From Oscillatoria sp. CS-180 (GTDB lineage Bacteria; Cyanobacteriota; Cyanobacteriia; Phormidesmidales; Phormidesmidaceae): a stretch of DNA of 64,000 bases. How positions within the stretch are numbered: position 1 is the first letter of the stretch; each line of letters opens with the position of its first letter. The stretch lies in assembly GCF_028330965.1 (NCBI RefSeq), contig NZ_JAQMUB010000088.1:62001-126000 (forward strand). Direction: 5' to 3'. Below the pieces are notes generated by a model that ran no database searches, was not told where the DNA came from, and saw nothing but the letters and a program-made list of their open reading frames with translations. This document shows positions 1 to 64,000 of the stretch, piece after piece. The position numbers and the translations under genes are program-made.

Positions 1-334
1 CGGGATCAAGATTTGCGATCACTATGACAGATGCTTCCTACTGGGATCAACCCCCCAAAGCTGCGTAGAAAGAGGATCTCCACGAAGTGATGGCCTTTTC
101 GGGGATCGCATTGTCAAGATTTTATGACAATTCGGGATCCGTCAAAACTGAAAGTCATAAGACTCTGGCATTTTGATCTCCGAGGATTTTTATAGTTCAC
201 TTAGGCTTGAGACGTTGCGGTTACTGAAGGGCTAGTAGTTTGAGGTTGAAATAATGGCAATAGGAATTGTTTTCCTAGCAAAACCCTCACAACAAGAGAG
301 CGGTAGGCAGTAGAAGACGTTAAGAGCAACATGC
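1..334. other. left-edge gap, possible gene tail
   Basis: From the first bases a plus-strand frame runs open to a TAG ending at 68, with the tail MTDASYWDQPPKAA. This could be the last twenty or so residues of a gene starting outside the window, but it is too short to recognise. The remainder, up to the TTG start of the next gene, holds no reading frame I can support. Several GGGATC motifs recur in the first 140 bases without forming a clear repeat. Confidence 0.2.
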
Positions 335-1144
335 TTGAATATCTGGAGAGACATTCGCGATACGAGGAACGGTTTAGTGACCGAGTTAGCTTCGAATAAG
401 TCAGGTAGTCGGCTGATTAGCCGCATCCTGCCGCCAGCAATTCGCCTGTGGTTGACAACTCAACTGGACGATGTGGAGAACTTGATATTTCGAATAGAAG
501 GTCGCGATCGTGAGATTCTTTCTGGTCATATTTCCAACGTTTCGCTATCGGCTGAACGCGCGGTTTATCAAGGTATTCACCTAAGCCAAGCAGCTGTACA
601 GGCTAGTGGCATCCACATCAATCTTGGACAGGTCATTCGTCGCCAACCATTGCGTCTGCTCGCCCCTTTTCCCGTCAGCGGTACAGCTCTGCTGAGTGCC
701 ACGGACCTCAACAAATCGCTACAGTCGCCATTATTAGGAGAAGGCCTCTACGATTTTTTGGTCCTTCTGGCAAAATCTCAGCCAGAGGCAGATTATCTCA
801 AGACTGTTTTGGGACATTTACCTGAGCGGACGGTTCTCTCTCATTACCAGCCCATAGCCGCTATTGAGTCACACAATCTCATCTTGCGGCTGGTTCCTCG
901 ACCAGAACATGCAGTTTCGCCGGTTGCAATTTCAACCCAGTTAGAAATTCGAGAAGGTCATCGTCTTTGCCTCAAAGCTCCTCATTGGCTCATTGATGAC
1001 AACTCGACAGACACGGCACCCTTGCCAGCTATTCACGGCTTTGAGATTGATCTAGGGTCCGAAGTCACGCTCACCCATTGTGAGATTCAGTCTGATCATG
1101 TTGCCTTAAGTGGAACCGTGCAGGTTTTACCGGAAAAGAGCTAA
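335..1144 (+). CDS. DUF2993 (LmeA-like) protein
   Basis: This 269-residue protein matches the cyanobacterial DUF2993 family, distantly related to mycobacterial LmeA phospholipid-binding proteins. The family pattern is visible: a charged N-terminus, the segment LDDVENLIFRIEGRDREIL near residues 44-62, and the downstream alternation of short beta strands with TALLSATDLNKSLQSP near residue 125. No signal peptide or membrane segment is obvious. The frame opens at TTG (335); no good ribosome site marks this start, so the true start may lie slightly downstream. It stands alone before pgi, separated by about 300 bases that contain a dispersed repeat. The molecular function is unknown. Confidence 0.65.
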   Translation: MNIWRDIRDTRNGLVTELASNKSGSRLISRILPPAIRLWLTTQLDDVENLIFRIEGRDREILSGHISNVSLSAERAVYQGIHLSQAAVQASGIHINLGQVIRRQPLRLLAPFPVSGTALLSATDLNKSLQSPLLGEGLYDFLVLLAKSQPEADYLKTVLGHLPERTVLSHYQPIAAIESHNLILRLVPRPEHAVSPVAISTQLEIREGHRLCLKAPHWLIDDNSTDTAPLPAIHGFEIDLGSEVTLTHCEIQSDHVALSGTVQVLPEKS

Positions 1145-1448
1145 TCCATTCAATTTTTGGCGTTGCTTATCAGCGGGACAATTGTCTCCCCTTCACTGAG
1201 AAGTCATGACTTGGCGTTTCGAAGACCAGGGCTTTATAGCTGTCACCCGTTCCGTTAGGACAAGGCGGCGAGCCATTGGGCTATCCCGCTTCAGCAACAC
1301 TCGATTGTTGGTCATCAGTTCTACTTTGTCCCTGAAACTGACAAACTTTTCCCAAAACTTATCTATAAGATCCTGACCGTGCCGCTGTGGTTACCTAAAC
1401 TGAATTGGAATATGTTCAAACTTCAACAGGCATAACCGGAAAACTGCT
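1145..1448. other. intergenic region before pgi
   Basis: No gene is seen here. The stretch carries a degraded copy of the ~104-bp dispersed repeat (about 1235-1290) and the presumed pgi promoter. An AT-rich zone at 1340-1430 precedes the pgi start, but no convincing -35/-10 pair stands out. Confidence 0.5.
1235..1290 (+). repeat. ~104-bp dispersed repeat, degraded copy A
   Basis: The block begins with TATAGC and continues with CCGTTCCGTTAGGACAAGGC and GGCGAGCCATTGGGCTAT, matching the left half of the repeat seen in full at 11409-11512. The right half is too diverged to align with confidence, and the GCACCC/GGGTGC hairpin is lost. It lies between the DUF2993 gene and pgi. Confidence 0.7.
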
Positions 1449-3035
1449 ATGGATGCGATCGCACTTTGGCAACGCTATCAAGATTGGCTCTATCACCACG
1501 ACGAGCTAGGTATCTATCTCGACATTAGCCGCATACGATTTGACGACGCTTTTGTTCAACAAATGCAGCCTAAGTTTGACAAGGCTTTTAAGGATATGGA
1601 AGCGCTTGAAAACGGGGCGATAGCCAATCCGGATGAGAATCGCATGGTCGGTCATTATTGGCTGAGAGACCCGGATCGAGCACCGTCACCAGCGCTCAAG
1701 CAGGACATCTTATCAACGCTTCAAGATATCAAAACGTTTACTCAGCAAGTCCACACAGGGGCGCTTTATCCTCCTGGGCAGGAAAAATTCACCGACCTGT
1801 TGTGTATTGGAATTGGGGGATCAGCCTTAGGCCCACAATTTGTTTCTCAGGCCTTGACAGCTGATCAGCCGCCTCTAGCAGCTCATTTTATTGACAACAC
1901 TGATCCTGCAGGCATTGATCGCACCTTGAATCGTTTGGGCGATCGCTTAGCGACAACGCTAGTCATCGTAACGTCTAAGTCTGGAGGTACCCCAGAGACC
2001 CGGAACGCGATGGTGGAAGTACAGCACCGCTTTGGTGAAATGGGATTGAACTTTGCCAAGCAGGCTGTTGCCGTCACGGGAATCAATAGCAACCTCGAAA
2101 AAGTTGCTAAGCAGCAAGGCTGGCTAGGAACTTTTCCGATGCACGGCTGGGTCGGCGGTCGCACCTCAGAACTTTCAGCCGTTGGACTGCTGCCTGCTGC
2201 TCTCGAAGGCATCGATATGATTGCGATTCTTAACGGCGCTAAGACCATGGATGCGGCTACCCGTGTGCCCAATCTGAAGCAAAATCCAGCAGCTTTGTTG
2301 GCGTTGAGTTGGTATTTTGTCGGTGATGGTCAGGGACTCAAAGATATGGTTCTACTGCCGTATAAAGACGGTCTTGCCTTGTTTAGTCGCTATCTGCAGC
2401 AGTTAGTCATGGAGTCTTTGGGTAAGGAGAAGGACCTAGATGGTAAGGTCGTCAACCAAGGCATCGCGGTTTATGGCAACAAAGGATCGACAGATCAGCA
2501 CGCTTATGTGCAGCAGCTGCGTGAGGGTGTCAATAACTTCTTTGTTACGTTCATTGAAGTCCTCAAGGATCGCGAAGGGGGATCCATTCCAATAGACAAT
2601 GATGCGACCGCAGGTGATTTCTTGTCCGGCTTTTTGTTGGGCACTCGACAGGCCCTCTACGAAAACCAACGGGACTCTATCACTATCACCATTCCTGAAG
2701 TCACGCCTACTCAAGTCGGTGCTCTTATTGCACTCTATGAAAGAGCCGTTGGTCTCTATGCTTCTCTAGTCAATATCAATGCCTATCACCAACCCGGAGT
2801 TGAAGCAGGCAAGAAAGCAGCAGCAGGCATTTTACAGCTTCAGTCTAAAGCTGTGGAAGCTGTCAAGGCCGCAGACGGTCCCATGGCGATCGCCGATCTA
2901 GCGGCCCAGGTTGGTGCTCCCGATCAGATAGAAACCCTATACAAGATTCTGCGACATCTAGATGCCAATAAACGAGATATTCAGCTTTCTGGAAACGTCG
3001 GCACGCTAGAAAATCTGACGATCACTAGCCTTTAG
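1449..3035 (+). CDS. pgi: glucose-6-phosphate isomerase
   Basis: Phosphoglucose isomerase interconverts glucose-6-phosphate and fructose-6-phosphate in the cytosol, linking glycolysis, the oxidative pentose phosphate route and glycogen metabolism. The 528-residue product has the usual cyanobacterial length. The sugar-phosphate binding (SIS) fold shows [12 protein letters not shown] near residue 121 and SKSGGTPET near residue 176. Downstream come the catalytic-region motifs [12 protein letters not shown] near 235 and [12 protein letters not shown] near 347. The ATG at 1449 begins a HIP1-containing segment (GCGATCGC). It is a single gene with long flanks. Identification is firm. Confidence 0.97.
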
Positions 3036-3222
3036 AAAGCCCTGTGAGTCACGTTAATTCAATTGCAGTCTAAAGCTGTCGAATCAATAGGGTGTTCAGG
3101 AGGAGGGAATGAACTGTATGGGTTGATGTTGAACAGAGCAATCCAAGCCTTTGCAGGGATTTGTTGGGTTTCTTGGCATCAATCTAATCTACATTTTTAG
3201 GACAATTGGGCTAAATGCCGGG

Positions 3223-3585
3223 CTAACCAGGAATGGATACGGTTACGGCAGCGATCGCCACATACATATCATCATTCTTATCGTCCAACTCTGGGATCGC
3301 TCTTCCGGCAACCACCATGCCTCCAGTTTCCAACGTCAATGTTTTTTGCCCGAATGGAAGAACGGCAAGTACCTCTTCCTGCCGAACACTGTCAGGAAAA
3401 GGCACAGCTATCTGCACGTCCACCAGCATCTCATTAGGATGGGCTAGACCTGCAACTTCCCAAACTCCAGGGAGAGCGTTATGGGCGATCGCGTTTCGTA
3501 CCGCCCGCATTGCAGCAACTGTGGGATCTTGACCATGCTGATCAACACCCATACCCATTTCAATCACGAGCCGTCGTTGCGTCAT
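3223..3585 (-). CDS. Lin0512 family protein
   Basis: This 120-residue protein fits the Lin0512 family of small conserved proteins (TIGR02058). It begins MTQRRLVIEMGMGVDQHGQD, where the GMGVDQHGQD segment is the family hallmark, followed by AAMRAVRNAIAHNALPG and ends with the hydrophobic strand MYVAIAAVTVSIPG. No signal peptide or membrane span is present. The family has no firmly established activity; its fold resembles small oligomeric ring-forming proteins. It runs convergent to pgi and shares its strand with the next upstream gene at 3656. Confidence 0.7.
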   Translation of the reverse strand: MTQRRLVIEMGMGVDQHGQDPTVAAMRAVRNAIAHNALPGVWEVAGLAHPNEMLVDVQIAVPFPDSVRQEEVLAVLPFGQKTLTLETGGMVVAGRAIPELDDKNDDMYVAIAAVTVSIPG

Positions 3586-3655
3586 TGTTTCCGTTTCACC
3601 CCTTCGTGCAAAGCCAAGGCTCCTTATGCTGCTCCTCTAATACTTTACGGTCCTG

Positions 3656-4183
3656 TCAACTCGCCGTACTACTCTCTGTAGGCGCCGTGTAGCCTTGAAT
3701 GTTTTCCGGACGAAAGCGACGAATGATAGGAGTGGCAAAGCGAATCTCGGCAGTTGATCCCCGGACAACTACCAGATATTTGCCGGCATTTAAACGATTA
3801 CGGTAAGACAGTGCATCTCCACTCCCGAAAGCAATACCAACTCCACCGCCCACAAAGAAAGCGCCTAATGCTCCAGAGGCAGCTCCCAACAGCCCCCCCA
3901 GGATTTGATTGCCTATCGTCCCGGCCCATGAAAAAGTGTCTAATCCCGTGATGGCATTGAAAGAGAAGCCCGCAATAAATCCAAAAGGGATCAGCCAGAA
4001 CATCATCAATCGCACCTGTTTCCAAGCTTCATTAGCAGGGTCAATTAGTCCATATTCATCAGCACTTTTATACCCCTTGCCCAAGATTGCGACTTCTTTC
4101 ATGGAAAATTCAGCGTCTTCTAGGGCTGAGTAGGCCTCTTCAGCTTTAATGCGATCGCTCAAAACAGCTACTAAATAGTTCAT
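3656..4183 (-). CDS. conserved membrane protein, stress-protein-like
   Basis: Taking the ATG at 4183 (MNYLVAVLSD) gives 175 residues. The N-terminal 60 residues form a soluble alpha/beta unit (YLVAVLSDRIKAEEAYSALE) like that of general-stress proteins which monitor a flexible loop. A glycine-rich membrane region follows at about residues 63-125, with two to three spans (MMFWLIPFGFIAGFSFNAI; ILGGLLGAASGALGAFFVGG). A short basic C-terminus closes the protein. This layout is common among cyanobacterial hypothetical proteins. An upstream in-frame ATG at 4219 would add 12 residues that look non-native. Function unknown. Confidence 0.6.
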   Translation of the reverse strand: MNYLVAVLSDRIKAEEAYSALEDAEFSMKEVAILGKGYKSADEYGLIDPANEAWKQVRLMMFWLIPFGFIAGFSFNAITGLDTFSWAGTIGNQILGGLLGAASGALGAFFVGGGVGIAFGSGDALSYRNRLNAGKYLVVVRGSTAEIRFATPIIRRFRPENIQGYTAPTESSTAS

Positions 4184-4558
4184 GAGACTGGCATTATACG
4201 TAGATATACTGCATTCCATTATTGCGCGTAGGTGGCCGTCCGTTATAGCGCCGGAACGATAGCGTTAGCCATAAGCCTGTGACCCAGTAGCTCCCAGATA
4301 TTAAGAGCGTCCCCAGATAGTTTGCCGTCTGTCCTCTTACACCTAATGACAGTTACAACAGAACTCAGATCGGCACCCTAAACCCTGTCTGTCCCTATCT
4401 CTCTGCCGTTAGACTAATGATAAATATTGTGATCCCCATCTAACGGAGTAACGCTTGAGAAAGGCGCTAAAGAATGACGCAACGCGGTAACATGACGGAG
4501 ATGCTTCCTTAGATAAACGCCGCTTAGGATCAACTCAAAACGAATTGCGTAGGAAATC
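4184..4558. other. divergent intergenic region before psb27
   Basis: The gap between the divergent membrane protein gene and psb27 must hold both promoters. No gene is visible. No strong promoter match or repeat was found by eye. Confidence 0.4.
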
Positions 4559-4963
4559 ATGAGACAGTTACTAACTCGCTTTTTTGCACTAATCCTTGTT
4601 GCTGTAATTGGACTTACAGGCTGCAACAGTGCTGGGGTCAGCGGTCAGATGACTGGCGATTATCGACAAGACACGATAACAGTTATCGACGGTCTGAGAA
4701 CTGCCATTAATCTTGCCAACGATAGTCCAGAAAAAGCCTCTGCCGAGGTCAATGCTCGTAACCTTATCAATGATTTCTTTTCACGTTATCGACGAGATGA
4801 TGCAGCTTCCGGCTTGAGTTCTTTTGCAACCCTTCGGACAGCATTAAATGCTCTCGCAGGTCATTACAGTTCTTATCCCAATCGTCCAGTTCCAGAGAAA
4901 TTGAAAAATCGTCTTGAGCAGGAATTTAGGCAGGTGGAAGCCGCTTTGAAGCGAGGTGCTTAG
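4559..4963 (+). CDS. psb27: photosystem II assembly lipoprotein Psb27
   Basis: Psb27 is a thylakoid-lumen lipoprotein that binds CP43 during photosystem II assembly and repair, keeping the manganese site accessible. The 134-residue product has a basic N-terminus, a hydrophobic core and the lipobox VIGLTGC with the lipidated cysteine at residue 22. The mature part is the expected four-helix bundle of about 110 residues, including TGDYRQDTITVIDGLRTAI near residue 32 and RPVPEKLKNRLEQEFRQVE near the end. The gene is monocistronic: a strong hairpin terminator follows about 170 bases downstream. Length and motifs match the family. Confidence 0.93.
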   Translation: MRQLLTRFFALILVAVIGLTGCNSAGVSGQMTGDYRQDTITVIDGLRTAINLANDSPEKASAEVNARNLINDFFSRYRRDDAASGLSSFATLRTALNALAGHYSSYPNRPVPEKLKNRLEQEFRQVEAALKRGA

Positions 4964-5131
4964 GGCTGCCAATGGGGTGAGCTTCACCTAGGGCAATCAA
5001 TCAGACGGCGTTCCACAGTCTTAAATGCTCTGGCGATCGCTTTGATATTCTCTAAGGAAGGATGTCATAAAAATTCGTCTGAATGAGTGACTAAAAATGT
5101 CTTGAATCGGTCGAATTTTCAATAATTTTGT

Positions 5132-5179
5132 TAGCGTAGATGCGATAGAGGTTTTCTCTGTTGCGTCTACGCTATTTTT
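5132..5179 (+). terminator. intrinsic terminator between psb27 and rpmJ
   Basis: A perfect 9-bp stem, TAGCGTAGA (5132-5140) with TCTACGCTA (5166-5174), encloses an inner AGAG/CTCT hairpin and is followed at once by TTTTT. This ends psb27 transcription and isolates the ribosomal cluster. Confidence 0.8.
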
Positions 5180-5193
5180 GTGGCATGGAATGT

Positions 5194-5223
5194 TTGACGA
5201 GAGTTGCGAAAGTTTGTTAGAAT
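5194..5223 (+). promoter_or_regulatory. predicted sigma-70-type promoter of rpmJ cluster
   Basis: TTGACG (5194-5199) and TAGAAT (5218-5223) are separated by 18 bases, just after the terminator and 35 bases before the rpmJ start. This is the only good promoter match in the gap and would drive the whole ribosomal cluster. Confidence 0.5.
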
Positions 5224-5257
5224 CGCAATTCTGTAGTGGAGTGCTGAGTTTAGGGAC

Positions 5258-5371
5258 ATGAAAGTCCGCGCGTCCGTCCGAAGAATGTGTGATAAGTGTC
5301 GCGTCATTCGCCGAAAGGGGCGAGTGATGGTGATTTGCTCAAATCCCAAGCACAAGCAACGCCAAGGATAA
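5258..5371 (+). CDS. rpmJ: 50S ribosomal protein L36
   Basis: L36 is a tiny zinc-ribbon protein of the large subunit. The 37-residue product begins [20 protein letters not shown] and ends KHKQRQG. The zinc ligands CDKC (residues 11-14), the later cysteine in VICSNPKHK and the histidine of that segment are all present. It is the first gene of the ribosomal block here; secY, adk and infA, which usually precede it in cyanobacteria, are absent upstream. Confidence 0.97.
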
Positions 5372-5487
5372 ATTCTGGGTTTGCAGGCTTCAGATTTGTG
5401 TAGCAGTGAAACTATTTCACTGAATGATTTTGGTGTTGGTGCTAAAACTGCATCAGTAAAGTGAGGTTCAAGGGGAGAAGATAGTCA

Positions 5488-5868
5488 GTGGCACGGATTG
5501 CTGGCGTAGACCTGCCAAGAGACAAGCGGGTCGAAATAGGTTTGACATATATATATGGTATCGGTTTGAGTCGGTCTCAGGCGATTCTTGAGAAAACAGG
5601 AGTCAGTCCCGACATTCGGGTTCGTGACCTGACCGATTCAGATGTTTCTAAGCTGCGTGATTCCGTTGAAAACGACTATCAAGTCGAAGGGGATCTGCGT
5701 CGCTTAGAAGGCATGAATATCAAGCGTCTTATGGACATTGGTTGCTATCGAGGTCGCCGTCATCGTGCGGGTCTCCCTGTCAGGGGGCAGCGTACTCGTA
5801 CCAATTCCCGAACTCGTCGCAGTGGCAAACGGACTGTTGCGGGCAAGAAAAAAGCGCCTAAGAAATAG
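5488..5868 (+). CDS. rpsM: 30S ribosomal protein S13
   Basis: S13 sits in the head of the small subunit and contacts the P-site tRNA and the large subunit. The 126-residue product starts at GTG (5488), preceded by AAGGGGAGA, and reads [20 protein letters not shown] as in other bacteria. The helix-hairpin-helix region [13 protein letters not shown] is followed by the conserved [17 protein letters not shown] and a lysine-rich tail. It lies between rpmJ and rpsK in the standard order. Confidence 0.98.
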
Positions 5869-5960
5869 CGATCGCCTGACGCACCTGACAGTCGTTTGTT
5901 CAGCGAACGGGGCAGGCTGCGTCGGTTTTTGGTGACTGAGAGAAGACGGCAAGTAGAACA

Positions 5961-6353
5961 ATGGCTAAACCAACAAGAAAGTCCGGTGGACGTAAGACGA
6001 AGAAGAATATTCCTAACGGAGTGGCTCATATTCAGTCCACTTTCAACAACACGATCGTAACTATTACTGACACGAATGGTGGCGCAGTGTCCTGGTCTTC
6101 AGCTGGGGCAAGTGGATTTAAGGGCGCTAAGAAGGGAACGCCTTTCGCAGCACAGACGGCTGCTGATAGTGCTGCTCGTCGTGCGATGGATCAAGGCATG
6201 CGTCAGATAGAGGTCATGGTAAGTGGTCCTGGCGCTGGACGAGAAACAGCCATTCGGGCACTGCAGGCTGCTGGATTGGAGATCACATTAATCCGTGATG
6301 TAACTCCAATTCCCCACAACGGATGTCGTCCACCAAAGCGGCGGCGTGTCTAG
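5961..6353 (+). CDS. rpsK: 30S ribosomal protein S11
   Basis: S11 forms part of the platform of the small subunit near the mRNA exit. The 130-residue product has the conserved [18 protein letters not shown] block near residue 23, KKGTPFAAQ near 56 and the C-terminal [15 protein letters not shown] typical of the family. The ATG at 5961 gives full length. It is 48 bases upstream of the rpoA start. Confidence 0.98.
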
Positions 6354-6400
6354 TCCGAGAGCACTGGAGGAGTACTGAAAAGCCAAGGGAGGTCACATCA

Positions 6401-7348
6401 GTGGCACAATTTCAGGTTGAATGTGTTGAATCGTCGATTGGGGATGACCAAAGTCATTACAGTCGTTTTATTATCGAGCCGCTAGAGCGTAGCCAGGGGA
6501 TCACCGTTGGCAATGCCTTGAGACGGGTTTTGTTGTCTAACCTTGAAGGAACTGCTATTACTGCAGTTCGTATTGCCGGGGCTACTCATGAGTTTTCAAC
6601 CGTGCCAGGCGTACGTGAAGACGTTCTTGATGTTCTTTTGAACATGAAAGAGATCGTCTTAAAGAGCTATTCTCCTCAGCCTCAAATTGGTCGATTGCTT
6701 GTGCAGGGACCGACTAGAGTAACTGCTGGACATTTTGATCTGCCTTCAGAAGTGGAAGTGATCAATCCTGAGCAGTATGTAGCTACGGTGGCTGAGGGTC
6801 ATACGCTGGAGATGGAGTTTCGCATCGAACAGGGTAATGGCTATCGGGCGATTGAGCGAAGTCATGATGAGGCTGCTGCATTAGATTTTATGCAGATTGA
6901 TGCGGTCTTTATGCCTGTTCGTAAGGTGAACTACACGGTGGAAGACGTCATGGAGGGCGGTTCCTTGAAAAAGGATCGTCTGATTATGGAAGTTTCTACC
7001 AATGGTAGTTTGACTCCCCAACAGGCCATGAGCGAGGCAGCGGCAATTCTTGTGTCTCTGTTCAATCCTCTCAAGGATGTCACTCTAGAACCAAAATCTG
7101 ACGAAGAGCCGAAGGAAGAAGATCCGACGAACCACATTCCTATTGAGGAATTGCAGCTTTCTGTGAGAGCATATAACTGCTTGAAGCGAGCACAAGTGAA
7201 CTCGGTAGCGGATCTATTGGACTTCACCCAAGAAGATTTGCTAGAAATAAAGAATTTTGGACAGAAGTCAGCGGAAGAGGTTATCGAAGCCCTACAGCAG
7301 CGGCTTGGCATCACACTACCCGTTGAAAAGTCTGCAAAAACTTCCTAG
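6401..7348 (+). CDS. rpoA: RNA polymerase alpha subunit
   Basis: The alpha dimer nucleates RNA polymerase assembly and its C-terminal domain contacts promoter DNA and activators. I place the start at GTG 6401 ([20 protein letters not shown]), behind AGGGAGGTCAC; the frame extends upstream into rpsK but those residues are not alpha-like. The 315-residue protein shows the assembly domain ([19 protein letters not shown] near residue 27; [11 protein letters not shown] near 223). An acidic linker follows, then the C-terminal domain ([31 protein letters not shown]). Length matches cyanobacterial alpha. Confidence 0.97.
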
Positions 7349-7360
7349 CGAAGATATTAA

Positions 7361-7384
7361 CCCTGGTTGACCAGGGGCTTTTTT
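7361..7384 (+). terminator. terminator or attenuator between rpoA and rplQ
   Basis: CCCTGG (7361) pairs with CCAGGG across a TTGA loop, followed by a run of T residues to 7384. It sits inside the gene cluster 12 bases after the rpoA stop, so it would lower rather than abolish downstream expression unless rplQ has its own promoter. Confidence 0.7.
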
Positions 7385-7443
7385 CCGAGGCTCTACGCTT
7401 CGGATTTTTATTGTTGAGTTGTGTAAAGAAGGGGGAAGTGGCC

Positions 7444-7794
7444 GTGCGTCATAGTCGTCGCGTCCCAAAGTTGGGAAAACCTGCGGATCAGCGCAAAGCT
7501 CTGTTGCGATCGCTCACAACAGAGTTAATCAGAAATGGGCAAATCCAAACCACTAAAGCTCGGGCAAAAGCGGTTCGCTCCGAAGCGGATCGGATGATCA
7601 CTCTGGCCAAAGATGGTTCTCTGGCAGCCCGTCGTCGAGCTTTGGGATACATGTACGACAAGCAGCTTGTACATGCCTTGTTCGAACAGGCACAAGAGCG
7701 TTATGGCAATCGCAACGGTGGATACACTCGCATTTTGCGGACTGTCCGACGTCGGGGCGACAATGCTGAGATGGCGATTATTGAATTAACCTAA
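7444..7794 (+). CDS. rplQ: 50S ribosomal protein L17
   Basis: L17 binds near the peptide exit of the large subunit. I choose GTG 7444 ([20 protein letters not shown]), 10 bases behind GGGGGAAG, because cyanobacterial L17 begins MRH; this yields 116 residues, the usual length. Conserved blocks are [19 protein letters not shown] near residue 25 and the C-terminal [24 protein letters not shown] at 7438 is an alternative two codons earlier. It is followed by truA after 12 bases. Confidence 0.96.
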
Positions 7795-7806
7795 GCGTCT
7801 TTGAGG

Positions 7807-8688
7807 ATGACTTCAAACCTTGTAGCGGATCAGCAACGTATCGACAAGACGACTCGATGGGATCACTTTCATCGGGTCGCTCTGGTTGTGCAGTATGTTG
7901 GCACCCGCTTTCATGGCTGGCAACGTCAGCCCAAGGAACGTACGGTACAGGGTGATATTGAGCAGGCTATTCAGTCTGTTTTGGACAAACCCATAACTCT
8001 ATGTGGCGCTGGGCGTACGGATACTGGCGTTCATGCAGCGGCTCAGGTGGCACACTTTCAAGCTCCTACACTGATCCCAGCTCATCGATGGGCTGGGATC
8101 CTGAATAGCCGTTTGCCTGAGGATATTTTAATTCGGGCGTCTGCTCAGGTCCCTGACGATTGGCATGCACAGTTCTCTGCTCGGTGGCGGCGGTATCGCT
8201 ACACCCTGTACACGGACCCGGTGCCCAATCTCTTCCTTCGTCCCTTTTCGTGGCACTACTACTATCAACCTTTAAGCGAGACCCTAATCCAGTCAGCTTT
8301 AGATGCGCTGGTAGGTTACCACGATCTAACAGCATTTCAGCGGGCGGGTTCTAAGCGATCCCATGCTTGGGTTGATGTGCAGTGTGCTGAGTGCCATCGT
8401 CAAGACACGGTAGTAGCGGTTGAGCTACAGGCGAATGGCTTCTTATACGGCATGGTCCGTTTACTGATGGGGATTCTCGTTCAGGTCGGTCGCGGCCTGA
8501 TGAGCGTGGAAGAATTCACTCACCTGTGGCAGAACCGTCAGCGAGATCGTGTCAAATATGCGGCTCCAGCAAGTGGGCTTTGCTTACTCAGAGTGGGCTA
8601 TGACTATTTCCCCTTCCACCCTAATGTTTGGTACGATACACAACCGCACTTTTGCCTTCCTCAAGCCTCCTCTGCGATCGCCGTTTGA
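7807..8688 (+). CDS. truA: tRNA pseudouridine(38-40) synthase
   Basis: TruA isomerises uridines 38-40 in the anticodon arm of tRNAs. The catalytic aspartate lies in the signature GAGRTDTGVHA near residue 66, preceded by the family N-terminus LVVQYVGTRFHGWQRQPKE. Later motifs include FLRPFSWHYYY and FLYGMVRLLMGILVQVGRG. The ATG at 7807 gives 293 residues; a TTG two codons upstream is possible. A roughly 25-residue tail past the usual end is unremarkable. truA between rplQ and rplM is the standard cyanobacterial order. Confidence 0.95.
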   Translation: MTSNLVADQQRIDKTTRWDHFHRVALVVQYVGTRFHGWQRQPKERTVQGDIEQAIQSVLDKPITLCGAGRTDTGVHAAAQVAHFQAPTLIPAHRWAGILNSRLPEDILIRASAQVPDDWHAQFSARWRRYRYTLYTDPVPNLFLRPFSWHYYYQPLSETLIQSALDALVGYHDLTAFQRAGSKRSHAWVDVQCAECHRQDTVVAVELQANGFLYGMVRLLMGILVQVGRGLMSVEEFTHLWQNRQRDRVKYAAPASGLCLLRVGYDYFPFHPNVWYDTQPHFCLPQASSAIAV

Positions 8689-8742
8689 TACCGCTCCCCT
8701 AAATCCCGTCAAAGATTCTCTCGATAACACACCCACAAAACC

Positions 8743-9198
8743 ATGACTAAGACGTACATTCCCCCTGTTAACGACATAGACCGTAAATGGTATGTCGTCG
8801 ATGCAGCAGACCAGCGTCTCGGACGCCTAGCCACTGAAATTGCTACCATTCTGCGTGGCAAAAACAAACCAACCTTTACCCCTAACATGGACACGGGGGA
8901 CTTTGTAATTGTTGTCAACGCCGAGAAAGTTGTTGTCACCGGAAATAAGACTGATCAGAAGCTATATCGTCGCCATTCTGGTCGTCCTGGTGGTATGAAA
9001 ACGGAAACCTTTGCCCAGTTACAAGCTCGGATTCCCGAACGGATTATTGAGAAGGCAGTCAAGGGAATGCTGCCTAAGAACGCGCTGGGACGGAAGTTAT
9101 TTACTAAGTTAAAAGTCTATGCTGGGCCAGAGCATCCTCATGCCGCTCAGCAACCTGAAACCCTAACGATTCAAACGATTGCTGGAGAGAAAGCCTAA
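8743..9198 (+). CDS. rplM: 50S ribosomal protein L13
   Basis: L13 is an early-assembling large-subunit protein. The 151-residue product begins [20 protein letters not shown] and shows [19 protein letters not shown], the HSGRPGGMK loop near residue 78 and [17 protein letters not shown] near residue 104, all diagnostic. Its TAA shares one base with the ATG of rpsI, so the two are translationally coupled as in most bacteria. Confidence 0.98.
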
Positions 9199-9611
9199 TG
9201 CAAGCTACTGATACGACTGATCGGGTTGTCTATTGGGGAACTGGCCGCCGCAAGTCAGCGATCGCCCGAGTTCGCCTAGTGCCTGGTAACGGACAAATTA
9301 CAATTAATGGCCGACCTGGAGAGGTTCACTTACAGTCTAATCCCAGCTATCTCTCGACGGTCAAAGCTCCTTTAGAAACCTTGGGACTCGAAAGTGAGTA
9401 CGACTTGCTAGTTAATGTCCGTGGAGGGGGGCTGACAGGTCATGCTGACGCCATCAAGATGGGCGTTGCCCGCGCACTTTGCGAGTTAGATCCTGACAAC
9501 CGTAAACCACTCAAGGTTGAAGGTTATCTGACCCGTGATCCCCGCTGTAAAGAGCGGAAGAAGTACGGTCTGAAGAAAGCCCGTAAAGCACCTCAGTTCT
9601 CTAAGCGATAA
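9198..9611 (+). CDS. rpsI: 30S ribosomal protein S9
   Basis: S9 reaches the P-site tRNA with its C-terminal tail. The 137-residue product has [19 protein letters not shown] near residue 14, [20 protein letters not shown] near residue 75 and the required basic end [12 protein letters not shown]. The start overlaps the rplM stop by one base (TAATG). Confidence 0.98.
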
Positions 9612-9700
9612 GGGCAACTTTATAACTCTCGTTCTACGATAGAGATTGAGAGGTTTGTCAACCCTTACTAAACTGCATTCACCAACAGGACTTAGCAAAA

Positions 9701-9934
9701 ATGCCAAAATCTGAAATTCATCCTGAGTGGTATCCAGAGGCCAAAGTTTTTTGCGATGGCAAACTGGTTATGACCGTAGGATCGACGAAACCGGAGCTAC
9801 ACGTTGACGTGTGGTCAGGTAATCATCCTTTCTATACAGGTACTCAGAAGATTATTGACACCGAAGGACGAGTCGAGCGCTTCCTGCGGAAGTACGGCAT
9901 GTCTGACTCCAGCAGCCAGTCGTCTGATACTTAG
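9701..9934 (+). CDS. rpmE: 50S ribosomal protein L31
   Basis: L31 bridges the two subunits at the central protuberance. The 77-residue product begins MPKSEIHPEWYPEAKVFCDG and contains VGSTKPELHVDVWSGNHPFY and RVERFLRKYG, as in cyanobacterial and plastid L31. The tail of serines and threonine is short and typical. Only one cysteine (residue 18) is left of the usual zinc ligands, so this is the zinc-free form. It is preceded by CAGGACTTAGC and followed after 61 bases by prfA. Confidence 0.95.
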   Translation: MPKSEIHPEWYPEAKVFCDGKLVMTVGSTKPELHVDVWSGNHPFYTGTQKIIDTEGRVERFLRKYGMSDSSSQSSDT

Positions 9935-9995
9935 CAATCGTTGATTCCGTCTTTGTTGCGAATCGAATGATTTTTGTTGAGTATCGAAGTAAATC

Positions 9996-11093
9996 ATGGC
10001 CGAAGCGTATTTGTTGGATAAGCTAGATTCTGTAGACCAAACGTTTCATGAATTGACTCGGCGTTTGGCTGATCCGGATGTTGCCAAGGATCCGGATGAA
10101 TTTCAGCGAATTGCCAAGGCTCGGTCTTCTCTTGAGGAGACTGTGACCACTTACGATAACTGGAAAAACTTGCAGGAGGAACTTGCGGGTGCTCGCGAAA
10201 TTTATCGAGAGTCGAGCAATGATCTGGATCTAAAGGAAATGGCAGCGCTTGAGGTGGATGAGCTGGAGCAGCAAATAGGCACTCTGGAAAATCGACTTAA
10301 GATTTTGCTGTTGCCCAAAGATCCCAATGATGAGAAGAACATCATGCTGGAGATTCGGGCAGGTACGGGCGGAGATGAGGCCAGTATCTGGGCTGGAGAT
10401 TTAGTTAGGATGTACTCCCGTTATGCTGAATCTCAGCGCTGGCGCATCAAGCTGGTCAGTGAATCGACAGCAGATATGGGAGGCTTTAAAGAAGCCGTTC
10501 TCGAAATTCAGGGCGATAACGTTTACAGCAAACTCAAGTACGAGGCAGGTGTCCACCGGGTCCAGCGGGTACCAGTAACTGAAGCAGGTGGGCGAGTCCA
10601 TACCTCAACGGCAACGGTTGCCGTGATGCCTGAAGTAGACGATGTTGAAATTCGTATTGATCCGACAGAAGTGGAAATTTCAACTGCACGTTCAGGGGGA
10701 GCAGGCGGACAAAATGTCAACAAGGTTGAGACGGCAGTTGACCTGTTTCACAAACCGACGGGCATTCGCATTTTCTGTACAGAGGAGCGATCGCAGCTAC
10801 AGAACCGAGAACGAGCGATGCAGATTTTGCGGGCTAAGCTCTACGAAATGAAGCTTCGCGAACAGCAAGAAGCCGTTACGTCTATGCGTCGCTCTCAAGT
10901 CGGTACAGGCTCTCGCTCTGAGAAAATTCGCACCTACAACTACAAAGACAACCGGGTCACCGACCATCGGCTAGGGCAAAACTTTTCACTCACTCCTGCT
11001 CTTGAAGGGGATATTGAAAACATGATTCAGTCCTGTATCACCCAAGATCAGCAGGAACAATTGGAGTCATTGGCCACGTCTGAGGCAGCTTAG
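9996..11093 (+). CDS. prfA: peptide chain release factor 1
   Basis: RF1 reads UAA and UAG and triggers peptide release. The 365-residue product has the GGQ catalytic loop ([16 protein letters not shown] near residue 234). The RF1 codon-recognition region lies upstream near residues 185-200 ([20 protein letters not shown]). The N-terminal coiled-coil domain and the C-terminal [19 protein letters not shown] are conserved. It ends the ribosomal cluster; the following 530 bases contain repeats rather than genes. RF1 is relevant to the in-frame amber codon found at 31199-31201. Confidence 0.97.
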
Positions 11094-11408
11094 AGTCCTT
11101 CATAGGTCTTTTGTAAATAGTTCAAACTAGGCAAGATCCGCTTGTGCGGTCTCGCCCTGATAGTGCTTTCCACTGATTTTGTAAGGAACCAGTGATAGTA
11201 CCGTCGCAATTGCTGCATCCTTCGTGGCACCCTCATAGTGAATAAAGGGGCAGACTTATAGCCCTATGCAGCTTGGTTAAGTACATCTCAGTGCCTTAAG
11301 GGAGCAGGGCATAGGAAATGGGGTTTGCTTGACTCAAATGCATGCCGCCATATCAGAAGATCTGCTAGTAACAATGCCCACTTTATATTGGGTTTATGCA
11401 TCAGCGCC

Positions 11409-11512
11409 TATAGCCGTCACCAGTTCCGTGAGGACAAGACGGCGAGCCATCTGGCGATGCGCTAAGCACCCGGATGCTAATGGGTGCACAAGCCTAGATG
11501 GCTAAAGCTATA
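11409..11512 (+). repeat. ~104-bp dispersed repeat, full copy B
   Basis: The element starts TATAGCCGTCACC and ends GGCTAAAGCTATA, giving TATAGC/GCTATA ends. Inside, AGCCATCT pairs with AGATGGCT and the centre GCACCC pairs with GGGTGC, so the right half can fold into a nested hairpin. The left half carries the conserved block TTCCGTGAGGACAAGACGG. It is the reference copy for the family. Confidence 0.85.
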
Positions 11513-11532
11513 TCTTGCAGACGTCCTGATAA

Positions 11533-11595
11533 GGTTCCGTGAGGACAAGACAGCGAGCTATTGGGCTATGTACTAGAGGCCTAGATAGCTAACAA
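11533..11595 (+). repeat. ~104-bp dispersed repeat, partial copy C
   Basis: GGTTCCGTGAGGACAAGACA and GCGAGCTATTGGGCTATG match the left half of copy B; CCTAGATAGCTAA matches its right end. The central GCACCC/GGGTGC hairpin is deleted. It abuts the promoter region of the DUF4114 gene. Confidence 0.7.
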
Positions 11596-11625
11596 CGCGA
11601 TAGTTCTGCGTCCCATCGTTTTTTA

Positions 11626-13935
11626 ATGGCGTGCGCTCTACCTAACCGTGCTATTCAAAACATTAGGAGTTGTCCGCCCGTGGTTTACGAATCCGTGCCT
11701 GCTGGGGCTGAGTTTATGCTGTCTGAATCAATCATCAGCGACCCCATTTCTCTAGCAGATACCGTAGAAAAACAGCCGGGTTTAGCCTTTCTCTCATCTC
11801 AACCAGAAGCCATGATGCTTCCTATTGATGAGGACGACTTTTCACCTGACGCAATTTTGACTGACCCGGTCCAAGATTTTGTTTCAGAGACTCCCGAAGC
11901 TACCAATAGCACAACAGATTCTCTGCTCAACTGGACTATCCTTGAAGCAGCTACTGGAGTCTGGTCAGAGGTGCAGAGCATTTTAGACACCTTTCAGCGA
12001 TCGCCAGACAGTCACGACGCATTGGCGCTGATTTTCAACGACTTCGATACTATCGCTCAGGCAAAAGCACTGATGCAGCAGATTGTTGAGGGCGATCGCT
12101 TACCTAACATTCGCGTACTACCCAAATCAGATTTACCGGCCTGGGGTGCTTATGCCGCTCAAACGGACACTATCTTCCTAGCTGAAGAACTGGGTCAACA
12201 GCGAGAGCAGCTAGTGCGAGTCTTGTTGGAAGAACTGGGACACTTTATTGATGCTCACGTGAATGAGAAAGATGCTCCAGGGGATGAGGGGGCTTTATTT
12301 GCAGCCCAGGTTATGGATGACGCTTTAAGTAGTCATGCGATCGCCGCCCTTCAGGCCGAAGACGACACCGCTACTCTGACCTTAGAGAATCAAACTCTAC
12401 TGATCGAAAAGTCGGATGAGGGACAGGGTATTTTCACGGTGGCGTCCGATGGACAAATCACTGTGGAGTTTCTAGCCGACGGAGGGGGCTACAAAGGACA
12501 ATTGGCCGTTTTTGACCTAGCGGGAATGGAAGGCTTGGCTCCAGGTTCCCCCGCTTTCATCAAGGAGGCCGCTCGTCGAGCTTTAACAAACTCGACAGCA
12601 GGCTATGTCGTCATTGATGACCGGACCGAAAAAGCAACCTTAAGCGGAGAGTTAGGAGAGCGCGATCGCAATTCAGGTCAACCCGTTGGCAGTAAAACCG
12701 TTCAGTTTTTACCCGGAACCCACGTCGCCGTAATGCTCGTTCCCCATGGCACTGTTGAGGCTGTGTTAGAAAACGCAACCGTTGCTGGCAAGCTCAGACC
12801 GCTTTTCTCGTTAAATAGCGCTAATCCTGAAGGACAAACCCACATCGGTCGCATTCGATCTGGCGTTTTCGCTATGGAAGATTTGCGACTGGACGATCGC
12901 TCAGATAAAGATTTCAACGATGTCATCTTCCAGCTCACGGGAGCAGCCGACCGAATCGCAGCAGTTACAGATTTGATGGAGAGTCACCACACCTGGTTGA
13001 ATACACCTCTCGGCCAACAGTTATTGCAAATGCCCATCGATTTGGGCACCTCTCCACTACCTGATACGACCCCTAACCCTGCGCCGGAAGAGCCTGGTGG
13101 GGAGACGGAATCTCCAAACAATCCTGGAGAAGGTGCACCTGACAATAGCACTGATTCTAATGACACTCCTGGGAATGAATCGGACAATTCACCCGATTCC
13201 TCTGACGGTTCTAACTCACCCGACGAGCCATCAGATCCTGGTGATTCACCCTCCCAGACTGCGGATTTTAGAGTTGCGATCGCAGACGAGGTTGCTAAAT
13301 TCAACAGCGGCAATAGCCAAGCTGATATTACAGCGACGGGGGCAGCAAGCGTTACATTTGGAACGCAAACCATTTATGCTGGGACCAATCAGGTCTCTAG
13401 CAATAACCAAAACCCTATCCTTGCTAGCTTTGACAGCGCTAATCCAGATAACAACTGGGTGAGAACAGACTACGAAAGAACAGGAGCAGACGGTCGAGGC
13501 TTAGGCTTAGCTTGGAACGGAGAAAGTCTGTATGGTGTTTTTAGCGTAGACGGCACTCAGGGCAGCCCGTCTGAAGACTTCCGTCGTGCTGCTAACGACG
13601 CTGAACAGTCGTGGTTACGCAGCTATGGCGCAGGTGGCGGTCCGAAAGTTGCTGTCATCGGACGCATTGATCCCAAGAACGGAACGTTACTCAACGCAGC
13701 TTACTTATCCGCTGTCCTTGAGAGCGGCAACAGTAACTCCTTGAGCGTCACCAACCTCACCGTGAAGGAAAACGGTAACTTAGTCATTGAGGCTCAGTCG
13801 TTCTTCTCTCCTAGACGGCCTGACGGTAGGGCCATGACCCAAACAACGTCCGGTGGTTCACCTTTTGCTTACACCGTCGAAATTACCCCCGATCTAAAAC
13901 GAGTCATCAACACATCAGCAGAAGGATGGATTTAA
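11626..13935 (+). CDS. DUF4114-containing surface-type protein
   Basis: The 769-residue acidic protein is modular. Residues 100-260 match the N-terminal domain of large cyanobacterial calcium-binding adhesins and include VLLEELGHFIDAHVNEKDAP (about 200-218), a metalloprotease-like helix that lacks the second histidine of HExxH. Residues 365-437 form a DUF4114 domain (FAMEDLRLDDRSDKDFNDVI). A disordered Pro/Asp/Ser/Asn linker spans about 472-550. The C-terminal 215 residues form a beta-rich domain (GRGLGLAWNGESLYGVFS; FFSPRRPDGRAMTQTTSG). No classical signal peptide is seen; related proteins are exported by type I systems. The start may be ATG 11626 or Met31. Role inferred: surface or matrix protein. 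Confidence 0.65.
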   Translation: MACALPNRAIQNIRSCPPVVYESVPAGAEFMLSESIISDPISLADTVEKQPGLAFLSSQPEAMMLPIDEDDFSPDAILTDPVQDFVSETPEATNSTTDSLLNWTILEAATGVWSEVQSILDTFQRSPDSHDALALIFNDFDTIAQAKALMQQIVEGDRLPNIRVLPKSDLPAWGAYAAQTDTIFLAEELGQQREQLVRVLLEELGHFIDAHVNEKDAPGDEGALFAAQVMDDALSSHAIAALQAEDDTATLTLENQTLLIEKSDEGQGIFTVASDGQITVEFLADGGGYKGQLAVFDLAGMEGLAPGSPAFIKEAARRALTNSTAGYVVIDDRTEKATLSGELGERDRNSGQPVGSKTVQFLPGTHVAVMLVPHGTVEAVLENATVAGKLRPLFSLNSANPEGQTHIGRIRSGVFAMEDLRLDDRSDKDFNDVIFQLTGAADRIAAVTDLMESHHTWLNTPLGQQLLQMPIDLGTSPLPDTTPNPAPEEPGGETESPNNPGEGAPDNSTDSNDTPGNESDNSPDSSDGSNSPDEPSDPGDSPSQTADFRVAIADEVAKFNSGNSQADITATGAASVTFGTQTIYAGTNQVSSNNQNPILASFDSANPDNNWVRTDYERTGADGRGLGLAWNGESLYGVFSVDGTQGSPSEDFRRAANDAEQSWLRSYGAGGGPKVAVIGRIDPKNGTLLNAAYLSAVLESGNSNSLSVTNLTVKENGNLVIEAQSFFSPRRPDGRAMTQTTSGGSPFAYTVEITPDLKRVINTSAEGWI

Positions 13936-13946
13936 GTTTCTATCGG

Positions 13947-15341
13947 CTACTGCAAATTACGCGGTGGAACTGGATCACCCACGTAAAACTTGCGTTCTAA
14001 ATTTCCTAACCAGAACCAGAGTGAACCTGCTGCTAAAGGAGTCGCCGTTAACAGAACTGCGGCAATGGGAGGGAGAGCATCAAATGCGATCGCAACCGGG
14101 AGACATGACCACGCGATCGCGCTAATCACCAATGCACCCTGTCGTATTTGCTTGATACGCTTTAGCGCCGAACGGCAACTGCCGCAGTGTTGAGTATGGG
14201 AGTGATAGCGATCCATCAGGGCATCTGTGGAACTAGCAGGTGGTAGGGTTTGACCCGCAAACGGATCCGCTTGAAAATCGCTGATCCATTTACGGAAAGT
14301 AATCACATAGCGATCTGCCTGAGTCGGCAAATAGCAAGCCTGAGCATAAGACTGGTTACCCGCCTTCTCCAAAAGTCTTTCCTGCAAGTGCAGAAAAATT
14401 TGATCGTCTTCAAGCACGCGATTATTGCCTATATGGCTATACCAACGGGGCGTGAGTTTAATAAAAAAGCTTGGCAGCTTTGACGAAAACTTGAATGGAA
14501 AGCGGGCAAATAATCGACACTCTCCCTTACGAATAGGCGTTGCATACACTACGGTGAGCGTTCGGCCAAACTGCTTGGAAGTCAGGTCGTGATACATTAG
14601 CGCCGGAGCCACAAAGGTTGTATGCTGTGTGCCCAATTGCCCTTTACGAGGTCCTTCGGGCCAAATACCCTGGAAGCCTTGCTTGCCAGACTCCAGAATT
14701 TCCATCTGCATTGGTGCCGCATTCTCTCGCTTACCTACAGTCTTGTGATGGGTATAAGGAATGTGGCTTGCGTCCAAAACATTTTCTAACAGTGTCAACG
14801 CATCATACGGTAAATCCCGAAAGGTATTCAACAAGACCCATCCATCGGGATCTTCCTCCAGCGGATCAATGCCTGGAATAGGAACCTTTGGTGCGTTCTC
14901 AGCTTTGCCCGGATAAACAAACAGCAGTCCCTGATGCACAGCAGTCGGCATGGAGGCCACACAGGCTCGATGGGAGAGGTGAGCCTCAATCTCTGGAGAC
15001 GCCTGGGGAATATGTTCACAAGCTCCGCTGCCTGAAAAAGCCCAGCCGTGATACGGACATTCCAACTGCCCCGCCTCATTAATCCGTCCTTCAGACAGTG
15101 GAGCCAAGCGGTGGGGGCACTGATCTGCAAAGACTCGCCAGGTTTCAGCGTTGAAATCCCACCAGATCACCACATCCTGCTCCAGCAAAGTGAAGCGAGT
15201 GGGACGGTTCTTATCCAAATCTTCGACGTAGTGAACGGGATACCAAGCTTCGGCCCACTCGAAGCGATTAGAGTCAGGACCACCTGCAGGAAGTACTTCA
15301 GATATCTCGTCAAGCCGGGAAGTGCCTTGAGTAGCCGTCAT
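13947..15341 (-). CDS. Rieske oxygenase, pheophorbide a oxygenase-like
   Basis: This 464-residue membrane-bound Rieske monooxygenase belongs to the PaO/Tic55/Ptc52/CAO group. The [2Fe-2S] ligands are Cys75-x-His77 (DQCPHRLAPLSEG) and Cys95-x2-His98 (ECPYHGW). The mononuclear iron site is in ENVLDASHIPYTHH (Asn187, Asp190, His193, His198). The family C-terminal CxxC (HCGSC, about residue 385) is present, followed by two membrane helices near residues 405-450. The exact tetrapyrrole substrate cannot be read from sequence; chlorophyll breakdown or protochlorophyllide-related oxidation are candidates. It diverges from the phytochrome gene across 300 bases. Confidence 0.85.
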   Translation of the reverse strand: MTATQGTSRLDEISEVLPAGGPDSNRFEWAEAWYPVHYVEDLDKNRPTRFTLLEQDVVIWWDFNAETWRVFADQCPHRLAPLSEGRINEAGQLECPYHGWAFSGSGACEHIPQASPEIEAHLSHRACVASMPTAVHQGLLFVYPGKAENAPKVPIPGIDPLEEDPDGWVLLNTFRDLPYDALTLLENVLDASHIPYTHHKTVGKRENAAPMQMEILESGKQGFQGIWPEGPRKGQLGTQHTTFVAPALMYHDLTSKQFGRTLTVVYATPIRKGECRLFARFPFKFSSKLPSFFIKLTPRWYSHIGNNRVLEDDQIFLHLQERLLEKAGNQSYAQACYLPTQADRYVITFRKWISDFQADPFAGQTLPPASSTDALMDRYHSHTQHCGSCRSALKRIKQIRQGALVISAIAWSCLPVAIAFDALPPIAAVLLTATPLAAGSLWFWLGNLERKFYVGDPVPPRNLQ

Positions 15342-15645
15342 GATGCGAAGTGTTTTACTCGTCCCTTCCTATTGTGTTACAAAAATTCATATCTGTCAGA
15401 TCCATTGCAACCCTAAGGCAATCGCAAGTGTAGACCTAGCCAATGGGAGGGTAATACTCCAGGGCTCACAACGTTACTAAGCGTGAGCAATTTTGATTTT
15501 GCTACGGTCATCACAATCTGGGGTGTCTTCAAGTTGCCAAAAATAACCAAGCTTTTTGTCGCCAGCTACCCTCCAGAATGATGTGATCTGCATTAATGGT
15601 ATGAATAGATTTTTCTATTGATGCAGCGTTGTAAGGGAAGCCAAG
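15342..15645. promoter_or_regulatory. shared divergent promoter region, Rieske gene and phytochrome
   Basis: The gap separates two divergent genes of tetrapyrrole biology and must hold both promoters. No gene or repeat is visible, and no operator could be assigned by eye. Confidence 0.35.
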
Positions 15646-17997
15646 ATGGCAGTTTCAGATTTTGTCGCTCAGACAAGAGCCGCGATCGCACAACTTACAG
15701 ATCCGCAAATACAAGCCTCAACCGTTGGCATTAGCAACTGTGATCGCGAGCCTATTCATATTCCAACCGCGATTCAGCCCCATGGGGTGTTGCTCGTCTT
15801 ACGGAAAGAGGATTGGCGCATCCTGCAAATTAGTCAGAATACAGAGGACTATTTGGGGCGATCGCCAGAACAGCTGCTTGACCAGCCCTTGACCCAACTG
15901 CTGAATGAACCGCAAATTCGAGCCATCGAGGAATGCTTAATGGGCGAATTTGAAGCCGTCAATCCATTGCGAATTGAGGTTGATGTAGATGACAGCCGCC
16001 AATGCTTTTCAGGGGTTGTTCACCGCAGTGAGGACCTAATTGTCTTAGAACTAGAACCTGAAAAGTCTCAAGAGGCTGTCAACTTCTTTAATTTCTATGG
16101 CTTTATCAAGCATCCAGTCAACAGAATTCAGCAAACTCAGACTCTAGAAGAACTATGTCAAGTTGCTGTCGAGGTGGTGAAACAGGTTTCTGGCTTTGAC
16201 CGAGTTATGGTGTATCGCTTTGACGACGAAGGGGCAGGTAGCGTCATCGCTGAAGTCAAAGAACCTAACTTATCGTCTTATTTAGGATTACATTACCCTG
16301 CGACTGATATTCCTCAACAGGCCAAGTATTTATATACTCTCAACCTCTTACGGCTGATTCCTGATGCTGCTTATGAGGCTGTACCGATTGTTCCAACCCA
16401 AAATCCTGTTACCCAGAAGCCGTTGGACATGAGCCTGGCTATGCTCCGCAGTGTTTCACCCCTGCATACCGAATATCTAGCCAATATGGGTGTGAAGGCA
16501 TCAATGTCCATCTCACTGATACAGAATCATAAACTTTGGGGTCTCATTGCTTGCCATCACCACACTCCGCGTCAGCTTTCTTATGAGCGGCGTACAGTCT
16601 GCGAATTTTTAGGACAAGTTATCTCACTGCAACTTGCGAGTCGGCAAGACAACGAGGACGCAGAATATAAGCTGAGTCTGCAATCGCTGCAAGCCAATTT
16701 TGTGGACGTCTTAACGAACGGTCAGTCTTTGCAGGAAGCCTTGATGCAGAACCCTCAAAACCTGCTGAATCTGGCGACTGCTGAAGGCGCTGTTTTCTGC
16801 GAGAACGGGGACTTTACGGTGATCGGCAAAACGCCTGAGCCGGAAGCAATGACTCCATTGGTGTCTTGGTTGAGTAGCCAGTTTAGTCGTGACGGGGTGT
16901 ACGAAACGGCTTGTTTGAGCCAGAGCTATCCGCCGGCAGCATCCTTTAGCCAAAGGGCGAGTGGATTGTTAGCCATCTCAATTTCGAGGATGCAACAAAT
17001 TTATGTCCTTTGGTTCAAACCGGAGGTTGTGCAAACAGTGACTTGGGCAGGCAATCCGAACAAGCCTGTTGAGATCGATGAGGATGGCGAAGTCTACTTA
17101 TCTCCACGCCAATCGTTTGAGCGATGGAAAGAAATGGTACATCGGCGATCGCTGCCCTGGAAAACCTGCGAAGTTGAAGCCGTTCTAGAGCTCCGCAGGA
17201 CCGTAATTGGCCTGGTATTGCAGAAAGCAGAGGAGCTAGCCCAACTCAACTTAGAGCTAGAGCGCAGCAATATTGAGCTAGATGCTTTTGCTTACATTGC
17301 TTCCCACGATTTGAAGGAACCGCTCCGAGGCATCCATAACTACTCCAGCTTCTTGATTGAGGACTACGGTGAACAACTGGGTGACGATGGCGCTCACAAA
17401 TTGCAGACATTAATGCAGTTGACGCAGCGAATGGAAGCCTTGATCGATTCTTTGCTCCACTATTCTCGTTTAGGACGGGCTGACCTGAAACTCGTGACCG
17501 TTGATCTTAAAACGACAATAGGCGGTGTCATCAACCTCATTAAGATGAGTAAGCCTGAGCAAGTCAGCTTTCAAATGCCGCAGCAGTTTCCGCAGCTGAA
17601 GTGCGATCTCACCCAGATTACAGAACTATTCACCAATTTGATTAGCAACGCTATCAAATACAACGATAAGGCTGAGAAGCAGGTCGAGATTGGATATCTG
17701 ACGGTTGCTGAGGCTGCTGAAAAGACACCTCACTTGATTCCTACAGAGTTGTCACCAGAAGCAATAGTGTTCTATGTCCGCGACAACGGCATTGGGATCA
17801 AGCCCAAACATCTTGATACTGTTTTCAAGATTTTCAAGCGTTTACACCCACCTAAACGGTTTGGTGGTGGGGCAGGAGCTGGGCTAACCATCGTCAAAAA
17901 AATCGTAGAGCGGCATGGCGGTCGAATTTGGCTAGATTCAGTCTATGGTGAGGGAAGTACTTTCTACTTCACATTGGAAGGTTTGCGGCATGACTGA
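15646..17997 (+). CDS. cphB: CphB-type (biliverdin) phytochrome histidine kinase
   Basis: This 783-residue red/far-red photoreceptor has PAS (about 25-135), GAF (150-330), PHY (345-510) and kinase modules. The phytochrome GAF shows PATDIPQQA (Asp221) and His274. The plant/Cph1 bilin cysteine is replaced by Leu273 (RSVSPLHTEYL). Instead Cys32 in SNCDREPIHIP matches the biliverdin-binding cysteine of bacteriophytochromes and CphB/AphB. The PHY tongue has PRQSF (487-491). The kinase has the H-box ASHDLKEPLRG (His554), N-box LISNAIKYND and glycine-rich GGGAGAGLTIVKK. It overlaps its response regulator by 8 bases. Expected chromophore: biliverdin. Confidence 0.93.
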   Translation: MAVSDFVAQTRAAIAQLTDPQIQASTVGISNCDREPIHIPTAIQPHGVLLVLRKEDWRILQISQNTEDYLGRSPEQLLDQPLTQLLNEPQIRAIEECLMGEFEAVNPLRIEVDVDDSRQCFSGVVHRSEDLIVLELEPEKSQEAVNFFNFYGFIKHPVNRIQQTQTLEELCQVAVEVVKQVSGFDRVMVYRFDDEGAGSVIAEVKEPNLSSYLGLHYPATDIPQQAKYLYTLNLLRLIPDAAYEAVPIVPTQNPVTQKPLDMSLAMLRSVSPLHTEYLANMGVKASMSISLIQNHKLWGLIACHHHTPRQLSYERRTVCEFLGQVISLQLASRQDNEDAEYKLSLQSLQANFVDVLTNGQSLQEALMQNPQNLLNLATAEGAVFCENGDFTVIGKTPEPEAMTPLVSWLSSQFSRDGVYETACLSQSYPPAASFSQRASGLLAISISRMQQIYVLWFKPEVVQTVTWAGNPNKPVEIDEDGEVYLSPRQSFERWKEMVHRRSLPWKTCEVEAVLELRRTVIGLVLQKAEELAQLNLELERSNIELDAFAYIASHDLKEPLRGIHNYSSFLIEDYGEQLGDDGAHKLQTLMQLTQRMEALIDSLLHYSRLGRADLKLVTVDLKTTIGGVINLIKMSKPEQVSFQMPQQFPQLKCDLTQITELFTNLISNAIKYNDKAEKQVEIGYLTVAEAAEKTPHLIPTELSPEAIVFYVRDNGIGIKPKHLDTVFKIFKRLHPPKRFGGGAGAGLTIVKKIVERHGGRIWLDSVYGEGSTFYFTLEGLRHD

Positions 17998-18439
17998 TCA
18001 ATCTTATCCAGCCCTTTTAGTCGTGGAAGACAGTGATGAGGACTTCGAAGCGCTGGGACGGATTATGCGAAAAAACTGTAGCATTCAGGTGCCGTTAACT
18101 CGTTGTATCGATGGGGACGATGCCCTGGACTTTTTATATAGAAAGGGAGCCTATGTTGATTATGCGACGACTGATCTACCAGGACTGATTCTTTTAGATC
18201 TCAACCTCCCCGGCACAGATGGTCGTGAAGTTCTAACCGAAATTAAGCGAGACAAGCGGTTAAGGGATATTCCAGTCGTAGTGTTGACAACCTCCTCCAA
18301 TCCTAAAGACGTTCAGGCTTGCTACCAGTCAGGAGTGAATAGCTACCTGATCAAACCCACTAATATTCAGGACTTTAAAGCCTCGGTGAGTCTCTTCGTA
18401 GACTACTGGTTCAGAGTAGCAATGTTACCCAATGCATAA
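17990..18439 (+). CDS. rcpB: phytochrome response regulator RcpB
   Basis: A single-domain receiver of the Rcp type, the phosphate acceptor for phytochrome kinases. The ATG at 17990 lies inside the end of the kinase gene, an ATG/TGA overlap implying translational coupling. The 149-residue product has the acidic pocket VVEDSDED, the phosphoacceptor Asp70 (LILLDLNLPGTDG), the conserved Thr in VVVLTTSSNP and the lysine in YLIKPTNIQD. The extra helix at the C-terminus (FKASVSLFVDYWFRVAMLP) is typical of Rcp dimers. No output domain is present, so it likely signals by protein contact. Confidence 0.93.
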   Translation: MTDQSYPALLVVEDSDEDFEALGRIMRKNCSIQVPLTRCIDGDDALDFLYRKGAYVDYATTDLPGLILLDLNLPGTDGREVLTEIKRDKRLRDIPVVVLTTSSNPKDVQACYQSGVNSYLIKPTNIQDFKASVSLFVDYWFRVAMLPNA

Positions 18440-18445
18440 TCACGA

Positions 18446-18481
18446 CTTTCTGGAATCGACTTTAGGGTAGATTCCAGAAAG
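18446..18481. terminator. perfect inverted repeat after rcpB
   Basis: CTTTCTGGAATC (18446-18457) and GATTCCAGAAAG (18470-18481) form a perfect 12-bp stem with a 12-base loop, seven bases past the rcpB stop. There is no T run, so it may be an mRNA-stabilising hairpin or a weak terminator. A second arm pair, CGACTTTC/GAAAGTCG, reaches out to 18498. Confidence 0.6.
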
Positions 18482-18638
18482 CTCACAGTAGAAAGTCGCG
18501 ACACGATTGAAAGCACAGGCGTTGGCTTGAGTATCGTCAAGACAATAGTCGAGCAGCAAGGCGGACAGATCACAGTTTGCTCAGCAGTGGGCCAAGGCAG
18601 CACGTTTTCCTTCACATGGCCCAAGCACAGTACTTGAG
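18455..18638 (+). pseudogene. histidine kinase C-terminal remnant
   Basis: In the frame ending at TGA 18638 the sequence reads STGVGLSIVKTIVEQQGG, then QITVCSAVGQGSTFSFTWPK. This is the G-box and last strands of a sensor histidine kinase ATPase domain. There is no start codon in place, no H-box and no N-box, and the frame is lost upstream. It lies right after a phytochrome kinase/regulator pair, but differs from that kinase's own end (GAGLTIVKKIVERHGGRIW), so it is the stump of a second kinase gene, not a simple duplication. Confidence 0.7.
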
Positions 18639-18664
18639 AAAATCTGATTTCAGCAATTCGAAAT

Positions 18665-18726
18665 ACTGACATCTGCATTCAGCACAGTATCTACATTCGC
18701 CCTCTCAATTTCTCAGAACGGGGAAT
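18665..18726 (+). repeat. short dispersed repeat, copy 1
   Basis: ACTGACATCTGCATTCAGCA and the following bases up to TCTCAGAACGGGGA match 45033-45094 at roughly three quarters of positions. It lies just after the kinase remnant. Confidence 0.55.
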
Positions 18727-18876
18727 ACCACAGGATTCATGCGTAAGGCCAGCTCTGTCAACAACTGTGTCGACAAAGAAGCAAAGAGTTTCCCCGTTAG
18801 AGCGATTGAAGATAGTCATGCTAGGAGGGTCAAGAATGACTAATAATGTAAAAGGATGTAAAGGGACTAAAATCCT

Positions 18877-19335
18877 ATGCCATTACCTACAAATTTGAAC
18901 ACGCTTGATGGTGCGCCTTTGTCACCCGATGCAATCAGCAATAAGGCTGTCCTTTTTGTGAACGTTGCTAGCAAGTGTGGTTTGACGCCTCAGTACAGCG
19001 GTTTAGTTGAGCTTGACAAGCAGTACGACGATCTCGTCATCGTAGGTGTGCCCTGCAACCAGTTTGGTAAGCAGGAGCCAGGAACGCCTGATGAAATCAA
19101 AGACTTCACCAAGTCCAAGTATGATGTTGACTTCACGCTACTTGAAAAGCAGGATGTCAACGGTCCTGATCGCAGTCCGCTCTATCAGTTCTTGGTGGGT
19201 GATGGTGAGGATATCGAGTGGAACTTCGGTAAGTTTGTTGTTGATCGCAACGGTGAAGTTGTGGCTCGCTTTGAGCCTCAAACTGCGCCCGATGCTCCTG
19301 AACTGAAGGCAGCTATTGAGAAGGCTATCGCCTAA
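18877..19335 (+). CDS. glutathione peroxidase family protein
   Basis: A 152-residue non-selenium peroxidase that reduces hydroperoxides. The peroxidatic cysteine is Cys34 in NVASKCGLTPQY, followed by PCNQFGKQEPG (Gln62 of the catalytic tetrad) and EWNFGKFVV with the tetrad Trp and Asn. The position that carries a resolving cysteine in thioredoxin-dependent members (FC near EI..F) is threonine here (IKDFTKSKYDV). The enzyme is therefore more like one-cysteine forms such as the NADPH-linked cyanobacterial GPx proteins. Cytosolic, no signal peptide. Convergent with ftsY, separated by a HIP1 hairpin. Confidence 0.9.
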   Translation: MPLPTNLNTLDGAPLSPDAISNKAVLFVNVASKCGLTPQYSGLVELDKQYDDLVIVGVPCNQFGKQEPGTPDEIKDFTKSKYDVDFTLLEKQDVNGPDRSPLYQFLVGDGEDIEWNFGKFVVDRNGEVVARFEPQTAPDAPELKAAIEKAIA

Positions 19336-19356
19336 GCTAATTGCCCAGTGAACCTC

Positions 19357-19390
19357 AGCGATCGCCCCTCGAACAAAAGGGGCGATCGCT
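19357..19390. terminator. bidirectional HIP1-stem terminator, gpx/ftsY
   Basis: AGCGATCGCCCCT (19357-19369) pairs perfectly with AGGGGCGATCGCT (19378-19390) around an 8-base loop. Each arm contains the HIP1 octamer GCGATCGC. It sits between convergent genes and is followed by TTTAT on the plus strand. Confidence 0.75.
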
Positions 19391-19394
19391 TTAT

Positions 19395-21020
19395 CTAGCC
19401 GCTGAGCAAGGCCTCGACAAACTCATAACTGGAGAAGGGGCGCAAATCCTCAATGCCTTCCCCTGCACCAATGAAGCGAATCGGTAGATTAAGCTGCTGA
19501 ACGACTGCGAGTGCAACACCACCACGAGCAGTTCCGTCCAGCTTAGTCAGAACCACACCGCTCAAATCAGCAGCCTCTGCAAAGACCTGAGCCTGTCGCA
19601 GGCCGTTCTGTCCCAACGTTGCGTCCAGGACAAGCAGGGACTCAACATGAGCATCAGGAGCCTTTTTGCCAATAATGCGACGAATTTTCGCAAGCTCCTC
19701 CATCAGATTCTTTTTATTTTGCAGGCGTCCGGCAGTGTCAACTAGTAGCAATTCGCAGTTACGAGACTGAGCGGCAGTGATGGCATCAAAAACAACTGCG
19801 GCTGGATCGGTATTTTTTCCAGGGTTGGCAATCACGTCAACATTGCTACGGGCACCCCAAGCTTTCACTTGTTCGACTGCGGCGGCTCGGAAAGTATCTG
19901 CGGCACCAATCAGGCAGGAATAGCCTGACTTTTTAGCGATGTGGGCTAGTTTTCCGATGGTGGTCGTTTTACCTGCACCGTTCACTCCGGTGAGCAACCA
20001 GATGTTAAAGCTCTCCTTTTCTGGGACAAATTCTAGATTGTGGGTTTCTCCTAATGGTTTATCTAGCATGTCTCGCAAAATGGTCTTGAGGTAGGCGATC
20101 GCCTGCTCGGGCGGTAACGTTTCCTCTCGCAGACGAGCTTGCAGGGCCTCAATAATGGCATCAGTGGCTTCAACGCCGACGTCAGCCTGCAACAGCAGGG
20201 CCTCAATTTCAAACACAGCGTCTTCATTGAGGGGACCTTGCCCGACAATGGCCTTGAGCTGATTCACCAAGCCCCGACGAGTCTTGTCTAAGCCCCGTCG
20301 AAGACGATTGAGCCATGTGATCTCTTCGATCGAAATATCTGTTGCTTGCCGTCCCTGACCGGCTAAGACTTCAGCCGACCACAAAAACGCTTCGTCAAAA
20401 TCAATATCTGGAAGCACTGGCTCAGAGACAGTTGCGGTAGCAGGCTCAGGTTCTGGCTCTGGCTCAGCGATCGCCGTCTCCTGTAGACGCTCCAAACGAG
20501 CTTGCCGGTCTGCGGTGGACTGCATCCACGCTGGTCCTGAAGAAGCGACAGCAGGTGTTGCAGCCTCGGTGGACTCTGTTTCCAAGTCTGACGCTACGGT
20601 CTCAGCGATCGCTGGGCTAGTCTCCCCACTCTCCGATGCCACTGCTTCAGGTTCAGCTTCGGGAGATTCGGATAGTGTTTCTTCATCCCCAGCCTGTGAA
20701 GACGCTGTCTCAGACGTGGGTTCTACAATTTCGGAGGAGTCAGTGGCAGCGGAGGCCTCACTCTCTTCAGTTTCTTCTTCCGCTTCCGGAGAGGGCGCTG
20801 TTTCAGGAACTACAGCCGTCTGCTGGCTTTGAATATTTTGATAGGCTGCCTTCGCCCAAGCTAAATAGTCCTCTGGACTTGCGGTGGTTGCAGCATCGCT
20901 GCTCTGAGCAGTCTGCTCAGCCTCTTGAGAGGATGCCTTATCAGTGGTCTTTTCAGGCTCCTCCACTCCAGAAGATTGATCAAATTTACGGCTAAACCAG
21001 TTGAAATTGGTCATGGGCAA
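19395..21020 (-). CDS. ftsY: signal recognition particle receptor FtsY
   Basis: FtsY is the membrane-docking GTPase that receives ribosome-nascent chains from SRP. The 541-residue product has a long, acidic, low-complexity A domain (about 1-205, rich in Glu, Ser, Ala and Thr). The NG domain follows: P-loop GVNGAGKTTTIGKLAH near residue 345, AADTFRAAAVEQV, DTAGR near 427, and TKLDGTARGG near 492. The A domain is followed by the basic start of the N domain (RRGLDKTRRGLVNQL). It is about 80 bases downstream of nusB on the same strand. Confidence 0.96.
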   Translation of the reverse strand: MPMTNFNWFSRKFDQSSGVEEPEKTTDKASSQEAEQTAQSSDAATTASPEDYLAWAKAAYQNIQSQQTAVVPETAPSPEAEEETEESEASAATDSSEIVEPTSETASSQAGDEETLSESPEAEPEAVASESGETSPAIAETVASDLETESTEAATPAVASSGPAWMQSTADRQARLERLQETAIAEPEPEPEPATATVSEPVLPDIDFDEAFLWSAEVLAGQGRQATDISIEEITWLNRLRRGLDKTRRGLVNQLKAIVGQGPLNEDAVFEIEALLLQADVGVEATDAIIEALQARLREETLPPEQAIAYLKTILRDMLDKPLGETHNLEFVPEKESFNIWLLTGVNGAGKTTTIGKLAHIAKKSGYSCLIGAADTFRAAAVEQVKAWGARSNVDVIANPGKNTDPAAVVFDAITAAQSRNCELLLVDTAGRLQNKKNLMEELAKIRRIIGKKAPDAHVESLLVLDATLGQNGLRQAQVFAEAADLSGVVLTKLDGTARGGVALAVVQQLNLPIRFIGAGEGIEDLRPFSSYEFVEALLSG

Positions 21021-21100
21021 TGCGAAGCAGCAGGTGAACAGACAGCGTTAGTTTAAACTTACACCAGTAGGGTTTCGGGGACCCTTGTGAGGGCTTTTGC

Positions 21101-21772
21101 TTAGGAAGAAGAGGCGGCATCTGGTGAGTGCGCGATCGTCGTCGATGCTTCAGAAGATGACTTCAAAAAACGAGTGACCCAACGACGCAACACCCCATTG
21201 ATGAACCGAAAACCGTCTTCATCGCTGTAGCGTTTGGCAATTTCAACCGCCTCATTGATCGCAATTCGATCAGGAACACCGAGATACTTCATCTCAGCCA
21301 CGGCAATTCGCAAAATATCTCTATCAATTTGGGGCAGCCGCTTCACCTGCCAAGAAACCATAGCCTCGTCCAACTCGGTGTCGATCTCAGAGCGATGCTG
21401 AGTCGTAACTGACATGAGCTCAATAGTGTAGCTTCGTATCTCTTTGCGATTAGACAACTGCACCATTTCCGGAATTTGTAATGCATTCCCTAGGCAATTG
21501 ATCGCTGTTTGAGTTTTTTCTAAAGCCGTCTGTACAAACTTTTTGGCATCCTCAGGGTTGCTGGCCCGCGTTTCACTGTCTAACAGAAGGTCTTGTCCTC
21601 GCTGCACCTCTGTCGAGGCCACCTCTAACGCATCTTGTACCTCGGCGGCAATGGATCGCACCGCTGCGGTCACAATAGTTTCTAAATCTTGAGCGGGAAG
21701 GGTACTCGTTTTTTTAGAAAGCTGCCCTATGCTCAAGAGCGCTAGTTCACGGGCGAAACGGCGAGGCTGCAT
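21101..21772 (-). CDS. nusB: transcription antitermination factor NusB
   Basis: NusB with S10 binds boxA RNA during rRNA antitermination. With start at ATG 21772 (MQPRRFARELALLSIGQLSK) the product has 223 residues, longer than E. coli NusB. Cyanobacterial NusB carries such a central insertion (here about residues 35-110). The C-terminal helical core is conserved: VKRLPQIDRDILRIAVAEMK and PDRIAINEAVEIAKRYSDED, ending in FINGVLRRW. An ATG three codons upstream is the alternative start. It probably forms a unit with ftsY. Confidence 0.93.
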   Translation of the reverse strand: MQPRRFARELALLSIGQLSKKTSTLPAQDLETIVTAAVRSIAAEVQDALEVASTEVQRGQDLLLDSETRASNPEDAKKFVQTALEKTQTAINCLGNALQIPEMVQLSNRKEIRSYTIELMSVTTQHRSEIDTELDEAMVSWQVKRLPQIDRDILRIAVAEMKYLGVPDRIAINEAVEIAKRYSDEDGFRFINGVLRRWVTRFLKSSSEASTTIAHSPDAASSS

Positions 21773-21928
21773 ACAGATCACGAGGTTGTTTAGGCTATGT
21801 GATCTTAGCAGGCAGGATTGGTCAAGGGGGGAGCAAGGTCGGATGCTTTCAGGGTTTTCTCAGCCATAGTTCAGTTTGGTTCGTTAGGGTCGAGAGGCAG
21901 TTGACTGGTTCACAAGGAGACATTGATC

Positions 21929-22516
21929 ATGCGTTGGCTATCAGCAATCCCTCTTTTGGCTGCGATCGCGGTTGCAACAGGGTGCGGTCAAAACGTTGCC
22001 ATTGACGAAACGACAGAGACAACGCCGACGGCTCCGATTGCAGCAGAAGCTGAGAAAGAGACCTCGACATCAGAATCAGTGCCGACCAATGATGAGGCAG
22101 CTGTCACTGTTAACGATACCGCAGCAGAAGCAGCGACTTTGGCAGGAGTCTATGTGGAGGGTGATATCGCGATCGCGGGGGCTGATCCCGTGGCTTACTT
22201 TACGGAGTCTGCCTATGTGCCAGGCAGTGATCAGTTCACCCATGAGTGGAGCGGTGCGGTATGGCAGTTTGCCAGTGCTGAGAACCGCGATGCATTTGCG
22301 GGCGATCCGCTCAAGTATGCACCGCAATACGGTGGCTATTGTGCTTGGGCTGTCAGCCAGGGCTATACTGCGCCTGTCGATCCTGAAGCCTGGAAAGTTG
22401 TGGATGGCAAGCTTTACCTCAACTTCAATCAGAATATTCAAGCAAGATGGGCTAGAGACATTCCCGGCAACATTGCTAAAGCGGATGCCAACTGGCCTGC
22501 AGTTGTTGAGAACTAA
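21929..22516 (+). CDS. YHS domain lipoprotein
   Basis: The start is ATG 21929, seven bases behind AAGGAGA, giving 195 residues. A lipoprotein signal (LLAAIAVATGC, lipidated Cys19) is followed by a Glu/Thr-rich spacer to about residue 70. A YHS domain then shows IAGADPVAYFTESAYVPG, WQFASAENRDAFAGDPLKY and the signature PQYGGYCAWAVSQG. YHS domains are small metal-binding modules; this arrangement is widespread as a periplasmic protein of unclear role, sometimes linked to copper or other metal handling. The single cysteine in YGGYCAW would be a candidate ligand. Monocistronic. Confidence 0.8.
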   Translation: MRWLSAIPLLAAIAVATGCGQNVAIDETTETTPTAPIAAEAEKETSTSESVPTNDEAAVTVNDTAAEAATLAGVYVEGDIAIAGADPVAYFTESAYVPGSDQFTHEWSGAVWQFASAENRDAFAGDPLKYAPQYGGYCAWAVSQGYTAPVDPEAWKVVDGKLYLNFNQNIQARWARDIPGNIAKADANWPAVVEN

Positions 22517-22659
22517 GGAGATTTCTGGAAATTAGCTGACAATAAGAAAGCTCGGCTGTGGTGCATTACGCTGCACTAGTAACCCCTAGCAGCGGTCAAT
22601 TCTCCTCTAGAAATCCCCTAAGGTAGGCTTTGCAGCATCAGCAACAGACAAGACCAGGC

Positions 22660-23004
22660 TTAATCCTCGTCTAAAGCGGGAAACGCCTCTTCAATGCGCC
22701 ACAGATCGCTGCGATGGGCAATGAACCAGCTGCGAGTTTCTGGAGTTAGTTCATCCCAGACTAAATCGATGTCAACATGGGGAGACTCGTATTGGTATTT
22801 GTGACCAAGCGATCGCAAATTCATGGTTACCGTTCCAGGAATACCAAATTCCGACCAATTCACCTCAATGACTCTACCCGAGATGCCTCCAGCGGGATCG
22901 TGAATCAGCTGGGCAACTCTTACAAGATCAGCAAAGTGGGTTGGCCGCAGTCCTGTGATTGTTTGGATTTCTCGAATGCGCTGTTGTTTGCTTTGGATGT
23001 TCAT
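22660..23004 (-). CDS. conserved hypothetical protein
   Basis: With the ATG at 23004 (MNIQSKQQRIREIQTITGLR) the product has 114 residues, cytosolic and without membrane segments. The body alternates short helices and strands (RVIEVNWSEFGIPGTVTMN; VDIDLVWDELTPETRSWFIA). I do not recognise the family. Its neighbour on the same strand, 135 bases upstream, is the NafY-like gene, so it might be cotranscribed with it. An in-frame ATG at 23031 is less likely because its first residues are hydrophobic and non-conserved in appearance. Confidence 0.55.
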   Translation of the reverse strand: MNIQSKQQRIREIQTITGLRPTHFADLVRVAQLIHDPAGGISGRVIEVNWSEFGIPGTVTMNLRSLGHKYQYESPHVDIDLVWDELTPETRSWFIAHRSDLWRIEEAFPALDED

Positions 23005-23139
23005 AGTGTTTAGAAATAGCATCAGAATCAAGATTGGTCATGAGTTGACGGGATTGACTGTTGGAAATGGTGTCAACTGTGGGATGCAGAGTCTCTTCAC
23101 TTCAATGCCCAAACCATTCCCAACAGTCCGATGATTGGC

Positions 23140-23877
23140 TCAGCTAATAGCCTCCGCTGAGTAGTTCTTGACTCGCTTATCGGCAGTAACGCCCAAGATT
23201 TTGGCTAACCAAGGTGGAGGAGAGATGGCGATCGCCTGCTGCAAATCAGCCAGAATTTCGCGAATTTCGCCTCCTTGTTCTACCTTCATGGGATAAATGT
23301 TGGCTTGAATGACTTTGGCAGCGGCTGGACCTCCAATGGAAACGATGTAGAGCACCGGACAATCCCGAATCAGGTCTACACGGAACTGATTTTTGTTGTC
23401 ACTTTGGTCGGCTTCTATGGCAGAGCGAACGTCGATCAGTTTGAGGGCATTTGCTGATAGCTGATAGATCAAATATCGATGGCAGGAACCAAAATGTCCG
23501 TCTAGTTTCTCAGCCGTGTTAGAAGCCACAGCGATCCGAATTGAGTTAGGCATATCACCGTCTTGATAAGGCTCGATGGGCAGCGGTTTTTCGCATTCAT
23601 CAACCTCACCCCACAAGATGCGAACGGCCTCTTTGAAGGCGTCAATATCTTCGTTGTTAGCGTCCTCGCCTTCCCACTCACCATCGACTTCATAAATATT
23701 GCCGAACGATCGCTTGAGTTGAGTAACCGTGAGCTTACTGAGGGAGTCCTCTGTGAGTTCGTCCTCCAAATTGGTTTGCAAGGCTTCGATCAGTTCACCG
23801 ACTGAGGTATCGGGTAAGGCTCTAGCGGCAAGGGCAATTCTGAACGCAACTTCTTCTGAGATGGGTTGACTAATCAT
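23140..23877 (-). CDS. NafY-like dinitrogenase cofactor-binding protein
   Basis: The 245-residue protein has the two-domain build of NafY. The N-terminal helical domain is VAFRIALAARALPDTSVGEL and DELTEDSLSKLTVTQLKRSF. The NifX/NafY cofactor-binding domain (about 105-245) carries IAVASN, DGHFGSCHRY with the candidate cofactor-binding histidine, and VLYIVSIGGPAAAKVIQANI plus APPWLAK-like PPPWLAKILG. NafY proteins bind the iron-molybdenum cofactor or apo-dinitrogenase. The start is ATG 23877 behind TTTTTGGAGA. No other nif gene is in the window, so an orphan or regulatory role is equally possible. Confidence 0.85.
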   Translation of the reverse strand: MISQPISEEVAFRIALAARALPDTSVGELIEALQTNLEDELTEDSLSKLTVTQLKRSFGNIYEVDGEWEGEDANNEDIDAFKEAVRILWGEVDECEKPLPIEPYQDGDMPNSIRIAVASNTAEKLDGHFGSCHRYLIYQLSANALKLIDVRSAIEADQSDNKNQFRVDLIRDCPVLYIVSIGGPAAAKVIQANIYPMKVEQGGEIREILADLQQAIAISPPPWLAKILGVTADKRVKNYSAEAIS

Positions 23878-24466
23878 GGTGTTCTCCAAAAAGGGCGATC
23901 GCGAAAGGCAGCGGGCAGGGCAGAAACAGTGCGGCAAGATAGTCAGTGCGACAGCAACGGTTCAAAAATGGCGTGTACCATTTGATACCCCAAAAATCCT
24001 GCGGGTCGGTACCAGAAGATTGATCAGGCTAGCCGTCAATAAATTGGAAAAACCTTTCAGGATTGGTGTAAACGAGCCGTTCGATTGCTACAGCCAACAT
24101 CAAGTGGACAATGCCACCCTACCCGTGGATATCCGGCACAAGACTTAACTCTTTAGAGCGTGTCGCACGCTAATGACTGAGCAAAATGTCCACAAAGCTA
24201 ATTAAACTGAGACCTGCTGAAACAGCCGGCGGCAGTTCACTATGAAACGGATTAGCTTCTGAAATCGCACACTCTCTAAACTGAATATTATCAAAAATCT
24301 ATCAGAAAAATATTTAGAAAAGCTAACGCTGTCACTCAAGACAGGACGAATTCCTTGTTCAGCTAGATACTAGCGTCGTCAACGGTCATGGCTGTTTTGC
24401 TATCAATTAACCCAATATGCTTTGCGCTTCGGTTCTCTCTAGTCGCTCAAACGATTTGCATGGCGG
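23878..24466. other. long intergenic region, no gene found
   Basis: Nearly 590 bases without a supported gene. A short plus-strand frame ends at 24148 with DNATLPVDIRHKT and has no good start. A small palindrome AGCGTG-TCG-CACGCT lies near 24159. The region 24290-24320 is AT-rich. It may hold the promoter of the NafY-like gene at its left end. Confidence 0.4.
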
Positions 24467-25744
24467 TCAAGCATTCATATCATCAGGCATTGCCCGCTGT
24501 AGCTGCAGCAGTAAAACGCCAGCAGCTACAGAGCTGACGACTAAATACAACCACAAGTCTGCGCCAACAGCAGCCGGATGATCTAGCGCCCAGCCGCCTA
24601 CGATGGGTCCCACCAGAAAGCCGATCGCCCAACACTGGGATTCCAGAGAAAAATAGATTCCCCGTAATGCCGTTGGTGCAAGGTCTCCTGTCAGGGCTGA
24701 CGATGAGGGCGAATAGACGACTTCTGCGATCGCCAGCAGTGCAAAGGCCCCGATGATAGACAGCAAAGCGCTTTGAGGTAGAGCGCTAGTCAACCAGACC
24801 AAGACAAAGCCGCTACACCAAATCACTAAAGACCCAAGCAAAAGCGTGCTATGCGATCGCGCTCGAAACAATCGAGTCAACGGCAGCTGTAGCAAGATCT
24901 TTAGAACGACATGCCAGACAAAAAAGTAGCTGATAAAGCGCTCTGAGAAACCCGATTCTGCATCACCTCCTGGAACAAAATTCGCCAGGTAAAGCGGCAA
25001 GGTGCTGTTGGATTGTGCCCCATAAATCGCAAAGAACAGATTGGCGATTAGGAAAATGACAAATGGGCGATCGCGGAATGCTTGTCCCCAGTAGCTCAAT
25101 GGATGCTGAGAATCGCTGATCTCCTGACGAGTTTCCTCAATGGTCATGAAGATGACAACTCCAAAAATGAGGTAGGCGATCCCTTTACAGATAAACAGAG
25201 TGGAGTAGTTGCCAGAGACCGCAATGTACTGTCCTGCAATCAATGCTCCAACTCCAAGCCCTAAATTATCAGCCAAGCGCGTGAGCGCCATAGCCTCTGC
25301 TCGATACTGAGGATCGGTCAGGTCTGTTGTAATGGTTAGCGTAGCGGGCCAGTACAGACTGATACCCAGCCCCAAACACAAATTTCCAGCCACCAATAAG
25401 GGAAAGGTTGTCGCAAAAGCCAGTAGCCAACTGCCTAGGGCAGCGATTACCGCAGACAGAATCAGAGTGCCTCGCCGACCCAACCATGCCGAATTGAGGG
25501 CATTCCCGGCCAAAAATCTTCCTAAGATGCCAGACACCCCGACACACCCTTGAGCGAGGCCAACCTGTGTAGGCGAAAAGCCTAATTGATTCACGAAATA
25601 GATCGAAGCATAGACCAAGGTGAACCCTTGACCAATGAACAGCATCAGCTGTCCCACAGCTAAAATCCAGATCTCACGTCTGAGAGGAGGCAGCCAGGTT
25701 CTGAGTTGGTTGAAAGGTTGTGAAAGAAGGTTGAGGTTCTCCAT
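24467..25744 (-). CDS. major facilitator superfamily transporter
   Basis: A 425-residue inner-membrane carrier with about twelve hydrophobic helices. The N-terminal half shows the MFS loop 2-3 motif GRFLAGNALNSAWLGRRGTL (an A-like motif) after LAQGCVGVSGILG. The C-terminal half shows LAPTALRGIYFSLESQCWAI and VGPIVGGWALD, as in drug and sugar-efflux branches. The substrate cannot be deduced. The protein begins MENLNLLSQPFNQLRTWLPP, with the start ATG at 25744. Monocistronic; no regulator is adjacent. Confidence 0.85.
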   Translation of the reverse strand: MENLNLLSQPFNQLRTWLPPLRREIWILAVGQLMLFIGQGFTLVYASIYFVNQLGFSPTQVGLAQGCVGVSGILGRFLAGNALNSAWLGRRGTLILSAVIAALGSWLLAFATTFPLLVAGNLCLGLGISLYWPATLTITTDLTDPQYRAEAMALTRLADNLGLGVGALIAGQYIAVSGNYSTLFICKGIAYLIFGVVIFMTIEETRQEISDSQHPLSYWGQAFRDRPFVIFLIANLFFAIYGAQSNSTLPLYLANFVPGGDAESGFSERFISYFFVWHVVLKILLQLPLTRLFRARSHSTLLLGSLVIWCSGFVLVWLTSALPQSALLSIIGAFALLAIAEVVYSPSSSALTGDLAPTALRGIYFSLESQCWAIGFLVGPIVGGWALDHPAAVGADLWLYLVVSSVAAGVLLLQLQRAMPDDMNA

Positions 25745-26061
25745 TGGGGCAGCTCTAATTCACCCCATTGTGGATGTAAAGGAGACCATTCATTAAGCAA
25801 ACACATTGAGACTGCGATGCTAAAGACTATAGGTCAAACAATGGCTCTTTTGCCTACTCCTGAAGAGATAAAGCAGTCGTATAGGGGTGTGCTAAATTTG
25901 GTTCATCCGTTGTGAAATAGTGCATACGAATTATTGCTTTTCTTCAACTGATGATGGGTATGCGCTAAGTTATTCTTTCTCAAGAGTGATCCAGCTAGCT
26001 TGCCTCTTCTCCGGCCTTAGCAACTATCTTGGGAGCAAACTACATAGGAATTAGGGTATCC
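25745..26061. other. divergent intergenic region
   Basis: Between the MFS gene and a small plus-strand gene. No repeat or gene is visible; presumably it holds both promoters. Confidence 0.3.
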
Positions 26062-26262
26062 ATGTCTAACTTAGAAACGAATGTGTTTAACGAAGCCGTT
26101 GACGCTTGGTTCCAGCATTGTGAAATTAGCAATATTGTTCCTCAACAACCCTCACTAGAAGATTCCTCAGTTGATGATTTAGGCATGGTGACCCTGCGAA
26201 ACAGTGAAGGATTTTTGGCGCGTTATTCCTCGAAGCGGAAGCGTATTGTGACCAATCTTTAG
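26062..26262 (+). CDS. small hypothetical protein
   Basis: From ATG 26062 the frame encodes 66 residues, MSNLETNVFNEAVDAWFQHC and onward, ending RYSSKRKRIVTNL. The N-terminal half looks helical and acidic, the C-terminus strongly basic. There is no cysteine pair, signal or membrane segment. An upstream ATG at 26029 would add eleven residues. I do not recognise a family. Composition is protein-like and codon use matches neighbours, but the support is only the frame itself. Confidence 0.4.
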   Translation: MSNLETNVFNEAVDAWFQHCEISNIVPQQPSLEDSSVDDLGMVTLRNSEGFLARYSSKRKRIVTNL

Positions 26263-26299
26263 CCCAAAACGCTACTGCATTTAAATGCGCGATCGCCGT

Positions 26300-27715
26300 T
26301 TAGTTTAAGCCCAGCGGTAGGGTGAACCAGAAAGTTGTCCCTTCGCCAAGCTCGCTTTGAACACCAATTTGCCCCCCATGAGCCTCGATAATTTGCCGAC
26401 AGATATACAGCCCTAAGCCAAGATGTAGAGGTTGTCGGCGGTTCAAACCTCGGCTATAGCGATCAAAAACACAGTGTTTGAGAGACGCTTGAGTCATGTT
26501 GCTTTTATTGGTATGACTAATACCTTGGCCATCGTCGCTGATAGTGCAATGTAGATAATCGCCTTGAACGTCGGCATTGAGGGTAATCGCAAGTCCGGGA
26601 CGATTGTACTGGAGCGCATTAGCAATCATATTGTCGTAGACGCGCCGCAGCTGCATTGGATCAACTCTAATAATGGGTAAATCCGCAGGTACAAGCACTT
26701 GAACGGTGCTCTGGGCCTGCTGCACTAAAGGCTGAAAATCGAGAATCATTGCGTTGATCAGGTCTCGCAAGGCGATCGCCTGGCGATGGAGGGGAACACC
26801 AGTAACATCCTGGGTATGGACTTCGAGTAGCGAATTGATCAGCTTCAATTGTCGCTCTTGGCCCTCAATCATGCGAGCAATCATGGTCTGGTCGAGCAGG
26901 ACTTTTTCAGACTGCGACGGCAAGTTTTTGAGCAGCATGAGCGTTCCGGTAACCGGATTTCGTAAATCGTGGGATACCGCATGAAGAAAGAGCTGGAGCT
27001 GCTGGCGTAACTCAAACTCCCGCATCAGAAGCCTTTCGTAAAGAAAGATTCCCAGATCAGCGACTCCAAACGTACAGGCCATGACCACAATGAAGAGGAT
27101 ATAGACCGGGAACTGTATAGCCTCAGGTAGTCCCAAAAATCCAAAACGCAGCACCAAGAACGATAGGCTCGTTAGGCCAATCAGAACCGCTTGAGAAATG
27201 AAGTGCCATGACCACCGCACTGGAATTAAGACAGCCTGCAGGAGAAAAAAGATCGTCCATCCACCCAGGTCTAGCATGGTGCCGCCAATTAGCATGTGCT
27301 GAAGCTGCGGCAACACCAGGATGGCTCCGGAATAGCCAAAAAAAGCCCATCGTAGATGAGCCGACGATAGCGAGCGATGTCTCAACAGCAAAATGAGGTT
27401 GAGCGAAAGCCCTAGGAATTGGGAGGCAATTAGGCAGACGATAAATGCTCGTCCGTATTCTGTCAGCATGATATCGGGTTCACCACTGCGTTCTAAAGCA
27501 GGGGAAATTAGCCCAATGTTGAGCGTTGCTAAAATGCCGAGAAAAATGATTGACAGAATGATGATGAGCTTGAGGCGATCGCGGATAAATCGTTCTCGCC
27601 ACAAGCGATATTCCCGAGAGGGGAGCGGTGCAGCGATTGACTTAGCGATTTGCTGTCGCAGATGGTAGAACGCTTTGGAAACGAAAGGCTGTTTAGAAAT
27701 CACGTTTCCCCTCAA
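26300..27715 (-). CDS. membrane sensor histidine kinase
   Basis: A 471-residue kinase with about six N-terminal membrane helices (residues 48-220: [45 protein letters not shown]). A short linker leads to the transmitter. The H-box is [13 protein letters not shown] with His249, the N-box is MIANALQYN, followed by DDGQGIS and [17 protein letters not shown]. There is no PAS, GAF or HAMP domain, so the membrane region itself is the presumed sensor, as in 7TM-like kinases. No response regulator is adjacent, making it an orphan kinase. The ligand is unknown. Confidence 0.88.
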
Positions 27716-27988
27716 TCAAATGTCGGTGTTGTCCTATCCTGTTGGAGGCTCGCGATAAAAACTACCTACAGATCGGGTCGCCTGATTGGGTGAATAGATG
27801 AAAAAGGACTTCGTTAGCCTAACATTGGCTACTGGCGAGTATCCTATGTTCGTACTGAGTTTATTGTTGTGAAGTTGGAGCGGCCAGCGAAGATGCCTTG
27901 TCTGCAGATGAGATTCAGGCACTTTGGGAGCATGTCGAACCAGATGGTTTTGTTGCCGGTTAGACCAATGTGGTGTGGGTGCTGATTA

Positions 27989-28885
27989 TCAGTCAGGTGC
28001 AGCGGATACATCGATATTCAAAATCGAGAGGTACGGCTGATCATTCTCTAGATAGGTAATCGCCACCAACGCATCACCGCTTCCGAGAACACTCGTATCT
28101 TGATAGTCAAATTCAAACCGACAGAGACCACTACCGGAGCAGCCTAAAACTTCTTCAAACCCTGCGTCATACATCCTTTGTTCGAGCAACGTGTAGTGAT
28201 CCAGAGTGACGGCTTTGGGAACCCAGCCCTGCTCAATCAGGAGAGCGCGAACCTCTGCGTAGCGCATCCCTTCTTCAATACCTTGGGGAATTAATGAGTT
28301 GGCATCGACGAATGCAGTCTCTTCGGTAAAAAGGAGATCACCTCTTTCACCATTACAGGCCAAATTCAGCACGTTGGACATCGCTTCATCGGTGGGTGTC
28401 GTGCGATAGGACACTAAGTCGTTATCTAACACCACCTCAGCTAGGGCATTGTCGGTGCAGTTCGCGACCAGGCTGCCCTGCAGAGCGTTGCTAGCGCTAT
28501 CGACTTGCACAAAATCCACTTTCACTAAGTGTTCACAATCAGAGGCAGCGTCAACACAGGTAATAAATTCGCCATAGATGTAATATACCTCTTCACCCGT
28601 CTCAGTTTGGCCCATGTAGGGATAGCCTACATAGCCGGGTTCTTCTGCGGTGCTCTCCACCGACTCATCCGCTGCGCCTGCCACATCCACTGCATCTGCT
28701 GCGCCGGGCGTGGAAGACTCCTCTGCGATCGCTTTGGCCGCAACGGGAGCCTCTTCTAGAGAGGTCTCCTTTAAAGAAAGAGAAGCTGAGTCAGCATCCT
28801 CGACGCGGTTTCCAGTACAGCCCGCCGCTGTGATTAAGATGAGCACCAGCATCCCTTTGAGTCCTATCGTGAAGCGAGAAGCCAT
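27989..28885 (-). CDS. hypothetical lipoprotein
   Basis: With start ATG 28885 (MASRFTIGLKGMLVLILITA), behind AGGACAAGGG, the product has 298 residues. The lipobox TAAGC places lipidation at Cys23. An acidic, Ala/Ser/Glu-rich spacer reaches about residue 85. The mature domain has six or more cysteines in pairs (FITCVDAASDCEHL; VLGCSGSGLCRFEF), suggesting disulfides in the periplasm, and a helix FYAEVRALLIEQGW-like segment (MRYAEVRALLIEQGWVPK). I do not recognise the family. An upstream ATG at 28942 would place a non-signal-like extension before the lipobox. Confidence 0.65.
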   Translation of the reverse strand: MASRFTIGLKGMLVLILITAAGCTGNRVEDADSASLSLKETSLEEAPVAAKAIAEESSTPGAADAVDVAGAADESVESTAEEPGYVGYPYMGQTETGEEVYYIYGEFITCVDAASDCEHLVKVDFVQVDSASNALQGSLVANCTDNALAEVVLDNDLVSYRTTPTDEAMSNVLNLACNGERGDLLFTEETAFVDANSLIPQGIEEGMRYAEVRALLIEQGWVPKAVTLDHYTLLEQRMYDAGFEEVLGCSGSGLCRFEFDYQDTSVLGSGDALVAITYLENDQPYLSILNIDVSAAPD

Positions 28886-29224
28886 GCCCTTGTCCTCAAA
28901 GGACCTAAGGGACTGAGAAATACAATGGAATGTGCTCTTCATGGGGTTAGCTATTTTCCTTAATCACGCTTTGAAGTTTTTACAATGCGGTAATCAGTTA
29001 GTCCGGTTACATCGCTATCGTGCAGTTTTCAAGGTTCCCAAATTTGCTGATTGATGCTGTAGAGGCGACAGAATCTTCTCGCGATGCTGTCCTGTCAGCG
29101 CGATCGCGATCTCCTAAAATCTGTTCCAAAAAGTCTGCCCTCCCCCTTGAACCTCACGTAACGTCAGGTCCTAACATGCTTGGCATCGACCGCATTCGCT
29201 ATTTAGAGAGAGCCGATATTGCTT
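28886..29224. other. divergent intergenic region before MerR gene
   Basis: No gene is supported here. The right half contains the MerR-type promoter described separately at 29147-29177. Confidence 0.5.
29147..29177 (+). promoter_or_regulatory. MerR-type promoter with operator dyad
   Basis: TTGAAC (29147-29152) and TAACAT (29172-29177) are separated by 19 bases, the over-long spacer typical of MerR-controlled promoters. Across the spacer lies a dyad, ACCTCACGT-A-ACGTCAGGT (29151-29169), matching at eight of nine positions. The MerR gene starts 48 bases downstream. This predicts autoregulation by DNA untwisting of the operator. Confidence 0.75.
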
Positions 29225-30418
29225 ATGTCTAGTCTGCTTAAAGTGGGTGAACTTGCCAAACAAACGGGGCTCTCAACTCGGACACTGCACTATTACGACG
29301 AAATCGGGTTGTTAGTACCCTCTCATCGGACTGAGGCAGATCATCGTCTCTACAGCGCTCAAGATATTATTCGTCTTCAGCAAATTCTGTCATTGCGACA
29401 ATTAGGCTTCTCTCTAAGCGAAATTCAAGCGTGTTTGGAAAGCCCTGACTTCTCGTTGCCCCAAGTTATTGATTGGCATAGATCGCGTCTGCACGAGCAA
29501 ATCACCCTCTCTCAGACACTGCTCAAACGCTTGAATGGCATTGCTAAGGAGTTGGAAACGACCCAATCCGTTGCGGTTGAGAACTTAATCGAAACGATGG
29601 AAACCATTACCATGACTGAACACTACTTTACGCCCGAACAACAAGCCCTTTTGGAAAACCGCTTGCAAGAGAATGAGGCAGAGTGGCGGGATCTGCTGAC
29701 ACAAATTCAGTCTGAAATGACAAAAGGCACAGATTTCAACAGTCCCACTGTGCGTTTCTTAGCACGGCGTTGGCTAGGCAGCATGAAAGCGTTTGTTCGT
29801 GGCGATAACGATATCTATGCGGCACTCACTCGCATGTATCAGACTGAAGGAGCAACCGTGGACAGCTGGGGCGGCATGGATACTGACACCTTTGAGTACA
29901 TGCTGAAAGCGGTTTCTTTTCTGACGCTGGGCGAAGTGACGGAATCATTGATTCCTGTGAAGAAAATTTTCACGCCTGCAACTCAACAAGTCTTAAAACT
30001 CGGAGAAACTGCAATCCGCCAAATTAACTTCGACATCTTGGGGACAGAGGGTTTTCTTCTGGGATTCCTGACCGACAAGACCAACTTGGCAGGTCAAGTG
30101 CTCAATGAGATGGGGGTGACGCTGGAAACCGTACAGCCTTTGGTTAAAAAGTGGTTAGGCGTGCGTCCCAAGTTGCCCGATGGTTGGCAACCTCCACAGT
30201 TACCCTTCGCGATGCGGGCTAAGCGGGTGATTGAACTGGCGCTGGAACGTGCAAAAGCAACGGAGCGATCGCAAATCACGCCAGAAGACTTACTCCTCGG
30301 TATTCTTGACGAAGCTAAAGAAAGTGGTGGGCTGGCAACCTATATTCTCAAAGAAGAACTCAATGTCGATCTTGCTCAACTTGAACAACAGGTTGAATTC
30401 GCGATCGCTAGGGCCTAA
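29225..30418 (+). CDS. MerR family regulator fused to Clp N-domain repeats
   Basis: The 397-residue product (ATG 29225; a TTG lies two codons upstream) has a winged-helix MerR domain (about 3-73: KVGELAKQTGLSTRTLHYYD). A dimerisation helix (85-115) and a helical TipAS-like effector region (130-240: TPEQQALLENRLQENEAEW) follow. The C-terminus has two Clp N-terminal repeats: FTPATQQVLKLGETAIRQIN with LGTEGFLLGFL (248-305), and MRAKRVIELALERAKA with ITPEDLLLGIL (329-392). Clp N repeats bind adaptors or substrates in ClpC/ClpB, so the fusion may sense protein-quality signals or bind a ligand. The preceding promoter suggests autoregulation. Confidence 0.85.
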   Translation: MSSLLKVGELAKQTGLSTRTLHYYDEIGLLVPSHRTEADHRLYSAQDIIRLQQILSLRQLGFSLSEIQACLESPDFSLPQVIDWHRSRLHEQITLSQTLLKRLNGIAKELETTQSVAVENLIETMETITMTEHYFTPEQQALLENRLQENEAEWRDLLTQIQSEMTKGTDFNSPTVRFLARRWLGSMKAFVRGDNDIYAALTRMYQTEGATVDSWGGMDTDTFEYMLKAVSFLTLGEVTESLIPVKKIFTPATQQVLKLGETAIRQINFDILGTEGFLLGFLTDKTNLAGQVLNEMGVTLETVQPLVKKWLGVRPKLPDGWQPPQLPFAMRAKRVIELALERAKATERSQITPEDLLLGILDEAKESGGLATYILKEELNVDLAQLEQQVEFAIARA

Positions 30419-30468
30419 GTTTCGCTTGCCAAGCCTGATTGACACCACCACCCCTGGGAGACAGCAAC

Positions 30469-31041
30469 ATGCCGTTTGATATTGTTCTCATTGGGCCTCA
30501 AGGGGTGGGCAAATCCACTCAGGGTGAACTCTTATCAAAACGATTAGAGCTGCCCCGATGCGCAATGGATGAGTTGCGGTGGGCCTATTACGACGAGATT
30601 GGTTACGACAAAGCCTTAGCTCAACAGAAACGTGAAACAGAAGGCGCATGGGGCATTATTCAATATTGGAAACCGTTTGAGGCGTATGCGGTGGAGCGAT
30701 TACTGGCTGAGCATGCCAACTGCGTAATTGATTTTGGTGCAGGCCATTCTGTTTACGAGGATGAGTTGCTCTTTGAACGGGTGCAGCGGGCACTTGCGCC
30801 TTATCCCAACGTGGTGCTGTTGCTGCCCTGCCCCGATGTGGAGGAATCACTACGGATTTTGAGCGATCGCAACCGCGATCTACCCGACGACATTCGTCAG
30901 ACCAACGAACATTTTGTCCGACATCCCTCAAACGCTCAACTCGCAAAAATCACGGTCTATACCCACGGCAAAACGCCAGAGGAGACAGGTCAAGAGATTC
31001 TAGAACGGGTTACCTTGAAACGCCTGCTTGACAATAAATGA
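30469..31041 (+). CDS. P-loop kinase, shikimate-kinase-like
   Basis: A 190-residue nucleotide-binding protein with Walker A GPQGVGKST (residues 8-16). Segments of the nucleoside/shikimate kinase fold follow: LLSKRLELPRCAMDELRWAY, then a lid-like region IRQTNEHFVRHPSNAQLA and KTPEETGQEILERV at the end. The substrate-binding residues of true shikimate kinase are not clear, so the substrate is unknown. It starts 50 bases after the MerR gene on the same strand and may be its target in one operon, in keeping with MerR regulators that control an adjacent gene. The start ATG is 30469. Confidence 0.7.
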   Translation: MPFDIVLIGPQGVGKSTQGELLSKRLELPRCAMDELRWAYYDEIGYDKALAQQKRETEGAWGIIQYWKPFEAYAVERLLAEHANCVIDFGAGHSVYEDELLFERVQRALAPYPNVVLLLPCPDVEESLRILSDRNRDLPDDIRQTNEHFVRHPSNAQLAKITVYTHGKTPEETGQEILERVTLKRLLDNK

Positions 31042-31473
31042 GGAACGGAAAACCTGACCTATTCGATCATACAGCGCGGATTTTCATCGCTTTAACTTCT
31101 CCGGTCATGGCATCGATCTTGAATTGCTTATAATCTCGCTGTGTTTGAGTAGCCACTAACGCGTCATCAGCAGTGCGATCAAAGCCTAACGTTACGAACT
31201 AAAATCGTTCGTCTTCTGAAAGTTCAACTTCTTCTAGTCGAATGTCACAAATCTGCCCGCCCATAAACGACCTCAGGCTTTCAAGATAGTTGGTCGCATT
31301 TTGAGTCGCCTGTTGAATACCCACAACAGGAGGTGTTAGCTTCTCAGTCCCTGCCATGATTTCCTCCAGACGCTGACTGACAGAAGTCTTATACCGCTCT
31401 CAACCTTTTTTCTTCCTCAATCTAGCAAACCTGCTGAGAGCAATCGATGCATTTCTTTCAGGGATTGAAATTT
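31042..31473. other. intergenic region holding an interrupted small gene
   Basis: Most of this gap is the minus-strand small gene with an internal TAG (31067-31357). The remaining bases up to the pixL stop show no gene. Confidence 0.6.
31067..31357 (-). pseudogene. small conserved protein gene with in-frame amber codon
   Basis: From ATG 31357, behind GGAGGAAATC, the frame encodes MAGTEKLTPPVVGIQQATQN onward, with SFMGGQICDIRLEEVEL. It meets TAG at codon 53 (31201-31199). It then continues without interruption as FVTLGFDRTADDALVATQ and KIDAMTGEVKAMKIRAV to TGA at 31067. Ribosome site, start, composition and reading phase are intact on both sides, so a single substitution explains the break (TAG from TGG, TAT or CAG). 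It resembles small cyanobacterial proteins of unknown function. It is either a fresh pseudogene or a readthrough case. Confidence 0.75.
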
Positions 31474-34400
31474 CTAGCGATTGGCCGTTTGGAGTTGGGT
31501 TGCGATCGCGTCTAGCAATTCTTGTTCTAGGTAAGGCTTTGTGAAGTAGTCCGAAGCTCCCAGCTGCATTGCTAGCCAGCGATGTTTGTCATTGCTGCGA
31601 GAGGTCAACATGATAGTCGGAATAGTTTGAATCTCAGGCATCTGGCGACGCTGAGTGAGAAATTCAAAGCCGTTCATGTTGGGCATCTCGATATCACAAA
31701 CAATGGCTTCCACAAGTGAATTTTGCTGGAGTTGCTCTAAGGCTTCCTGACCATCACGAGCCTGAAGCACTCGGTAACCCGCTCGCTCCAATGAAAGAGC
31801 CAGCGTGCGACGGGACGTGACCGCATCATCGACGACCAAAATGGTTGTTGTTTCCTGCAGAATGGGCACACGCGGAGTCTCGGCAGGGCGATCGCTCTCA
31901 TCGGCAACTGGAATATCCGCCATCGAAGTATCGAGACGTCCTACCCGTCTTGCTGTCAGCAGGTCATCCATGAACGCCTGTCCATCCAGCACGGGAATGA
32001 GACTACCATCTCCCAACACCGTACAGCCGTAGGCAAACGGGGGAGGTGTTAGTGCTGCACCAAAGGGTTTGATAACAGACTCCTGCTCTGTAACCAGACG
32101 ATCAACCTGAATGGCGATCGCCCCTTCTTCCTGTGCCAAAACCAGCAGAGGCGCTTCCCAATCGGATGGAGACGGCACTACAGCTAACACTTGGCTCAAG
32201 GGCCTTTCTGGCAGAACGCAATGATAAGAGAGCAAGTCGTTGAGTCGATGGACAGGCACCTGTTGGTCTCGCCACGCCAGCATTAGTTCAGATTCTGTTT
32301 GATGTAGCTGGTTAGCACGAGGGACCAAAATCTCAGTAATGCTATCACTGCGGAAGGCGATGGGTGTAGAGCCAATAAAGCAGATCAGCAGGTTGACGAC
32401 GCTGAGCGTCATTGGCAGAGAGAGCGTGAAGCGGGTCCCTTCGCCAACAATAGTCTGCATCGTCACAGTTCCCCGCAGGTGTCGCAGCTCTTCTCGGACC
32501 ACATCTAAGCCCACACCCCGACCCGATAGCTCACTGACTCGCTCAGCAGTTGAGAAACCGGGTTCGAAAATGTAGCGATAGAGCTGGTCGGCAGACGTTG
32601 CGATCGCCTCTTCTCGACTCAGCCAGCCCAGGTCTATAACGCGCTGACGAACCCGTTCCAGCTCCAGTCCTCGACCATCATCCTCAACTTCGATGACAAC
32701 CCGCCGCCCTCGATAGTAAGCGCGGATAGTGATTTGTCCCGCTTCCGGCTTACCCCGACTAATCCGCTCCTCTTTCGCTTCGAGACCGTGATCAAAGCCA
32801 TTGCGTAGCAGGTGCATCAGGGGATCGTATAGCTTCTCCAGCACAGCCTTTTCGACCAGCAAGTCTGTGCCTTCTAGTTTCAAATCAGCTGCCTTGCCAT
32901 AAGTATTGGAGAGATCGCGGAGCAGGCGAGGAAAGCGATTGATCACCTTTGCCAAAGGCAGCATACGAGCATACATCAGCTCATCTTGAGCCTGAGACAG
33001 CATCTTACGATGTTGTCTTAACAGCTGTCCTGACTGCTGATTGAACAAACCGAGGTCAGCGGTTGCCTCCTCTAATTGCAGCATGTCTTCCAACAGCGTC
33101 TGAGTGTAGGTATAGAGAGCGGTATAAGTGTCCATCTCTAGAGAGTCAAACCCAGGAAGTTGGGGGGTTTCGTCGATGGGCTGGGCGATCGCGACACCAG
33201 AGGCTGCCGTCACTCGTTGTCGCTCAGGTGCAATCAAAATCTGGTCAGAGACCGCCTGTAGTTGCTCTACGGTGGAGCGCATTCGCTCAAAGCGATTCAC
33301 CAATTCTTTAAGCCCCAAACGCAGCTGATTGTTTTGTAGCTCTAAACCGTTCCGGTTGATTGTGAGTTCACCCATTTGATTGTCTAGGCGAGTCAAACGT
33401 TGAGTATCCACTCGAACTGTGAGACTGGCTGCTAGGGCTGAGCCTTGAACCGTAGGGTTTTCGACGACTGTAGTAGTCCGTATAGGGTCTGAAGATGGCA
33501 GATCGGATCCGTTAGAAAATGTCAGATCCGAATCAGCGTGAGTTGCCAAAACATCTGTCGCGTTCGTTGTTTCCTGATCAGAAAGCATTGGGAAGTCGGA
33601 GTCAGTTTCTATTGCGACCTCATCCAGTTCTTGATCAGCGTCTGCAAAATTGAGTGGGCTTATCTGTTCGAATGACGTAGTGCCTTCTGAAGCCAAATCA
33701 CCGAACACCGACATGAGAGCTGCCGCTGCTCCAGAGGGGGGACCCGGAGTATTCACCCAATCATTTGATCGATCTGATGGCAAATCAGGAGACAGCGTTT
33801 CCTCTAGTAGGGCTGGCGTCATCTCTGGTTCTAACGCGATACCCAGTTCATTTGAGGTCATTGCCTGCAGCGCTGCAGAAGGATCGCCCCCAGTCGTCGA
33901 TCCTTGTTTTAGAACCGCCTCTCGTCCCTGCTGAAAGTCTGCGATCGCCAGTCGAGTAATCTCCATGGCCTGATCGGGATTCGCATCCAGGGCTGCTAGT
34001 GTCACTTCAGCAATGCGGGCAAATCCAGAGAGATCTAAGAGTTCAGCAAAACCCATGAAAATTTCGGCTTGGGCTCGCAACTCTCCGGCAACTTCATAAC
34101 CAGCAGGCTGCTCCAGCACCGCATTTAAATGGTTTAACCCCTGCTGCACATCCGTTTCAAAAATGGATGTAGCAATATCAAAACCTAGATCTGATGCGCT
34201 GGGAATGAAGTTTTCGGTTTGGGCGATCGCGGTCGCTAGCCGTGCTTCTAAATTTTGGAGCACCGCATCTGCTTGCATCAGTGCCTGCTCTTGATCGAAC
34301 GTCCCTTCAGTTAGTTGCTGCATCAAGGGCAGCCTCAAACAGTCAAACGCCTTCAGCAGAAATTGATCCAGCTCATCGTCAATAGTGAGATCATCACTAT

Positions 34401-34629
34401 AGAGAGCCTTGAAAATTGTTTCAAGACGGTGAGAAATGTCTTTGATGGGATCTAATCCAACACTGGCAGCCCCCCCTTTCAGCGAGTGGGCCGCTCGCAT
34501 GATTTGATGAATTTCCGCCGTATCTCGCTCCTGTCGCAGAGTCAGCAAACCCGTTTCAATAGTTTGTAATAGCTCTGGGGCTTCTTCTCGAAAGAATTGA
34601 TAGGCCTGGTCGCGAATGTCAGAGTTCAT
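31474..34629 (-). CDS. pixL: CheA-type hybrid histidine kinase (PixL/PilL)
   Basis: Last gene of the chemosensory operon, 1051 residues. Domains in order: Hpt with phosphoacceptor His48 (MRAAHSLKGGAASVGL); a second Hpt-like helical bundle without the histidine (about 150-240); an acidic linker (270-400); CheA dimerisation; ATPase (LLRNGFDHGL, EVEDDGRGLE, SGRGVGLDVVREEL); CheW-like (770-890); and a C-terminal receiver (ILVVDDAVTSRRT, CDIEMPNMNGFEF, SDYFTKPY). The layout equals PixL/TaxAY of phototaxis and PilL of type IV pilus control. It phosphorylates the PixG and PixH regulators in response to PixJ. No CheR/CheB genes are near. Confidence 0.9.
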   Translation of the reverse strand: MNSDIRDQAYQFFREEAPELLQTIETGLLTLRQERDTAEIHQIMRAAHSLKGGAASVGLDPIKDISHRLETIFKALYSDDLTIDDELDQFLLKAFDCLRLPLMQQLTEGTFDQEQALMQADAVLQNLEARLATAIAQTENFIPSASDLGFDIATSIFETDVQQGLNHLNAVLEQPAGYEVAGELRAQAEIFMGFAELLDLSGFARIAEVTLAALDANPDQAMEITRLAIADFQQGREAVLKQGSTTGGDPSAALQAMTSNELGIALEPEMTPALLEETLSPDLPSDRSNDWVNTPGPPSGAAAALMSVFGDLASEGTTSFEQISPLNFADADQELDEVAIETDSDFPMLSDQETTNATDVLATHADSDLTFSNGSDLPSSDPIRTTTVVENPTVQGSALAASLTVRVDTQRLTRLDNQMGELTINRNGLELQNNQLRLGLKELVNRFERMRSTVEQLQAVSDQILIAPERQRVTAASGVAIAQPIDETPQLPGFDSLEMDTYTALYTYTQTLLEDMLQLEEATADLGLFNQQSGQLLRQHRKMLSQAQDELMYARMLPLAKVINRFPRLLRDLSNTYGKAADLKLEGTDLLVEKAVLEKLYDPLMHLLRNGFDHGLEAKEERISRGKPEAGQITIRAYYRGRRVVIEVEDDGRGLELERVRQRVIDLGWLSREEAIATSADQLYRYIFEPGFSTAERVSELSGRGVGLDVVREELRHLRGTVTMQTIVGEGTRFTLSLPMTLSVVNLLICFIGSTPIAFRSDSITEILVPRANQLHQTESELMLAWRDQQVPVHRLNDLLSYHCVLPERPLSQVLAVVPSPSDWEAPLLVLAQEEGAIAIQVDRLVTEQESVIKPFGAALTPPPFAYGCTVLGDGSLIPVLDGQAFMDDLLTARRVGRLDTSMADIPVADESDRPAETPRVPILQETTTILVVDDAVTSRRTLALSLERAGYRVLQARDGQEALEQLQQNSLVEAIVCDIEMPNMNGFEFLTQRRQMPEIQTIPTIMLTSRSNDKHRWLAMQLGASDYFTKPYLEQELLDAIATQLQTANR

Positions 34630-34749
34630 GGAGATTGCAGTGGATAGAAAGGGGGCAAGAGTTGACAGAGGGAGTAAGCATGAAGACCCTGACTATCGAA
34701 ATGTCAAAGCCGCTTGTTGTCTTACTCCCTTGCGGGCGATCGCACGGCG

Positions 34750-37725
34750 TTAGCTCATTTTGAAACGACCCACTTCGTCTTGCAGAGCCTGAGCAACTGA
34801 TAGCAGCTGTTCGAACGACTTCGATACTTGACTAGCAGAAGTTGAGTTCTGACTAGCATTTGCAGCTACGCTGGTCATCGTGTGGGTGACTACTTCCGAT
34901 ACCTGTGACTGCTCCGTAGTGGCCTGAGTAATGGAGACAACGAGGTCACTAATTTCGCGGCTAGCAGCCGTAATTTTGTTGAGACTTTGGCGGGTCTCAT
35001 CCACAAGTTGAGTACCTGTAACGACCTGCTCAGTTCCTGATTCCATTGCCGTAACTACCGCATTCGTTTCAGTTTGAATGCTGGCAACCAGCTTTTCAAT
35101 TTCAGTCGTCGCTTCTGCCGACTGTCGAGCCAATTCTCGAACTTCCTCGGCAACCACGGCAAAGCCTTTGCCACTCTCACCTGCTCGGGAGGCCTCAATA
35201 GAGGCATTGAGAGCCAGCATGTTCGTTTGGGCCGCAAAGCCACTAATGAGGTTGACCACGTTAGAAATCTTTTGTGAGGACTCCCCGAGTCGTTTTACCT
35301 TTTTCGCGGTGTCGGCCACTGTTTCTCGGATTGCCATGATGCCTTCTACAGTCCGGTTCATGGCATCGTCACCCTGAGATACTGTCTCAGCGGCTTGGCG
35401 GACAGCAATCTCAGCTTTTTCAGCACTGGTCGAGACCTGTCGCACAGATTGAGCCATGGTTTGTACCCGTTCCTGAGCCGTCAATATCTCCTCTGCCTGC
35501 TGAGCAGCTGAAGCTGAAAGGGTCTGAATCAAGGGTTGGTTCACATCCGTGGTTGAGGAAACTTGCTGAGCAGCTTCTTGCACCTTGGTGACAATCTTTC
35601 GAAGACTCGCGATCGTGGCGTTGTAAGAGTCAGCCACTGTGCCAATTTCGTCTTCAGTCACTTTTGCCCGCACCGTCAAGTCCCCTTCACGAACAGGGTC
35701 CACATCCATCAGCAATTGCAGAGCGTTGCGCTGGAGTCCTTCTTTGATCTGCTGCTGCTCCGTTGCCAGCGTCTGAGTTTTTTCCAGGAGCTGTACCCGT
35801 TCAATGACCAAGCCTAGCTGCAAACCCAGTTGCTTCAGTAGATCCACTTCCGACGCTTGCCATTGGTGAGCGTTGTGGCAGTGATGAGTGATGAGCAGAC
35901 CAAACAGCTGCCCTTGACTAACAATAGGCACTCCCAAAACAGATTTAACTTTGAGATTGCTCAGTAACGCCAGGTGCTCAGGATGGAAAGATGCTGTTGC
36001 AACATTGTTTTCAACCAAATGTCCTTGACTGCGATACTTTTCTAGGGTCTCCATAGGAATACAGGCATCACTGAGTTCCTGCTCATAGGCACTGGGCAAT
36101 GTGGAGGCCACTGACTCTGAAACAATGGTGCCACTCCAGTCAGGATTGAACTGATAAACCACGGCCCGATCAGTTCCCAGGATGTCTCTCGCTTCTGCAA
36201 TTAGGCGATCGTAAATCGGTAACAGTTCCGCAGAAGTGACCACCTTAGCACTGGCAACTTCAGCCGATAGAGTTGCTTGACGAGTATTGAGCGTCTGTTC
36301 CTGAATAAATCCTCGAATTCGACGCACCAAATCATTGAAGGTATTTGCCAATGTTCGAGTCTCAGCTGATCCTGTCGGTTCAGCCCTAACATTGAGGTTA
36401 CCTTGAGACACGGCTCCAGCTTTGGTGGCCAAGTCGTCAAGCGGTAAAGAGATTTGCCGAGACATCACTCCTGTTAAGGCGATCGCTGCTCCTCCCAATG
36501 CCAAAATCAAAAACAGGGCTATCACCAAACTCTTCTGTCCAGCTGCCCGAATTTCTGAGGCATCCATCGAGGCAATGGCAACCCAATCAAGCTGGGGCAC
36601 AGTTGCCACAGAATACTGCTTCCCTTCGTAGCCGAAAGTGACGACCAAGTTTTCAGGTCTTGTTGCCCCCTCATTGACAAACCCTGTTGAGGTGACCTGC
36701 AAATTGTTGACCGGAAAGGCGGACTGAAGCTGCTGCTGGAGAATACTGTTATCCGGTATCTGCTCGGCTGATTTGGCCTCTGCCACACGAGTCGCAATGT
36801 CATTAACTACATCACCACCGACTAGCGTCAACGACTTGGGTGTAAGCGCAAGTTCTTGCCCTTCTTCAGTGAAGTTTGCCAAGATATATTTAGCGCTAGT
36901 GTCGAGTAACTGGACTTGCTGAGAACCCTGAATTCCTGCATTTGCTAGATAATCGTTGAGCTGATCGAAGGCCAAAGCCGTAACGAAAAATTTGGCTACC
37001 CCCAAAAACTCATCGGTTTTAGGATCGCGGATAACATGGCTGAGATCGATGCCGACTCTAAACGTAGTGGAGTCATAACCCGGATCGCTAAACCAAACAT
37101 CTTCAGTTTTAGCTGTCTCCCACCAAGTTTCTCCTTTCTGCACAAAGTCAGAAGTTATGGCACTGTAGCCGACATTAAAGCCGTTGGCTTCTGTCACAAT
37201 AATTTCGGCAAAGTCTCTGCTTTCTGCGGTCTGAGCTAAATACTCATTAAAAATAGGATTAGGGGCTAGCTGCTTATTCAAGATAAAGCGAGGCTCTAGC
37301 CTTTCCTTAGGAATTTGAGGTAAGTTTTCTGCTGCCGCCAGATTTCTGTCTCTGCGAACTTTATCGAGAATCAAAGGATTTTGAGTAAACAGGCGAGCAA
37401 AGTTCACCTCTTCAAGTAGGTTGCCGCTAACCGTTTCGCTAGCTAGCAGTGCTTGGCCCTGTAGCGTTGAATTCGCTTCAGAGCGGGTGCGGTTTGTGTT
37501 GAGCGAGTAGTTGACGATGCTTTCGACGACTAGGGGGAGTAGAGCAATAGGAATAACGGCGGTAAGCAGTTGTTGCCTTAGACTCCGACCTGCGAAAATA
37601 GACCGAATTTTGGCAGTAACAGGGTTACGGGAACGTCTTAGGGTTGGCGAACTGGAAACAGGAAACCCCGTAGCGGCAGTGTCTTGCGAGGTTGACGTTT
37701 GTGATAGGGAGGGAACTTGAGTCAT
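34750..37725 (-). CDS. pixJ: methyl-accepting chemoreceptor with GAF (PixJ/PilJ-like)
   Basis: The 991-residue receptor has membrane helices at about 52-74 and 398-420 bracketing a large periplasmic Cache-like sensor. A HAMP domain (421-475), a GAF domain (500-645), a second HAMP (about 665-720) and an MCP signalling domain follow; the MCP hairpin includes [20 protein letters not shown]. The GAF domain is cyanobacteriochrome-like ([19 protein letters not shown]), but the bilin-attachment Cys-His is Glu583-His584 (HPEHLALL), so covalent bilin is unlikely. It is the operon's only receptor. Whether the signal is light, surface or a chemical cannot be read from sequence. Confidence 0.88.
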
Positions 37726-38041
37726 GACGGGAGTGGGATATTCAGTAGGTCTATGCAGGGATAGCGATGATTGGGTAGACCCTGAAAGCGTTAATTTGAC
37801 GGACAGCAGCGTTGGCGAGATTGATTACAGGTGAATAGACATTTTGCTGAGTTTCAAATGCTCAGGTTTATGGACTGAGCATATAGCTCTAGCCATCTAA
37901 GGTTTTGCACCAAGGCACATCCGAGTGCTTAGCGCATAGCGAGAGGGCTAGCCGTCTTGTCCTAACGGAACTGGCGAAGGCTATATTTGCTCGCATACAC
38001 GCTGCCGTAGTCAATAAGCAGGAAACACAAAGAAGAGATCT
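37726..38041. other. intra-operon gap with repeat between pixI and pixJ
   Basis: This is the widest gap in the operon. A full copy of the dispersed repeat occupies 37882-37985 and no gene is seen. Confidence 0.6.
37882..37985 (-). repeat. ~104-bp dispersed repeat, full copy D
   Basis: Read on the minus strand it begins TATAGCCTTCGCCAGTTCCG, continues with TTAGGACAAGACGG, carries GCACTCGGATG as the central element and ends TTAGATGGCTAGAGCTATA. It lies inside a transcription unit, oriented with the genes. Confidence 0.85.
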
Positions 38042-38674
38042 TTAAACACGAGCTTGAGTGGTAACAGCCAAGATGGCTTGACTATCTAGCACCCAATCCA
38101 GTTCACCCGTTTCGTTGGCACAGACCCCTTTGAGGAAAGGCTGTACGCTCGCCGCGATCGCAGCAGCCTGAGGCATCGATTGCAGACTACCTTCTGGATA
38201 GGTCACAATGCTGGCCACCTCATTCACGACTAAACCCAAGACAACATTGGTATCCTCGGGGGATGGGGAATCTTGAGCAGGTTGAATAATCACCATGGTG
38301 TGTTTGGCAGCGCGATCGCGTTGCTGATACCACGGGGTCAAACCCAAAAAATGGTTTAAGTCAATCGTCCACAACATCTCTCCTCGCCAGTTGTAAACAC
38401 CAATGACCCAAGCTGGCATCTGGAAAATTGGCACAACATCGTTGAGAGTGAGCTTCGTCAACTCGGCTAGGTCTGATATTGGCAACAATAGCTGAGGTAA
38501 ATCCGCTAACCGCACTTGCAAATATTGGTCCCCTTGAATTGACGGAGATTCCGCGATGGGGAGTTCGATTGCGGGTTGGTGCAATTCTTGGGTGCCTGCT
38601 GAAGCAGCGTTGTTCAGAAAAGACGGAGACGGATCTGTAGTGGAACTGTTTTTGGCGATCGCTGCATCAGACAT
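38042..38674 (-). CDS. pixI: CheW-type coupling protein (PixI/PilI)
   Basis: A single CheW domain couples the receptor to the CheA kinase. The 210-residue product has an unstructured N-terminus of about 45 residues. The core follows: YLQVRLADLPQLLLPISDLA, the loop VPIFQMPAWVIGVYNWRGEM (typical VxG.xNLRG.ilP-like motif, here with tryptophan) and VLGLVVNEVASIVTYPEGSL. The stop codon is 55 bases short of pixJ's operon gap repeat. The start is ambiguous: ATG 38674 (MSDAAIAKNSS) is chosen over 38683. It follows pixH after about 55 bases. Confidence 0.88.
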   Translation of the reverse strand: MSDAAIAKNSSTTDPSPSFLNNAASAGTQELHQPAIELPIAESPSIQGDQYLQVRLADLPQLLLPISDLAELTKLTLNDVVPIFQMPAWVIGVYNWRGEMLWTIDLNHFLGLTPWYQQRDRAAKHTMVIIQPAQDSPSPEDTNVVLGLVVNEVASIVTYPEGSLQSMPQAAAIAASVQPFLKGVCANETGELDWVLDSQAILAVTTQARV

Positions 38675-38729
38675 CGCAGCCAAACTCCTTACTCTATTGG
38701 GTCATCGGGATCGGACTGATTACTCACAG

Positions 38730-39092
38730 TCAGTCAACTAACTGCCTGACAGCTCGAATCAATTCTTCGTGGTTAATGGGTTTAGCAAGATAGGCATCTG
38801 CACCTTGCTTCATTCCCCAAAATTTGTCCATGTCTGATCCTTTGGTGGAGCAGATAATAACGGGAACTTTTTTCGTTGCTTCATCCTCTTTGAGTTCACG
38901 GCAAATTTCAAATCCACTTCGATCAGGTAAGACAATATCCAAAATAATGATGTCAAATTGATTATTTTTAACTTGGTCAAATGCTTCCTCTGCATTAGTA
39001 GCGGTTCGTACATCGATGCCACTATCCTTCAAGCAAAGTGCCAGTAATTCTTTATCGGTTAGGCTATCTTCAACAATTAAAGCTGTACTCAT
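38730..39092 (-). CDS. pixH: CheY-type response regulator (PixH/PilH)
   Basis: A 120-residue stand-alone receiver. The acidic pair is in LIVEDSLTDKE, the phosphoacceptor is Asp52 (IIILDIVLPDRSG), the switch serine/threonine is in VIICSTKGS and the lysine in YLAKPINHEE. It is the second gene of the operon and should take phosphate from PixL, with PixG as the other acceptor. In the Synechocystis counterpart, the G and H proteins have distinct roles in pilus motor control. The start ATG 39092 is unambiguous. Confidence 0.92.
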   Translation of the reverse strand: MSTALIVEDSLTDKELLALCLKDSGIDVRTATNAEEAFDQVKNNQFDIIILDIVLPDRSGFEICRELKEDEATKKVPVIICSTKGSDMDKFWGMKQGADAYLAKPINHEELIRAVRQLVD

Positions 39093-39208
39093 GGTTGACC
39101 CTCATAAATTTAGAGATATCGAAATCACTAGCGATTCTTTGTAGAAACAAGAACTTTTTTTCAGCAGGTGAAAGATTCAAAAATATAGTTGTTAAGTATG
39201 GCAATTCA

Positions 39209-40402
39209 CTATCTCTTCGCAAGTTGACCTAGGTGTTTCTGAATAACAGAAAGAATCATAATTGGCTCCATAGGCTTACTTAAAAAATCAGATGCTCCCA
39301 ATAGGCGAGCACGAACCTGATCGACAAGTCCGTCATTACCACTCAAAATGACAATCGGAGTTTCCTTGAACCGGGAAATCTTGCGTAATTGTGTACAAAT
39401 TTCATATCCGCTCGTATTGGGCATTACAAGATCGAGGAAAACAAGATCAGGTTTTTTGGCTAACAAGGTTGCGATCGCCTTTGCAGGCTCCATGATGGGA
39501 ACAAAATCATAACCAGCAGCACGAATCACTTGCCCAACTGATTTGCAAACCAACACGCTATCGTCGATACACGCAATACAAGGAGTCTGACCAGCCTTGG
39601 AATCATGAGTACTCAAGGCATCAAATGGAGACGGAAAATCTCCGACGGGCTTCAGTGAAATCCATCCTGCTTTGATATAGGCATGTAGGGCCTGAGTTAG
39701 ATCCAGCACATCCCGATTGACATGAACAGCTAAATCTCGTAGGCTTCGCTGCCCATCAAGCAATTGCATAAGCGATTGAAAAATTTGAGGAGACACCTCT
39801 GCCCGAATGGGATCAGGATGCTGCACGACCGGCGCTAAGTTGGGAGAACAATGACCAAAGTCAGTCTCATGCCAAAACTCCCAAAGTTCTTTTACAGATG
39901 CTAAAAGATCAGCCTCATTAATCTGAACAGGAACCTGTTCGTGAGCGAGTGGAGACTGTCGCACTAATTTGTAGGGTGTGTCATCAGCCTGCATCACATC
40001 AAACAGAATGTCAGCAATGATATTGCAACTAATTTTCTGCAAATCCGCTTGTGAGATATGGCCTGCCGACAACCAGCTATGAAGTAACTGATAGCCCCAG
40101 CAGTTCGGCAGAATCAGCTCCGACGTTTGCGACGCGAGCTGACGTAATTTGGTATGGGTCAGATCGAGGTGAGGTAGATGTCGACGAACGTGACGATACC
40201 ACTGTCGAATCGGGTGAAGTCCACCCATTCCATAGACAACATGCCCTTGATTAAAAAATAGAATCCATTCACAGTCTTGGCCATTCTGCCAAATCAGTTG
40301 GCCGCTAAAGTTAAGACGATTAAGAACAGAAAATAATTGGACTTTTTTGACTCTCAGATATTTATCTAGGGATTTGGGATATTGAACTGCTCTACCGTTC
40401 AT
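39209..40402 (-). CDS. pixG: PatA-type response regulator (PixG/PilG)
   Basis: First gene of the operon. The 397-residue product has the inverted PatA architecture: an N-terminal PATAN/DUF4388 domain (about 1-120, with FSVLNRLNFSGQLIWQNGQD-like segment near residue 23), a middle helical region, and a C-terminal receiver (about 275-395). The receiver shows CIACIDDSVLVCK, LVFLDLVMPNTSG with the phosphoacceptor Asp, IVILSGNDG and SDFLSKPMEP. Such PATAN regulators bind the pilus assembly ATPase PilB in Synechocystis and set the direction of movement. The start ATG is 40402; the 470 bases upstream should hold the operon promoter. Confidence 0.9.
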   Translation of the reverse strand: MNGRAVQYPKSLDKYLRVKKVQLFSVLNRLNFSGQLIWQNGQDCEWILFFNQGHVVYGMGGLHPIRQWYRHVRRHLPHLDLTHTKLRQLASQTSELILPNCWGYQLLHSWLSAGHISQADLQKISCNIIADILFDVMQADDTPYKLVRQSPLAHEQVPVQINEADLLASVKELWEFWHETDFGHCSPNLAPVVQHPDPIRAEVSPQIFQSLMQLLDGQRSLRDLAVHVNRDVLDLTQALHAYIKAGWISLKPVGDFPSPFDALSTHDSKAGQTPCIACIDDSVLVCKSVGQVIRAAGYDFVPIMEPAKAIATLLAKKPDLVFLDLVMPNTSGYEICTQLRKISRFKETPIVILSGNDGLVDQVRARLLGASDFLSKPMEPIMILSVIQKHLGQLAKR

Positions 40403-40875
40403 CTCAATCTCACGTGGATTTAATCCGTATTAGAGCGCCGAAACAGACTCAGCCCTGATTTAAGGAGTGAGGTTTGAGCTGAATTAACGAAATTTGCTCA
40501 ACAAGCGAAGAATCAACAATGGCTGCTTAAAACAAGCATGCAGCCGATTTTTTGGTTGCTGAGGTCAATGACTAACGCTAACGCCTGTCAGGATTGGTTC
40601 TTAATAGAAACGAAAACAAATAGATGACCCATTCCAGTTTGAAAGATAAAAATCAATCACAACGGGATAAACACTGTCTTTGAGACGATATTTCTTGCGG
40701 ATTTATTCCTTCTGAATAAAAGAATCCCAAATAGTTACAGAAAAAACACGATACCTGTTGCTAATGTAGGAAGCTTTAAATTTCTATTACAAGTGTTAAG
40801 AGAAGGTCTTTAAAGAACGAATCTTCCGGTTGACCCGATGAGATGGATGCTTTCGGGATGGCGAGCCAATTAACG
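40403..40875. other. intergenic region upstream of pixG
   Basis: No gene or known repeat is visible. The left part must contain the pix operon promoter; the right part is AT-rich and lies downstream of the TPM-domain gene. No tRNA-like fold was seen. Confidence 0.4.
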
Positions 40876-42117
40876 CTACCAACTACCCGATCCACCACCG
40901 CCAGAAGAACGCCCACCGCCACCACCACTAGACCAACTGCCTGACGCGCCGCCTCCTGAAGAACGTCCCCCGCCGCCATGATTAGAAGAGCTGCTGGAGC
41001 TAGATCGTTCTTTCTGAGGAATGATTCTGATATGGGTTCGCTCGTACTTACAGAAGCTACAGTCCTCAGTCACCTGGGCTGAACCGCTGTGGGTATAAGT
41101 CGCGGCAACGATGGTGTCAGTCTGAACAGAGAGCGTTTTGTGGCGACAACTGGGGCATTTCCGATATCGAGACTGATAATTGGTGTAGTTAAGCGTGGTG
41201 TGGTAACCACAACTGGAACAGAGCCAGACATCGTAATCAACTGATTTCAGCGTTTCTTCTCGTCTCTGTCCGCTAGTCAGATATTGATCGTCAGCAATTT
41301 CGGTAAGCCGTTCCATATCAGTCTGACAGTCGGGGCACTGTCGTTGACGAAAGCGCTGCCAACGACGATAAATCATAAAGCCAGGTATTAAAGAAACTAT
41401 GCCCCCGCCTACACCGGCAATGGCAAGACCTTCATCGTTAACAGTCAAGCCACCGGAATCATCTGGAACTGCGGTCTGGGGCTGGCTTAGAGTGGATGAT
41501 TCAGGTTGACCGTGAGCTGAGGGTGGAGAGGGCGATGCGGGCACAGCCGATGGCGTGTCGGGATTGAAACGGCTAATAACGGCATCTACGCCCGCCAAAG
41601 TCCCTCGATTAATCTGTCCATTTCGGAAGTGGGGGAGCATTTGCTGGTCAATGATACTTTGAGCGATCGCGTCATCACTTGCCTCATACCCGCTACCCAG
41701 TTCAATGCGAACCTTGCGATCGCCGGGTGCCACCAGGATGAGAATGCCATCATTGCGAGTTGCGTCACCCATTCCCCACGTGTTGAACAGATTAGTCGCA
41801 AAGGATTCGATAGTTTGATCGCCAGTCGAATAATCCTGAATGGAATTGACCGTCAGTAGCACGGCATGGATATCGGTTTGAGATCGAAATTGTTCCAGCG
41901 TATTGCGTGCAGTGTTGACTTCATCCGCTGTCAGCACGTTGCCATAATCGTTGACATAAGCATCCTGAAAAGCAGGATAGGGGCTTTGTGCCTCCACAGC
42001 CACTAAGCCAGAGGGCAAAAACAGCATGGCGGTGACGGCAAAGCTCATGAGCCAGTATCGATAGCGCCGGAGCCAAACACTCAAGCTTGCCGAAGCGGCT
42101 ACATCGCCCTGTTGCAT
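40876..42117 (-). CDS. TPM domain protein with zinc-ribbon and Gly/Ser tail
   Basis: A 413-residue membrane protein. An N-terminal segment (about 20-42) could act as signal or anchor. The TPM domain (about 48-180) reads VNDYGNVLTADEVNTARNTL and ILILVAPGDRKVRIELGSGY, related to TPM phosphatases and the photosystem II repair protein TLP18.3. A helix at about 233-255 is followed by several cysteine pairs (CPDCQTD, CSSCGYH, CPSCRHK, CSFCKYE), likely two zinc ribbons. The last 40 residues are a repetitive Gly/Ser/Trp tail with GGGGRSSGGG repeats. The function is unknown; related YgcG-like proteins carry the same tail. Confidence 0.8.
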   Translation of the reverse strand: MQQGDVAASASLSVWLRRYRYWLMSFAVTAMLFLPSGLVAVEAQSPYPAFQDAYVNDYGNVLTADEVNTARNTLEQFRSQTDIHAVLLTVNSIQDYSTGDQTIESFATNLFNTWGMGDATRNDGILILVAPGDRKVRIELGSGYEASDDAIAQSIIDQQMLPHFRNGQINRGTLAGVDAVISRFNPDTPSAVPASPSPPSAHGQPESSTLSQPQTAVPDDSGGLTVNDEGLAIAGVGGGIVSLIPGFMIYRRWQRFRQRQCPDCQTDMERLTEIADDQYLTSGQRREETLKSVDYDVWLCSSCGYHTTLNYTNYQSRYRKCPSCRHKTLSVQTDTIVAATYTHSGSAQVTEDCSFCKYERTHIRIIPQKERSSSSSSSNHGGGGRSSGGGASGSWSSGGGGGRSSGGGGSGSW

Positions 42118-42322
42118 TGTTCAGGATCTCCTGAAAAGACAGCTTTTAAGAGGTGTAGAAGACAACCCATGACCAACCAGGAAAAAGCATGATCGCCCAC
42201 TTCAGATATCTCTCCATGTTTGCTAATTTTCAACAGAACCGAATCGAAATTTCGGGCTGAAAAAGCTCAAACGACGTCCCAATATCATTCATGCATAGTT
42301 TAGATATTCCCAAAAATGCATA

Positions 42323-42352
42323 GGATTTCTACATAACTGCTAATAGAAATCC
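42323..42352. repeat. 9-bp inverted repeat
   Basis: GGATTTCTA (42323-42331) and TAGAAATCC (42344-42352) are perfect inverted copies around a 12-base spacer, about 200 bases upstream of the TPM gene start. It could be an operator or part of an RNA hairpin. Confidence 0.4.
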
Positions 42353-42596
42353 GAGATATCACTGTTTTAGGTATTGTCTGCTTACCTTCAGAACGAGGAA
42401 TACGAGGAGAAATTTTGGGCACAGGCCAACAATTTCCGTTATTGATAAAATCGTGCAGCAGTCGCGCAGAAATCGTAGAACAGGAGTTGATTTGGGATGC
42501 AGTGGTGGTGTTTTAGGGCGGTCTTGTCTTAGTCTTTGTCCCTCAACTTGCAGAATCCTCGTGGATTTTTCCTAGCCAATGCTAAAAGCTGTCATG

Positions 42597-42695
42597 GTCG
42601 TCGCTAGTTCCGTTAGGACAAGACGGCGAGCCATCTGGCCTATGCTAAGCACCCGGATGCTATTGGGAATGCACAAACCTAGATGGCTATAGCTA
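42597..42695 (+). repeat. ~104-bp dispersed repeat, copy E
   Basis: GCTAGTTCCGTTAGGACAAG, GGCGAGCCATCTGGCCTATG, AAGCACCCGGATGCTATTGG and CTAGATGGCTATAGCTAT match copy B block by block. The left end is altered and does not show a clean TATAGC terminus. Confidence 0.85.
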
Positions 42696-42813
42696 TGAAT
42701 GCAAAGTTACCAATCTGCCCGATACAACAGTTGTGGCTGGTGACTTGGGCACCCTCATGGATGCAGTTCTCATCAAAAGTCACCGGCCAAGCGACGTAGA
42801 GGAAATTCATTGC

Positions 42814-44094
42814 TTAAACAAGGGTTGCGATCGCCTCTGTCAAGCGGGTCAACGCCTCCTGCACGTCTTCAGCTGTAACCACTAGGGGAGGGACGAAACG
42901 TACGACGTTGGGACCTGCGGGTACCACCAGCAAGCCTGCTGCCATTGCTGCCTTGACAAGGTCAATCGATTTCACAGGAGCCTCAGAAGACAGCACCAAT
43001 CCGTTAATCAATCCCCAGCCTCGGACACCCGAAAACAGCGTGGGGTATTGTTTCACAATGCTGGTCAGACCGGACCGAAGTTCTTCACCACGAGACTGCA
43101 CATTGTTCAACAGATTCTCTCGCATCAGCGTTTGGCACACGGCGATCGCGACCCCGCAGACAAACGGATTGCCGCCAAAGGTACTGGCATGATCTCCTGG
43201 CTCAAAAACATCGCAGTGAGATTGGCACAGCAGCGCTCCAATGGGAATACCGCCGCCCAATCCCTTGGCCAATGTGAAAATGTCGGGTTCAATACCCAGA
43301 TTCTCATAACCCCAAAGTTTGCCCGTGCGTCCGACTCCAACCTGCACTTCATCCAAGATCAGCAGAATGCCAGTTTCGTCGCAGAGTTGACGAACTTGCT
43401 GGAAGTAGTCGCGATCGCCCGGATTCACACCCCCTTCACCCTGCAATGGCTCTAGCAGGATGGCCGCAACTTGAGACTCGTCGGCATCCAGATGAGCGAT
43501 CGCCTCCTTCAGCGCAGCTATATCGTTGTACGGCACATAGTGAAAACCAGGCACTAGAGGATTGAAGTTTTTCTGATACTTGGGCTGTCCTGTCGCGGTA
43601 ATCGTTGCTAGGGTGCGACCATGAAAGCTTGCGTTAGCCGTCACGATGATTGGATTCTCAATGCCGCGATTTACATGGGCATACTTTCGCGCTAGCTTGA
43701 TGGCTCCTTCGTTGGCCTCTGCCCCGGAGTTACAGAAAAATGCTTTATCCGCGCAGGAGTGTTGAGTGAGCCACTGGGCTAATTCACCCTGTTCAGGAAT
43801 GTAGTAGAGATTAGAAACATGGTGCAGCTTTTGGATCTGTTGGGTTACCGCTTCGATCATGACAGGATGCCCATGTCCCAACGTACAGGTCGCGATGCCA
43901 GCCACGAAATCCAAATATTCGCGTCCTTCGGTGTCCCAAACTCGGCATCCTCGTCCGCGCTCTAGAGCAATCGGAAAGCGTCCATAGGTCTTCATAACGG
44001 CACCGTCAAAGGTAACGGCGTCAAAGGTCTTTTCGGTGGTTTTGGGGGACGCGATCGCTTTTATAGAGTTACGGACTAAGGTTGCGAAGCTCAC
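42814..44094 (-). CDS. argD: acetylornithine aminotransferase
   Basis: A PLP-dependent class III transaminase of arginine synthesis. I place the start at GTG 44094 (VSFATLVRNSIKAIASPKTT), preceded by GAGG, because cyanobacterial ArgD begins MSLQTL; this gives 426 residues. Conserved blocks are CRVWDTEGREYLDFVAGIAT, AFFCNSGAEANEGAIKLARK, and LILDEVQVGVGRTGKLWGYE. The PLP lysine is in LAKGLGGGIPIGA; TFGGNPFVCG follows. A TTG/ATG start further upstream (44157) would add 21 residues with no family match. It stands alone, not in an arg operon. Confidence 0.93.
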   Translation of the reverse strand: MSFATLVRNSIKAIASPKTTEKTFDAVTFDGAVMKTYGRFPIALERGRGCRVWDTEGREYLDFVAGIATCTLGHGHPVMIEAVTQQIQKLHHVSNLYYIPEQGELAQWLTQHSCADKAFFCNSGAEANEGAIKLARKYAHVNRGIENPIIVTANASFHGRTLATITATGQPKYQKNFNPLVPGFHYVPYNDIAALKEAIAHLDADESQVAAILLEPLQGEGGVNPGDRDYFQQVRQLCDETGILLILDEVQVGVGRTGKLWGYENLGIEPDIFTLAKGLGGGIPIGALLCQSHCDVFEPGDHASTFGGNPFVCGVAIAVCQTLMRENLLNNVQSRGEELRSGLTSIVKQYPTLFSGVRGWGLINGLVLSSEAPVKSIDLVKAAMAAGLLVVPAGPNVVRFVPPLVVTAEDVQEALTRLTEAIATLV

Positions 44095-44301
44095 AAAGCA
44101 TTCCTCAATGACGGGCAAAAAAGCAAAACAGCTACCAGTCATTACCCGTAGCTGCATAAAAGATAGTCTCTACATTAGCTTCTTTTGAAAGGATCTGCAT
44201 GGCTGCACTCGTTCCACGAACGCAGCTAGGGACTGTCGTCTCGTGTCGTTTTCCCATGGCAGTAGGATAGTGCTGGAAAGCAGCCAATCGGTTTGTCAGT
44301 T

Positions 44302-44343
44302 CAAAGTATCTATTTGGTGAAACAAAGTATCTATTTGGTGAAA
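44302..44343. repeat. perfect tandem duplication of 21 bp
   Basis: CAAAGTATCTATTTGGTGAA plus one further A occurs twice head to tail (44302-44322, 44323-44343), 14 bases upstream of the methyltransferase start. The copies are identical, so the duplication is recent or selected. Confidence 0.9.
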
Positions 44344-44356
44344 CTTGGAATGTGAA

Positions 44357-45001
44357 ATGTCAATCTTTCAACAGTTCAAACAGCTTGTCATGCAGCAGTC
44401 TAGAGCAAGTAAGCTGACACATTTTTATTCGCTATGCAAAACAGATAGTTCTGTCCTAGATGTTGGCGTTTCATGCAGTTTAGAAGATGAAACCGAAAAT
44501 CTATTTCTCAAAGAATTCAGACTGCCTTCTAGCCAATACACAGGACTCGCCGTGCAGCCAATGGATGACCTTAGGTCGCGCTATCCAGACAAGCGATTTG
44601 TTGAATATCCAGGGGGAGTCTTTCCCTTTACAGACAAGTCGTTTGACTGGGTATTTTCGAACGCAGTCATAGAACACGTTGGCAATAGAGAAGCTCAGCT
44701 TCTGTTCATCAATGAAATGCTGCGAGTCGGCAAGAATGTCTTTTTCACGACGCCCAATAAGGGATTTCCGGTCGAGAGTCATACGAATGTTCTATTCAAA
44801 CACTGGCATGACGATGACTTCTACGAATGGTGTCGTGAAAATCAGCCTCATTGGAATAGAGACACATTGCTTTTATTTGGGATGCAAGATTTGAAGGCCA
44901 TTATGAAATCCTCAGCAGCGCAGCAGTATTCTATTCGAGCCAATCGACTCTTAGGATTGCCCATGACCTTGACCGTTGTCTGTACAGCGAACATGCAGTG
45001 A
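44357..45001 (+). CDS. class I SAM-dependent methyltransferase
   Basis: The 214-residue product (ATG 44357) has the class I fold. Motif I is SSVLDVGVSCSLEDE, atypical because the usual GxGxG is replaced by GVSCS. Motif II lies near VQPMDDLRSRYPD. The methyltransferase-11 core is GGVFPFTDKSFDWVFSNAVI followed by EHVGNREAQLLFINEMLRVG and VFFTTPNKGFPVESHT. The substrate is unknown. Such proteins often sit in surface-sugar or lipid gene clusters, but none is adjacent. The upstream 21-bp tandem duplication may affect its promoter or ribosome site. An upstream TTG (44345) would add four codons. Confidence 0.75.
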   Translation: MSIFQQFKQLVMQQSRASKLTHFYSLCKTDSSVLDVGVSCSLEDETENLFLKEFRLPSSQYTGLAVQPMDDLRSRYPDKRFVEYPGGVFPFTDKSFDWVFSNAVIEHVGNREAQLLFINEMLRVGKNVFFTTPNKGFPVESHTNVLFKHWHDDDFYEWCRENQPHWNRDTLLLFGMQDLKAIMKSSAAQQYSIRANRLLGLPMTLTVVCTANMQ

Positions 45002-45518
45002 GCAGTTTCACATCCTAGATCGAGTCACGACTACTGACATCTTGCATTCAGCACAATAGCCTGCATTTGTCTCCTCCATTCCTCAGGATTGGGAGACTTT
45101 GCCCTCAATTCTCTAAATGTGGAGGGCAGGGGGCCAAATCAGTCAGCATAAACTCAACTGCAAGCTTCAAGATCAAGGGTCTTCGCAAGATAACCTTCCT
45201 GTTCTGGGTTACGTTGTTTGAAGTCTATATGAGCAAACATTCCGGTAGCAGACAGAGAGTCAGCCTGAGGCTATGATTTGGGCAAATTGTGGGAGAGTGA
45301 TAACTAATTTGACAGTAAGTCCTATCAAAAACGATTGTTTTTAGAGTGCGATCGCCTATCTATTCATTAGTCCAACTAATAACATGCCTCCCTTCACGCC
45401 CTTGCGATGTCAATTAGGTTAAACCAACCCTTTTTGGGAAATTGATGTCTCATCTTTGGATGCCTGAAACCCCTGACTTGGCAGTTTAATCTTACTTACG
45501 ACTCAAGCTTTATTGTTT
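45002..45518. other. intergenic region with short dispersed repeat
   Basis: The left part contains copy 2 of the short repeat (45033-45094). The rest, ending at the start of the GH15-like gene, shows no supported gene. Several short frames have no ribosome site and unlikely composition. Confidence 0.45.
45033..45094 (+). repeat. short dispersed repeat, copy 2
   Basis: ACTGACATCTTGCATTCAGC and on to CCTCAGGATTGGGA align with 18665-18726. The copy begins 32 bases after the methyltransferase stop. Confidence 0.55.
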
Positions 45519-48500
45519 ATGAGTTCAGCAATGACCTCCCTATCCAATCTGACAGACCGCCTCAATGAGTATTACCACCAGGTAAAACAGTTGATTTTGG
45601 TTCGTCAGCATCCTGTCAGTGGGCTATTGCCAGCCAGCACCGCCGTCACAATCCACGGCGACTATACCGATGCCTGGGTCCGCGACAACGTTTACAGCAT
45701 TCTGGCGGTCTGGGGATTAGCACTGGCCTATCGCAAAATTGACGAAAATCAAGGTCGTACGTACGAGCTCCAGCAAAGCGTGGTCAAGCTCATGCGAGGT
45801 CTCCTGTTTGCCATGATGCAGCAGGCTGAGAAAGTCGAACAATTCAAAGAATCTCAAGATCCCCTCGAAGCGCTGCATGCCAAGTACGACACTGCCACAG
45901 GCAGTACGGTTGTCAAAGACGACGAGTGGGGCCATTTACAGATCGATGCAACTTCAGTGTTTTTGCTGATATTGGCGCAGATGACCGCATCCGGCCTGCA
46001 AATCATCTTCACGCTAGATGAGGTTAGTTTTGTTCAAAATCTGGTCTACTACGTTGGGCGAGCCTATCGCACGCCTGACTATGGGATCTGGGAGCGCGGT
46101 AATAAACTTAACCACGGTAAGCCTGAGCTGAACGCCAGTTCTGTCGGGATGGCAAAAGCAGCTTTAGAGGCGATGGATGGATTGAACCTCTTTGGTGTGC
46201 AGGGTGGACAGGCTTCTGTCATTCACGTACTGCCGGATGAAATTTCCCGAGCACGCATTACGCTAGAATCCTTGCTGCCAAGGGAATCAGGTTCTAAGGA
46301 AGTGGATGCCGCTGTTCTAAGCATCATTGGTTACCCAGCCTTTGCAATCGAAGATGCAGATTTAGCATCGCGGACACAGCAAAAAATTGTTGACAAGCTC
46401 CAAGGGCGTTACGGCTGCAAACGGTTTTTGCGAGATGGCCACCAGGCCATCATTGAAGACACCACTCGTCTGCATTATGAGCCTGAGGAGCTGCAACAGT
46501 TTGAGCACATTGAATGTGAGTGGCCTCTATTTTTTGCCTACTTATACCTGGATGGTTTGTTCCGTCAAGATGCTAAGGCTGTCCGGTTCTATCGTCAGCG
46601 ATTAGAGGCGATCGCGGTTTCCAGAAACGGCTTCAATCTTCTGCCCGAACTGTATTACGTACCGAAGGAGGCGATCGCGGATGAGCGCGATCGGCCCGGC
46701 AGCCAAAACCGTTTGCCGAACGAAAACGTACCTCTGGTCTGGGCACAAAGCTTATTCATGCTAGGTCAGATGCTAGAAGACAATCTGATTACTCCAGGTG
46801 ACGTTGATCCTTTAGGCCGACATCTACGGGTAGGACGCCGACGCCCCCCTATCGTTCAAATCGCCCTTCTGGCTGAAAACGAAGACTTGCAGCAAGAACT
46901 TGCAACCTACGGCATTGAAACCCAAATTGTTGACCAAGTGGCTCCTGTCAAAGTGTATCCCTCCGGTGAGTTGTCAGCAGTTTACGCTCAAATTGGTCTG
47001 AACAATAAATTAGGACTCAGCGGACGACCTATTCGGCGTTTGCGAAGTCTTTCAACGGCTCGGGTTTTCAACATCAAGGGCGAAACGGTCGTATTTTTGC
47101 CATCTTTCTTGGATCCGCAAAAATTCTATATCACACTGGACTATCACTTTCTCGTCACACAAATTCGTAGTGAGCTGGCGTATGTCTACTACCACTGGAA
47201 TGCGCCAGGTCGTCCAACAATTACCCTGCTTCTTACTCATGAAATGTTTGAGCTAGGGCGTCGTCCCATTTATGAATCTCCTTTGCTGGGCCTCATTCAA
47301 GAGCTCAAATCAGGTGAGTGCAGCAGTATTCCAGTTGTTGTCAGACCGTTGTATCAACTGCTACTCACAGCTGGGACAGAACGCATCGATGATGTTGGGA
47401 TCTACTCTTTTCAACCCCAACAGCTGCGATACATGCCACGGGTCTCTGCTTATCTGCCCATGGTGCCAGAACACACAAAGCCGCTAGACGTCTGGCAGTT
47501 ATTCAATATTGAACAGCAAACGAGTTCTACTGAATTAGTTCATCAACTTCAATCTTCCAGCAATCTCTACGAACAGGTAGAGCTTTTGGCACGACTCTGT
47601 GCCTTAGAAGGACCTACCTTCAATACTGGCATTGGGCAGCCTGATTGCAGCATGACTGTGGCAGCTTTACTCGAAGAAGTTTATGCAACTGCCAGCCTAC
47701 AAGAGCACTGGCTCATCGTACGCTGGGCAGCAGGGCTGCTGCGCAAAATTGATGTCAATCTCTCAGATGCTGTCACGGAGCTGCTAGTCCGACAAAAATA
47801 TGTCACTGTCGGAAAATCATTCAGTGACGGATCGTTGATCCGTGATCCAATGCCGCACTCGGAGGTCATGGAAAAGATTGTGGAGTACTGCGGCGAGGAT
47901 GAACGTGACCTCGCCCTGACTCAGGAAATTCTGATCTATCTCAGCGTTTTGATCAAAGCTGAACCTGAATTATTTGAAGGACTTCTAACGCTGCGAGTCG
48001 GCTATTTGATTCTCTTACTAACTAGCGAAATGGCACGAGAATATAAAGTTCCTCGTGATGAAGCCTACGATCGCCTCAATGCGCTCAGTCCCTATGAAGT
48101 CAAGATGCGCTTACGCACCGTATTGGCGAGCTACAGCGGCCTCAACAAAACCCTATTTCAGCAAGAGTCTTTACACGTCAAGGCAACAGCGCCGATTACT
48201 TGGGGGGTGGTACCGGCTCAAATCGAGACGGAATCCGCAGCGGCTGATTGGTGGCGCAAGCGACAAATCGATGGGGAACTGACTCGCCTGCCTGAGGAAT
48301 TCTATCTGCAAGTTTGGGAACTTCTGCATCACTGTGAAGGTGTCATCATTGGAGACAAGCTAGACCGTCGGAATCGGATTGATAGCGAATCGGTAATCTC
48401 AGAGATGACGCCCGGGGAAGCTAATTTTGCTCGCCGAATTGATCATCTGCTGACTAAAATTCACGCTCCGGAGTATCGCCATTTGACCGTTGAAGCTCTA

Positions 48501-48782
48501 AGAGAACTGGCGGCGATCTTTAAAGGCAACCCCAACTTGCTATTTGCCGATTACATTGCTTTGGATGTCTTGGTTGGTCATGCCGTTCGCTTGGCTTGGG
48601 TAGAAGAATGTCCCGAACGGGCAGGACGCTATCAGGCTCAAAAAGCAGCCGCCTGGACATCGTTTTATAAGCGATCGCCCAAACAGTGTGCTCTCTACAT
48701 TGCTAAAGCCTTGCAATTCCTGGTAGAGCTAGCCGAAGCCGAAGCCCACGCTGAAACCGCACAGACTCAGGAAGTCGCATAA
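45519..48782 (+). CDS. GH15/phosphorylase-kinase-alpha-like protein
   Basis: A 1087-residue protein whose N-terminal ~400 residues match the glycoside hydrolase family 15 six-hairpin barrel in the form found in phosphorylase kinase alpha subunits. Visible segments are HPVSGLLPASTAVTIHGDYT, DAWVRDNVYSILAVWGLALA, DEWGHLQIDATSVFLLILAQ and YGIWERGNKLNHGKPELNAS. The C-terminal 650 residues lack a kinase domain and resemble the PhK regulatory-subunit arm. The start ATG 45519 (MSSAMTSLSN) is taken over TTG 45513. A role in glycogen or glucan handling is inferred from the fold only. It is a single gene. Confidence 0.75.
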   Translation: MSSAMTSLSNLTDRLNEYYHQVKQLILVRQHPVSGLLPASTAVTIHGDYTDAWVRDNVYSILAVWGLALAYRKIDENQGRTYELQQSVVKLMRGLLFAMMQQAEKVEQFKESQDPLEALHAKYDTATGSTVVKDDEWGHLQIDATSVFLLILAQMTASGLQIIFTLDEVSFVQNLVYYVGRAYRTPDYGIWERGNKLNHGKPELNASSVGMAKAALEAMDGLNLFGVQGGQASVIHVLPDEISRARITLESLLPRESGSKEVDAAVLSIIGYPAFAIEDADLASRTQQKIVDKLQGRYGCKRFLRDGHQAIIEDTTRLHYEPEELQQFEHIECEWPLFFAYLYLDGLFRQDAKAVRFYRQRLEAIAVSRNGFNLLPELYYVPKEAIADERDRPGSQNRLPNENVPLVWAQSLFMLGQMLEDNLITPGDVDPLGRHLRVGRRRPPIVQIALLAENEDLQQELATYGIETQIVDQVAPVKVYPSGELSAVYAQIGLNNKLGLSGRPIRRLRSLSTARVFNIKGETVVFLPSFLDPQKFYITLDYHFLVTQIRSELAYVYYHWNAPGRPTITLLLTHEMFELGRRPIYESPLLGLIQELKSGECSSIPVVVRPLYQLLLTAGTERIDDVGIYSFQPQQLRYMPRVSAYLPMVPEHTKPLDVWQLFNIEQQTSSTELVHQLQSSSNLYEQVELLARLCALEGPTFNTGIGQPDCSMTVAALLEEVYATASLQEHWLIVRWAAGLLRKIDVNLSDAVTELLVRQKYVTVGKSFSDGSLIRDPMPHSEVMEKIVEYCGEDERDLALTQEILIYLSVLIKAEPELFEGLLTLRVGYLILLLTSEMAREYKVPRDEAYDRLNALSPYEVKMRLRTVLASYSGLNKTLFQQESLHVKATAPITWGVVPAQIETESAAADWWRKRQIDGELTRLPEEFYLQVWELLHHCEGVIIGDKLDRRNRIDSESVISEMTPGEANFARRIDHLLTKIHAPEYRHLTVEALRELAAIFKGNPNLLFADYIALDVLVGHAVRLAWVEECPERAGRYQAQKAAAWTSFYKRSPKQCALYIAKALQFLVELAEAEAHAETAQTQEVA

Positions 48783-49030
48783 CAACGATAAAGAGATAGA
48801 AGGATAAAAGGATATTTCTACTCAAAAGTCTGGATGGAATTCTATGAATTGACTGAAGCTTCGAGACTGATAAGACTAGGCACATTGCGTCTGTATCAAT
48901 ACCTGCAAACTGCACCTTGAAAACTGGCTACGCTATCTGCATTCAAGCGCGTTAGTTCTTTGCTGTTGGCAGCTAGCAGCATGAACACTGGAGCGATCGC
49001 GCAGATGGGCTAACCAGTTTTTCAAAAACG

Positions 49031-50452
49031 ATGGACAAAACAACTCAATCCTCTCTCGATGGTCATGTTCTTGACAATGGAGCACAGAGTGAGACTGCCG
49101 CAGCTGTTGAAGAGGCTAATCACGAATTGATATATGGGCTTGAAGATAAGCCGCCTATACAGGAAGCAATTTTCGCGGCGATCCAACATGTCTTAGCCTG
49201 TTTTGTGGGCATCATCACACCTTCTCTCATTGTGTCGGGTGCTTTGGGACTGGAACCTGCCGATGCAGCCTACGTCGTGAGCATGTCCCTATTCGTATCG
49301 GGCATTGCGACCTTCATTCAAGCGCGGCGCATTGGTCCCGTTGGGTCAGGGCTTTTGAGTATTCAGGGGACTAGTTTCGCCTTTATTGGCCCCATCTTAG
49401 GAGCAGGCACAGGCGCGATCGCGGCGGGCAGCTCACCCACAGAAGCTTTGGGACTCATTTTTGGACTTTGCTTTTTTGGGGCTTTTATTGAAATCTTTTG
49501 CAGTCGTTTCCTACATCTTGCAGGCAAGATCATCACGCCATTAGTCACCGGCATTGTGGTCACACTGATTGGGCTGACGCTCATCAATGTTGGCATTACC
49601 AGCATTGGTGGTGGCTTTCCAGCTCGTGAAGCAGGCACCTTCGGCAGCCTTGCCAATCTGGGCGTTGGGGTGTTGGTGATGCTGGTTATTCTGACGCTCA
49701 ACAGCACCAGCAGTTCGTTACTGCGAATGTCCTCTATCGTGATTGGCCTGATTGTCGGATACTTGGTCGCTTGGCCGTTGGGAATGGTCTCCTTTGGGAA
49801 CTTGAGTGGCTTGTCGCCTTTCGCGCTGCCGATTCCGTTTCGCTATGGCTTCAGCTTTAGCTTTGCGGCGTTTATTCCTTTCGCCTTTCTCTATCTGATT
49901 ACTGCGATCGAATCCATTGGTGACTTAACGGCAACGTCCTTGCTGACAGGACAACCGATTACTGGAGCACCTTACATGAAGCGTATTAAGGGAGGTGTTT
50001 TAGGAGACGGTATTAACTCACTCATTGCAGCTTGTTTCAATACGTTTCCCAACACCACCTTCAGCCAAAACAACGGTGTGATTCAGCTAACGGGCATTGG
50101 CAGCCGCTACGTTGGTTACTTCATCGCGGGCATTTTTGTCCTCATGGGCCTGTTCCCAATTGTGGGCGGTGTATTTCAAGCAATGCCACAACCTGTATTA
50201 GGTGGCGCAACGCTGATTATGTTTGGGACGGTAGCAGCAGCGGGCATTAAGATTCTGTCCTGCGTCAATTTCACAAAGCGGGCCTCCCTAATCACCGCCA
50301 TCTCCTTGGGAATTGGTCTTGGTGTGACGTATGCACCAGATATTCTGGACAATTTACCCACCCTTGCTAAGAATGTGTTTTCGTCTGGGATTTCAGCTGG
50401 AGGCATTACCGCATTAGTATTAAATATGGTGTTGCCAGGTCCTCGTGAATAG
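49031..50452 (+). CDS. NCS2/NAT purine permease, uric acid or xanthine type
   Basis: A 473-residue inner-membrane transporter of the nucleobase-ascorbate family with about 12-14 helices. The NAT signature is QNNGVIQLTGIGSR near residue 344, matching QNxGxxxxTxxxSR of purine permeases. Other family features are GIITPSLIVSGALGL near residue 62, LSIQGTSFAFIGPILGAGTG near 110, and AIESIGDLTAT near 294. Uric acid is the likely substrate because the next two genes degrade its oxidation products. The N-terminal 50 residues are cytosolic and charged. It starts a three-gene unit. Confidence 0.88.
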   Translation: MDKTTQSSLDGHVLDNGAQSETAAAVEEANHELIYGLEDKPPIQEAIFAAIQHVLACFVGIITPSLIVSGALGLEPADAAYVVSMSLFVSGIATFIQARRIGPVGSGLLSIQGTSFAFIGPILGAGTGAIAAGSSPTEALGLIFGLCFFGAFIEIFCSRFLHLAGKIITPLVTGIVVTLIGLTLINVGITSIGGGFPAREAGTFGSLANLGVGVLVMLVILTLNSTSSSLLRMSSIVIGLIVGYLVAWPLGMVSFGNLSGLSPFALPIPFRYGFSFSFAAFIPFAFLYLITAIESIGDLTATSLLTGQPITGAPYMKRIKGGVLGDGINSLIAACFNTFPNTTFSQNNGVIQLTGIGSRYVGYFIAGIFVLMGLFPIVGGVFQAMPQPVLGGATLIMFGTVAAAGIKILSCVNFTKRASLITAISLGIGLGVTYAPDILDNLPTLAKNVFSSGISAGGITALVLNMVLPGPRE

Positions 50453-50491
50453 CAGAGGCTCCTGCATCAGAAACGAGGACAAACAGCAGCT

Positions 50492-50854
50492 ATGTCTGGA
50501 AAATTGACGACTCATGTATTGGATACGGCCAATGGCTGCCCGGCTGCTGGCATGACAATTACTCTGTGGTCAGTTGACTGTGAGGCTGGGACTAGAGCAC
50601 TTTTGAAAACAGTCACAACGAACGCTGACGGTCGCACCGATGAGCCTCTGCTAACCGACAAAGTCTTAGAAACAGGCGTCTACGAATTGGTTTTTGAAGT
50701 GGGTCATTACTTCCAAAATAAAGATCCGTCGCTGCCTCAACCGTTATTTCTAGATACAGTGCCATTGCGCTTTGGCATTGCAGACGCTGGCACCCACTAC
50801 CATGTGCCCCTGCTGACTTCACCCTGGTCTTATAGCACCTACCGAGGTAGCTGA
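50492..50854 (+). CDS. 5-hydroxyisourate hydrolase
   Basis: A 120-residue transthyretin-like enzyme that hydrolyses 5-hydroxyisourate to OHCU after urate oxidation. The family residues are all present: GKLTTHVLDTANGCPAAGM at the N-terminus with the catalytic histidine, the ADAGTHYHVPLLTSP block and the C-terminal YRGS. There is no signal peptide, so it is cytosolic. It follows the permease by 39 bases with a ribosome site GAGGACA, and precedes the OHCU decarboxylase. Confidence 0.95.
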   Translation: MSGKLTTHVLDTANGCPAAGMTITLWSVDCEAGTRALLKTVTTNADGRTDEPLLTDKVLETGVYELVFEVGHYFQNKDPSLPQPLFLDTVPLRFGIADAGTHYHVPLLTSPWSYSTYRGS

Positions 50855-50938
50855 TGCCGCTTGGCAATTTTGATGTTTGACTGCGGATTTAAGCTAGTCT
50901 CGGCATCCATGACGTTAAGCAAGAGAAACGGTATCCGT

Positions 50939-51466
50939 ATGGCGAACTATTCTCTGAAGGCGCTGAACCAAATGGATCAGGATACCTTTACTGCTGTTCT
51001 GGGAGAAATTTTTGAGCATACGCCCGCGATCGCTCACCAAACCTGGACTAAACGGCCTTTCTCATCAGTTGCGGATTTACACCAGGCCATGGTTGCCGTC
51101 ATGTACGCACTGCCTCATCAGCAACAGCTCAATCTCATTCGTGCCCATCCTGATCTGGGTTCACGCGCCAAGATGACTCAGTCATCCGTGCAAGAGCAAT
51201 CAGGTGCTGGCCTTGATCAGCTGTCTGCAGAAGACTATCAAACTTTTCAATCCCTTAATCAAACCTATCAAGAAACCTTTCAATTCCCCTTCATCATTGC
51301 CGTCAAAGAACACACCCAAGACTCCATCTTGCAAGCCTTTCAACAGCGCCTTACCCATGATGCAGCTATGGAGAAGCAGACTGCTCTGGCAGAAATCGCA
51401 AAAATCGCCCAATTTAGACTGTATCAGTTAACTGATGACGAAAACCCGCCGTTTGTCCAATCGTAG
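50939..51466 (+). CDS. OHCU decarboxylase
   Basis: The 175-residue product (ATG 50939; MANYSLKALNQMDQDTFTAV) converts 2-oxo-4-hydroxy-4-carboxy-5-ureidoimidazoline to S-allantoin. Diagnostic are the catalytic-histidine motif RAHPDLGSRAKM near residue 69 and the substrate loop QFPFIIAVKEHTQDSIL near residue 115. An upstream ATG at 50909 would add ten residues. Together with the hydrolase it completes the path from urate oxidation product to allantoin. No uricase, allantoinase or transcription regulator is in the window. The stop is five bases from a convergent gene. Confidence 0.92.
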   Translation: MANYSLKALNQMDQDTFTAVLGEIFEHTPAIAHQTWTKRPFSSVADLHQAMVAVMYALPHQQQLNLIRAHPDLGSRAKMTQSSVQEQSGAGLDQLSAEDYQTFQSLNQTYQETFQFPFIIAVKEHTQDSILQAFQQRLTHDAAMEKQTALAEIAKIAQFRLYQLTDDENPPFVQS

Positions 51467-51471
51467 CCGGT

Positions 51472-51888
51472 CTATTTAGCTGTAACTTTACTGTCTCGAA
51501 CCATGGGCACATCATGGATCGGACAATTAGGAGGCGTCTCTTCAACGTCACGCCGATACCAAACCTGATGACAGTTGGCAACAGGACAACGATAGCGGGG
51601 ACTAGCAATTGCTTTGGCTTTACCGGGTAAGGGCTGATAGGTTCTGATAATTGGCAGGATTTGCTCTGAAGGTTTGCCCTCTAAATAGAGTTTGAGCCAT
51701 TCCTGAGTCGTTTCTGCGGTGGACATGAGACGCTGAATCTCAGTGCTTTGTAAGGCTGGATCTAGTTCTGTACTGAAGATTAGATCCAGTCGCTGACTCA
51801 TATCTTTAGCGTCTACAGCGGTTAGCAACTCTGACAGATAGGGACGAATTTCTTTTGCTGCTAGCAACACACTTGCTTGAGAAATCAT
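51472..51888 (-). CDS. conserved hypothetical protein, Cys/His C-terminus
   Basis: With start ATG 51888 (MISQASVLLAAKEIRPYLSE) the product has 138 residues. The helical N-terminal 100 residues are followed by a zinc-ribbon-like end, CPVANCHQVWYRR with a later CPIHDVPM, giving ligands CxxxxC and CxxH. No family is recognised with confidence. The frame extends upstream for 59 residues to 52065, but that part is basic, unlike the body and probably non-coding. It is convergent with the OHCU decarboxylase gene, five bases apart. Confidence 0.6.
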   Translation of the reverse strand: MISQASVLLAAKEIRPYLSELLTAVDAKDMSQRLDLIFSTELDPALQSTEIQRLMSTAETTQEWLKLYLEGKPSEQILPIIRTYQPLPGKAKAIASPRYRCPVANCHQVWYRRDVEETPPNCPIHDVPMVRDSKVTAK

Positions 51889-52182
51889 GGTGTATCGGGG
51901 TTCAAAAGGACCGGGCGACCTAGACAGTTTCCGAACAGTCAAAACTGTATTACTAGCTACCCTAGCAACTCTTGGCCCACTCTGTTTCTTCTGGCAAGGC
52001 ACTTTAACGGGACGCAAGCAGCCTAGAAATATTAAAACGACCGGGTTTCGCGCTAACTCGCACAACCCATAGAAATTGCTGCGGAATTCTATTGGGATAT
52101 CTGAACTACGCTCTTATACAGAAAAAGCGAAGAGCAGAGGCTCCTCGCTAAGCGATTGAACTGAACGAGGTGCGATCGCAAC

Positions 52183-52482
52183 CTAGTACAGATCTTCCTC
52201 TTTATGAGTCTCGATAGTGCAATCAGATGTGGGGTAAGCGACGCAAGTCAGAACGAAGCCAGCTTCAATCTGATCATCATCTAAGAAAGACTGGTCAGAC
52301 TGATCAACACCACCGGAAGTGATTTTACCAGCACAGGTGGAACAAGCACCTGCACGGCAGGAGTAGGGAAGGTCGATGCCTTGCTCTTCAGCCGCATCGA
52401 GAATGTACTCATCATCAGCGACTTCGATAGTGGTATTTAGGCCTTCGCTTTCGCTAACCAAAGTTACTTTGTAAGATGCCAT
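52183..52482 (-). CDS. petF: plant-type [2Fe-2S] ferredoxin
   Basis: The 99-residue photosynthetic ferredoxin accepts electrons from photosystem I and supplies FNR and other reductases. The cluster ligands are Cys42, Cys47, Cys50 ([13 protein letters not shown]) and Cys80 (VLTCVAYP). The C-terminus ends HKEEDLY, as in PetF. The start ATG 52482 follows AGAGGATTGC. It is a single gene transcribed away from bvdR. Confidence 0.97.
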
Positions 52483-52971
52483 ACTGCAATCCTCTCAACA
52501 AAAATGGGAACCGTTTTTAGCTAACTACTAATAAACTTCGTGCACTCAATCAGAACACGATTAATGTAGTCCGCCTCCATTTCCGATACTACGGGAAAAC
52601 CAGTATTGTGTGGGGAAAGATCCCTCTATCGAATGAATGGGATTCGTAATCAGAAATTCAACTTTTCACTTTTCACCTTATCAATAATTCAGCCAAAGAG
52701 AGCTAAAACCCTTTATCCATAAAAACTTTTGAGGTTTCGCAGGGTTGCTTTTTGAAAATACTCAACAACCAAAGAAGTCTATATAATTTATCAGAAATCT
52801 TTCTATATATAACTTAAGCTTATATGTAGAAAGCAAAAGTCTATCATGTCAGCAAGACGACCTTCTAAAGGGACTATAAGACAGCATTGTTTTCTTAATA
52901 GAAGCAATTGTCATAAACTTTAGAATTCAAGAATTCGTCAAAAAAAGACTTTATCTAGGAAAGAAATTATT
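52483..52971. promoter_or_regulatory. AT-rich divergent promoter region petF/bvdR
   Basis: About 490 bases with visibly lower GC than neighbours, especially 52660-52930. It holds the promoters of petF (minus) and bvdR (plus). No gene or repeat is seen. Short frames such as that starting at ATG 52845 are too short to accept. Confidence 0.5.
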
Positions 52972-53982
52972 GTGGCGACAGGATTTGATCAAGACCAAAA
53001 GCAACCTCTCGGCATAGGACTGATTGGCACCGGCTTTGTTGCCAAACTACGGGCTGATGCGTTCACCAACGACTCAAGATCACAGGTCGTAGCCGTAACG
53101 GGGCATAGCCCTGAAAAAGTGCAGACTTTTGCTCAAGCTCATGCCATTGAGACGGTCAGCCCTAACGAGCAGGCTTTAGTTCAACGCTCGGATGTAGATC
53201 TCGTCGTCGTTTGTCATGTCAATCGCGATCACGGAGCGGCTGTTCGGAAAGCGCTTGAAGCCGGTAAATCAGTCGTGGTCGAGTATCCACTATCGCTGTC
53301 GCCCAAAGAGGCTGGTGAGCTCATCGAACTAGCCCAGCAGAAGCAGGTATTGTTGCACGTTGAGCATATTGAACTGCTCGGGGGCTTACATCAGGCCATG
53401 GTGGAACATTTACCAAAAGTCGGCACTCCTCATTATGTGCGCTACTGCACTGCAGTGCCTCAAAATCCAGTGCCAGAAAAGTGGACCTATCACACTGAAC
53501 TCTTCGGTTTTCCTTTATCAGGAGCACTCTCTCGTATTCATCGTCTGACTAACTTGTTTGGTGCTGTGCGCTGGGTAGCCTCGCAAATTCAATACGACAA
53601 CGCTGCTGTTCCTCCCCAAAACCGTTACTTCAAGCAGTGTCGCTGTGTAGCGCAACTTAGGTTTCAGAGCGGCTTGATGGCCGAGGTGCTCTATGCCAAA
53701 GGCGAGCAGACATGGCGATCGCAGCGCTGGATGGACGTGGAAGGCGATCACGGAGCGCTAGTATTCGAGGGCAACCAAGGTAAGCTGATTTCTGCTGACG
53801 GAGAAACAGCAATCGAAGTAGGTTCTCGTCGGGGACTCTTTGCCAAGGATACCGCCTACGTTTTAGATGCTTTATGGGAAGGTCGTCCTTTATATGTGAC
53901 ACCCAACGAAAGCCTTTATGCTTTGCAGGTAGCGGCGGCGGCAGCCGAATCAGCAGCCACAGGGCGTATTGTTGAGCTTTAG
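52972..53982 (+). CDS. bvdR: biliverdin reductase BvdR
   Basis: BvdR reduces biliverdin IX-alpha to bilirubin with NADPH. The 336-residue Gfo/Idh/MocA-fold protein matches the cyanobacterial type. The Rossmann start is GIGLIGTGFVAKLRADAF, followed by VVEYPLSLSPKEAG and LLHVEHIELLGGLHQAM near residue 124. Further blocks are EKWTYHTELFGFPLSGALSR and GSRRGLFAKDTA near 284. The GTG start at 52972 is supported by AGGAAAG upstream. It links to phytochrome chromophore metabolism elsewhere in this window. A different MocA-family oxidoreductase is the alternative but less likely given the conserved blocks. Confidence 0.88.
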   Translation: MATGFDQDQKQPLGIGLIGTGFVAKLRADAFTNDSRSQVVAVTGHSPEKVQTFAQAHAIETVSPNEQALVQRSDVDLVVVCHVNRDHGAAVRKALEAGKSVVVEYPLSLSPKEAGELIELAQQKQVLLHVEHIELLGGLHQAMVEHLPKVGTPHYVRYCTAVPQNPVPEKWTYHTELFGFPLSGALSRIHRLTNLFGAVRWVASQIQYDNAAVPPQNRYFKQCRCVAQLRFQSGLMAEVLYAKGEQTWRSQRWMDVEGDHGALVFEGNQGKLISADGETAIEVGSRRGLFAKDTAYVLDALWEGRPLYVTPNESLYALQVAAAAAESAATGRIVEL

Positions 53983-54020
53983 ACGTCCAGTGGGACTTAG
54001 GCATAGGGGCAGGTCAGACT

Positions 54021-55235
54021 TCATCGCTGCACGTCAGTGACCCGCCAGCTGAGCTTGAGGTTGACGCCAAAGTTCCAGATGGTGACTAGGGCGATCGCGA
54101 CGAACTTTGCAAGATATACATTGACGCCGAAGACTCTCACCAACACATTGACCATTGCGGTATTAAGTAACAATCCAGCCAAACAGATAAGATTAAATTT
54201 AAGGAAGCGCTTGCCCCTGGCCTGCCAGCCCAACTGTCGCTGAGCCAAATCAGAAAAGGTCCATGCGTCATTCCACAAGAAGTTGTTGAAAATGGCCGTC
54301 TCAGCAGAGAGCACGTTGCTCACATTGAGACTAAAACCTGCTTGATTGAATAGCAAGTAAAACACGGCATAATCGACGAAAACACCGCTGAAGCCAACAA
54401 CAGCAAACCGAACAAATCGACCGATTGGAAATTTAAATAGGGTCTGAGGAAAACGACGGTGCCACCGGAGACGAATCAGATGCTGCACATAATCTAGGTA
54501 ATGTCGCCAAGTGACTTTGCTTTCTCCTTCAGTACGCTCTTGAAAAACATAGCCAACTTCAGCAATCTGCTGTATGCTACCTCGACCGAGTACTTCCAGC
54601 AGAATTTTGTACCCTTTGGGATTGAGTGATTGGTTGGCGATCGCCGCTCGTTGCACCACAAAGTAGCCGCTCATCGGGTCAGACACCCGCCCCACCACAT
54701 CAGGCAGCACGATGAGTCCTAAAACTTGAGCACCGCGTGAGAGCGATCGCCGCGCAATGCTCCATTCGCTGACTCCGCCCCCTTCAACATGGCGACTGGC
54801 AACTGCCAGATCTGCCCCGTGTAAAGCTGCTTGCAAAAGCTCCAGCAGCACAGTGGGCGGATGTTGTAAATCAGCATCGATGACGCCCAAGATTTGACCT
54901 TGGGCGACCTGCCAACCTCGCACAACCGCTGAGGATAAGCCATTTTCTCCATCACGTCGCATGACTTTGAGATGAGGATAAACAGCAGTGAGTTGCAGCG
55001 CCACATCCCACGTCTCATCAGGGCTGTTGTCGTCAACCACAATGAGTTCGTAATCGTCGGGGATACTACTATCGAGTAAATGGCTGAGCTTTCCAATTAG
55101 GGGTTCAATCGTCTGTCGTTCGTTGTAAGTCGGAATGACCAAAGAGAACAACGGGTGAAGATGAACGGGCGATCGCTCGTTGATTTGCAAAATGCCCTTG
55201 GGAGTCGGCGTTAGACTAAGCAGGTTCCGAGTCAT
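54021..55235 (-). CDS. family 2 glycosyltransferase with GtrA domain
   Basis: A 404-residue (start ATG 55235, MTRNLLSLTPT) dolichol-phosphate-mannose-synthase-like enzyme. The GT-A catalytic domain (about 30-260) has SLVIPTYNERQTI, ELIVVDDNSPDET, and the metal-binding VIDADLQHPP. Then come four membrane helices of the GtrA/DPMS family (about 275-400: FVRFAVVGFSGVFVDYAVFY; LVTIWNFGVNLKLSWR). It probably makes or flips a polyprenyl-phosphate sugar for cell-surface glycans. An upstream ATG (55355) gives 40 residues without homology. It is divergent from the K+ channel gene across about 175 bases. Confidence 0.85.
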   Translation of the reverse strand: MTRNLLSLTPTPKGILQINERSPVHLHPLFSLVIPTYNERQTIEPLIGKLSHLLDSSIPDDYELIVVDDNSPDETWDVALQLTAVYPHLKVMRRDGENGLSSAVVRGWQVAQGQILGVIDADLQHPPTVLLELLQAALHGADLAVASRHVEGGGVSEWSIARRSLSRGAQVLGLIVLPDVVGRVSDPMSGYFVVQRAAIANQSLNPKGYKILLEVLGRGSIQQIAEVGYVFQERTEGESKVTWRHYLDYVQHLIRLRWHRRFPQTLFKFPIGRFVRFAVVGFSGVFVDYAVFYLLFNQAGFSLNVSNVLSAETAIFNNFLWNDAWTFSDLAQRQLGWQARGKRFLKFNLICLAGLLLNTAMVNVLVRVFGVNVYLAKFVAIALVTIWNFGVNLKLSWRVTDVQR

Positions 55236-55411
55236 CAAACGAGAACATGAGGGACATTGAGCAACTATAAAGGACAGAGGCCCTGCAAATAAGCAAAAGC
55301 GTCCACTTCTGCAATTTTCTTCCTGCTGGTTGAATACTGTGGCGTAATTCTGCAAGCTTCTACAATTAAGAGCACATTAGGTTCGTATTCAAAGTTGAGT
55401 AATGTCATTGC

Positions 55412-56488
55412 ATGGCAGACCGTTCTTTCCGCCCATATTTTTCTGACACGCTCATCGAAGAAACTTACCGTCGTACGCGGCGACACTTGATTGGAGGCGC
55501 GATCGCCCTTGCAGGTGTCGTCTTATCCGGCATTCTTTGGTACAAGCTAATCGAAGGATGGACATGGCTGGATGCTGTCTACATGTCAGTCATCACACTA
55601 GCGACTGTTGGCTTTGCTGAGGTCCAGCCACTAGGAACCCGAGGCCGCCTCTTTACCATCATCCTGATTCTGATGGGTGTCGTGGTCATCGGCTATATTT
55701 TGAATTCCTTCTCAGAAGGCTTAATACAAGGTCACCTCCAAGCAGGCATTCGACTGAGGCAACGCCGTAAACTTATGGATTCTTTGACAGATCACTACAT
55801 CATTTGCGGATTTGGACGCACAGGACGACAGGTGGCTGCCGAATTTTCTGTCGAGCGAATTCCTTTCGTGGTCATTGATTCAGACGACAACTCTATCCAA
55901 GAAGCCCAGCAGCTTGGCTTTCTCACGTTTCAAGGGGATGCTACCCAAGACCAGGTTCTCATCAGAGTTGGGGTCGAACGGGCCAGCTGTTTGGTTGCCG
56001 CTTTGCCGTCCGATGCTGAAAATCTATACACTGTCCTGTCAGCGAAAACCTTGTCACCGCATATTCGCACGATCGCCCGGGCCAGTACTGAAGAGGCCGT
56101 CCAGAAGCTCCAGCGAGGCGGGGCTGATGTGGTTGTCTCCCCTTACATCACGGGAGGTAAGCGCATGGCAGCAGCGGCTTTACGTCCTCAGGTCGTAGAT
56201 TTTCTGGAAGGCATCCTGACAGGAGCTGATCGCACTGTCTATGTTGAGGAGTTCTTGATTTCGCCAGAGCACTGTCCCAAAGTAGGTCAGTCGATTGGAG
56301 AAACAGAACTGCGGCTGAAGTCCGGAGCTCTAATTTTAGCGATCCGCCGAGCTGACAATACGCTGATCGTGGGACCCAATGCTAGTACAATCCTCTGTGC
56401 TGGTGATCTGGTGATTGGGATGGGAACATCTGAGGAATTGCGTCGCCTCAATCAGATCTTGAGTCCCCTACAGCGTCGCTATCGATGA
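55412..56488 (+). CDS. RCK-domain potassium channel (TrkA-N)
   Basis: A 358-residue channel subunit with two membrane helices (about 25-46 and 82-99) around a pore loop, then an RCK N domain (ICGFGRTGRQVAAEF, about 131-250) and a C-terminal RCK subdomain. The selectivity filter is TVGFAE (65-70) where TVGYGD or TVGFGE is usual. The NAD/ligand-binding GxGxxG is present. It should form tetramers gated by ligands such as ATP, NADH or ions. The unusual filter might alter K+ selectivity. The start ATG 55412 is preceded by a divergent promoter region. Confidence 0.85.
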   Translation: MADRSFRPYFSDTLIEETYRRTRRHLIGGAIALAGVVLSGILWYKLIEGWTWLDAVYMSVITLATVGFAEVQPLGTRGRLFTIILILMGVVVIGYILNSFSEGLIQGHLQAGIRLRQRRKLMDSLTDHYIICGFGRTGRQVAAEFSVERIPFVVIDSDDNSIQEAQQLGFLTFQGDATQDQVLIRVGVERASCLVAALPSDAENLYTVLSAKTLSPHIRTIARASTEEAVQKLQRGGADVVVSPYITGGKRMAAAALRPQVVDFLEGILTGADRTVYVEEFLISPEHCPKVGQSIGETELRLKSGALILAIRRADNTLIVGPNASTILCAGDLVIGMGTSEELRRLNQILSPLQRRYR

Positions 56489-56603
56489 GGCTGTCTCCTC
56501 ACCCACTATTCGTACCAGTCCTTTATGATGCACGTTGCTGGTTCTAGCCAAACCCCCAGAGGAAGCAGGCTAAAATCGTGACATCTTCACAGTCATTTTG
56601 ACC

Positions 56604-57149
56604 ATGCGCTACACCCATATGCTTCGTGCTCTGGCGACTCTACCGCTTCTGTTTTGGGTCAGCGGTGCACCTATCAGCGCAGCTCCTATTGCGGTGGAGC
56701 AAGTCATTGCTGAGTTGCAGCCACAAACGGACTTGCCGATCTGGGTGCCGGATGAAGTGCCTGAAATGGAAGAGGTCTACATTAGCTTCTACACTGCGCC
56801 TGATGCTTATTCAATCTACTTCGACTACGTTCCAGATTGCGGTGGTGCGACTGCCTGTAACTATGGTTCCTTTATGGCAGAGCAGAATGGTCAATTTTTG
56901 ACGATAGATGATCTCAACCCAACCGTGCGGCAGGGAATGCCTCAAGACAAGATTGTGCCTATCCGCTTCGAGAATGGTATGAGCGGCCAGTTTGTAAACA
57001 CCTGCGGAGCGTATTGTATGGCAAGAGTGCAATGGCGCCTAGGGGGCATTCTCTACAGTGCGGTTATCAAAAACGGGACCCAAGAAGCAACGGTTGAACT
57101 AGCGAACATCGTTCTACAGGGGGAAGAGCGCAGATCCGGGAGATCCTGA
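56604..57149 (+). CDS. secreted hypothetical protein
   Basis: From ATG 56604 (MRYTHMLRALATLPLLFWVS) the product has 181 residues. A Sec signal peptide with cleavage near AAPIA (about residue 28) is likely. The mature 150 residues are rich in beta-strand-like segments and contain four cysteines in pairs (DCGGATACNYG; FVNTCGAYCMARV), suggesting two disulfides outside the cytoplasm. I do not recognise the family. It lies 115 bases downstream of the potassium channel gene; coexpression is possible but unproven. Confidence 0.55.
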   Translation: MRYTHMLRALATLPLLFWVSGAPISAAPIAVEQVIAELQPQTDLPIWVPDEVPEMEEVYISFYTAPDAYSIYFDYVPDCGGATACNYGSFMAEQNGQFLTIDDLNPTVRQGMPQDKIVPIRFENGMSGQFVNTCGAYCMARVQWRLGGILYSAVIKNGTQEATVELANIVLQGEERRSGRS

Positions 57150-57236
57150 TATCAATGTTTAGTCTTGCGTCTACGTTCCTGTAACTCTGTCAAGCGGTGC
57201 GATCGCCATTTCACAACCTCACCATTCTGGTAGGCC

Positions 57237-57572
57237 TCAGTCACTCTTCAGCTCAGGAGAGAGGGCTATGTACCAATTGGCATAGGGCGTATTTTTGACT
57301 AAGTACCGATTGAAATCAGGCATATCGTCGTTCCACCACACTGGTCCGCGTTCTCCTAAAGCGACTTTGGCTTTGTGGACGTGTGATCGCGCTGCTTTTA
57401 ACGCTGTCGCATCTTGCGACTGCTTGGCTTGCTTCACCTGACGGCGAGCATTCATCAGTTGATTGACCCAATGCTGGCGCGTTGCTGCGTCTAAATCGGG
57501 ATTGGTACAGCGCCAGAGCCGTCCTTTGACCACAAAATAGCGCCCATCAGGAGTAACGGGATGATTGGCCAT
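57237..57572 (-). CDS. conserved small protein of unknown function
   Basis: The 111-residue product is of a widespread uncharacterised family whose members share the start MANHPVTPDGRYFVVKGRLW and the ending block ERGPVWWNDDMPDFNRYLVK followed by NTPYANWY. The middle is a basic helix (WVNQLMNARRQVKQAKQSQD). It is cytosolic and highly charged. Similar proteins occur in distant proteobacteria, so the gene may have moved horizontally. It ends 85 bases upstream of bioF on the same strand, and no function can be stated. Confidence 0.65.
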   Translation of the reverse strand: MANHPVTPDGRYFVVKGRLWRCTNPDLDAATRQHWVNQLMNARRQVKQAKQSQDATALKAARSHVHKAKVALGERGPVWWNDDMPDFNRYLVKNTPYANWYIALSPELKSD

Positions 57573-57657
57573 TGCGTTGCTGTTGGAAGTGTGGCCTTAG
57601 TACATTACGGCAGAAATAGGCTCACGATTCAAACTGTGTCAATTTTATAATCAATTG

Positions 57658-58851
57658 CTATCCGTTCAGCCTCATCGTCTGATCTAAGGTGTGGATGAGA
57701 TGGTGAATATGGGCCTGTTCGTGGGTTGCCATGACGGTGAGACGAAGGCGGCTAACAGGTACCGTAGGAGGACGGACGGCAGAGACAAAGCAGCCTGCTT
57801 GCTTCAAGTGCTGGCCCAACTGCATGACGATCGCCGCGTCAGCGACTTCAAGACAGAGGATAGGTGATTCTGAAGGGAGTAGCTTTTTCAATACGCTCTG
57901 TGATCGATGGTGTAGCAGATCCTGAAGCGCTGTTTTGAGGTGATGGACGTTTTGCCATAAGCGATCGCGTCGTTCAGGTTCACTTTGCACGATTCTAATC
58001 GCAGCTAAGGCGGCGGCGGCGGCGGCGGGGGTGAGTCCTGTTGTGTAAATCCAACTGGGGGCACGGTTGCGTAGAAAATCGATCAGAGAGGCAGAACCCG
58101 CGACATAGCCACCCAAGCTGCCTAAGGCTTTGCTGAGCGTGCCCATTTGTATCAGGGGATGATTGCGACAGCCGAGATGTTCAACCGCGCCTGAACCGGT
58201 TGCACCGAGAACCCCAGTGCCATGCGCTTCATCCACCAGCACCATGCAGTCGAACTGGTCGGCCAACTCCAAGATGTCGGGTAGCGGACAGATATCACCG
58301 TCCATGCTAAAAATGCTGTCTGTGATAATCAGACAGCGACGATAGCGCGATCGCGCGTTCACCAATTGGGTCTTTAAATCGTCGCTGTCGGCATGTCGAT
58401 AGGACTGAATGGTAGCGCCGCTGAGTTTAGCGCCGTTGAGCAAGCTGGAGTGGTTGTATTGGTCCGATAAGATCAAATCGCGAGCATTGACTAGCGCACT
58501 AATAGTGCCCATGTTGGCTAAATAGCCTGAACTGAACACAATTGCATCCGCAACGCCTTTCCACTGAGCGATCGCCTGCTCTAGCTCTTCATGCAGCAGC
58601 CGATGACCGCTCAACAAACGAGAGCCTGTGCTGCCTGTGCCATAGGTTTGAATGGCCGCGATCGCAGCCTCTGATAACCGGGGATCGCCTGCCAAACCCA
58701 AATAATCGTTACTAGCAAAGTTCAAAACCTGCCGTCCCTGATAAGTCATTGTGGGTCCAGCTTTACCGTCTAAGCGCTGCACCGTTCGATGCCAGTTAGC
58801 CCGATGAACGGTTCGTAGGGCCTGATCAATCCAGTCGTATGCCTGGGCCAT
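57658..58851 (-). CDS. bioF: 8-amino-7-oxononanoate synthase
   Basis: BioF condenses pimeloyl-ACP or -CoA with alanine in biotin synthesis. The 397-residue PLP enzyme shows [60 protein letters not shown] and the PLP lysine in [17 protein letters not shown] near residue 240. Length fits the family. A run of alanine codons (AAAAAL, from about 58008) is a low-complexity GC-rich spot. No other bio gene is adjacent. Glycine C-acetyltransferase is the usual confounder, but cyanobacterial context and N-terminus favour BioF. Confidence 0.88.
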
Positions 58852-58990
58852 AAGATTGAAAATCGAATTAGGACGGGAAGAAAAGATTGTGCTACGACTT
58901 GGACAAAACCTCTATGGGTCAGATAAAGCGACGCTCACCTGACGCTAGCACTCGGTGTTGACGGGTTCGTTTGCGGCAGCCTTATGTGAA

Positions 58991-59608
58991 TTACTCCTGA
59001 TCGCGGAGACGATACACCGGTAAGGAAAGCCCCCACATAATGGCTGCTAGTCGTAGACTGACGATCGTTCCCATGCCTACCAGCATAGAGCCTGAGTTAG
59101 GTATTCCCATTTTCTGCAAAGCCAAGTAGAGCGCGATGCCGGCGATCGCTGCTGTTGCGTAGATATTACCCCGCTTGAGGATGATCGGAATTTCCACCAG
59201 CAACACGTCTCGTATTAAGCCCCCTGCTACACCAGAACAAGCCCCCATCAAAATAACGATGAGACCATGTAAGCGAGCAGCTTCTGCAATTTGTGCGCCG
59301 CTGAGGCTGAACAGTGCTAGCCCACAGGCATCCGCAATCAGCAGCGATCGCTGAGGAGGCTTGAAGAAGGCCGTATAAATCACTGTTAACAGTCCAGCAC
59401 TAATGGCCACGATAAGATAGTCTGGCTGTTGCACCCAAAAAACGGGGGAACGGTCCAGTAGTACGTCCCGCAGGGTTCCTCCTCCTAAAGCCGTCACGAC
59501 AGCAATCACCATCACACCCAATAGATCCAAGTGCTTACGGCCAGCCGCCAGTGCACCACTGACCGCAAAAACAGCAACACCAATCATGTCCAAAGTGTAG
59601 AGAATCAT
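58991..59608 (-). CDS. TRIC-type (UPF0126) cation channel protein
   Basis: A 205-residue membrane protein with about seven helices in two repeats, the trimeric intracellular cation channel fold. Repeat 1 reads VFAVSGALAAGRKHLDLLG with GGGTLRDVLL; repeat 2 has FSLSGAQIAEAARLHGLIVI with GGLIRDVLLVEIPIIL. The paired GG..RD motifs are the family hallmark. I take ATG 59608 (MILYTLDMIG). An in-frame ATG at 59626 lies inside repeat copy F, so the longer start would be partly encoded by the repeat. The gene is divergent from threonine aldolase. Confidence 0.85.
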   Translation of the reverse strand: MILYTLDMIGVAVFAVSGALAAGRKHLDLLGVMVIAVVTALGGGTLRDVLLDRSPVFWVQQPDYLIVAISAGLLTVIYTAFFKPPQRSLLIADACGLALFSLSGAQIAEAARLHGLIVILMGACSGVAGGLIRDVLLVEIPIILKRGNIYATAAIAGIALYLALQKMGIPNSGSMLVGMGTIVSLRLAAIMWGLSLPVYRLRDQE

Positions 59609-59611
59609 AGC

Positions 59612-59716
59612 TATAGCTTTAGCCATCTAAGCGTGTGTAACCCAATAGCATCCGGGTGCTTAGCCCATAGTCTAATGGCTCGTCGTTTTGTCCGAACAGA
59701 GCTGGCAATGGCTATA
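59612..59716 (-). repeat. ~104-bp dispersed repeat, full copy F
   Basis: Read on the minus strand: TATAGCCATTGCCAGCTCTG at the start, GCACCCGGATGCTATTGGG as the central element, and CTTAGATGGCTAAAGCTATA at the end. It fills most of the 175-base gap between two divergent genes. Confidence 0.85.
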
Positions 59717-59783
59717 GCGATAACCGGTGAATGGCGGTTCAATTCGTTACCCTATCATTCTGTGTCTATTCGCCCTAACCCCA

Positions 59784-60809
59784 ATGCTTGAGCAATTTGC
59801 TAGCGATAACTACTCTGGTATGTGCCCTGAAGCGATCGCGGCTCTTCTAGAGGCCAACCAAGGTCATGCAGTTGCCTATGGTGATGATCCCTGGACACAG
59901 CAGGCTGCGGATCGGCTACGGGAAATTTTTGAGACCGACTGTGAGGTCTTTTTCGTTTTCAGTGGTACAGCGGCAAATTCCCTCGCACTGTCCTCTTTGT
60001 GTCAGAGCTTTCATAGCGTTATCTGCCACGAACTGTCCCACATTGAAACGGATGAATGCGGTGCACCGGAGTTCTTTTCCAACGGTGCCAAACTACTGTT
60101 GGGAAGCGGACAACTCGGCAAACTAACACCGGATACTATCGCGGATATTGTGCTCAAGCGGGGTGACATCCACTATCCCAAACCCAAGGTGATTAGTCTG
60201 ACTCAACCAACGGAGGTCGGAACGCTGTATTCCTTAGAGGAGTTAGCAGCAATTCGGGCAACAGCAGATCACCATAGTCTCAGGATCCATATGGATGGAG
60301 CACGTTTTGCCAACGCGATCGCGGCGCTCAACTGCTCCCCGGCAGACATGACTTGGAAGCAAGGGGTTGATGTCTTATGCTTCGGCGGCACTAAGAACGG
60401 GCTGGCTGCGGGAGAAGCCGTTATCTTCTTCAACAAAGCCTTGGCTGAGGATTTTGACTATCGCTGCAAACAGGCCGGTCACCTCGCTTCTAAAATGCGC
60501 TTTATTGCTGCCCCCTTGCTGGGAGCACTGACCGGAGAGGCTTGGCTAGACCACGCTCGTCATGCGAATGCCTGCGCCGCGTACCTTGCGGACCAGCTCG
60601 CTCAAATCCCAGGTCTCAAGCTGCTATTTCCTCAGAGTGCTAATGGAGTATTTGTGGAAATGCCTGAACACGTGATCCAAGCCTTATACGATAAAGGCTG
60701 GAAGTTCTATACGTTTATTGGCGACGGTGGCGCTAGATTCATGTGTAGCTGGAATACGACCCGCGATCGCATTGACGATCTTTTAGCAGACATCAAAGCC
60801 GTCAATTGA
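59784..60809 (+). CDS. ltaE: threonine aldolase family PLP enzyme
   Basis: A 341-residue fold-type I enzyme that cleaves L-threonine or L-allo-threonine to glycine and acetaldehyde. The family N-terminus FASDNYSGMCPEAIAALLEA is followed by YGDDPWTQQA, FSGTAANSLALSSL, HMDGARFANAIAALNCSPAD and the PLP lysine in LCFGGTKNGLAAGEAVIFF. An extended frame upstream (59727) is not homologous. The start lies 67 bases after repeat copy F, so the repeat is next to the promoter. Low-specificity beta-eliminating relatives are an alternative. Confidence 0.9.
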   Translation: MLEQFASDNYSGMCPEAIAALLEANQGHAVAYGDDPWTQQAADRLREIFETDCEVFFVFSGTAANSLALSSLCQSFHSVICHELSHIETDECGAPEFFSNGAKLLLGSGQLGKLTPDTIADIVLKRGDIHYPKPKVISLTQPTEVGTLYSLEELAAIRATADHHSLRIHMDGARFANAIAALNCSPADMTWKQGVDVLCFGGTKNGLAAGEAVIFFNKALAEDFDYRCKQAGHLASKMRFIAAPLLGALTGEAWLDHARHANACAAYLADQLAQIPGLKLLFPQSANGVFVEMPEHVIQALYDKGWKFYTFIGDGGARFMCSWNTTRDRIDDLLADIKAVN

Positions 60810-60833
60810 GGTTAGGAGATTGCTTCTCAGCTG

Positions 60834-61133
60834 TCAACGACGATAGCGGCCCCAGGATAAGAATGTTGTCACGATGTAGAGGATGATCGCGGAACCGATA
60901 ATGGCTGGAATGACTAAAACACCTTGGAAATCAAAGCTCAAAAAATCCGGCAAGGACAAGTCATAGGTGGATGTCAAGAAACTGACGCTCCATTCGCCTA
61001 ACCAGACTCCGGCAAAACCAATCAGCACTAAACCCAGAAGCTTACCAGGTATTTGACGAGGAATTAAAAGGGTGGCAACCGTACCACAGGCCAACGCAAT
61101 CAACACTTGAACCAGTAAGCGAGTGAGATCCAC
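60834..61133 (-). CDS. small membrane protein, transglycosylase-associated type
   Basis: Taking GTG 61133 as start, with GGAG 11 bases before it, gives 99 residues and removes overlap with proC. Three membrane helices are visible (about 5-24, 33-51, 72-93). The loop between the first two, LIPRQIPGKLLGLVLIGFAG, matches the YeaQ/GlsB transglycosylase-associated family pattern. Function unknown; relatives are linked to stress. A longer frame overlaps the proC end by 50 bases. It sits directly downstream of proC on the same strand. Confidence 0.6.
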   Translation of the reverse strand: MDLTRLLVQVLIALACGTVATLLIPRQIPGKLLGLVLIGFAGVWLGEWSVSFLTSTYDLSLPDFLSFDFQGVLVIPAIIGSAIILYIVTTFLSWGRYRR

Positions 61134-61152
61134 GACTGAAGTTCTCCACGAC

Positions 61153-61959
61153 TCATGATCCCAAAGCCTTCGCGCGATCGCATGCTGTTTGAACTGCTTC
61201 AATTAGTGCAGAGCGTAAGCCAGCTGCTTCGAGCTGTGCGATCCCAGCGATGGTGGTGCCCCCTGGACTCGTCACCCGATCCTTGAGTACAGCTGGGTGC
61301 AAGTCAGTTTTTTGAAGCAGCTCGGCAGTTCCCTTAACGGTTTGAATGGCCAACTGCAATGCAGTCGCCCTGGGTAAACCCGCAGCAACTCCGCCATCAG
61401 CTAATGCTTCTATCACAATAGCCACGTAGCCTGGCCCAGATCCGGACAATCCGGTCACGGCATCGATCAGGCTTTCAGGGACCTCAACAACGTCACCCAC
61501 TGCGGCAAAGATTGATCGGGCCTGGTGTAAATGATCATCTGTAGCTAATTGATTGGGTGCGATCGCAGTCATGCCTGCACCGACTGTAGCGGGTGTGTTA
61601 GGCATCGCTCGAATGATCGGCCAGTTCGGAGTTACTGTCTCCAAAGTCACTAGGGGAATGCCAGCCATGATAGACAGCAACAAAGACTGCTGCTGACTAC
61701 TCGCTTTCTGCAAAACAGGCGTCACCTTATCGAAAATCTGAGGTTTTACAGCGACTAAAACAATGTCAGCTTGGGCAAGCGCTGCATCATTATCCCCTGT
61801 AGCTCGCACACCATAGGTTTCCATCAAAAACTGCCGACGCGACGGGGAGGGATCACCAACCGCGATCGCATCAGCCGTAAATGTTCCTAGGGAAACAAGG
61901 CGGGAGATGAGTGCTTCACCCATAACCCCGCCTCCCAAAACGCTTAGCTTCGTTGGCAA
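61153..61959 (-). CDS. proC: pyrroline-5-carboxylate reductase
   Basis: ProC makes proline from pyrroline-5-carboxylate with NADPH. The 268-residue product has the Rossmann start LSVLGGGVMGEALISRLVSL, the substrate region LSIMAGIPLVTLE and RAMPNTPATVGAGMTAI. The C-terminal dimer helices carry GLSGSGPGYVAIVIEALADG and KDRVTSPGGTTIAGI. Immediately downstream is the small membrane protein gene; sepF is upstream, the conserved cyanobacterial order. Confidence 0.95.
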   Translation of the reverse strand: MPTKLSVLGGGVMGEALISRLVSLGTFTADAIAVGDPSPSRRQFLMETYGVRATGDNDAALAQADIVLVAVKPQIFDKVTPVLQKASSQQQSLLLSIMAGIPLVTLETVTPNWPIIRAMPNTPATVGAGMTAIAPNQLATDDHLHQARSIFAAVGDVVEVPESLIDAVTGLSGSGPGYVAIVIEALADGGVAAGLPRATALQLAIQTVKGTAELLQKTDLHPAVLKDRVTSPGGTTIAGIAQLEAAGLRSALIEAVQTACDRAKALGS

Positions 61960-62052
61960 CTAGCTAACGTCCTTTTCAACGAACAGCAGTTGAGATGGCC
62001 TAGAACCATCTTTCAATTCAATTCCCCGGCTGCACTGCCAGAGTGCCAGCAA

Positions 62053-62676
62053 TTAGCCCATACCGACAGCGCGATCGCCGGTCCATGCGGGTGTAGGAGG
62101 CATAGTTCGAGGATCCATCATAGGCGCTTGAGGCGCAACGGGCATGTTCTCCTCAATGTCGGTTGGCGTGCTGACGTGGACGCAGTTCGGCGTAAACAGG
62201 AAGATGCTTTCGCCAATTCGCTCCTGATGACCATCAATGGCGTAAGTTCCCCCAGCCACAAAATCAACTGCTCGCTGAGCTTGATCAGGATCCATCGTAG
62301 TCAGGTTCAAAACAACCGACTTACGCTCTCGCAGAGCTTGAATCGCTTGGGGCATCTCTTCAAAAGAGCGTGGCTCCATCACCACAACCTCAGAGGCACC
62401 ATTAATTGCTCCAGGCATACCAATCACATTACTTCCCATGGTGTTCATTCCAGTTTCGTTAGTCAGCATCCGGTCTCGAACACGACGACGTGCCCGTGGC
62501 TCCTCCTGAGGTACTGGCTGCTGCTGGGGCACTGCTGCTACCACAGGTTGAGGGTTTTCTTCTTGATAGATTGCCTGATAGTCATCACCAGTCTCTATCT
62601 CGTCATATTCGTAGTCATAGTCGGCAGGATCATTAAGGCCGACGAAGTCCTTTAACTTATTAAACAAATTGCTCAC
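62053..62676 (-). CDS. sepF: cell division protein SepF
   Basis: SepF anchors and organises FtsZ at the septum. The 207-residue product begins [20 protein letters not shown], an amphipathic membrane-binding helix, followed by an acidic Asp/Tyr/Glu-rich linker and a Pro/Gln-rich stretch (to about 80). The conserved DUF552 core (about 95-185) has [40 protein letters not shown] and [13 protein letters not shown]. The Gln/Pro linker is a normal cyanobacterial feature. Upstream 290 bases separate it from pipY. Confidence 0.94.
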
Positions 62677-63090
62677 AGCTTACACTCCATACAATCAGCG
62701 CCTTGCAGATAGCAACCTGCTCGGCATGAGGAATTGTGCCAACGCCCTCAATCAGTTGCTCCAACTGGTTTAAGCAAGAACTTACTGCTGAATCAGGTTT
62801 AATCGCTTCTGTTGCTGAATCTGATTGGAGACAGTATCAGGAAACGACTTGCTCGTTGAACCGCCTTTACTCTAATAGAGATTGCGGAATTTGAGTCCAC
62901 AGTATACACGAAATCCGAAAAAGGTAGGGGGTATTAATAATTAGTTAAAAACTTGAGAATCTCGACTATGAGTCGATTTCGCCGTGTGCGCCTCTCTGAT
63001 CCGATCTGGTTGATCGTGGTTTTCTTATTTGTTTGGGTATCCCCTGATCTTGTCGGGTCGATCAGTCATCAAAAGCTCGATCGCTGAAAC
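62677..63090. other. gap between sepF and pipY
   Basis: The region holds the presumed sepF promoter and, on the plus strand, a possible 39-codon membrane peptide gene at 62968-63087. Nothing else is supported. Confidence 0.4.
62968..63087 (+). CDS. possible single-helix membrane peptide
   Basis: From ATG 62968 to TGA 63087 the frame encodes 39 residues: MSRFRRVRLSDPIWLIVVFL, then FVWVSPDLVGSISHQKLDR. The basic start followed by a 15-residue hydrophobic helix looks like a small membrane protein. It ends four bases from the convergent pipY stop. No strong ribosome site precedes the ATG. It could be a true cyanobacterial small peptide or chance; I cannot decide. Confidence 0.3.
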   Translation: MSRFRRVRLSDPIWLIVVFLFVWVSPDLVGSISHQKLDR

Positions 63091-63777
63091 CTAGGCAGGG
63101 CGATCGCCGAAGAGAGTTGTACCGAGTCGAATCATGGTTGAACCGGATGCGATCGCGACCTGATAATCGCTCGACATTCCCAACGAAAGCTCATTGATTC
63201 GGATGCGATTGAACCCCTCGGTATTGATTTGGTGAGCCAGAATCTGAGCGTGTTGAAAGATATATTTAATTTCTTCTATAGAGCTTTCTCTAGGAGGAAT
63301 AGTCATCAATCCTGCAATCTTTAAATGTTGCATTTGATCAAGCTGCGGCAGCGATGCCCAAAGGTCGTCTAGGGAAAAGCCATATTTTGGCGGATCGGGC
63401 ACCATCTTGACTTGCAAGCAGCAGTAGGGCGATCGCTGAACATCTGCCGCAATTTCATTGAGCCGAGCGGCAATCTTGAGACTATCAACTGAATGAATCC
63501 AGTCGAAATGGAGCAGGGCTTTTCGAGCTTTATTGCTTTGTAAATGACCAATCAAATGCCAAGTGATGCCTTTCAGATCAACCAGCTCAGCTTGCTTGGC
63601 GATCGCTTCTTGAACTTGGCTTTCTCCAAAATCCCGAATGTTGGCCTCATAAGCGGCCCGAATACAGCTAGAGGGCTGCTTCTTAGTCACTGCAATCAGG
63701 CGTACTTGGGACGGGATAGCCGCTTTAACGGACGTGATTCGCTCTTGGATATGGCCTGGAGAAGGAGAGACGGTCAT
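63091..63777 (-). CDS. pipY: YggS family PLP homeostasis protein PipY
   Basis: A 228-residue COG0325 protein, a non-catalytic PLP-binding barrel that maintains pyridoxal phosphate balance. The PLP lysine is in LIAVTKKQPS near residue 31. Later blocks are WHLIGHLQSNKARKALLHFD and LSLGMSSDYQVAIASGSTMI. The gene overlaps the pipX stop by the four bases ATGA, indicating translational coupling, as in the cyanobacterial pipX-pipY operon. Confidence 0.94.
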   Translation of the reverse strand: MTVSPSPGHIQERITSVKAAIPSQVRLIAVTKKQPSSCIRAAYEANIRDFGESQVQEAIAKQAELVDLKGITWHLIGHLQSNKARKALLHFDWIHSVDSLKIAARLNEIAADVQRSPYCCLQVKMVPDPPKYGFSLDDLWASLPQLDQMQHLKIAGLMTIPPRESSIEEIKYIFQHAQILAHQINTEGFNRIRINELSLGMSSDYQVAIASGSTMIRLGTTLFGDRPA

Positions 63778-64000
63778 TGGAAGGTTTTTTTGTAAATCTT
63801 CTGTAGGCGATCGTACTCTGAATAGTCTCCCCGCCGCCGCAGATGCCGCATCCGTTCTTCCACCATTTGCCGGGCATCCCCTCGTCCAATGGCCTCAAAA
63901 GCAAGACCTTTGGGTATCGCAGGCGACACGATAAAAAACAACCGTTGGGCATATAGAGTGGCGAATAACTCAGTGCCCTCGTCTAACAAGCAAAGCCTGA
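63774..64000 (-). CDS. pipX: PipX, NtcA coactivator (5' end outside window)
   Basis: PipX binds NtcA or the PII protein according to nitrogen status. The frame is open to the window edge, giving about 75 visible residues. The conserved TLYAQRLFFIV and the following tudor-like strands are present, then the C-terminal helices AIGRGDARQMVEERMRHLRR and EYDRLQKIYKKTF. The segment before TLYAQRL reads RLCLLDEGTELFA, as in the family. The start codon lies outside the window; a TTG at 63989 is not the true start. Its stop overlaps pipY by ATGA. Confidence 0.93.
   Translation of the reverse strand, partial: RLCLLDEGTELFATLYAQRLFFIVSPAIPKGLAFEAIGRGDARQMVEERMRHLRRRGDYSEYDRLQKIYKKTFQ

Follow-up and report, generated by a model that had tools for sequence, protein, structure and literature searches.

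A ~104-bp intergenic repeat of Oscillatoria sp. CS-180 is very probably a MITE moved by an IS630-family transposase

The sequence at 11409..11512 of a 64-kb stretch of the Oscillatoria sp. CS-180 genome (hereafter the window, meaning the whole stretch analysed) recurs elsewhere in the same stretch, and the question is what kind of element it represents and how its copies were placed. The initial annotation left a choice between a TA-target MITE of IS630/mariner type and a structured REP-like element. Small dispersed repeats of cyanobacteria, very small mobile repeats, were reportedly treated by Elhai in 2008. Our analysis suggests that the repeat is very probably a MITE mobilised by a Tc1/mariner-like transposase of the IS630 family with matching ends. 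It is a new family, MITEs of the IS630 type being well known, and it is set beside ISY100, RUP and Nezha by their descriptions.

A covariance model (R1) built from 33 copies of the CS-180 genome, including the four full-length ones of the window, revealed seven copies in the window, of which four are full-length, one is truncated and two are decayed. The same seven copies were found by nhmmer and by a second model, R2, which added a weak reverse-strand match to the 37882 copy. All six copies listed by the initial annotation were thus real, being recovered by R1, R2 and nhmmer. The copies are as follows.

1235..1291, forward strand: truncated copy, left half (R1 39.9 bits, E 6e-8)
4258..4357, reverse strand: decayed copy, missed by the initial annotation (R1 30.6 bits, E 2e-5; nhmmer E 2e-7)
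11409..11512, forward strand: full-length copy, top-scoring in its genome (R1 130.2 bits, E 2.6e-32; R2 E 8.7e-30)
11516..11599, forward strand: decayed second copy adjoining the 11409 copy, with an nhmmer core at 11534-11586 (R1 25.3 bits, E 5e-4; nhmmer E 2e-6)
37882..37985, reverse strand: full-length copy (R1 101.9 bits)
42593..42697, forward strand: full-length copy (R1 111.5 bits)
59612..59716, reverse strand: full-length copy (R1 100.1 bits)

The conserved unit starts with TATAGC and ends with GCTATA; at both borders conservation drops, target preference aside. The TATAGC ends, the left block and the AGCCATCT/AGATGGCT stem described earlier as common features are present; the inner GCACCC/GGGTGC hairpin is perfect in a subset of the copies only. 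The parts of the 11409 copy are given below.

11409..11435, forward strand: left terminal inverted repeat of 27 nt, beginning TATAGCCGTC
11413..11443, forward strand: hairpin 1, GCCGTC / GACGGC (fold; covariation between genomes)
11445..11503, forward strand: hairpin 2, outer stem AGCCATCT / AGATGGCT with a variable inner part (fold; covariation between genomes)
11486..11512, forward strand: right terminal inverted repeat, reading TATAGCTTTAGCCATCTAGG onwards on the other strand

The left terminus reads TATAGCNGTCGCCA-N6-TTAGGAC. Hairpin 1 (GCCGTC..GACGGC) encloses a small inner stem, and hairpin 2 is longer and imperfect with AGCCATCT/AGATGGCT at its foot. Compared with shuffled sequence the 11409 copy folds with a z score of -3.39 and the three other full-length copies of the window with -1.30 to -2.27; single copies vary in fold and some adopt other folds. 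Copies of the relative G021 have the same layout, reading GCAGTC..GACTGC and GCCACTTTGC..GCAAAGTGGC. The GC content of 51 matches lies between 45 and 59%. At ~104 bp the element is too short for a transposase gene, and the earlier remark that no transposase is nearby was confirmed for ten ORFs of the window, mostly neighbours of the copies, none of which was a transposase by Pfam scan.

One copy of the window overlaps an ORF. The right end of the 59612 copy covers the first 15 bases, counted from the longest start, of the ORF 58991-59626 on the reverse strand. This right end, ATGGCTAAAGCTATA (59612-59626), gives an in-frame ATG upstream of the ORF, which is glycine-transporter-like and has a further ATG just outside the MITE copy.

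The repeat is abundant in its genome (G000; 6.5 Mb in 102 contigs). A total of 214 nhmmer hits (E<=1e-3), 156 of them spanning at least 90 model positions, were found in 2,050,734 bases, many stretches of which had been picked for containing known copies. The same bases reversed gave no hit, and the matches thus did not fall to chance. With R1, all 150 candidates scored (the best 150 of 2565) were matches, which gives at least 150 copies. The contig of the window (C31) held 26 hits in 264 kb in a run leaving out a 2-kb gap and the last 12.6 kb, which extrapolates to ~640 copies per genome; the first 240 kb of contig C75 held 13, or ~350 per genome; and pooling of the two runs gives ~500. Exact matches to the pattern TATAGCNNTNGCCA number 139 in the genome, compared with four for the reversed pattern. 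Copies being found nowhere else in the genome, named beforehand as an outcome that would speak against a repeat family, is contradicted by these hundreds of copies. The MITE explains an abundant intergenic sequence of this genome, by extrapolation slightly less than 1% of the DNA.

The location between genes, claimed for all copies of the window, holds for most copies and not for every one: 48 of 51 copies in 463 kb, part of which was chosen for holding copies, were intergenic by a crude ORF call, that is, mostly outside ORFs of at least 100 aa, compared with 18% of random windows; the other three were not. Among the 48 intergenic copies, those in gaps between tandem genes showed no bias in orientation (19 one way and 15 the other), and the rest lay between convergent genes (seven), between divergent genes (six) or at an edge (one).

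Analysis of the sequence around the copies revealed a preferred target. Among the 52 copies that carry TA at each end, the flanks give the logo AGN-TA-NCT (A52 at position -3, G46 at -2, C42 at +2 and T62 at +3), a consensus palindrome centred on TA; in single copies among these 52, complementarity of the two flanks was not clearly above that of shuffled flanks except at the first position. Among 55 bounded copies of 71, no signal was found for a duplication of 1 to 15 bases outside TATA..TATA, and any duplication therefore lies within the terminal TA.

Empty sites bear on this point, and two of them involve other repeat families of the same genome. Family C is MITE-like, ~100 bp long, with ends beginning TATAGCGGCATGCA, and one joined-flank query matched it at 35 places. 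It has TATAGC termini in common with the MITE; its inner ends and IS630 partner differ. Its ends resemble the IS630 element L224:1397-2433 of the same genome, and thus it may have a partner there. Family B is ~240 bp long and begins TAGTGCAGCGTCAA, an end resembling those of the IS630 elements L279 and L296; its inner ends and IS630 partners also differ from those of the MITE. Copies of these families are the following.

Family C: window 11256-11355, reverse strand
Family C: L108 17687-17789
Family C: L111 8807-8917
Family B: L096 13617-13857
Family B: L110 14165-14395
Family B: L097 6959-7298

The locus L110 also carries two ~150-bp stretches (8649-8814 and 12825-12980) for which genus relatives have numerous matches, most of them of 71-80% identity; the second stretch matches at 11 places in G001.

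A search with the joined flanks of 142 bounded copies gave four copies with a match across the junction. The match of the 11409 copy was its own surroundings and not an empty site, and the copy at L205:3008 has TATA in common with the left end of a family C copy. The copy at L168:602 is nested in a family C repeat whose empty copies read GAGATG-TA-CTT in 21 of 35 cases, with GA in nine and other bases in five; the filled site, GAGATG-TA-[TAGC..GCGA]-TA-CTTC, represents an exact TA duplication. The copy at L097:7270 is nested in family B, where the empty sequence is GTGAG-TC-AAT in five of six copies and the sixth is gapped; here, at the filled site, the left side reads TA and the right side TC, so that there is no exact TA duplication. 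The TA evidence expected of such a MITE was thus found at one of the two informative empty sites and not at the other. In 97 copies the right-most A is conserved at 80%, compared with 90% for the A in the TA at the left end, a difference not predicted by a plain duplication. Because of the TC at L097:7270 and this lower conservation, a strict TA duplication is disfavoured. Nine of these 97 well-bounded copies end in TC instead of the usual TA, followed by AAT in six of the nine, and such copies may mark a second target preference. Comparison of one 20-kb stretch holding four copies with five genomes of genus relatives (best 40 candidates per genome) gave longer matches of 65-76% identity, none of which spans a copy.

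The same sites bear on whether the repeat is instead a single-strand DNA element of the IS200/IS605 or REP/RAYT type, that is, one moved by a Y1 transposase, with hairpins near the ends and insertion 3' of TATA. Elements of the IS200/IS605 type have no terminal inverted repeats, insert 3' of a fixed short target and make no duplication. The two end-proximal hairpins, which raised the idea of an IS605-like insertion, together with TATA at both ends and the lack of a duplication outside TATA..TATA in the 55 bounded copies, fit that type. Insertion 3' of TATA was rejected, since TATA is missing from the empty sites of both informative nested copies; furthermore, the target logo forms a palindrome centred on TA, the MITE has inverted repeats at its ends in common with an IS630 element, and a conserved GTAG or CGTC tag is absent. 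We regard this type as extremely unlikely. REPs are palindromes of 20-40 bp with a conserved GTAG or CGTC tag at one end (PMC3733652). The present element is ~104 bp long, has TATAGC at both ends and lacks the tag, as CGTC occurs inside a stem and reads AGTC in other genomes; the REP-like option of the initial annotation is therefore not upheld.

A candidate partner for the MITE was found in a relative (G020). The IS630 element L324:1220-2176 is 957 bp long and has the ends TATAGCCGTCGCCACTCTCATTAGGAC and TATAGCAGTCGCCATATTAGTTAGGAC. Its OrfA matches HTH_Tnp_IS630 at 5.8e-13 and its OrfB matches DDE_3 at 5.7e-41, OrfB also scoring 150.9 bits with the NCBIfam IS630 model (cut-off 100). The two frames overlap where the coding strand has a run of ten A, which may point to frameshifting. 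A second copy, L325, is 91% identical, lies near a contig end and lacks the first 77 bases. The ends of L324 carry TATAGC(C/A)GTCGCCA-N6-TTAGGAC, and the consensus left end of the MITE agrees with them at 23 and 22 of 27 positions, compared with 21 of 27 between the two L324 ends themselves. The consensus right end agrees weakly (14 and 17 of 27); the right end of the MITE in G021 agrees at 21 and 20 of 27.

Twelve ends of six other TATAGC-ended IS630 elements served as controls. Over 24 nt, the left end from CS-180 scored 20 and 19 with L324 compared with 10-15 for the controls, its right end 13 and 16 compared with 9-15, and the G021 right end 18 and 17 compared with 12-15. The L324 pair came from a search of 22 relatives with the TATAGCNNTNGCCA pattern, among the matches listed, and 11 positions per L324 end therefore match by construction. 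A diverged 957-bp homologue (OrfA 62% and OrfB 61% identical over the aligned parts) occurs in G012, which carries the MITE, and its ends read TATAGCTATAACCA-N6-TTAGGAC and TATGGCAGTAGCCA-N6-GCAGGAC. A pair of ends with IS-like spacing in G003 was set aside, since one end belongs to a MITE copy.

The genome of the best partner, G020, gave no MITE match with R2 (best 62 of 1403 candidates, stricter filters), and in the copy-rich G021 the sole IS630 hit was a fragment. The CS-180 genome has six IS630 hits, for which ends differ or none were found, and for none of which the inner end of the MITE was found; one of the six, L224, resembles the partner transposase at E<=1e-5, with 33% identity to OrfB. 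Exact matches to the end in this genome yielded no partner among the ~100 of 139 listed, and none of 25 inverted-end pairs listed from 2.05 Mb of it, taken as a list and not inspected singly, was convincing. Among 76 IS630 loci of this genome and its relatives, several elements are TATAGC-ended and none has the inner end sequence of the MITE, in a scan where the ends of the diverged G012 element, known from its protein, fell below the threshold. We infer that the partner was lost from the CS-180 genome or was not assembled there, and that a transposase lineage of the L324 type would move the MITE in trans, as judged from the sequence of its ends. The initial proposal of a TA-target MITE of IS630/mariner type is therefore supported by the IS630 ends in the relative, by the AGN-TA-NCT logo, by one TA duplication and by the hundreds of copies. 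The MITE now has a candidate partner IS, itself open to testing.

Matches to R2 were found in 42 of 63 genomes of the order, that of CS-180 included, with the best 62 candidates scored per genome under stricter filters; by database labels, all 42 genomes belong to one family. The number of matches per genome ranged from at least 62 in G000, G021 and G070, through 51 in G012 (which also has 26 R1 hits), down to one. A DNA search of BLAST sensitivity gave matches in the CS-180 genome and in five of 38 relatives, and at the same sensitivity fifteen genomes of other families gave none. A pattern scan of genome contigs revealed a single contig, of the MAG 'Cyanobacteria bacterium isolate casp40-mb.69', which contains a G021 locus. 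A plasmid collection had no match to one consensus.

The fold of the repeat allows a different account, namely that it is a structured RNA or cis-regulatory element (terminator, mRNA stabiliser or small RNA) kept for a function in the host and repeated by chance. Besides the intergenic location and the strong fold of the 11409 copy (z -3.39), covariation between genomes speaks for it. An alignment of 49 copies from eight genomes was analysed, comprising 13 copies from CS-180 and 36 of the 43 read in relatives; the seven left out were short, long or aberrant. In this alignment 83.7% of the cells pair, compared with 28-38% when the partners were slid; cells with a double change number 110 compared with 52.2 (sd 5.9) in shuffles, a value reached by none of 500, and pairs with a double change number 20 compared with 15.2, a value reached by five of 500. 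The size of this effect is not a probability, because the copies of the relatives were found mostly by a model using part of the tested structure, the structure was drawn from one alignment row and related rows inflate the covariation counts.

Within the CS-180 genome the result is different. Compensated double changes among 147 near-full-length copies number 61 compared with 58.3 (sd 6.7) in shuffles, which is no excess, and paired columns are not significantly spared (divergence 0.151 compared with 0.176 in unpaired columns, p 0.40). This lack of compensation within the genome speaks against most sites having kept a function as RNA. There is also no preferred orientation relative to genes, and Rfam gave no match in the window at the gathering score; in five loci that hold copies it gave four weak matches, all of them off the elements. 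We consider a retained RNA or regulatory function very unlikely as an account of the family, while individual copies could have been co-opted by the host. The mean divergence of the 147 copies from the consensus is 16.2%, and the median identity to the consensus (0.848) equals that to the nearest other copy (0.848), a star-like decay. The pattern within the genome resembles a burst that was followed by decay, with no selection on the fold to be seen. From the two sets of results together, it seems that active master copies retain the structure and that copies lose it once inserted. Judged by covariation alone the repeat would look like a functional RNA, as covariation is strong between genomes, yet there is none within one, and RNA-gene scans based on covariation should expect such MITEs.

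What the hairpins do in a MITE is a separate matter. Possibly they are a by-product, quasi-palindromes perfected by template switching in replication and not needed for transposition. The G021 copy L033:7-112 has a long palindrome without mismatch at a place where the remaining G021 copies read have imperfect ones, an outcome that template switching would give, and the pneumococcal RUP, with IS630-like ends, is also tightly folded (PMC3049150). The two-hairpin layout of 102-107 bp, however, recurs with different stem sequences throughout the 49 copies of eight genomes, and some weaker R2 matches in other genomes are longer relatives of ~126-130 bp; both observations count against a by-product. 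We know of no need for folded internal DNA in IS630-type transposition. That the hairpins are part of the transposition signal, marking a structure-dependent MITE lineage with a layout of inverted ends, hairpin 1 and hairpin 2, appears rather doubtful; were it so, this fixed layout would have been kept across several genera of one cyanobacterial family by compensatory change in active copies, with inserted ones free to decay.

For the MITE with an IS630-type partner, the following course of events is proposed. An IS630-family transposase would bind the 27-nt termini, which read TATAGCNGTCGCCA-N6-TTAGGAC at the left, and the MITE would be excised and pasted at TA dinucleotides, with AGN-TA-NCT preferred and TA usually duplicated; by analogy with ISY100, insertion would be of the cut-and-paste kind. 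Amplification to some hundreds of copies, mostly in intergenic DNA, would have followed, and the copies would since have diverged by ~16% from the consensus with no sign of being kept for structure.

The family was not found in the literature on cyanobacterial MITEs, IS630 and dispersed repeats, as covered outside ISfinder, subscription journals and supplements. No paper giving AGGACAAGAC and TATAGC for cyanobacteria was found, and the literature on TATAGC and IS630 contained, by title, none on cyanobacteria. The available parts of PMC3733652, PMC3049150, PMC2170065, PMC10969869, PMC3542288 and PMC3852290 do not describe it.

Comparison with known systems shows likenesses of several kinds. Nezha, named also in PMC3733652, is a MITE of cyanobacteria for which mobilisation by ISNpu3-like elements has been proposed (as cited in PMC3049150); judged by the descriptions of these citing papers, the likeness is that of a cyanobacterial MITE with a proposed IS partner. 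RUP of Streptococcus pneumoniae is 107 bp long, is present in 110 copies in a single genome, has ends like those of IS630-Spn1 and is tightly folded (PMC3049150). Compared by description and not by sequence, RUP belongs to another host and is AT-rich (27.5% GC), whereas the MITE has 45-59% GC; the MITE has some hundreds of copies, and its matching IS was found in relatives only. ISY100 (ISTcSa), which belongs to the IS630 family and comes from Synechocystis, uses TA as its target; of 39 products, 34 carried a TA duplication and the other five were imperfect (PMC2170065). Unlike ISY100, the MITE lacks a transposase gene, and the coding sequence of its partner is divided between two overlapping frames. 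The likeness to ISY100/IS630/Tc1/mariner elements is one of domains and target, the MITE ends (TATAGCNGTCGCCA-N6-TTAGGAC) not having been aligned to those of ISY100, and it consists of the IS630 HTH and DDE_3 domains of the partner, the TA target and the known occurrence of imperfect products.
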